From a virus: 27,187 nucleotides of DNA. Below are positions 1 to 27,187 of this stretch, one piece after another. The translations under genes and the position numbers were made by a program. Location: positions 1 through 27,187 of IMG/VR virus record IMGVR_UViG_3300044470_000119; one strand, written 5' to 3'. The stretch's first letter is position 1, and every line of letters starts with the position of its first letter. Below the pieces are notes generated by a model. That model made no database searches and was not told the DNA's origin. It saw only the letters and a program-made list of their open reading frames with translations.

Positions 1-28
1 GCGGGAGATTGTTTGTATAGTCTTTCAT
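1..28 (-). CDS. Start of next late-operon gene (partial)
   Basis: An ATG at 28-26 follows the TAA of the preceding gene (32-30) after one base and opens a frame reading MKDYTNNLP to the window edge. The tight spacing is the same as between the other late genes, so it is probably the next cistron. The product cannot be told from nine residues. Its place after a membrane-anchored coiled-coil protein at the end of the operon would suit a lysis gene, but that is only context. Confidence 0.45.
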
Positions 29-29
29 A

Positions 30-503
30 TTATTGTGTTATTTGTCCACTTATATTTATAGGAAGTGAGGCTTTATCTTTAGCATTTGATTGACCTTGTA
101 GAAGTTGAGTGAATGCTTCATTAGCTGTTTTTCTAAATTCTACCTGAGCTTGTATATTATCTAACAAAGTTTTTTGAAACTGTTTGGTCGCAGAGTCCGT
201 TCCTGTAAAGATAGCTTTGTATTCAGCGAGCTGTTTATCACGTTCATTTATAGTTGTTTGGAGTTTTCCAATAACAACATTCTGATCGGATATTTGCTGT
301 CTTAATTCAATGAGTGCTTTAGCGAAACCGTCATTTTGGGTTTGGAGATACTCAACTAAAGTCTTACTTGAATTTAATTTATCTGTGCCAGTTTTACTTT
401 CGCCGTCTTGGTATTGAGATATTAGAAAGCCAAAACCTCCCGCAATAGCTCCGAGTGAGAACAACCCCCCTAATATCCAAATTCCGATGTCCTGTATACT
501 CAT
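30..503 (-). CDS. Membrane-anchored coiled-coil protein, unknown function
   Basis: This 157-residue protein has one hydrophobic helix near its N-terminus (about residues 7-28, rich in Gly, Ile, Leu and Phe). A polar region rich in Gln, Lys and Glu follows, with heptad-like spacing (about 45-130, including KTLVEYLQTQNDGFAKAL and VVIGKLQTTINERDKQLAEY), so a coiled coil is likely. There is no cleavable signal or lipobox. It begins 13 bases after the stop of the ATP-grasp gene and closes the visible late operon. An N-terminal anchor plus coiled coil is the shape of an inner-membrane spanin or a virion ejection protein, but no family motif decides between them. No strong Shine-Dalgarno is seen before the ATG. 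Confidence 0.75.
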   Translation of the reverse strand: MSIQDIGIWILGGLFSLGAIAGGFGFLISQYQDGESKTGTDKLNSSKTLVEYLQTQNDGFAKALIELRQQISDQNVVIGKLQTTINERDKQLAEYKAIFTGTDSATKQFQKTLLDNIQAQVEFRKTANEAFTQLLQGQSNAKDKASLPINISGQITQ

Positions 504-516
504 TTCCGTATTTTAA

Positions 517-2943
517 TTATTTTTTTTGATAATACTTTTCAATTCGTTTTCCAATATCGTGCCGGATTTTAAAGTCTGGAACGTATACGGAATTTTTCAG
601 GTAATCAATAAGATTTTCCCGAACTTGTTGGATATTTTTACCTTCGCGGCCAGTAACAGTCAAAAGATAGCCATTCTTGGTTGCTACTTTGTAGGCGATT
701 TCTCCGGTCTCTTCATCGGTAGATTTCTCAAAATTCTCCAAGTGAATGTGCTTGCGCATTTCATCATCAAAATCATCTACCGGCTTACCGTCTTTTAGTA
801 GCCAGAGTTTTTCTCCGATGGAAGTAGCGCTGTTTTCTAAATCGTTTTCAACTGGGAACGGTTTAGAGACTACGACCATAACCATACCTAGACCCATCTG
901 GATTTCAATCGGCTTACTTTCGCCACGCGCCACAGTAGACAGTAATTCACTCATAGGCATATTTAACCCCTCGGTGAACTCGTAAGAAGAAGCTGGGACG
1001 CCGAAGCGACAATTTCCATACCAAGCCGGTTTTCCATTCCTGCGTGTGTAGATAATATGATTTTCTACTTCAACACAATAGACATTATCATTATAGTATT
1101 CTCGTTTAATTTGTCTTGAATCTATATATGCTTCGGGTCTTTTATGTGATTCATAGACAGAGTATCCATCGTGATTTCTTATGTAAGTCTTATTCTTAAT
1201 AGTAACAGAGGTACCTTTTGTCCTTCTAATTGAAATGTTCGCGTATTTCCCTAATTTGAGTATTAGTTCTTGAAAATCGTCAGCTAATTTTTTAGATGTG
1301 GTGTAATAAGAATTACCACCGCTTTTTTTGTGAACACTTCCATCGCCAATTAAGAAGGCGTCTAGAAACATCCTAATTAGTCGCGGAGATAACTCTTTAA
1401 TATAATCTGGTACAAATTTTTCATTACATAAACCAAATTGTTTAAGATGTTTCCTTAATTGAACGCTAGAAATCTGGAAACCAGTTTTATATTCTTTGAC
1501 GTTAGGAAAATTCTTTAGTAATTCTCTTACTTGGTCTTTTTTAACATATTGAGATATAACTACTCCCCATTTTGAGAGACTTCCTTCGGCTAAATAGATA
1601 CCTAAGAACTTTAACCAATCTTCCATTGGCAAAGAGATTTCCGGATGGATTACATCTATCGTTTTCTTATGTTTTCCTAATGAATGTTTTTCAATATATT
1701 CTGGAATTATATAGTCTTTTATTTCAAATCCCGACCAATTTGCATCTCTTTTGATATTTACTCCGTTAGAAAGATTTTCTGCGGATATAAATTTCCATTC
1801 AAACCTATCTTTCTTTTTACCTCTTTTTACTTTTACATACATTTGATGGTTAGGGGTAACTGCAAAATCTAAAGTATGTGAGAATCTTGTTTTGATTAAT
1901 TCACCGTTGAAATTATATTCTATCTTTTTCTGAACAGGATTATATTCTAAATTATGCGTTTCTGGATTAAGAGTAGCTACTAACTCACCAATATCAGTAT
2001 CTTTAATCAACTTCCAGCCGTTTTTAGTTAAAATTTCTGTTTCTTTATCAAAGCAAGTAGGCTCCAATGCTACAATATCACCAGAATCTAGTTTGATAGT
2101 ATTAATATCAAAGACACCACGGAACTTTGAAGCCCGAAGTACGTTCAGAATTTTTTCATTCATTATAATTTTCTTGAACATCTCATTGGTTTCATCAACG
2201 CCGATGAAGGTAGTCCCCATCTCACCGGTGGTAACGCCCATGTCATGTTCAACTTCTTTTTTCTCTTCAAAATTCAGGAAGCCAACAACCTTACCCTCGG
2301 CGTTTTTCATGTAATCAGTGCCGTTGAAGAATACGGAAGCAGCGACTTCCAGTCCGGAGACTACTTCCATCAAATCAAAATCTACTTTGCCAAACTCGGC
2401 TTCATTCCACTTCTTCTTCATTTCCGATAGATGGTGAACCATGTCAGCATTGCCTTCAAACTTTCCTTTGTGATTCAGAGACTTTGGAGCATCTCCATTC
2501 TGCTTCATTATATATTTCTTGTCTGCGTTTTTCGTAACATAAGCGGTTGCAGATTCAAAGTTAGAGAAATTTTTACTTTCCGGTTGGGTAAAGCCCGCTT
2601 TCTTGAACCATTTCTGGCCAAGCTGTCGGTCATTTTCCAATCGGTCTCCATGTTCAGAACCGCCGAATACAGCCTCGCCCTTAGAGCGCAACCAGTCTTG
2701 TAACTTTCCAACCGAGCATCCGTCAAAAAGCCAAATATATCCTTTGCCGAGACAGTTGAGCCATTCCCAGTCTTTTAGTTTGGGAACAATGCCTTCACCA
2801 ATTTTGTTGTATTCGTGGTTGGGTACATAAAAATACGTCTCGCACTTTTCTACGTTGGCCAAATGGTCGGCAATATCCAATAATTCTCCGAATTCTGAAT
2901 AGATTATGAATGTTGGTTTATTCTTTTTTTCTGTATTTTCCAT
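517..2943 (-). CDS. PurD-like ATP-grasp ligase interrupted by an intein
   Basis: The ORF encodes 808 residues from the ATG at 2943. A GTG at 2961, overlapping the upstream TAG stop, would add six residues; neither start has a good Shine-Dalgarno. Removing the 348-residue intein leaves an ATP-grasp enzyme of about 460 residues. Its closest recognisable pattern is phosphoribosylamine-glycine ligase (PurD): a pre-ATP-grasp domain, the ATP-binding lysine in YIMKQNG (about K147), TTGEMGTT in place of the PurD TGGMG loop, and ALEPT-CRFGVP matching the metal-binding EFNxRFGDP motif. Members of the superfamily join a carboxylate to an amine with ATP. The true substrate here is unknown, because the match is distant and the gene lies among virion genes rather than purine genes. 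It could modify a virion or host component, or act as an auxiliary metabolic gene. The intein means activity depends on protein splicing. Confidence 0.85.
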   Translation of the reverse strand: MENTEKKNKPTFIIYSEFGELLDIADHLANVEKCETYFYVPNHEYNKIGEGIVPKLKDWEWLNCLGKGYIWLFDGCSVGKLQDWLRSKGEAVFGGSEHGDRLENDRQLGQKWFKKAGFTQPESKNFSNFESATAYVTKNADKKYIMKQNGDAPKSLNHKGKFEGNADMVHHLSEMKKKWNEAEFGKVDFDLMEVVSGLEVAASVFFNGTDYMKNAEGKVVGFLNFEEKKEVEHDMGVTTGEMGTTFIGVDETNEMFKKIIMNEKILNVLRASKFRGVFDINTIKLDSGDIVALEPTCFDKETEILTKNGWKLIKDTDIGELVATLNPETHNLEYNPVQKKIEYNFNGELIKTRFSHTLDFAVTPNHQMYVKVKRGKKKDRFEWKFISAENLSNGVNIKRDANWSGFEIKDYIIPEYIEKHSLGKHKKTIDVIHPEISLPMEDWLKFLGIYLAEGSLSKWGVVISQYVKKDQVRELLKNFPNVKEYKTGFQISSVQLRKHLKQFGLCNEKFVPDYIKELSPRLIRMFLDAFLIGDGSVHKKSGGNSYYTTSKKLADDFQELILKLGKYANISIRRTKGTSVTIKNKTYIRNHDGYSVYESHKRPEAYIDSRQIKREYYNDNVYCVEVENHIIYTRRNGKPAWYGNCRFGVPASSYEFTEGLNMPMSELLSTVARGESKPIEIQMGLGMVMVVVSKPFPVENDLENSATSIGEKLWLLKDGKPVDDFDDEMRKHIHLENFEKSTDEETGEIAYKVATKNGYLLTVTGREGKNIQQVRENLIDYLKNSVYVPDFKIRHDIGKRIEKYYQKK
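1012..2055 (-). mobile_element. Intein with LAGLIDADG homing endonuclease domain
   Basis: This is an in-frame 348-codon insertion that starts with Cys (CFDKETEIL), ends in Asn (KPAWYGN) and is followed by Cys (CRFG), as expected of a class 1 intein with a Cys +1 nucleophile. Splicing block B is TPNH at intein residues 67-70. Block F reads VYCVEVENHIIYT before the terminal Gly-Asn; the usual penultimate His is Gly, a tolerated variant. Two dodecapeptide motifs mark the homing endonuclease: FLGIYLAEGS (150-159, acidic E157) and FLDAFLIGDGS (230-240, acidic D238). The frame is intact throughout, so both splicing and nuclease functions may be active. It sits inside the ATP-grasp metal-binding motif, a typical conserved-site insertion. 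Confidence 0.95.
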
Positions 2944-2960
2944 ATAAATAAAAGGCCACA

Positions 2961-4970
2961 CTACTTAGTAGTGGTCTTCTTTAATCTTGCATGATACGCG
3001 TCCCGCTCGGCTTGAATCCGTGATTCTAGGTCTTGGCTTGCTTTTGTGCTTGCGGCGCTTGCGCTGGTTCCGCCGGGACTGTTAGCTTTCCCTGTTTGTC
3101 CATTAGTTTGCGGTCCTGTAGGCTTTGCACTACTCTCTGGCTGAATTGCTCCGGCGTCTCCTCCGGCTCCGGCTGCATCATTACTAATAATCGTTTCATA
3201 TTGGTCCTTTCCTAGGGTTGCCGCAGTGTCTCCACCAATCAATCTATTGCGCAGACTAGAGACAGCTTCCGGACTAATTGAATCAAATACATTTCTCAAA
3301 GCACGCTCTGGGTCTCGGATTTTATTCATAATTTCCCCAATAACAGCAATACCAGCGCCACGCGCGGTTTCTAATGGACTTTTTCCCAATACTCCCAAAA
3401 CAGTATCAAGCGTTCCATACTTCTGAACCCAAGTGCTTAATGAACCGCCAGTACTACCAGCAACTTTTTTCCACTGATTGACCATAGGCTTCTCAATGGA
3501 TTTCAAATCAGCATAAGAATTGCGTAGTTTCTGATAGCCTTCGCCGGTAGCATTTTCTATTTTGCTATCAAGAGTACCGCGAATAGATTGTGAAGCAGTA
3601 GCAGAAACAGTCGCTCCGGCGTTATCTGACATAGGATTTACGTCGGTATTTATTTTTTCTAAGAAACTCTGAATGCGGCCGAGTTCTGTATCAGCAAAAG
3701 TTGTAATTCCTTTTTTATTTGTCGTACCAAAATTGTCTTTGATGTCTTGAATCAGAGATTCAGCTTTAGACTTGAATCCGGAAGTAGCATCGCTTCCAGA
3801 CTTTTGGATGTCAGAAATAAGACTTTGGAAATTGTCTTGAGTAAATGCTGCGCCCTTATCTCCGGCTTGCGTAGCTAAGGCGGTGTATGAGTCATAAATC
3901 TTCTGTTTGGTCTGCTGGAGGGCTTGTGTTGCTTCGTAGAAACCATCTTTTGTAGGCTCCCAAGCCTTTTCTACGCCATCAGTTCCTTTAACCGTAATAT
4001 CCTTGGCCATGTTAGACATCGTCTCCAGAGCACGCGTAGCTTGTGGACCTTTAGAAGTTACATCAGACAGGCTTTTAACTCCGGTAGTACCAAGAGCTTT
4101 ATTTATATTTGTAGTAATATCACCCTTCCACGATATCCAAGCGTCCCCTGCGGCAGATAAAGAACCAAATACCGCGCCAGTACCAAGAGCTTGTTTAACA
4201 TTCTGACCATGTAAAAGACCCCAAGCAGTACCAACGCTACTTTCTGGGATTGCACTTAAAACTTTTTGAGCGACATAAGAGACATCTTTACCGATTTTAC
4301 CACCCTCTGCTGCAAGCTCCGGAAGTTTGGCTGATGCACCAACACCTTTCATTACATCTTTTCCAGCAGCAACATAGTCTGTTGGCACAGCTAATTCCGC
4401 TACTTGTTCAGCAACGTTTCCAGCAACTTGCCATCCGCCTTTTGGCGCGAGTTTATCTCCAACCATATTAGCAACAGTCTTTTGTCCGACTGCTGGAGCT
4501 GGAGCTATTTTATTCGTGATAGCGTTCCCAACACTTTGTAGCATGTTCTGTCCGAGAGATGCCGCGCCAACAGCGGTCTGTCCAATACCTTTAGCGATAC
4601 CAGTAATTTCTTGGCCGACAGAACCTTTTCTAATCATGTTTCCAACATCACTTATAAAACTAGGTGCTTTTGCTGGAGCTTGAGTTGCGCCCGATGCACC
4701 GAGCAGTCCTTTGTTAGAAAGATATTGATAAATTTGGTCGTCTGGTACACCCTGACTTCTTGCTGTCGTTATAAAGTTAGCAGCATTAAAATTAGCCGGT
4801 GCGCTAGATTGCGGAGTTTGTGGGGATGCCGAAGTAACCGACAAAGGGTAATTCTGTGTTGGAGCTGGTTGAGGCTGTTGCTGCTGCGTAGGTGGAGCAA
4901 TTGAAATACCCGCGCTGCCATTTACCGGAGTGCTAGATACTTTCGGAGATAATGAGAAAGGTTGTGCCAT
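2961..4970 (-). CDS. Large virion or ejection protein, unknown function
   Basis: This 669-residue protein has a Pro/Gln/Ser-rich N-terminus (about 10-60) and then a short motif, SQGVPDDQIYQYLSNKGLL, of a type I associate with large phage structural proteins. Next come a Gly/Ala-rich and partly amphipathic stretch (about 110-280), a long helical region (about 290-560) and a low-complexity Ala/Ser/Gly/Thr tail. Amphipathic Gly/Ala segments such as ITGIAKGIGQTAVGAASLG could contact membranes, as podovirus ejection proteins do. It starts one base after the stop of the lysozyme-domain protein and so belongs to the same block. An internal or ejection protein is an inference from position, size and composition; no enzyme motif is visible. 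Confidence 0.8.
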   Translation of the reverse strand: MAQPFSLSPKVSSTPVNGSAGISIAPPTQQQQPQPAPTQNYPLSVTSASPQTPQSSAPANFNAANFITTARSQGVPDDQIYQYLSNKGLLGASGATQAPAKAPSFISDVGNMIRKGSVGQEITGIAKGIGQTAVGAASLGQNMLQSVGNAITNKIAPAPAVGQKTVANMVGDKLAPKGGWQVAGNVAEQVAELAVPTDYVAAGKDVMKGVGASAKLPELAAEGGKIGKDVSYVAQKVLSAIPESSVGTAWGLLHGQNVKQALGTGAVFGSLSAAGDAWISWKGDITTNINKALGTTGVKSLSDVTSKGPQATRALETMSNMAKDITVKGTDGVEKAWEPTKDGFYEATQALQQTKQKIYDSYTALATQAGDKGAAFTQDNFQSLISDIQKSGSDATSGFKSKAESLIQDIKDNFGTTNKKGITTFADTELGRIQSFLEKINTDVNPMSDNAGATVSATASQSIRGTLDSKIENATGEGYQKLRNSYADLKSIEKPMVNQWKKVAGSTGGSLSTWVQKYGTLDTVLGVLGKSPLETARGAGIAVIGEIMNKIRDPERALRNVFDSISPEAVSSLRNRLIGGDTAATLGKDQYETIISNDAAGAGGDAGAIQPESSAKPTGPQTNGQTGKANSPGGTSASAASTKASQDLESRIQAERDAYHARLKKTTTK

Positions 4971-4971
4971 A

Positions 4972-6807
4972 TTATTGTCCCTGTAGAATTGAGTCTAATT
5001 GAGAAGTGTAATCTGTACCCGAAGCGCCGCTTTGTGATGCGCCTGGAGCATAAGGATTTGCTGCGCCACCAAGACCACCGACTTGAACTGAGTCTATAGC
5101 ATTCAATCGGAAACCAAGGTTTTCTTGCAACTGCTGAACAGCACCGTCAAAGGTTTGAGCAGACCAGTTAGTGCTAAGCACTTGACCGGCGAGACCGAGG
5201 GCTTTATCTGTAGGAGAATTTCCACCCATGAAGGTCTGTCCGAGTTCGTCTTGAATAATTGTAGATTGTTGCGTGAAGTCTACTGCTAATTGTTGAGCTG
5301 CTTGTCCGTAAGCACCAATTGAAGCCGCGGCAAGATTGGCTGCGTTAAATGGGGCAAAACCACCAGCATTCCAAGCATCAGCATCAGATTTGAGTTTGGT
5401 AACACCTTGTTGTACAGAACTAATAGCCTGTTTCAAACGTACCTGTTGAGGGGTATTAGATGTCTTTATATAAGTCTGTGTTGCAGTATACTCTTGAGAA
5501 AGTTGGAGAAGATTAACCCCGTTTTTCTGTAGAGCTGCTTCAAGCTGAATCATATACTGTGTTGGTCTGCTAGAAACTGTTGGAGGTGGAATTGTTCCGG
5601 CTGAAATACCTTGGGCTACTGTATCAACATTAGCATTTCCAGAAGAAATCCAATTTGGGAATTGTGCGCTTGTACCAGAAGAAGAGCTTGCTGCGCCAGC
5701 CTGTTTGTGATTAGACAACCATTGAGCAATACCATTTACACCGTCTTGGAGTGTTGGGTAATTGGTTTGATGGCCACCTGCGCCGCCCATAATTGAACCC
5801 GGATTATTGTCAGCAGTATCAGTAACCGCATTAGGGTTGGTTAAGAAAGAACTTTCCTGCTGCATAACTCCCATGATAGTTGCTGGGTCAACACCATATT
5901 GCTGCGCGGCATTCATAACCATATCTCCAGTAATAGGAGAGTTTGGAGCAATTTGTTGAATATAACTTGTTGCATCTGCTGCGTTGGAAACGTTTCCAAT
6001 ACCAGAAGCTATTCCAGAAATTGTAGAACCGTACTGCGGATTTGAAGGGTCGTAACTATTTAAGTTGTAGGTATCGCCATTTGAACCGATTGCAAAACCG
6101 TACTGCGAAGCGTAGCGTTGCTGGTTGATAGTCGGAGAGTTCTGCTTCTCAAAGGATTGCAAATCTATACCCATACTTGCTAATTGCTTAACATAGTTCG
6201 GACCATAGAGAGCTTGCAGAGCAGCACCAGCGTTTGAGCCATACTGTGTAACAAAGTTTTGTACATTTGAAATAGCATCAGTACGATTAGTTTCAAGCTG
6301 TTTTTGTTGGTCGTTATAAGCGGTAGTCAAATACTGAACCGACTGGTCTAAAGTGCTTGTACGGCCAGAAACTTGGTCAGAGATTAAGCGAAGACTCATA
6401 TCAATCTGGCTTCTGTCTCCAGAGTTTACGGCCTGCAAAAGAGTTGGGTCAAGCTGTGATTTTTCGGCATCAGTTAAAGGCTGGTCATATAAAGATTTCA
6501 ACAAAAGATTGCGCTGGCTCATCAATGTATTGTTTGAAGTAACATTAGATTGCAAAGACATCATGGCCTGTGAAAGACCAAACTGGTTTGATTGTTGCGA
6601 TTGGTCCGGAGTTACTGCTCCAGATTGTCCAGGTGAAGGAGGAGCAAAAACAGGAGCATTTTGTGGCACTGGTCCGGTCTGCGCTGCTGTCTGTGGAGCT
6701 GGTTGTGGAGCTGCTGGAGTAGGAACAGTAGGCGCTGCTGGATCCGCGGTCCCTTGTAAAGAAGTGCCGCTCATTGTTCCTTGTAATATATCTGCTACGT
6801 TTTGCAT
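4972..6807 (-). CDS. Virion protein with lysozyme-like (SLT/GH73-type) domain
   Basis: This protein has 611 residues. The N-terminus (about 20-75) is Pro/Ala/Gln-rich linker and about 75-290 is helical. Residues 293-366 carry a peptidoglycan-hydrolase signature: AAQQYGVDPATIMGVMQQESSF with candidate catalytic Glu318, then NNPGSIMG and NYPTLQDGVNGIAQWL, as in FlgJ/GH73 and soluble lytic transglycosylase folds. The rest (about 370-611) is helical with Gly-rich ends. Virion-associated hydrolases of this kind open a local hole in the cell wall during DNA ejection. It starts three bases after the TAA of the Q-rich protein. Whether it is a glucosaminidase or a lytic transglycosylase cannot be told by eye. 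Confidence 0.8.
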   Translation of the reverse strand: MQNVADILQGTMSGTSLQGTADPAAPTVPTPAAPQPAPQTAAQTGPVPQNAPVFAPPSPGQSGAVTPDQSQQSNQFGLSQAMMSLQSNVTSNNTLMSQRNLLLKSLYDQPLTDAEKSQLDPTLLQAVNSGDRSQIDMSLRLISDQVSGRTSTLDQSVQYLTTAYNDQQKQLETNRTDAISNVQNFVTQYGSNAGAALQALYGPNYVKQLASMGIDLQSFEKQNSPTINQQRYASQYGFAIGSNGDTYNLNSYDPSNPQYGSTISGIASGIGNVSNAADATSYIQQIAPNSPITGDMVMNAAQQYGVDPATIMGVMQQESSFLTNPNAVTDTADNNPGSIMGGAGGHQTNYPTLQDGVNGIAQWLSNHKQAGAASSSSGTSAQFPNWISSGNANVDTVAQGISAGTIPPPTVSSRPTQYMIQLEAALQKNGVNLLQLSQEYTATQTYIKTSNTPQQVRLKQAISSVQQGVTKLKSDADAWNAGGFAPFNAANLAAASIGAYGQAAQQLAVDFTQQSTIIQDELGQTFMGGNSPTDKALGLAGQVLSTNWSAQTFDGAVQQLQENLGFRLNAIDSVQVGGLGGAANPYAPGASQSGASGTDYTSQLDSILQGQ

Positions 6808-6810
6808 AGG

Positions 6811-7683
6811 TTATTGTGTTGATGGATTAGCTTCTTGTGCATAGATAGATGATTGCTTTTGTAGTACAGCCTGTTGCTGGCTTAGAGGTTGAGTTCCAGT
6901 TATACCACCGACAGGGGTATATTGTGCGCCTGGGTTTTGACCAACGCCATTTACTTTAAGCGCTGGAGTTGCTGCACTTCCGAATTGAGACTCATATTGA
7001 GAACCGAGAGACTGTAAATTCTGCTGTAATTGACTTCTTGAAGATTGAATGACGTCCGCCTGTGAAGTAGCGAGTTGTTCTTTAGCTTGCTGTCTAAATC
7101 CTGAATAGGCTGTGCCAGCCGCGGCGTACTGGTCTGATAGAGCCTTTTTCTGTAATTCTATATTTTGATTTTGAACAGCTTGTGAAGTGTCCCAATTTGA
7201 ACTTATTTGCCCCAAGTTAAATTGGAGTTGTTGCATCCCTTGTTTTGCGGCATCACCGTAAGTAGCCAGAATTGTTGGGTCTGTTTGAGCTGCGGTTAGA
7301 GCTTTATTAAGAAGGTCTTGGTTTATAGAAACGTTTGTAGCTCCTTGATTGTATTGTGCGCTAACAACACCTGCTGTCGCTTGTACAAAGGCTTGGTCTG
7401 TTGGACTTAAAGAACTCCAAACGTCTTGAGAAATTCCGTATGCAGTTGGGTCAAAAGGTGCGTTTGAGTTAGCTGCACCCGGCATTGTTGGCTGAACATA
7501 GCCAAAATTAACCTTGTCATCTGGTACATCTGTTTGTTGTGTGGCTGTTTTGTATTGCTGCAAATCAACAGCGTTACCTTGTGCATCAAAAACCTGTGGG
7601 CTGTTTGGATTTGGTTGATAAAATTGTGGGAACTGTAATCCCGCGCCGCTTTGTCCTGTTTGTGTTGTCTGTGTTGGGGTCAT
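6811..7683 (-). CDS. Gln-rich putative virion protein
   Basis: This 290-residue protein begins MTPTQTTQTG and is very rich in Gln, Ser, Ala and Thr. The middle (about 90-230) is probably helical or coiled coil, with segments such as QNIELQKKALSDQYAAAG and FRQQAKEQLATSQADVIQ; both ends look disordered. No catalytic or fold motif was recognised. Its place between the fibre tip and the lysozyme-domain protein suggests one of the internal proteins that short-tailed phages eject with their DNA. No Shine-Dalgarno precedes the ATG, and it lies nine bases after the preceding gene. Confidence 0.75.
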   Translation of the reverse strand: MTPTQTTQTGQSGAGLQFPQFYQPNPNSPQVFDAQGNAVDLQQYKTATQQTDVPDDKVNFGYVQPTMPGAANSNAPFDPTAYGISQDVWSSLSPTDQAFVQATAGVVSAQYNQGATNVSINQDLLNKALTAAQTDPTILATYGDAAKQGMQQLQFNLGQISSNWDTSQAVQNQNIELQKKALSDQYAAAGTAYSGFRQQAKEQLATSQADVIQSSRSQLQQNLQSLGSQYESQFGSAATPALKVNGVGQNPGAQYTPVGGITGTQPLSQQQAVLQKQSSIYAQEANPSTQ

Positions 7684-7692
7684 ATATTTTTA

Positions 7693-8502
7693 TTATAATG
7701 CTATCCAGGTTGTTCCGCTAGCGGAACAGTAATAAGGTACACCGCTCAGACCATTTAAGCACAAATCACCTTTCACACCGGTTAATACTGTATCAGGATT
7801 TGTTCCATCCGAAACCCAAATTGTATTTAAGCCGAGACCTATATACTTCTTGAAATCAGTAGAAATTGGATTACTATTATTGATTTGAATTGGAGGAGCG
7901 GTATTCCCAGAACCATAATGGTTTACTTTAATACTACTCGCAGAGGCAACCGTACTATCGTTTTCTACCGTAAGTGGAAATGCGTCAGAAGTGCTATCAG
8001 CGAAAATTGATAGGCCATCAGATTGACCGCCAATACTAATCTGAAGAGCTATATCATTTTGAGCAGAGCTATCACTAATAATAGCTAAAGGGAATGGAGT
8101 GTTGCGATTTTTTCCGCCATCTAGTGATAAGCCCGTTGGATATAATGGATTGTTAGTTTGTATGTTAATAATACCGCCTATTTGTCCATCTCCAATCTGT
8201 AAAATTGCATCTCCATTTTTATCGTATATAACGATTCCAGCCACTCCAGAAGTAAACACAGTTGGGTCATAGGAACGTGGAAAATTTGTAGTACCTATGC
8301 TTATAGAACCTCCGTCTTGTGCCAAGAAAACTATATTTTGATTAGTCTGAAAAAGAGACATAGCACCCATAGCAAAAGGAGTATTGGCCGGGTTATAAAC
8401 GATGCCATTATTTGAAACCGGCGAAAGATTTCCTGCTATTGGAGTTACAGTATTTCCGAAAGCATCATATTTATTTTGAAAATTTAATTGCGCGGGTGTC
8501 AT
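7693..8502 (-). CDS. Tail-fibre-like protein with beta-rich repeats
   Basis: This 269-residue protein is rich in Asn, Gly, Ser and Thr, with alternating hydrophobic strands (GIVIYDKNGDAILQIGDG, IALQISIGGQSDGLSIFAD) as in trimeric fibre beta-helices. The C-terminus contains GDLCLNGLSGVPYYC and finishes TTWIAL, a type of fibre end domain that I recall from many phage receptor-binding proteins. Its ATG overlaps the TGA of the upstream tail protein by four bases (ATGA), so translation is coupled. A receptor-binding or side-fibre role is inferred from shape and position. The two Cys residues near the end could bind metal or form a disulfide. Confidence 0.75.
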   Translation of the reverse strand: MTPAQLNFQNKYDAFGNTVTPIAGNLSPVSNNGIVYNPANTPFAMGAMSLFQTNQNIVFLAQDGGSISIGTTNFPRSYDPTVFTSGVAGIVIYDKNGDAILQIGDGQIGGIINIQTNNPLYPTGLSLDGGKNRNTPFPLAIISDSSAQNDIALQISIGGQSDGLSIFADSTSDAFPLTVENDSTVASASSIKVNHYGSGNTAPPIQINNSNPISTDFKKYIGLGLNTIWVSDGTNPDTVLTGVKGDLCLNGLSGVPYYCSASGTTWIAL

Positions 8503-10712
8503 GTGTTTTTCGTTATTCCCTGGTCAGTAACCGTTGGTAATGAGTAGCCTTGAAAAACTGGGCGATTATAGGACGCTTCGCCTTGCCACCTGAAAGTAAA
8601 GAACTCGCCTTCAAAGTCTATAGAATTAGTACCGACATTCACCCGATTTTCTAAAGTCATCTTCGCTGAAACAAAATTGCCATCATTGCATTTAACTAAG
8701 AAAGAACCTTCATTTCCATCTCTAGTGAAAACAACTATTTTGTCTGAAATCTTTTTGGTGTGGGAGCGGTCTCCAACTTCTAATTCTTGTGTTTCTAAAC
8801 TATAGATTATAGCAATATCTCCATCATCTATATTTGATGAATTCTGCATTACGGCCATATTCCCATCAAACTCTGCAACGTACATTTGGGTAGAACTCAC
8901 AGAGTAATCCGCCATCTGTCCAAGCTGAACGTTGTAAGAGAATATACTCCAGTTTTGGTCGCGCGGCGAGTATTTTAAGACTACGTTTTGGTAGGTTCTG
9001 CTGTCGTTTGGACCATAGTTCAAAGTGATATTTCCAATTGAGAAATAAACACTAAAGCCATCATCCCATGAGTAGACCTGTAATGGATTTGAAATAGCGT
9101 CAACAAAATCTTGAACGCCAAGGCGCGAAATCATAATAGGAAAAGTAGAGTCGGTAGAATAAATACCATTTCCGGAATAGAAGTAAGTCAAACCCAACAC
9201 AGAGCAAATTGCTTCTTGTGAAACAGCACCAACATTGAATATATTTTCAGCATCTATTGTTTTAGCGATAGCGTTCAAGCGGTAGAAAGCATTATTTTTG
9301 AACACTAAAGTCAGAGTGGAGGCGTTTGCAAACCCTGTAATTATACCGCCGGAGTCTGGGTCAACATCAATCCAATCGCCGTCAGTTGGGTCAGTATTCC
9401 AAGTAATAAACGGCCCAGAAACAGTTGAAAGCCCTGTAACAGCTCCCGAAGCCGTGGTGTTTAATACAACATAGGAGAAATTAAGAGGGTCAATTACTGT
9501 AATCTGATAATACCCAGTGAGTGCTTTGTTGGTTCCGTAAACAGTTACCCAATCTCCAGTTTCGTAGTTATGCGCAACTGCTGTGGTTACAGTTATCGTG
9601 GAATTAGGCGCAGAGTAAACTGCAGAAGCAGCGGATATAGTAATCTTTGTCGCTGTAACTGGGTCAACGATTGAAGAGAAAAATATACGACTCTGATAAA
9701 CAGGGTCGCCCGCGGCGAGCATCCTGTTTTGAGCAACGAATAACAGCGAAGGCAAAATGCTGTTAGTGGTTATACAATCCTGTGTAGTCCAAGTTTTTCC
9801 AGCATCCGCGCTGGATTGCATAACTTGAATACCATTGACCTCAAATACACTTCCGCTCATAACTGTAAAACGAACATTTGTTCCAGCGTCTAAGTTTTGT
9901 AAATCAGAAGGATTCCATTGGTTTGTAGTCGTATTCAAGTAGTAAAGGACACCTCTTGATAAAAGAGAGTTTGGGAATACACAAACATTTTTTAGAACAT
10001 CACTTAATAGAAAACTGAAATCTCCAAGTGGCGCTTGTGAAAAAGGAGTGGTTGTGTCATTTGAGTAAGTGGTAAAGTAAAAATCTCCAGTTCCAATTGT
10101 ACCCCAAGTAGCTCCGCTGTTGGTAGAAGAGAAAGCTGCACCACCACCATATCCGCCAGAAGTGTCTAGCGTCCAAACGTAGTAGTTTGAACTATCAGAA
10201 CCAGCGCTAGAAAGAATAATTGAATACTGTGATGCTGGAGTTACACCACCAAAAGGAGCGAGTGGAAAAATAACTACAGTTGGGCTAGTCGCAATAAGAG
10301 ATGGGTCGATTGTTACTTGGGCAGTAACACTGGAATTAGGAGAACCAGTGGTAGTACCATTCAATGAAATGAGTAACGGTTTTGGATTGCCAACTTTTTC
10401 TATTTTGAAACCCAGTCCGAGAATAGTGCCTTTAGCCGGAGTAAAAGTCTGGGCCAACTCATTTACGCCATAAATTTCATGGCTAACATCTGAACCAGCT
10501 ACATGACTTTGGTCTAAAATAGAGCTAGCAACAATAGTTTGAACTCCGCCTTTACCTTTTCGCACAATACCTGAACCAATAATTTCAGAAAAATCAACGT
10601 TTATAGCGTTGGCCACCGAGTTTACTGGCGCAAGCGAAGTAGCCACAGAGTATTTTGTAACTCTGCCGCCGCTGAAATCTCTTGCAGTTATTGGATTAGG
10701 AAGTTGTGACAT
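8499..10712 (-). CDS. Large beta-rich tail protein (nozzle/stabilisation type)
   Basis: This 737-residue protein is nearly all beta strand. The N-terminus has the pattern of phage tail-hub or DNA-stabilisation proteins: ARDFSGGRVTKYS, then APVNSVANAINVDFSEIIGSGIVRKGKG (Gly-Gly opening, a central Asn before Val-Asp, and a Gly-x-x-Arg-Lys-Gly). Later strands recall beta-propeller blades, for example SVYFSIGNITLNYGPNDSRT and NWSIFSYNVQLGQMADY. An immunoglobulin-like insert lies around 350-420. T7 gp12 and P22 gp10 hold comparable positions. Its ATG shares a base with the TAA of the glycosyltransferase gene (TAATG). A nozzle role is inference; a structural role is well supported by context. Confidence 0.75.
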   Translation of the reverse strand: MSQLPNPITARDFSGGRVTKYSVATSLAPVNSVANAINVDFSEIIGSGIVRKGKGGVQTIVASSILDQSHVAGSDVSHEIYGVNELAQTFTPAKGTILGLGFKIEKVGNPKPLLISLNGTTTGSPNSSVTAQVTIDPSLIATSPTVVIFPLAPFGGVTPASQYSIILSSAGSDSSNYYVWTLDTSGGYGGGAAFSSTNSGATWGTIGTGDFYFTTYSNDTTTPFSQAPLGDFSFLLSDVLKNVCVFPNSLLSRGVLYYLNTTTNQWNPSDLQNLDAGTNVRFTVMSGSVFEVNGIQVMQSSADAGKTWTTQDCITTNSILPSLLFVAQNRMLAAGDPVYQSRIFFSSIVDPVTATKITISAASAVYSAPNSTITVTTAVAHNYETGDWVTVYGTNKALTGYYQITVIDPLNFSYVVLNTTASGAVTGLSTVSGPFITWNTDPTDGDWIDVDPDSGGIITGFANASTLTLVFKNNAFYRLNAIAKTIDAENIFNVGAVSQEAICSVLGLTYFYSGNGIYSTDSTFPIMISRLGVQDFVDAISNPLQVYSWDDGFSVYFSIGNITLNYGPNDSRTYQNVVLKYSPRDQNWSIFSYNVQLGQMADYSVSSTQMYVAEFDGNMAVMQNSSNIDDGDIAIIYSLETQELEVGDRSHTKKISDKIVVFTRDGNEGSFLVKCNDGNFVSAKMTLENRVNVGTNSIDFEGEFFTFRWQGEASYNRPVFQGYSLPTVTDQGITKNT

Positions 10713-11872
10713 TAGAATTGATTGTACCTATTATATTTTGAAATTCCTGCGTTCCATTCAGTATCGTAATAGCCTTTACCCCAGAGAGTGTAAAGCTGTT
10801 CAAAGTATGCTTGGTATTGCATTTTCACTCGGTCCAACCCAAAGTTTTCTTGCGCCCATTGCCTAATTGCTTTGCGGTCGAGCTTATCTACATTTTCCAT
10901 AGCCCATTTCATCTCGCCCATGGTCCGGCAACGATAACCATTGAAACCATTCTTCACAGTCTCCGCGAATACGCCCCAGTCAGTTGTAATTACAGGAGTT
11001 CCACATAAATTTGCTTCTATATGAACGCCTTCAAAAGGTCCGATATACTGCGTTGGAACAAACAAGGCTTTGGCTCGGCTCATCAATTCACCGCGTTTTT
11101 CTTTACCAATAGTGCCGATATATTCTGTACCAGTTCGTGCGGGGAGTTCAAATTCTTTTGCTTTAATAGTACCGTTTTCTAAGACAGTCGCGCCTTGACC
11201 GGCAATAATAAGTTTTGAGTCGGTTATTCCACAAATTTCGGCTGCAATATGAACGCCTTTTCTAACAATCATGCGCCCAACAAACAAGAAATTGTCGTCA
11301 TGCTCTTCGGAATATGGAAAATCCGCTGTGTCAAAGTAGTTTGGAATTACGCAATCAAAGGCTTGGCCATTTTCAATTCCAGAAAGTCCGTAAACGTGGT
11401 GCATCCAAGCATAAGACTCAAATACACGGTGTTTTGTAAAAATTCCTTTATAACCAACGCCGAATTCTACCGAAGTATTCTTTTGGAAAGCGTCTACGAT
11501 TGGTTGCTGACAGTTCCCGCCGATTACACAAATAAAATCGGTAGGTTGCACGCGCTTTCCAATTTCTTTTACCGTGTTGTCATTGAACAATTTCCAATAT
11601 GGAAGATTGGAATCCCAATCAATCGGAAAAAAATCCTTTCGCCAATCAGTGTGCCCAAAGAATTGTTGCTGCTCTGCATCGGATATAACTGGAACGAATT
11701 CGGTGCAATACTGCGGGTCGCTGCCTTCGCCGCCGTACATATATACAGTATGGCCAAGAGATTTCATCATCTTGCAGAAGTTAAGAACCTTCTGCGTATA
11801 AGCACAGGGAAGAAAATCCTTATTGACTTTAGTATGTGGAAGTCCGATGACGTGGAAGGTGAATTTTTGCAT
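10712..11872 (-). CDS. GT-B glycosyltransferase, family 4-like
   Basis: This 386-residue protein has two Rossmann halves. The N-terminal acceptor half begins FTFHVIGLPHTKVNKDF. The C-terminal half carries FLFVGRMIVRKGVHIAAEIC (Arg200 and Lys205 suit nucleotide-sugar phosphate binding), KLIIAGQG, and GPFEGVHIEANLCGTPVITTD with the conserved second Glu (E286) of the GT4 EX7E motif. The first Glu of that motif is replaced by Gly in YIGPFEG, which I believe occurs in a phage and capsule subfamily. It would move a sugar from a nucleotide sugar to an unknown acceptor. The ATG directly abuts the TAA of the collagen-like gene upstream, so the fibre and this enzyme are probably made together and the fibre may be its substrate (inference). 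No transmembrane segment is seen. Confidence 0.9.
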   Translation of the reverse strand: MQKFTFHVIGLPHTKVNKDFLPCAYTQKVLNFCKMMKSLGHTVYMYGGEGSDPQYCTEFVPVISDAEQQQFFGHTDWRKDFFPIDWDSNLPYWKLFNDNTVKEIGKRVQPTDFICVIGGNCQQPIVDAFQKNTSVEFGVGYKGIFTKHRVFESYAWMHHVYGLSGIENGQAFDCVIPNYFDTADFPYSEEHDDNFLFVGRMIVRKGVHIAAEICGITDSKLIIAGQGATVLENGTIKAKEFELPARTGTEYIGTIGKEKRGELMSRAKALFVPTQYIGPFEGVHIEANLCGTPVITTDWGVFAETVKNGFNGYRCRTMGEMKWAMENVDKLDRKAIRQWAQENFGLDRVKMQYQAYFEQLYTLWGKGYYDTEWNAGISKYNRYNQF

Positions 11873-13543
11873 TTATGGTGTGAATATATAATAGCTACCA
11901 GCTTGAACTCCGCTGGCTATCGTAGTTCCTATGTAGATATTGTTGTTTATCTGGAATGACAGATAAAGTTGACTACCTGTCGAATACCCAAGTGCGCTAG
12001 TCGTTTGAAGGACTCCGCTAGAATTATATTTCCTAACTTCACCATCAGCTGAACTTAGACCGTAAATGTTCCCCGAAGAATCTGCTGCCATGTTTCCACC
12101 AAAAACGGTCGATGTAGAACCACAAGCGACAGTGGTGATGTAAGTGATTGTCGTTCCGGATATGCTGAAACTAGAAACATCATATGTGTTTGCGAATCCG
12201 GATTGATTCGCTCCCAATGTGAAGTAGAGGTTTGTTCCATTAGAACCCATAAGAACTGATCCTTCGTGAGTTCCAGTATTCAGAGATGCTCCCGAAACAG
12301 TCATCAACGTACCACCAGCTGCAAGATTGTTTTTCGTAAATCGGAAAATACGAATATCAGTGTTAGAGGACTTCCAATAACAGACATATACGAAACTTCC
12401 TATAATCGCAACGCCGTTCACTCCATTAGCCGCAGTATATGGATTTGTCAAAGTTCTTAGGCCAGCATTACCAGCCGCTTGGATTGTAACTCCGGTCGAG
12501 TTGTCATAACCAACGTAATCTCCAACGGTGTCTGTAAAGGCACACCAACTGACGGTTCCATTTCCACCGAAGTTAGCTCCCGGAAATCCAGCTGGAGTGG
12601 TGAAACTAATCGGAGCAGTAGCAACCGACGGACCAGTATCACCTGCCGGACCTGTTGCACCGGTATTACCAGTAGCACCAACTCCACCTGCCGTTCCGGT
12701 TGGACCGGTATTACCTTGTGGACCTGTGAAAGATGCACCGGTTGGACCGGTAGAACCTTGCGCACCGACTGCACCGTCAAGGTTTACAACCCAAGCAGTG
12801 TAAGTTCCTGAACCGACCGAGTAAGTAACTGTTGCGGTCATAACACCAGTAGTACTGTTGTAAGCAGTGATTATCGCGGTCATGTAATCGCTTACATCCG
12901 CTGCAATAACGATTGCTTGCGCGATTGTATAAGCAAGACCGGTGCCGACGGTGAAAGACAATAGCGTCGTTGGTATTGAAATCGCCATTGAAGTCGATGA
13001 TGTCGTACTGTACTCGTCTCCAATAGGACCCGTAGGGCCGGTCGCTCCCGTAGTTCCTGCTCCGGTGTTTCCTTGAGGTCCGGTTGGACCCGTAGCACCT
13101 TGATTACCCATAGGGCCAGTAGAGCCAGTGTTGCCTACTCCTGTTGGACCCGCGGGTCCAGTTGAGCCAGTAGCTCCCTGTACACCTGTTGCACCGGTAT
13201 TACCCGCGCCGGTATTTCCTAATGCGCCCGTAGCTCCTGTCGCTCCGGTCTGACCTATAATTGAAGCTCCTGACGGCCCAATTGGTCCTGTAGACCCGCC
13301 TGCGCCCGTGGCGCCAGTTGGCCCAGAAGTTCCTTGACTTCCATTTGGCCCAGTTGGACCCATAGCACCTGTTTGACCAGTTGGACCGGTTGAACCAGTT
13401 GTACCGGCTCCAGTAAATCCAATAGAACCGGTTGCACCTTGCGGGCCGGTTGAACCTACTGGTCCGGTATTACCTTGTGGGCCAGCAGTTTCAAATGGTA
13501 CAAACCTTTTTTCGTTTAATCCGCGCTTTTTTAGGAATGGCAT
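11873..13543 (-). CDS. Collagen-like tail fibre protein
   Basis: This 556-residue protein has a basic N-terminal tag ([14 protein letters not shown]), a first collagen-like block of Gly-X-Y triplets (21-175), a beta domain (176-256, ending [16 protein letters not shown]), a second collagen-like block (257-305) and a 250-residue C-terminal beta domain. The last has propeller-like repeats such as [15 protein letters not shown] and [14 protein letters not shown]. Triplets are dominated by GPT, GAT, GNT and GST, so Thr fills most Y positions while Lys and hydroxyproline-type Pro are rare. The triplet register is broken several times by dipeptides (Gly-Ala, Gly-Val, Ile-Ile). Collagen-like blocks in phages form trimeric fibre stalks. 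The Shine-Dalgarno GGGAGA is clear. The following glycosyltransferase gene abuts its stop. Confidence 0.9.
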
Positions 13544-13546
13544 AGT

Positions 13547-14965
13547 TTATCTCCCTTGATTTCCATAATAACCACTGTCAATGTCCGGGTCAAAAATAAA
13601 ATTCCGGTTCGTTGACTCTTTATTCTTTAGAGTGGTTCGTCTAGTTATATAATTATTATAAGCTGCTGTACTCGCCGTGGTTTCTTCTCCATTGCTAAGT
13701 TTTAATAAGAATTTCCACTGCAAATAGTATTCAACAACGGTTGAGTCCGGTAATAAAATGTTCTGGTAATCAGTTGTAGTAGGAAGTTGAGAGATATAAT
13801 AATCCATGTAGTAATTGCGTCCATTATAAACCGAGCTACATACTGGCCAGTGATAAATAAATCCACCCCAAATTGTCCAGGAAGATGGTGAGCCGAGTGA
13901 GGCGTATTGAAAAACATCTTGTCCAACTGGAGCAATAGCGAGGACTGGACTTCCAAGAGTTAGAACTCCTGTAGTTTTATTATTATTCGTCCAAGTGTAC
14001 TGATTTGGGCCGACTTGAATAGTCCCTTGAGTATCAAAATCTGCGCTGGAAGTCAAAGTCAGAGTTGGGTCGCTTATGTTTGCTTGCACCGAAAGAGTTG
14101 AGGCTGCAATTCCCGTAATGAGAGCGTCCCATTCGTCTTTTGCAATCCAATCCATGTCTGGTTCTTTGCCTATTCTAAAATTCCACAAAGACTTGTAAGT
14201 ATTTTGGTCATCCATGTTTGCTGGAAGAGCAAGTTTCCAAGTTCCAGTCTGGGTTTGACCAACAATTGTATTGAAGCTCTGCATGAAACTCCACCGCTTG
14301 AATTCGCGCAGAACTTCCATCTGACAATCGTCAATCATTTGAAAACCGTACTCATCGGTCAGAATATCCGAAGTATGTTTATTGATTGAATTTAGAGCTT
14401 TGTCAATAATGGTGCGGGCTGAAAATAACCCATAAGCAGTTACAGGAGAAGGTTCAGAGTACGCAGAGTAGACCGAAGTTATAGTGTTAAACCAACGAGC
14501 AAAATAGAAACCAGCAGAACCAGCTACGTCATTATATTCGGTAACTGGATTGTTAGCGTTTATGTTCAGCAAAGACCCCAAAACTGTTTTTGACCCTGTA
14601 ATAGTTGTAGCCGTAGAAATTTCAATCTGGTTGAAATACAAAACGGTTACAGGAGTTGAAGCCGAGTGCGGATAAATAGTTGCAGCGGTCAAAGTAACTA
14701 CTCCAGAGGCGGGAACGACAGAAGTTGACGTGAGAACTATTTCCGCATTTTGATTTCCAACATCACCGAGCAATAAAATCTGATTTATCGCGAAGCCAGT
14801 GATATTTTGGACGTTCAAATAGCTTGCTCCAGCCTGCGTATCTTGTGAAAAATAGGATTGGGCCGTAGGGTCAATTAACATATTCTCCAGAGGGACGCGA
14901 ATCGGAAGATTCTGGCGTCCCTGCCGAAGTAAGATTTGGGGTCTGATTTGTGAAGCTGAACTCAT
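13547..14965 (-). CDS. Head-tail adaptor-like structural protein
   Basis: This protein has 472 residues. A helical segment at about 180-230 (ARTIIDKALNSINKHTSDIL through DDCQMEVLREFKRWSFMQ) and a C-terminal helix pair (VVEYYLQWKFLLKLSNGEE, AAYNNYITRRTTLKNKE) resemble phage adaptor proteins that dock under the portal. Two beta inserts, about 40-120 and 285-350, share the pattern of the small phage domain seen as LTSSADFDTQGTIQVGPNQY-TW. The N-terminus is Arg-rich. It lies between the small capsid proteins and the fibre genes, and its stop is three bases before the collagen gene. Adaptor is the best guess; a head-completion or tail-base role is also possible. Confidence 0.65.
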   Translation of the reverse strand: MSSASQIRPQILLRQGRQNLPIRVPLENMLIDPTAQSYFSQDTQAGASYLNVQNITGFAINQILLLGDVGNQNAEIVLTSTSVVPASGVVTLTAATIYPHSASTPVTVLYFNQIEISTATTITGSKTVLGSLLNINANNPVTEYNDVAGSAGFYFARWFNTITSVYSAYSEPSPVTAYGLFSARTIIDKALNSINKHTSDILTDEYGFQMIDDCQMEVLREFKRWSFMQSFNTIVGQTQTGTWKLALPANMDDQNTYKSLWNFRIGKEPDMDWIAKDEWDALITGIAASTLSVQANISDPTLTLTSSADFDTQGTIQVGPNQYTWTNNNKTTGVLTLGSPVLAIAPVGQDVFQYASLGSPSSWTIWGGFIYHWPVCSSVYNGRNYYMDYYISQLPTTTDYQNILLPDSTVVEYYLQWKFLLKLSNGEETTASTAAYNNYITRRTTLKNKESTNRNFIFDPDIDSGYYGNQGR

Positions 14966-14971
14966 TGAAGT

Positions 14972-15397
14972 TTATTTATTTTTTCGGGGTCTGCCGCCAG
15001 CGTGTTTTGCTGGCACAAGAGCAGACGCAACACCAAAGCCGATAGAAACTGGCATTCCTTCACCAGTAGGCTGCGCTAGAGGTTGACCTTGTGGACCAAC
15101 TTCTATTGGAGCCGGAGATTCGGTAGGAGATGTAGGAGTTTCATCTTGAATGAACTCACGATTTTTCAATCTCTTGGTTCGTTCATCAATGACTTGCTGC
15201 CAGCGCATTTCTTCTTCCGGATTTTGGATGTCTGGAACGTCATTTCGATAGACCTTACGTTCCGGAGGAAGAGCAGCCATACGCTCATTCACGACAGTTT
15301 GCACTAGAGCTTGATGTTCTGGTGTGTCAATGTCGAGACCGCGCAGGACTTTTAGAGGCATCGCCATTAGCGATTCTCTAGTTGGAAAATCTCTCAT
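14972..15397 (-). CDS. Hypothetical protein with AT-hook-like C-terminus
   Basis: This 141-residue protein has its start at the ATG of MRDFPTRES, because AAAGGAA lies seven bases upstream and a longer frame would run 57 residues back inside the preceding gene. The first half is charged and helical (EHQALVQTVVNERMAALPPE, EEEMRWQQVIDERTKRLKN). Then comes a Pro/Thr/Ser linker, a Gly-rich patch (GEGMPVSIGFGVASALVP) and a basic end, HAGGRPRKNK, whose Gly-Arg-Pro core looks like an AT-hook that could touch packaged DNA. The family was not recognised. It sits among capsid and connector genes, so a head protein is possible. Confidence 0.75.
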   Translation of the reverse strand: MRDFPTRESLMAMPLKVLRGLDIDTPEHQALVQTVVNERMAALPPERKVYRNDVPDIQNPEEEMRWQQVIDERTKRLKNREFIQDETPTSPTESPAPIEVGPQGQPLAQPTGEGMPVSIGFGVASALVPAKHAGGRPRKNK

Positions 15398-15410
15398 TAG
15401 ATTCCTTTCT

Positions 15411-15785
15411 TTAATCAACCGCTTGGACTGTAGCGGAGTAAGTACCATCGGTAGTTCCGACGACTTGTACTTTAATTGATGCGAAGTAATCGCCAAGGGG
15501 GAAGAAAACCATCGAGCTACCAGCTGCATTAAGAGTAACCGAGGCAACCCTAGTATCATTCTGGGCATTAGTGTTGGTCGCGTTGCTGGTCAGACGATTA
15601 TAGGCAACATAGTTAACTCCATCGTTTGAAACCAATACCGTGAAAACACCGTTTCCAGAAGTGATAGCTGCTGCGGTAAACTGGATAGAAATTAGAGTGC
15701 GCATTGAAACATCTATCGGGTTGGAAAGAGAAGTCCCAACCCCGACGGATGATAATGCCTTTACATTTGTACTGAATCGGGACAT
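15411..15785 (-). CDS. Small beta-sandwich virion protein
   Basis: This 124-residue protein is mostly beta strand: IDVSMRTLISIQFTAAAI, GVFTVLVSNDGVNYVAYN, SSMVFFPLGDYFASIKVQVV and YSATVQAVD. The pattern SNDGVNYVAY, followed by a final strand pair, is of a type common in small phage head or fibre-associated proteins. There is no Cys, signal peptide or enzyme motif. A strong Shine-Dalgarno (AAAGGAGAT) lies six bases before the ATG, which points to high expression. It follows a second putative capsid-surface protein and precedes the AT-hook protein. A capsid decoration or fibre-anchor role is inferred from fold and place. Confidence 0.75.
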   Translation of the reverse strand: MSRFSTNVKALSSVGVGTSLSNPIDVSMRTLISIQFTAAAITSGNGVFTVLVSNDGVNYVAYNRLTSNATNTNAQNDTRVASVTLNAAGSSMVFFPLGDYFASIKVQVVGTTDGTYSATVQAVD

Positions 15786-15799
15786 ATATCTCCTTTCGA

Positions 15800-16636
15800 T
15801 TAAGCGATTACTACATAGTACAGACTTGGGGTTGCCTGTGCGGTAGCAGTCTTAGGGAAGCCGACCACAAAAGTTGTTGCTGTGATAGAGCTAACGTAAG
15901 GTGCTAGTGGGTTAGATGCAGCGTTGTTGCCCGGTTCCAACAGCACAGCTTTTGGTGCAACAGTGTAAGTCTTGTTAAAGGTTACAGTGATTGTGCTGTC
16001 AGCAGTGTTGTTTTGTGTACCAGTAGTTGTGATTTGACCACAAGTATCGGTAGAGCCAGCAGTGATTGCCGCGGCGGTAATACCCTGAGCTACAGTGGAA
16101 GCCACTGTAGGAGCAGTAGTCTGGTTAGAAGTGATATGACCATTTGCACCGACAGTGAAGACATTCAATGCACCATCGTTAGCTGCAAAGTAGAAACCAG
16201 TGGTCAAAGTAGCTGCTGCTGCAACGGCTTTGAAAATTGTTCCAGTAGTTACTCCGGCTGCGGTCAAAGATTCTGCAACACCAGTAGTGATTGCGCTCAT
16301 TGTCAGAGCGAAAGATGTGCCAGTTGTGGTAGCAGCATCGGTTGCTACTGTTGGGATAGCGAATCCAGTACCAGTATCAAACAAAGTCCAAGATGGAGAT
16401 GAGTAAGTACCAGTATTTTGGTAGACGCTGTTTACTCCAGTGGTGTCAGAAACCACGATGGCGATACAACCGTGATGGTATGTATTTGCTGTGGTATCTG
16501 GGGAAACATTTCGGAAAAGACACAAAACTATAGGGTCGATACCAATAGTTGAAGTGCTATCAGTAACTCCCAAATACAATCCTGCGATTGTTGGGTGAGC
16601 AGCGAATACGCTTGCTCCGGATGAGTTTGCTGCCAT
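15800..16636 (-). CDS. Head-fibre or decoration-like protein
   Basis: This 278-residue protein is extremely rich in Ala, Thr, Gly, Ser and Val. The N-terminal part (1-100) has strands and a Trp-containing hairpin (YQNTGTYSSPSWTLFDTGTG). The middle (100-200) is a low-complexity Ala/Thr region with GFYFAANDGALNVFTVGANG. The C-terminal part (about 200-278) ends ATPSLYYVVIA and resembles a compact beta domain that I have seen on phage head fibres (FNKTYTVAPKAVLLEPGNN). It follows the major capsid gene after a structured 125-base gap, the place where head-fibre or decoration proteins often lie. No Shine-Dalgarno is seen. The exact role is uncertain. Confidence 0.7.
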   Translation of the reverse strand: MAANSSGASVFAAHPTIAGLYLGVTDSTSTIGIDPIVLCLFRNVSPDTTANTYHHGCIAIVVSDTTGVNSVYQNTGTYSSPSWTLFDTGTGFAIPTVATDAATTTGTSFALTMSAITTGVAESLTAAGVTTGTIFKAVAAAATLTTGFYFAANDGALNVFTVGANGHITSNQTTAPTVASTVAQGITAAAITAGSTDTCGQITTTGTQNNTADSTITVTFNKTYTVAPKAVLLEPGNNAASNPLAPYVSSITATTFVVGFPKTATAQATPSLYYVVIA

Positions 16637-16761
16637 GATTTTATATATTAGTTAGTTGTTGAACGAGGCTCAAACCTTTAGGGTTTTTGCCCCGAAAGGG
16701 AGGGTGTAACGGACCCTCGGCCGTCCTTGCCTTGAGTTATAAACGGGCTAGGATACGTTCA
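16637..16761 (-). promoter_or_regulatory. Structured gap downstream of the capsid gene
   Basis: This 125-base gap is more GC-rich than its neighbours and, read on the minus strand, offers three consecutive small hairpins. GAGGGT pairs with ACCCTC (16700-16705 with 16713-16718). CCC and GGG (16691-16693, 16698-16700) form a second stem with a UUUC loop that shares one base with the first. AAACC and GGTTT (about 16671-16685) form the third. There is no long U-tract, so this is not a strong terminator. Such hairpins after a capsid gene may slow transcription or protect the mRNA 3' end and so set capsid dosage (inference). Confidence 0.4.
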
Positions 16762-17688
16762 TTAAGAGGTTGCTGCTGAACCGACTGTCCACTGAAAACT
16801 TTGAAAACCTGGTCGTTCCATAACCGAACCGGTATAGACTTTGGTGCCATTGTTGATGACTTTGTCGTCATCAAAACGTGGACGCCAGCCCCATACCATG
16901 AAGGCCATGAAAGAAGCACGTTCCAAGTCGACTACGAACCAGTAATACTGGTAAGCGTCTGGGAACCAGTTGGATACTTTGTAATCAATGTATCCGAGAC
17001 CGTTGGCAAACACGTTTGATACGCGGTTGGCGGAATCTGGGTTACCGATAGAACGCAAGACTTCTTCTGCACGTTCTTTGTTTCTTCGACCGACAAGTAA
17101 TCGGAGCTTAGTGCAAGGCAATAAGCGGATTCCTTTGTCATCGTAGAACAAGTCCATGGTTTGAAGAGCGGTCTTGAGGTTGTCATAGCTTAGCGAGACG
17201 GTACCAAGAGTGTTGCTCTGTGTAGAACCATCCGCCATTGTGTGAGCGGAGTTATACAGAGAAAGTCCGTCGCCGCCGGTGAAGAAAGTTGTGCCGAAAC
17301 CAAGATAGAAGATTTTCGCTGCGTCCGTATCAATACGGGCGTTCAGAGAGTTCGCTACGCCGCCGACCAAATTGTTGATTTGAGGCCAGAGGTTGAAGCG
17401 AAGCATTTCTTCCGAGATGGAAATAGCGGTAGTGAACTTAATTGGCGTGATGGTAACTTGTTTACCTTCTTGGATGTCCTGACGGTGGTAAGGTTCTTGT
17501 TCACCAGTTTGCTGGGCGATTCCTAGACCTGTGAAGTTCTGAAATTCAGAATTCAAGATGTCGGCTGTCCAGTCTGTAAGGCCAAGCATTCCATATTCCA
17601 AACGGGTGGAAAGCTGGGTCTGTTTTTCATCCCATATATGACGTACGCGGGGGTCCGCGAGGTCAAATAATTGTGCTATTGTTGCCAT
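16762..17688 (-). CDS. Major capsid protein, HK97-fold type
   Basis: This 308-residue protein has the features of HK97-fold capsid proteins without a separate protease gene. An N-terminal arm (RHIWDEKQTQLSTRLEYGML) leads into an E-loop-like stretch (EQEPYHRQDIQEGKQVTITPIKFTTAIS), the helix EEMLRFNLWPQINNLVGG, the spine helix ANSLNARIDTDAAKIFYLGF, then TGGDGLSLYNSAHT and a C-terminal axial part with the strands YYWFVVDLERASFMAFMVWG and RPGFQSFQWTV. It directly follows the scaffold and decoration genes, the usual order. There is no clear Shine-Dalgarno. It starts five bases after the preceding stop. Confidence 0.9.
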   Translation of the reverse strand: MATIAQLFDLADPRVRHIWDEKQTQLSTRLEYGMLGLTDWTADILNSEFQNFTGLGIAQQTGEQEPYHRQDIQEGKQVTITPIKFTTAISISEEMLRFNLWPQINNLVGGVANSLNARIDTDAAKIFYLGFGTTFFTGGDGLSLYNSAHTMADGSTQSNTLGTVSLSYDNLKTALQTMDLFYDDKGIRLLPCTKLRLLVGRRNKERAEEVLRSIGNPDSANRVSNVFANGLGYIDYKVSNWFPDAYQYYWFVVDLERASFMAFMVWGWRPRFDDDKVINNGTKVYTGSVMERPGFQSFQWTVGSAATS

Positions 17689-17693
17689 TTAGA

Positions 17694-18200
17694 TTAGGTG
17701 TTTTGCTTGACATTAGTAACTTTGACGAACTTGAACAATCCCTGTCGTAATCCGGAACCTGTGCCGGTACCGCCGAGACCATTTGGGTCTACTTCGGTAC
17801 AGATAACAACTCTTGATGCGCCGGTAACTGCGCCGCCAGAAACGTCAACTTGCTGAATTCCGGTTGTGCCAGTAATAGAATAATACTGTCCAACAGAAGT
17901 CAGGGCGGACATATCTGAGTTTGTACCCATTAACCATTCATAATCTTGGTCAACTGGGAAAACTAGAGGCTTTACAAACTGAACTGTCTGATTGCTTGCA
18001 CCCATTGTTTGTGTAGTAAGAATTACTCCATAAACTGAATCGGTAGCACCAGCGACAGTTAATCCGTTGGAGTGGTCAATAGTAACAATATCATTAGCTG
18101 TAAAAGCTACTGAATTTTTACCAATAACACGTCCACCATCGGTATTAGTTTCCTTATCAGGGGAAGTTGTAGTTTGTGCGCCGTAGATTGTTTGTGCCAT
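17694..18200 (-). CDS. Putative head decoration/stabilisation protein
   Basis: This 168-residue beta-rich protein begins MAQTIYGAQTTTS and contains a central barrel-like core: VIGKNSVAFTANDIVTIDHSN, SVYGVILTTQTMG, QTVQFVKPLVFPVDQDYEWLM and YYSITGTTGIQQVDVSGGA. It lies between scaffold and major capsid protein, where many phages encode a decoration protein that clamps capsomers after expansion. A Gly-rich linker (NGLGGTGTGSGLRQG) precedes the final strand. No catalytic motif is seen. The decoration call is inferred from location, size and fold. Confidence 0.7.
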   Translation of the reverse strand: MAQTIYGAQTTTSPDKETNTDGGRVIGKNSVAFTANDIVTIDHSNGLTVAGATDSVYGVILTTQTMGASNQTVQFVKPLVFPVDQDYEWLMGTNSDMSALTSVGQYYSITGTTGIQQVDVSGGAVTGASRVVICTEVDPNGLGGTGTGSGLRQGLFKFVKVTNVKQNT

Positions 18201-18260
18201 AAATTTGCTATGTCTTTATATTTGCGAAACCGGCTCAACATCAGACTTTTATAGTGTATT

Positions 18261-18995
18261 TTATACGGCTTCCGCGGCCTTCTTATCCTGTTCAACTTTC
18301 ATTTTCTGCCAGTCGGCGGATGACATCCCCCATTTTGAGAGAATGTTCTGCTCTTCGGCTGAAAGTTCTACAGGAGCTTCACGCTGCGTTTGATACGCTG
18401 TTGAACCTCGGCTCACGGCTGGGTCAGAGAACAAAGCACTGTTACGCGCCTCATTTACTTTCCTAGTCTGTGCGGCCTCCATAAGCTCTTTGTGATATAT
18501 AGCAGCATAAGACTTATCCAAGTCCAGTAAGACGCCTTCTTTGTTGCGTTCAGTTGCGGTATGAATTCGGTCATAGACCTGCATCAACTCTTTCAACTTC
18601 TCTGGACTTTTTGCGAGGTTTGGACGTGAGTCCAAAAACTCATCAAGGGCAAATTGCCGGATTTCTGCCTTCTCCTTTTCAAGTTCCTCCTGTACCGGCG
18701 TAACAGTAGAATTGATACGTTCTAACCAGGCTTGTGAGCTTGGGTCAGTCTCGTCAATTACTACTTTCTCCGGTTTCGGAGGCTCTTCAATAGGAGCTTT
18801 TTTTGCTGCTCGTTTCTCTACACGAATCCGTTGAAGTTCCGCGTTGGCGGCACCTTTAGCTGCTTCAATTTCAGCAAGGTCTTTGCGGGCTTGTGCTATG
18901 CGAGCTTCTTCTTCCGTTGGTTTGATTTCCGCACCTGTTTGGGCTTGGAGCGATTTATCCTTATCGCCGTTGATTGCTAATTCTATTTCATCCAT
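18261..18995 (-). CDS. Capsid scaffolding protein
   Basis: This 244-residue, highly charged helical protein has long Glu/Lys/Ala coiled-coil segments (EEEARIAQARKDLAEIEAAK, ELQRIRVEKRAAKKAPIEE), a middle helical domain (VTPVQEELEKEKAEIRQFAL through PEKLKELMQVYDRI) and a Lys/Ala-rich C-terminus (WQKMKVEQDKKAAEAV) of the kind that binds the capsid shell. It lies just before the decoration and capsid genes, the standard place for scaffold. No protease motif is seen, so this is a scaffold without an obvious fused protease. It follows a 140-base structured gap. Confidence 0.85.
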   Translation of the reverse strand: MDEIELAINGDKDKSLQAQTGAEIKPTEEEARIAQARKDLAEIEAAKGAANAELQRIRVEKRAAKKAPIEEPPKPEKVVIDETDPSSQAWLERINSTVTPVQEELEKEKAEIRQFALDEFLDSRPNLAKSPEKLKELMQVYDRIHTATERNKEGVLLDLDKSYAAIYHKELMEAAQTRKVNEARNSALFSDPAVSRGSTAYQTQREAPVELSAEEQNILSKWGMSSADWQKMKVEQDKKAAEAV

Positions 18996-19135
18996 ATATT
19001 TCCGATTAGATATTTATGTCCACTAACCGCTTTGGACGTTACCGACAAAGTTAGAGTGCTTGCCGCTCACACTTTTGGAGAAATGGAGTTTTAATCTCCA
19101 CAATGCGCTCAAATCTTTTTAAGCGCAATAGGAAA
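18996..19135 (-). promoter_or_regulatory. Structured leader upstream of the scaffold gene
   Basis: This gap of 140 bases holds no gene. Two adjacent hairpins are visible: TGCGCT with AGCGCA (19104-19109, 19122-19127, 12-base loop) and TGGAG with CTCCA (19084-19088, 19096-19100, 7-base loop). No U-tract follows on the minus strand and no convincing -35/-10 pair was found. It separates the small basic proteins from the capsid-assembly block, so it may tune the amount of scaffold and capsid mRNA by processing. That role is inference. Confidence 0.35.
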
Positions 19136-19459
19136 CTAAATTTTCCCTGAATCTTCTTTTTTTGAAAGTCCGAATACGTCCCTGCGAACAGCTTCGTATT
19201 TTTTGCTACTAAATTTATGAGTTGTTTTAGTAACACGACCAATTGCTTTCCCATGTAGTACCTTAGAACTGTCAGAACCGACCGCCTTAGATACTTTTTT
19301 GCCTTCTGCCATTTGAGTACCTTGAGCCTTAATTCCCTTGTTAGGAATCATTTTTAGCCCTTTGTGAGCGTGTTTCATTGGAGGTGCGGATACTGTCTTG
19401 GCTCTTGCGCCCTTATGGGGCATTTTTGAACCTTTATGTGTTGTGTGTGCTGCGTTCAT
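19136..19459 (-). CDS. Small basic protein with YE-VFGL C-terminal motif (copy 3)
   Basis: This 107-residue protein is rich in Lys, His and Gly. The start is the ATG at 19459, one base after the TAG of copy 2; a longer frame would run back inside that gene. The N-terminus repeats a His-Lys-Gly theme (THKGSK, PHKGAR, HAHKGLK). The C-terminus has KKYEAVRRDVFGLSKK (about 86-101), matching the ends of the two genes before it. No enzyme motif is visible. Very basic small proteins between portal and scaffold could bind packaged DNA or the capsid interior (inference). A different frame over its 3' end (19051-19254) is probably spurious. Confidence 0.75.
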   Translation of the reverse strand: MNAAHTTHKGSKMPHKGARAKTVSAPPMKHAHKGLKMIPNKGIKAQGTQMAEGKKVSKAVGSDSSKVLHGKAIGRVTKTTHKFSSKKYEAVRRDVFGLSKKEDSGKI

Positions 19460-19460
19460 A

Positions 19461-19832
19461 CTATTTTTTATTCTTTCCAAGACCGAAAACACTTTTTCGA
19501 GTAGCTTCATATTTTCGAGCGTTAAATTTACTTGCTTGCTTTTTAGTTAGAACTCTTTCGCCTTTATGGACGATAGCTGGTCCGGTCTTATGAACCATTC
19601 CGCCCTTTTTGAACTTTGGCAATGCTTTTGAAGCACTTTTTACAATTCCGCTCATAGCTGCATCTCCAGCTTTACCAGCAGCCATGATTGGTTTAGCAAT
19701 AGTTCGGAGTGTATTGGTTAACATGCTCGGTTTTTTATTCGGTAATGGTTTCATGCCAACACTCTTGCGCCGGTCATTCACCAAACCTTTGGTAGCCTTT
19801 AGAGTGGCTTGTCTCTGTTTAGTTGATTGCAT
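19461..19832 (-). CDS. Small basic protein with VHKGE and YE-VFGL motifs (copy 2)
   Basis: This 123-residue, strongly basic protein has an N-terminal helix (STKQRQATLKATKGLVNDRR), an Ala/Gly-rich middle (AKPIMAAGKAGDAAMSGIVK), then GGMVHKTGPAIVHKGERVLT (77-96) and the C-terminal RKYEATRKSVFGLGK (106-120). The pattern G-x-A-I-V-H-K-G-E-x-V recurs in phage tape-measure and small virion proteins. The final motif is shared with the genes on both sides. It starts two bases after copy 1 ends and probably shares a role with it; the function is unknown. Confidence 0.8.
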   Translation of the reverse strand: MQSTKQRQATLKATKGLVNDRRKSVGMKPLPNKKPSMLTNTLRTIAKPIMAAGKAGDAAMSGIVKSASKALPKFKKGGMVHKTGPAIVHKGERVLTKKQASKFNARKYEATRKSVFGLGKNKK

Positions 19833-19834
19833 AG

Positions 19835-20032
19835 TTATTTATTTGGTTTCATTCCGAAAACTTTTTTCTTCATGTCTTCGTATGCTTTAGATTTGGAAAC
19901 TTTCTTCTTCTTAGCTTTGCCTGCAACGTTCATGGCAATTGCTACTGATTGTTTTTGTGGTTTGCCAGTAGCCATTTCGGTTTTGATATTTTTACCGATG
20001 GCTTTCTTGGACTTACCCTTTTTGAGTGGCAT
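19835..20032 (-). CDS. Small basic protein with YE-VFGM motif (copy 1)
   Basis: This 65-residue protein has about one third Lys: MPLKKGKSKKAIGKNIKTEM, then GKPQKQSVAIAMNVAGKAKK and the end KAYEDMKKKVFGMKPNK. The first two thirds match, from memory, a small phage protein type with a G-x-P-Q-K-Q-x-V-A-I-A core, function unknown. It has a strong Shine-Dalgarno (AAAGGAG, nine bases before the ATG) inside the end of the previous gene, with which it overlaps by 20 bases. The C-terminal motif recurs in the next two genes. Confidence 0.85.
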   Translation of the reverse strand: MPLKKGKSKKAIGKNIKTEMATGKPQKQSVAIAMNVAGKAKKKKVSKSKAYEDMKKKVFGMKPNK

Positions 20033-20354
20033 GTTTTGCTGCTCCTTTCATTTCTTTGGTTACTTGTATTGTTTGAAACGATTGTTTACCTTTGGCTAAC
20101 AGTTGTTCAAGTACGTCGACTCTCGACTTGTAGTAACTAATTTCTATTGCGGTAGATGCAACTCCCATATTCCGAATTGCAATCTTGATAGCATTTTCTA
20201 TATAACTTCGTTGGCCACGGTCTGAATAAAACTTTGCAAGTCCGAGTTTCATTTCTTCACTGACTTCGCCGGGTCGTAAATCTTCAATCGGGTAAAGGTC
20301 GAAGAGCATTTTTAGCCGGTCGTTCATGTGTTCTGTGAAATCTGCTTCGTTCAT
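20013..20354 (-). CDS. Hypothetical protein downstream of portal
   Basis: This 113-residue protein is mainly helical. It has MNDRLKMLFDLYPIEDLRPG, a middle part (EMKLGLAKFYSDRGQRSYIENA) and ISYYKSRVDVLEQLLAKGKQ, then a basic tail (KEMKGAAKHATQKG). Its ATG overlaps the portal stop by four bases (ATGA), so translation is coupled to the portal gene. No family was recognised. Charged helical proteins beside the portal may be portal-associated or assembly chaperones, but nothing in the sequence decides this. Confidence 0.8.
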   Translation of the reverse strand: MNEADFTEHMNDRLKMLFDLYPIEDLRPGEVSEEMKLGLAKFYSDRGQRSYIENAIKIAIRNMGVASTAIEISYYKSRVDVLEQLLAKGKQSFQTIQVTKEMKGAAKHATQKG

Positions 20355-22441
20355 GGTGAACCTGCTAGTGCGGCTACTCCACCCGGAGCCATGTTAGTTT
20401 GTTTCTTTGGTGGAGGTGCCACCGGACCCGCTGATTGCGGCCCTTGTGATTGATTTTGTTGACCATTCTGCTGGCCCGGTTGCTGTGGTTGACCCGGCTG
20501 TCCGGATGCTTGTTGAATCGCTTGCTGTTGCTGTTGTTGGTTCTGTTGCTGGGTTACTTCAAATCTGGAGGTATCAATATCGTAACTTTCATCTACCCAG
20601 GCAACTAATTCCTTAGCGTTGACTGGTACGATTTGAGCAAGTGAAAGACGCCACTGCGCATAGTCTTGGCGCATGGCTTGGTCGAGTGCTGCGTTTCGTT
20701 CGTAACTGGAATTCTTAACGATTTGCACTTGTAAATTAAAGTCATCGAACATAGAAATAGGAACTGCAAGGGCTTCGGTTGGAACGCCGGACTGTTCGCC
20801 CATTTCTTCTAAGACAGACAAATCATCGGCCATCTTTTCGCGAGTATCTGGGTTCTTGGCCATATCAGAATCAACTAACTTGATGATTCGGGAACCAGTT
20901 CGGCCATCATGCAATTCAACATTGTTCAGTTTAATATCGCGGTAGACCAGAGCTTCAATGTCTTGGCCTTTCTTACCGGTAATCTGTTCTATTTTCGGGA
21001 TAGTGTAGAACTGTAGCAAGTGAGAAAGTCTGAGTTCAGTACGGTCACGTTCGCCATCTTCCAAATAGTTCATTGGAAAAGTAATCTTCTGCATGAGCTG
21101 TTGCTGTTGCATAAGAATTTGACGAGCTGTGAGCTTGCCACCCTTTGGCGTTTGCATCGGTTGGGTAGTAAGTCCGGAATTAGACTGCGCTTGGTTAACA
21201 ATTGTCTGAAACATCTCCTGTTCACCAGCAGTTACACCCGGCAAAGTATCGAATTTCCACTTAGAAATGTCACCGACTTTACGGATTTTGTTTGGTGCGA
21301 GTGTATCGTCTTCAATCAAATCATCTAAGTCGGAGGATAAACCGTAAGGCAACAATGAGCCATAGGTTTTATCAATCATCAGGTTCATAAAGGTGTTCAT
21401 TATGTCCTGTTCACCCGTAATCTTCTGCGGTGCGCCTGCGCCCCAAAAGAAACTATTCTCGTATGGCTCGAAAACATACTTGGCAAAGGGATATTTGCCG
21501 TCTTTGAAAGGAATAGGACCTTCATACATAACCACGCCGTTGATAGTGATGATGTGCTGATTGTCTTTACGGCAATAGTATCTTAAAATCTCAACTTGGT
21601 TTGCTGAAAGCTCGGTATATAATTTGTTTCGGTAAAAGGTTGTTGGCTCTTGGGTTAGAGCGTAAGCGCCGGGTTTGATGTATTTCCAGTTAGCATAGTG
21701 ACTGAACTCATTCCAAACTTCGTTGTAAGTAGTAATACGCTTCCAGATGATATATGGCTGCTTCTGCAAATCTGGTTCGTATGGGTTTCCAATATAAAAA
21801 TCTTCTAAAGGCACAACTGCTTGGTAACAGTTATCGTAAATTGTGCGTTGCTCTTCGGTATAAGTAATCTTACCGATAGTTGAATCGTAATGGTCAGGCG
21901 TTTTAAAGGTCTGTTCATCTTTCAAATAACCTTCATAGACTATACCAGTGCCTTTGACTGTAGTTTCAAGAGCTATCTCCATCATTCTAGCTGGACCATT
22001 CTCGGCTTGAAGACTAAATGTATTCATATCGCCGAATACATCAGCCAGCTTTTGATTCATTATGCCGGTTGCTTTGTTCACTGCAACAATCTTTGGTTCA
22101 GGCAAGGTCATAGCTACGCTCGATAAGTAGCTAATAATTGCGTTGCGCGTGAAGTTTAAGAAAATGTTGGATGTTGGGTTGCCGGAAACATTAGAGACCG
22201 CGGGGATATATCCATTCCAGCGCATAGTCCAGTCATCAATAGCGTCGAACAAAGACCGGTTATTAAACTGGTTGTAATTCCTAAAGATAATAATGCGGGC
22301 GTCAGTAAGCTGTTTTAATATCTTAATCTGCGCCTTGCGGTCGCCTTCATCCGGAATATACGGCGGATATGAAGCGTTGGTCTCGTCCGCTTGCGGGTCA
22401 GACTTCACTTTGCTGGTTGATTTTTGTCTCGGTTGTGCCAT
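20351..22441 (-). CDS. Portal protein (P22-like, podovirus type)
   Basis: This 696-residue protein forms the dodecameric DNA gate at one capsid vertex. The N-terminal region (about 30-110) includes RIIIFRNYNQFNNRSLFDAI and DWTMRWNGYIPA. The middle has the wing and clip features of P22-type portals, for example VPLEDFYIGNPYEPDLQ and IPFKDGKYPFAKYVFEPYEN. It is followed by GAGAPQKITGEQDIMNTFMN, a recurrent portal stem motif, and KGGKLTARQILMQQQQ. The tail after about residue 600 is a long Gln/Pro/Gly-rich low-complexity stretch, often a disordered barrel or crown extension. It starts 139 bases after terL; that gap is strongly structured. The size fits the portals of short-tailed phages. Confidence 0.9.
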   Translation of the reverse strand: MAQPRQKSTSKVKSDPQADETNASYPPYIPDEGDRKAQIKILKQLTDARIIIFRNYNQFNNRSLFDAIDDWTMRWNGYIPAVSNVSGNPTSNIFLNFTRNAIISYLSSVAMTLPEPKIVAVNKATGIMNQKLADVFGDMNTFSLQAENGPARMMEIALETTVKGTGIVYEGYLKDEQTFKTPDHYDSTIGKITYTEEQRTIYDNCYQAVVPLEDFYIGNPYEPDLQKQPYIIWKRITTYNEVWNEFSHYANWKYIKPGAYALTQEPTTFYRNKLYTELSANQVEILRYYCRKDNQHIITINGVVMYEGPIPFKDGKYPFAKYVFEPYENSFFWGAGAPQKITGEQDIMNTFMNLMIDKTYGSLLPYGLSSDLDDLIEDDTLAPNKIRKVGDISKWKFDTLPGVTAGEQEMFQTIVNQAQSNSGLTTQPMQTPKGGKLTARQILMQQQQLMQKITFPMNYLEDGERDRTELRLSHLLQFYTIPKIEQITGKKGQDIEALVYRDIKLNNVELHDGRTGSRIIKLVDSDMAKNPDTREKMADDLSVLEEMGEQSGVPTEALAVPISMFDDFNLQVQIVKNSSYERNAALDQAMRQDYAQWRLSLAQIVPVNAKELVAWVDESYDIDTSRFEVTQQQNQQQQQQAIQQASGQPGQPQQPGQQNGQQNQSQGPQSAGPVAPPPKKQTNMAPGGVAALAGSP

Positions 22442-22580
22442 GTAATTGAACGGACACTGTTATATTCTTCTGCGTTTTGGTGTCCTTCATTGGCTTGGTT
22501 TGGGAATAACAGCGACGAAATAACCAGACCAGACCATTGAAGGAAATCAAAAGTGATTGTCGCTGTTATTATTTTGTCAT
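22442..22580 (-). promoter_or_regulatory. Structured terL-portal gap with interleaved inverted repeats
   Basis: No gene is seen in these 139 bases. A perfect 12-base inverted repeat pairs AATAACAGCGAC (22505-22516) with GTCGCTGTTATT (22559-22570). A second, imperfect 21-base pair (17 of 21 matching) lies at 22483-22503 and 22524-22544. The arms alternate A-B-A'-B', so both cannot form as simple nested hairpins but could form a pseudoknot or two competing folds. A third pair, GGACAC with GTGTCC (22452-22457, 22480-22485), sits next to the portal start. There is no U-tract, so this is not a plain terminator. A packaging site, regulatory RNA or element scar is possible. Confidence 0.55.
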
Positions 22581-23939
22581 TTATACTGGTGGTTTATATT
22601 TATCTCGTAAGTATGCGCTGCCTGTTAGTTGTTTCTTGCTCTGCGTCTGCCTGTAATAATCAAACTGGCGGACTGTGAGTCTATCTTCCGCGCTCTTGAA
22701 CGCTACCGGCCTGGTTGGTAAATCCCAGACTGCCAGCGCAAGGCTGAAAACCATATCATCATGCAAACCTTCTGGAACTACTATCTTAACTTTACCATTC
22801 TCACTTAATTCATAACGGAAACTGCGTAACTCGTCAAGTAAAATTGGGTCATTCGGTATGTGAATCGTTTCCTGTTCAAGCAGTAACTGTAAGTTGGTCA
22901 GCAAATTCTTTCTTGACTCTTCGGTGAAGTGGTAAGGTTCGGCACCAATGGACTTTGAAAGGTCTTCATAGATTGGTTCACCGACTCCAGTTGAATCAAT
23001 TCGCACTGCTGCCTTGTTATATTTGAAATGCTGCGTTTCAATCTTTGACTTCTGCAATGAATAATCCATCTGATTGAATCGCTCCTGCTTGCCGACTTTG
23101 AAAGTGTTCAAATCTATTGGCGTGATAACTGTATAGTCATGGTACTTTGCAAGGTCAACGCCCAGTCTGAACAATTTGCCGGGCAATACTTGGAATCTCT
23201 TCAATGGTTCTGGTTCATACTTATCATCATATACACAAGCATCAATGTTTCTAAAGAATTGGCCCGCGCCTTCAATGAACTTGCAATAGTATTCCTGCTC
23301 AAATAAATCGCGCGGCATATCCTTCAACTCTTCTTGCAGCTCATCCGTCGGCATAACGTTTGTGTCTGCAACTGTAAGCACTTGATAGAACCATGAGTCA
23401 GAATCTTTCGCTTGCTGTAATATCTTCCAGCCGTGGTTCATACCGCGCGGAGTGAATACAAAGATTGCAAAGCCTCCGTTTTCCAGTAATATAGGTCTAA
23501 CTAAATCCCATGCACGCTGTTGACCTACTGGATACTCTGAATAGACTACGCCGATTGGGTTTGTACCTACGATATTGTCAATTGAATCTCCTCCTATAAT
23601 CTGAAATGCAGAACCATTCTTTAATTCAATACGCATTTCCTGCTCATTGCGCCGAGCTATCAACTCTTCCGGGAAATGCTTCATCAATGAGAAACCGTCC
23701 CTATCCATTCCATCCCATAATGCTTTGCGGCCTTGATTGTACGTTGGGAAAATATAATAGTAAGTCCCGACACGCTCAATCATTTTCTTAATCACAACCT
23801 GTAGTGCTGTTTTGTCTTTTCCACTTCTTCGGTGCCAACAAAGCACAGCGCGTTTGAATCCTGAATCCATTGCCCGTAAGAATGGCAACTGATAAACACG
23901 CGGCGAATAGTGAAAAGGTATATCAACTTGAATTGCCAT
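22581..23939 (-). CDS. terL: Terminase large subunit
   Basis: This 452-residue enzyme pumps phage DNA into the prohead and cuts it. The ATPase domain has a Walker A variant, WHRRSGKDKTA (35-45, Lys41), an adenine-side motif (YYIFPTYNQGRKALWDGM) and Walker B, GVVYSEYP (130-137, Glu135), followed by the coupling segment FTPRGMNHGW. The RNase H-like nuclease domain shows the three expected acidic sites: GVDLAKYHDYT (Asp262), VRIDSTGVGEP (Asp315) and GLHDDMVFSLALA (Asp394/395). It starts 17 bases inside the small terminase gene. All key residues are present. Confidence 0.95.
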   Translation of the reverse strand: MAIQVDIPFHYSPRVYQLPFLRAMDSGFKRAVLCWHRRSGKDKTALQVVIKKMIERVGTYYYIFPTYNQGRKALWDGMDRDGFSLMKHFPEELIARRNEQEMRIELKNGSAFQIIGGDSIDNIVGTNPIGVVYSEYPVGQQRAWDLVRPILLENGGFAIFVFTPRGMNHGWKILQQAKDSDSWFYQVLTVADTNVMPTDELQEELKDMPRDLFEQEYYCKFIEGAGQFFRNIDACVYDDKYEPEPLKRFQVLPGKLFRLGVDLAKYHDYTVITPIDLNTFKVGKQERFNQMDYSLQKSKIETQHFKYNKAAVRIDSTGVGEPIYEDLSKSIGAEPYHFTEESRKNLLTNLQLLLEQETIHIPNDPILLDELRSFRYELSENGKVKIVVPEGLHDDMVFSLALAVWDLPTRPVAFKSAEDRLTVRQFDYYRQTQSKKQLTGSAYLRDKYKPPV

Positions 23940-24348
23940 AGTTAGTAACGTTTACGGAAATAGGTTGGTCGTTGGAAGTTACATCAGTCTTTTCTTTCAT
24001 GCCGTGATTAGCAGATAAAACCAATTTTGCAATCAGCGGATTGTATTCTCCGGAAAGTCCATTAGAAATCAATCTTTTCTTTTGTTCGTTCCGAATTTCA
24101 GATAATGTAACGGAAAAATCCGGATAAATCTTTCCCCATTCAACAATAGTATCCGTATCAACTTTAAGATGACTAGATAAACCTTCAACACTTGGAAGAT
24201 TAACTTTTATTCTATGCTCTTTGGTTGTAGAACTATTTCCATCGGTTTTAATCCAGTCATACTCAACATCCTGCGCATTCTTTAGATACTCCTGCGCTTT
24301 TTTAAGCATTTTGCTATTGTATTTAGTTGGTCTGCCGGTTCTAGCCAT
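23923..24348 (-). CDS. terS: Terminase small subunit
   Basis: This 141-residue protein recognises phage DNA and stimulates the large subunit. The N-terminus MARTGRPTKYNSKMLKKAQE is a usual opening of small terminases. A helix-turn-helix-like region is at about 50-72 (LPSVEGLSSHLKVDTDTIVE), followed by WGKIYPDFSVTLSEIRNEQ and NPLIAKLVLSANHGMKEKTD, all in the order of this DNA-packaging family. It overlaps terL by 17 bases. It begins after a two-base gap from the preceding HE-motif protein. Confidence 0.9.
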   Translation of the reverse strand: MARTGRPTKYNSKMLKKAQEYLKNAQDVEYDWIKTDGNSSTTKEHRIKVNLPSVEGLSSHLKVDTDTIVEWGKIYPDFSVTLSEIRNEQKKRLISNGLSGEYNPLIAKLVLSANHGMKEKTDVTSNDQPISVNVTNYGNSS

Positions 24349-24350
24349 TA

Positions 24351-24728
24351 TTATAAACTTTCTACTTTATCGTTGTAAACTTTCCAGTCAACTTCTAATT
24401 CAAAAGCAAGCTGGCGTTCAATGTTTTCCGCAAATCTATGCTCTAAGCGGTAAGGAGCATTTGGAGCATCTCCCGGTTCATCTAAGTTTCCTTCCGCTCT
24501 ATTCTTTTCAAACTCTAAATCAAAATCAGTTATTGCTTTTTCAGTTATGCCGCGCTTATTAGTTAGATGCTGTTCAATGCACTCATGAATAAATACTAGA
24601 AACTCATAATCAGCGTTTTGCATATCTGAAACTCTGAACTGCTCTATCCCGTTTTCGTCTAAGTAATAATTCCCAACGGTTGGGTAGAGTTGTGCGCTGT
24701 GCGGGATAACTTCAAAGTTTATTTTCAT
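24351..24728 (-). CDS. Phage HE-motif protein, unknown function
   Basis: This 125-residue protein starts at the ATG of MKINFEVIPH; a longer frame would add 16 unlikely residues. A central helix holds FLVFIHECIEQHLTNKRGIT with His-Glu and a second Glu three residues on. It is followed by ITDFDLEFEKN, DEPGDAPNAPYRLEHRFAE and ERQLAFELEVDWKVYN. I recall this layout (HE-x2-E, then FD, EPGD, APY, H-x2-A-x2-E, W-x2-Y) from a widespread phage hypothetical protein found near terminase genes. The His/Glu set could bind metal, but no activity is known to me. Confidence 0.8.
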   Translation of the reverse strand: MKINFEVIPHSAQLYPTVGNYYLDENGIEQFRVSDMQNADYEFLVFIHECIEQHLTNKRGITEKAITDFDLEFEKNRAEGNLDEPGDAPNAPYRLEHRFAENIERQLAFELEVDWKVYNDKVESL

Positions 24729-24781
24729 AGTAATAACCAGATAATTAGAAAGACTAATAACCAGACTGGAATCCACATAAA

Positions 24782-25042
24782 CTAGGCTGGTCCGGTTACT
24801 TCTGCGCCGGATTGTGTTACTGGTGTAAAGAATGCCGAAACCTTTGAGGTTACTTCATCAAGCGTGATGCATACTTCAAGCGGTTGACCGAATTTATTAA
24901 CTAAATATCCGCCATCTACTTGAGTTATGCGAATTTCAACTGGTGCCTTATAAACTGGAACTACTGTGGTATTTGCTGCACTGTTTGCGTTTGGCGCAAC
25001 ACCTGTACCGATTGAGTCGCCTTTTTCGTCTATTAAATCCAT
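24782..25042 (-). CDS. Small hypothetical protein
   Basis: This 86-residue protein has an Asn/Ala-rich disordered N-terminus and a small beta part: PVEIRITQVDGGYLVNKFGQ, LEVCITLDEVTSKVSAFFTP. A Shine-Dalgarno (AAGGAAT) lies about nine bases before the ATG. The 53-base gap after it leads to the HE-motif protein. No family was recognised. It belongs to the early part of the late operon, before the terminase genes. Confidence 0.7.
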   Translation of the reverse strand: MDLIDEKGDSIGTGVAPNANSAANTTVVPVYKAPVEIRITQVDGGYLVNKFGQPLEVCITLDEVTSKVSAFFTPVTQSGAEVTGPA

Positions 25043-25043
25043 G

Positions 25044-25241
25044 TTATATAATTCCTTCTGCTGCCGGGCCGGGTTCTGCGGTTGTAGCCGTAATAACTGG
25101 CTGGGCTGCTTTTAGTTTATTATTTATTGAAACAAGAGTTTTCATGGAATCAACTGCGTCCGGAGCATCCGGCTTAATTGAAAGCATTTTGACTACATTT
25201 AGCAAAAAAACTACTTCTCGGTCTGTAAAATCTATTTGCAT
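25044..25241 (-). CDS. Small hypothetical protein
   Basis: This 65-residue protein begins MQIDFTDREVVFLLNVVKML. A short helical N-terminal half is followed by a Pro/Ala/Thr-rich tail (ATTAEPGPAAEGII). The ATG shares a base with the TAA of the previous gene (TAATG), so it is probably translated by re-initiation. The next gene begins two bases after its stop. The function is unknown, and no membrane segment or metal motif is seen. Confidence 0.7.
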   Translation of the reverse strand: MQIDFTDREVVFLLNVVKMLSIKPDAPDAVDSMKTLVSINNKLKAAQPVITATTAEPGPAAEGII

Positions 25242-25591
25242 TATTTTGGTTGGTTATTAAAAGTTGAGTTTATAGCTTGTCTAATTGCTGCATCTGCTTG
25301 GGCTTTGTCTGCAGGGCTTAGCTCTTCGCGGTTTTCTTCTTTGGCGACACGCGCGGCCTTATCTTTATTTGATTGAATTAACTCCGAGGCGCGTAACTTA
25401 ACGAAATAATCGTCCTGCGCTGCTTCATCAAGAAAAGCTGCGCTAAAATCTTCCGGCTTTATATGGGCTGCAATCAGTACGGCCCGGACTTGCTGGACTA
25501 CCTGCAAAAGATGCTCGTTGAAATAAGTCAGTAACTGCTGGCCTTCGGCGGTTAGCTTGGGTCTGTTATGGTCTTTGATGGGCTTTGCCAT
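25241..25591 (-). CDS. Hypothetical helical protein
   Basis: This 116-residue, nearly all-helical charged protein has KPIKDHNRPKLTAEGQQLLT, then a hydrophobic helix (LLQVVQQVRAVLIAAHI), acidic segments (FSAAFLDEAAQDDYFVK) and a Lys/Arg/Glu-rich end (KDKAARVAKEENREELSPAD). It overlaps the 3' end of the amber-interrupted gene by 40 bases and the next gene by one. No family or catalytic pattern was recognised. Confidence 0.75.
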   Translation of the reverse strand: MAKPIKDHNRPKLTAEGQQLLTYFNEHLLQVVQQVRAVLIAAHIKPEDFSAAFLDEAAQDDYFVKLRASELIQSNKDKAARVAKEENREELSPADKAQADAAIRQAINSTFNNQPK

Positions 25592-25845
25592 ATAATAAAA
25601 TGCGTTGGGCTAATAAATAATGCACGTCCGCGGCAAAACTCACATAGACACTCAAGCTTGCCGGTACTTGACGAAAAACCGCTTTTATCTTCTAGGTCGT
25701 AATACAAAACTGATGCGGTTGGAAACGTGTTAGCTAATTCATTATATTTTTTTATAGCTGGAACGTTCAGCATAAAAAAAGCCAACAGCTAAAAAGCGGC
25801 TGGACCAGCTAACAGAAAGCCTATATTTTTTGCTAAGGTTTTCAT
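25552..25845 (-). pseudogene. Membrane protein ORF interrupted by one in-frame TAG
   Basis: Reading from the ATG at 25845 gives MKTLAKNIGFLLAGPAAF, then TAG at 25791-25789, and then the same frame continues LLAFFMLNVPAIKKYNELAN to a TAA at 25552-25554. Ignoring the amber codon gives a 97-residue protein whose hydrophobic segment (about residues 8-30) runs smoothly across the stop. It is followed by a soluble tail with CLCEFCRGR (Cys-x-Cys-x2-Cys). Without readthrough, only an 18-residue peptide and a separate product from the ATG at 25773 (73 residues) or TTG at 25785 (77 residues) are made. The codon after TAG begins with C, a leaky context. It could be a recent nonsense mutation, programmed readthrough, or a leader peptide of an attenuator. 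It is the first reading frame behind the late promoter. Confidence 0.6.
25774..25803 (-). terminator. Possible weak attenuator hairpin over the amber codon
   Basis: On the minus strand CCAGC (25803-25799) can pair with GCTG plus GG (25789-25782, with a TT bulge), followed by seven T (25780-25774). The stem is short and imperfect. It lies about 45-70 bases after the predicted start of late transcription and covers the TAG, so it could act as a translation-sensitive attenuator. On its own it would be a weak terminator. Confidence 0.3.
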
Positions 25846-25851
25846 GCGGTA

Positions 25852-25881
25852 ATTATACCATTAAAGATAGCGAAAAGTCAA
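25852..25881 (-). promoter_or_regulatory. Leftward (late operon) sigma70-type promoter
   Basis: On the minus strand TTGACT (25881-25876) and TATAAT (25857-25852) are separated by 18 bases, and the -10 is preceded by TGG, an extended -10. Transcription would start near 25845, at or next to the ATG of the amber-interrupted frame, giving a leaderless or almost leaderless mRNA. It is the only strong promoter seen upstream of the leftward structural genes. Confidence 0.75.
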
Positions 25882-25897
25882 TAGTGGTTGTAAAGGC

Positions 25898-25926
25898 TTG
25901 ACAGGGGATAAGTTTTCGTATATACT
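25898..25926 (+). promoter_or_regulatory. Rightward sigma70-type promoter P1
   Basis: A consensus TTGACA (25898-25903), a 17-base spacer and TATACT (25921-25926) form a strong rightward promoter with start near 25933. Its -35 lies 16 bases from that of the leftward promoter, so the two are back to back and may compete or be co-regulated. The core TTCGTATATACT is repeated in P2. Confidence 0.85.
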
Positions 25927-25932
25927 ATGGAC

Positions 25933-26040
25933 AAGTTAGAACAAATAAACAAAAGTGCCCGTCAATAATAAATCTTACGTTTCTACATCTTGACGGGTGC
26001 GACGTAAGGTTTTTATTTTACGCATCCGCCAGTTTTTTTT
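25933..26040 (+). ncRNA. Candidate small structured RNA or attenuated leader
   Basis: P1 and the strong terminator define a transcript of about 108 nt without a convincing ORF. Pairing options are CCCGTCAA (25958-25965) with TTGACGGG (25990-25997), CTTACGT (25974-25980) with ACGTAAG (26002-26008), and the terminator hairpin 25991-26031, which re-uses the second arms of both. The first two pairs interleave (A-B-A'-B'), which permits a pseudoknot, while forming either blocks the terminator. The RNA could be a free phage small RNA or a switch that lets polymerase into the region downstream. The first ATG (25927) lies upstream of the predicted start, so it is not a leader peptide. Confidence 0.6.
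25991..26040 (+). terminator. Intrinsic terminator of the small RNA
   Basis: The 5' arm TGACGGGTGCG (25991-26001) pairs with CGCATCCGCCA (26021-26031) over about ten base pairs with one mismatch and one G-U pair, and the stem continues inward as TAAG/TTTA. One G follows, and then eight T (26033-26040). This is a strong rho-independent terminator on the plus strand. Confidence 0.85.
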
Positions 26041-26099
26041 GAAAGGGAACGGAGTCCGTATCAACTTATTGTCTTTCAGATTTTAGTTTTTCTGGCGGA
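26025..26099 (+). repeat. Inverted repeat linking terminator arm to downstream sequence
   Basis: TCCGCCAG (26025-26032), part of the 3' arm of the terminator, is exactly complementary to CTGGCGGA (26092-26099). Inside the loop GAAAG/CTTTC (26041-26045, 26073-26077) and ACGGA/TCCGT (26049-26059) also pair. In a read-through transcript the downstream arm would compete with the terminator. Confidence 0.6.
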
Positions 26100-26511
26100 G
26101 TCGCAAGCTAACAACCAAACCATGCCATCAATAAAATTATTATAATAGAAACTAGAAACGCACGCGCAAATTATTTTGTGTTTGCGTTTTTGTTTTCTAC
26201 AATTTCTATAAACGCCGGGCTTGGGTACTTTCGGCGATAAATAAAAGCATCCAGCGCATCCTGTATTGAAGATACTCAAAAATGCCGTTTTTATTAAAAG
26301 GTGTTTCTGACTACCTTCAATTAACCCGCCCAGGATGGACCGCGCAAGGCATCTCAGAGTATGACCTCCCAGATTATAGGATATATATTATTTTGTTTTA
26401 GTAGCTCTATCCTAGGCATGAGTGAAAGAGCGGGTTGTGCAAATCGGCAAAATGTACAACCGTACAGGACTATATAATAGAGCAAAAGTGGATAACTCAA
26501 ATATAAGCGCT
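26041..26511. other. Gene-free control region
   Basis: No convincing gene lies here. A 67-codon minus frame at 26076-26279 starts with TTG, has no Shine-Dalgarno and looks like chance. The region is AT-rich and holds several inverted repeats, notably nested CATCCTG/CAGGATG (26257-26263, 26331-26337) and TTGAAG/CTTCAA (26266-26271, 26315-26320), with AAAAA/TTTTT and AAGGT/ACCTT inside. No tRNA or iteron array was recognised. Function as a regulatory region or replication origin is open. Confidence 0.5.
26453..26466. promoter_or_regulatory. Operator-like palindrome
   Basis: TGTAC-AACC-GTACA is a perfect 5-base inverted repeat with a four-base spacer. A related sequence, TGTACGTTCGTATA (26565-26578), matches at 10 of 14 positions and overlaps the spacer and -10 of promoter P2. 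This would suit a dimeric repressor that controls P2, but no repressor gene is in view. Confidence 0.4.
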
Positions 26512-26539
26512 AAAAGCCCAATGAATACAGGGCTTTTTT
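26512..26539 (+). terminator. Intrinsic terminator before P2
   Basis: AAAAGCCC (26512-26519) pairs with GGGCTTTT (26530-26537) over eight bases with a ten-base loop and runs into six T (26534-26539). It would stop rightward transcription that had passed the first terminator and so insulate promoter P2. ACAGGGCTT (26527-26535) can also pair with AAGCCCTGT (26559-26567) just downstream. Confidence 0.8.
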
Positions 26540-26553
26540 CTTTGTCTAAACGC

Positions 26554-26582
26554 TTGACAAGCCCTGTACGTTCGTATATACT
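26554..26582 (+). promoter_or_regulatory. Rightward sigma70-type promoter P2
   Basis: TTGACA (26554-26559), a 17-base spacer and TATACT (26577-26582) form a consensus promoter with start near 26589. It shares TTCGTATATACT with P1 and has an operator-like sequence in its spacer. It reads into the rightward gene at 26683 after a leader of about 95 bases. Confidence 0.85.
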
Positions 26583-26591
26583 GTATTCAAG

Positions 26592-26638
26592 AGGGGAGAA
26601 AAAGGACAACAACAAAAATAAGCCTTCAAATCTCCCCT
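26592..26638 (+). promoter_or_regulatory. 5' UTR hairpin of the rightward transcript
   Basis: AGGGGAGA (26592-26599) is exactly complementary to TCTCCCCT (26631-26638), giving an eight-pair stem at the very 5' end of the P2 transcript with a 31-base A-rich loop. It may stabilise the mRNA. It also hides the purine-rich AGGGGAG, which could otherwise act as a decoy ribosome site. Confidence 0.5.
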
Positions 26639-26682
26639 ACTAACAAAACTAATAATGGCGAAAGCCGAAAGGAATAAAGACA

Positions 26683-27187
26683 ATGACAGGAAAAACTTAC
26701 AAGCTAATAATCGGGCATGACTACTCACTCTCCAACGAGACTGATGCAGATAGCCAAAGCGATTACTTCCCCGGAATATGGGGAATTGGTTCATACAAGA
26801 ACGCAATCAAATATGCAGCACAGTACATCGCCGAAGGAAATTTTGTTCACGTTACCGACTACGATAATCCCGCATATCACGCAATAGCTAACAAAGCCAT
26901 AAAAGAATTAGGACTTAGCCAGAAGTTATTTGAAGAGCCAAAGGGTTTGCCACAATCAAAAGTTACCAACGGCAATCCGGATTCTCTATCAGCTCTAAAA
27001 AGATATTTAGCGATTGGGAAAGAATTCACAATCAGCAATCACCGCGAAGCCGGAGCAGAAACTAGAAAAACTTCCGTGCTTGCTCACAGCGGAACATCGG
27101 TTATAGTGGAAAAAGTTTTAGGCGGCGGCGTAAAATCTTGGATGGACTTAGGCAAGGCTTCTGAATGGGTATTCTCAAACGACAAAG
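26683..27187 (+). CDS. First rightward (probably early) gene, partial
   Basis: An open frame runs from the ATG at 26683 to the window end (168 complete codons, no stop), with GAAAGGA about nine bases upstream as Shine-Dalgarno. It begins MTGKTYKLIIGHDYSLSNET, with later segments IWGIGSYKNAIKYAAQYIAE, FVHVTDYDNPAYHAIANKAI and GGGVKSWMDLGKASEWVF. It looks like a folded cytoplasmic alpha/beta protein with no signal or membrane segment. No family was recognised. Its place behind a strong host-type promoter, opposite to the structural genes, suggests an early phage gene. Confidence 0.8.
   Translation, partial: MTGKTYKLIIGHDYSLSNETDADSQSDYFPGIWGIGSYKNAIKYAAQYIAEGNFVHVTDYDNPAYHAIANKAIKELGLSQKLFEEPKGLPQSKVTNGNPDSLSALKRYLAIGKEFTISNHREAGAETRKTSVLAHSGTSVIVEKVLGGGVKSWMDLGKASEWVFSNDK

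Follow-up and report, generated by a model that had tools for sequence, protein, structure and literature searches.

A candidate leader RNA of ~108 nt (25933..26040, plus strand) in the control region of a phage contig of 27,187 b (a virus record; hereafter "the window", i.e. the whole stretch of DNA analysed) contains two helices, S1 and S2, whose arms are interleaved in the order S1a-S2a-S1b-S2b and lead into a U tract. The leader probably functions as an RNA switch governing transcription of the downstream genes, and a cis-acting transcription attenuator (conditional terminator) in the leader of a rightward early/replication operon is, on balance, its likely role. The best reading of the interleaved layout would make it a new topological variant of transcription attenuation. 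The initial annotation had proposed a conditional terminator or compact regulatory RNA, and this appears the best supported reading because the layout recurs at the syntenic position in relatives despite different sequences; its term "small RNA" is less well supported than an operon leader. The promoter match, the interleaved arms, the U tracts, the syntenic recurrence, the covariation in one pair of relatives and the association with replication genes are observed in the sequences; transcription, termination, the default state and the toggle of the switch are inferred.

Organization of the control region

The late genes of the window run leftward, among them those of the terminase large subunit (22581-23939) and the major head protein (16762-17688). 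The first late gene (25552-25785) encodes a small zinc-finger-like protein with homologs at the same place in three related contigs (L034, L035 and L036). Between it and the first rightward gene lie 0.9 kb without recognisable coding sequence, the noncoding region extending beyond the candidate RNA to 26682. The rightward gene (26683..27187, plus strand; 168+ aa) runs off the contig end, shows no match to PHROG or Pfam, and starts 640 nt beyond the candidate RNA, behind a second promoter.

The candidate RNA follows, as had been claimed, a consensus promoter (TTGACA-17-TATACT, 25898..25926, plus strand), which matches at 11/12 positions. The second promoter, upstream of the 26683 gene, is likewise a consensus match (TTGACA-17-TATACT, 26554..26582, plus strand), and the two have the -10 context TTCGTATATACT in common. 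This element spans the -10 box of both (25898-25928 and 26554-26584) and is perhaps a common operator; related palindromes occur at L035 promoters (ACGAATATTCGTA). The divergent late-gene promoter, also a consensus match (TTGACT-18-TATAAT, TG-extended; 25852..25881, minus strand), is followed in the late leader by a terminator-like hairpin with T7 (CCAGCCGCTTTTTAGCTGTTGG-CTTTTTTT, 25774..25803, minus strand). In L034, L035 and L036, as in the window, a terminator-like hairpin with a T run occupies the corresponding position, ~50-80 nt downstream of the late promoter, which suggests lambda-Q-like late antitermination.

The noncoding region contains several other paired elements: a further long, terminator-like hairpin (26146..26199, plus strand; 26164-26187 plus a T-rich tract in the terminator scan), a hairpin before the second promoter (AAAAGCCC/GGGCTTTTTT, 26513..26539, plus strand), and a long paired element at 26241-26350 (GCGCATCCTG...CAGGATGGACCGCGC), the minus strand of which folds even better (z ~-4.9). 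The second rightward promoter leads into a leader hairpin (AGGGGAGA...TCTCCCCT, 26583-26640) that resembles the hairpin GGAGAGG...CCTCTCC of contig L040 (6400-6480, reverse), with TCAAATCTCC present in both. Elsewhere in the window, an ATP-grasp-like protein of 814 aa (517-2961, minus strand) has, by eye, an apparent intein-like insert (CFDKETEILTKNG...WYGNC), and its middle part matches a thymidylate synthase PHROG, perhaps via the intein. A tRNA/tmRNA search of the window found none.

Helices and predicted terminators of the candidate RNA

The putative start of the RNA, 25933, was placed 6-7 nt after the -10 box, and its end coincides with that of the U8 tract. The two pairs of perfect arms described in the initial annotation (25958-25965/25990-25997 and 25974-25980/26002-26008) are present, and extend further if G-U and flanking pairs are included: S1 then comprises 11 bp (GTGCCCGTCAA/TTGACGGGTGC, 25955-25965/25990-26000) and S2 12 bp (AAATCTTACGTT/GACGTAAGGTTT, 25970-25981/26001-26012), the latter with the perfect core CTTACGT at 25974-25980. 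The 5' arm of S2 lies within the S1 loop, S1b directly adjoins S2b, and S2b runs into the U-rich tract GTTTTTATTTT (26010-26019; arm and tract together 26001..26019). The interleaving in pseudoknot order, as previously claimed, is well beyond chance, since 0/500 dinucleotide shuffles had S1, S2 and a T tract as strong as those of the window. The two helices thus have the makings of a predicted H-type pseudoknot, and S1 and S2 may coexist in this form rather than being mutually exclusive.

A third helix, 25990-26001/26021-26032, stands immediately before the U8 tract TTTTTTTT (26033-26040) and folds with -15.6 kcal/mol; its 3' arm is CGCATCCGCCAG (26021..26040 with U8). Its 5' side, for which S1b doubles, overlaps both S1 and S2, which bears out the proposed sharing of bases between the terminator and the two helices. 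Because of its long loop this hairpin was not listed by a simple terminator scan. The window RNA therefore carries two putative intrinsic terminators in the sense of a hairpin directly before a U tract, namely S2 with GTTTTTATTTT, and 25990-26001/26021-26032 with U8. The 3' arm of the U8 terminator also has a competing downstream partner, CTGGCGG (26092..26098, plus strand), the perfect complement of CCGCCAG at 26026-26032. The plain minimum free energy of the 108 nt is modest (z -2.0) because a pseudoknot is invisible to this calculation; 25932-26215 as a whole gives a folding z of -4.9.

In agreement with the earlier statement that no known family was recognised, a search of Rfam 15 gave no family at the gathering threshold, the best relaxed matches being at chance level. 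No homolog of the window RNA was found by DNA similarity search of phages and plasmids, by a 17-mer scan of IMG/VR, or by DNA search of ten records found via the capsid protein; a single 17-mer match in IMG/VR was dismissed as chance, as it lies in coding sequence of another virus. Protein searches did identify relatives; genome relatives are distant and mixed, and gave no host assignment. The position of the RNA next to the terminase operon prompted the idea of a phi29-type packaging RNA, which was dropped because transcription runs away from that operon and the counterparts in relatives lead into replication genes.

The same layout in related phages

The control regions of L034, L035 and L036 were located via their first late genes as anchors, and that of a fourth related contig, L037, was placed via the divergent promoter upstream of terminase. 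All four have the order S1a-S2a-S1b-S2b-U tract in this region, divergent from the late genes, beyond shuffles as in the window, in leaders whose sequences are unrelated to that of the window or strongly diverged. The promoter fires away from the late genes, and S1a follows the -10 box by 8-16 nt, compared with 29 nt in the window. L036 combines S1 GCTTTGGAAGGTC/GACTTTCCAAAGC with S2 AGCCCTACTGTCAGC/GTTGATAGTAGGGCT, and L037 combines S1 CCAGTGAAGGC/GCCTTCACTGG with S2 GTGCCTCCA/TGGAGGCGC; S2 of L034 and L035 is AAATCCGTTT/AAGCGGATTT, and their S1 helices are GTAGGGC/GCCCTAC and GATATAG/CTATATC, respectively.

L034 and L035 form the sole alignable pair, in which 6/7 S1 pairs have changed on both sides with complementarity kept, while the flanks of S1a are identical. 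Covariation, suggested as a check in the initial annotation, is thus seen in relatives; the window's own pairs have no alignable homolog on which to base such a test. An independent consensus fold of L034 and L035 shows two hairpins, the second being the terminator, with an S1 arm in the apical loop of each. The same kissing form is found in L099, with the hairpin ACATCA-GTACAAG-TGATGT and the terminator ACCGCCG-CTTGTAC-CGGCGGT followed by TTATATTTT. In most leaders the gap between S1b and S2b is 0-2 nt, and in most relatives a gene starts within ~4-40 nt after the U tract, which argues for a leader rather than a free small RNA. Another structured leader, upstream of a gene for 161 aa, is also conserved between L034 (8289-8841, reverse) and L035 (~3100 on the plus strand), and its hairpin covaries (GGAGUAAAA/UUUACUCC vs GGCGCAAAA/UUUUGCGCC).

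Association with replication genes

In the related uncultured phages the layout most often lies immediately ahead of the gene for DNA replication. A scan of 116 loci after promoter-like sites revealed 25 strong cases among 3,024 starts, versus 1 among 820 in shuffled DNA. The genes directly after the leaders in L036, L037, L045, L066, L069 and L072 match replication initiator, DnaD-like loader or replisome organizer PHROGs, and belong to different PHROG families; the leader of L099 precedes a replication gene too, by homology. The interleaved leader of L064 precedes a YopX gene. Another interleaved promoter-leader, in L026 (19150-19265, plus strand; AAGCTGTTGGTT/AGCCAACAGCTT with ATGCCCCCGC/GCGGGGGCGT), lies within the late region, immediately ahead of a NUMOD3/HNH endonuclease gene.

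With strict, promoter-anchored criteria the layout with a T tail was found in 6 of 221 noncoding leaders, five of them before replication genes, and the controls gave one case with an A tail, one with a C tail, none with a G tail, and none with a T tail in three rounds of shuffling. Under a looser criterion it was found in 5/6 replication leaders vs 8/215 others (Fisher 1.8e-6). Only the promoter-anchored form of the scan discriminates: counting interleaved helices genome-wide without the anchor is weakly informative, with T 17 vs shuffled 2 at -40 kcal/mol and no clear difference at -30 kcal/mol, and A-tailed cases turn up as well in a loose leader count.

As a prospective test, eight new loci were fetched by the replication protein alone. 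All four that have a noncoding leader (L139, L140, L143 and L144) show the layout, L143 being counted only once the scanner accepted a stem that continues into the U tract; since the scan criteria had been tuned after the first examples, these four are the only loci free of that influence and provide the cleanest evidence. In the other four the replication gene is inside an operon, and the layout is absent. A counter-example is L078, in which the layout was not found in the noncoding region upstream of the replication gene. Six annotated phage genomes contained no intergenic case, and three weak matches in them are all inside annotated genes; in cultured phages with homologous replication genes, these genes are embedded in operons that leave no space for a leader.

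DnaA-box-like sites (<=1 mismatch) are present within 130 nt upstream of the -10 box end in 12 of 14 listed leaders, and the window leader has no clear DnaA box. We propose an interleaved class characterized by a promoter within ~75 nt, the order S1a-S2a-S1b-S2b, a U tract, and a replication initiator as the next gene; the window has the first three, while its next gene (26683) is the one with no PHROG or Pfam match.

Proposed mechanism and alternative explanations

We suggest that RNA polymerase, on leaving the strong promoter, would make the upstream arm S1a first, and that S1 would form as S1b emerges, the order of synthesis favouring S1. In the variant of L034, L035 and L099 a hairpin loop would instead kiss the apical loop of the terminator. 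S1 would keep the terminator 5' arm in its loop, directly adjoining the terminator 3' arm; because S1b and S2b are separated by 0-2 nt in most leaders, a full S1 should hinder S2 from closing in the short time that the polymerase spends at the U tract, with readthrough as the result. In the window, S1 would also engage the 5' arm of the U8 hairpin, which should hinder closing of that hairpin before U8, and the 3' arm of that hairpin could turn to its second partner at 26092-26098. Where S1a is kept from pairing, the terminator would close and the operon would be off after ~90-110 nt. S1 would thus act as the antiterminator, and whatever occupies S1a would shut off the operon. The fold energies of S1 and S2 are near-equal in several leaders, no better than in the null; we therefore dropped energy balance as proof of a switch, and bistability is unsupported by energies.

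The main rival is a trans-acting RNA as in P4, which we regard as unlikely. Here a free small RNA of ~90-108 nt would end at the U tract, and its exposed S1 arms would pair with the same leader on other phage genome copies or with targets, giving control of copy number or superinfection like that by P4 CI RNA. The strong promoter and U8 that bound the RNA agree with this, as do the link to replication genes, as in P4, and the joint change of the 7-nt loops of L034 and L035 between fixed flanks, the pattern expected of a specificity element. However, in most relatives a gene starts shortly (~4-40 nt) after the U tract, the window contains neither another copy of the arm stretch nor anything closely matching it, and cis pairing is simpler because both partners are on one RNA.

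It is quite improbable that the element is an ordinary constitutive terminator ending a short transcript, with S1 as a stabilising pseudoknot or kissing contact of no regulatory role. Strong promoters commonly give rise to short terminated transcripts, and in L034, L035, L064 and L066 S2 folds with far greater stability than S1; yet an upstream segment complementary to the terminator loop turns up in many sequences unrelated to each other, focused on replication leaders, and covaries, whereas a passive terminator needs no such partner, and transcription has to reach the replication gene that follows directly. A translational switch, in which the S2 3' arm or the pseudoknot would control how ribosomes reach the start codon that follows the U tract, in the manner of pseudoknot-controlled plasmid replication leaders, is very improbable in our view: although an ATG lies ~4-24 nt after the U tract in L034, L035, L037, L045, L069, L072 and others, S2 contains GGAGG in L037 and AAGGG in L072, and the lack of a clear Shine-Dalgarno sequence at many downstream genes leaves room for translation control, most S2 3' arms are without such a sequence, the window has no gene start after the U tract, and the shared feature is a U-rich tract after S2, which translation control does not require.

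Antisense control was rejected, as antisense promoters are not conserved: the best scores for an opposite-strand promoter behind the leader, as in a pT181/pIP501-type attenuator, are 5-10 of 12, in nearly all not above shuffles, and the best in the window is 9/12 (shuffle 0.05).

Beyond the attenuator itself, one may speculate, with considerable doubt, on a topology-defined class of phage RNAs in which a loop or segment lying upstream complements the terminator loop of a replication leader, and the complementary pair diverges fast between relatives, like an incompatibility determinant; phages would then sense their own genome copies, in cis and in trans, by loop-loop pairing and set replication by termination. 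If the attenuator reading is true, many uncultured phages control replication genes via a leader RNA hidden from covariance-model searches because only the pairing order is conserved, RNA-controlled attenuation known from plasmid replication and P4-type immunity extends to ordinary tailed phages, and the leader is a compact, fully sequence-programmable terminator switch.

Comparison with known systems

A literature search, in which most subscription journals were outside coverage, found no interleaved terminators described on phage replication leaders, which is weak evidence of novelty. Among phage leaders, lambda 6S RNA (PR'-tR') is a short leader with a terminator just after a strong promoter, and HK022 put consists of two hairpins that bind RNA polymerase, while lambda Q acts via DNA. 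The window resembles them in having a short leader with a putative terminator after a strong promoter, at the late promoter likewise; we know of no interleaved loop complementarity described for these leaders. The preQ1-I riboswitch is an H-type pseudoknot with an overlapping terminator. In the fluoride (crcB) riboswitch, pseudoknot pairing overlaps the terminator (PMC2864571). Here, too, pairing in pseudoknot order competes with or adjoins a terminator, but there is no conserved ligand-binding core, and the relatives differ in sequence, with only the topology kept.

In satellite phage P4, CI RNA pairs with seqA and seqC, which leads to premature termination of the replication genes (PMC4825925). 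The common features are a leader RNA of a phage in which several segments complement each other and, as a prediction here, premature termination that silences replication genes; the P4 CI RNA is processed and trans-acting, whereas neither processing nor lysogeny is in evidence here. The c4 antisense RNA family of P1/P7-type phages (RF01695) can be grouped with P4, and no Rfam match to it was found.

The pT181-type attenuator of Staphylococcus plasmid replication genes has alternative terminator and antiterminator folds with loop-loop contacts; there the terminator 5' arm is the direct pairing partner of the antiterminator, and the state depends on a complementary antisense RNA transcribed from the other strand (PMC4878617). 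The differences are that the helices are interleaved here and that no antisense promoter is conserved. The likeness would lie in the position ahead of a replication initiator gene, the alternative folds and the loop-loop contacts; both folds of the pT181/pIP501 type are predicted, with an initiator downstream in the relatives and the unmatched 26683 gene in the window, where S1 would additionally, in the manner of pT181, sequester the 5' arm of the U8 terminator.
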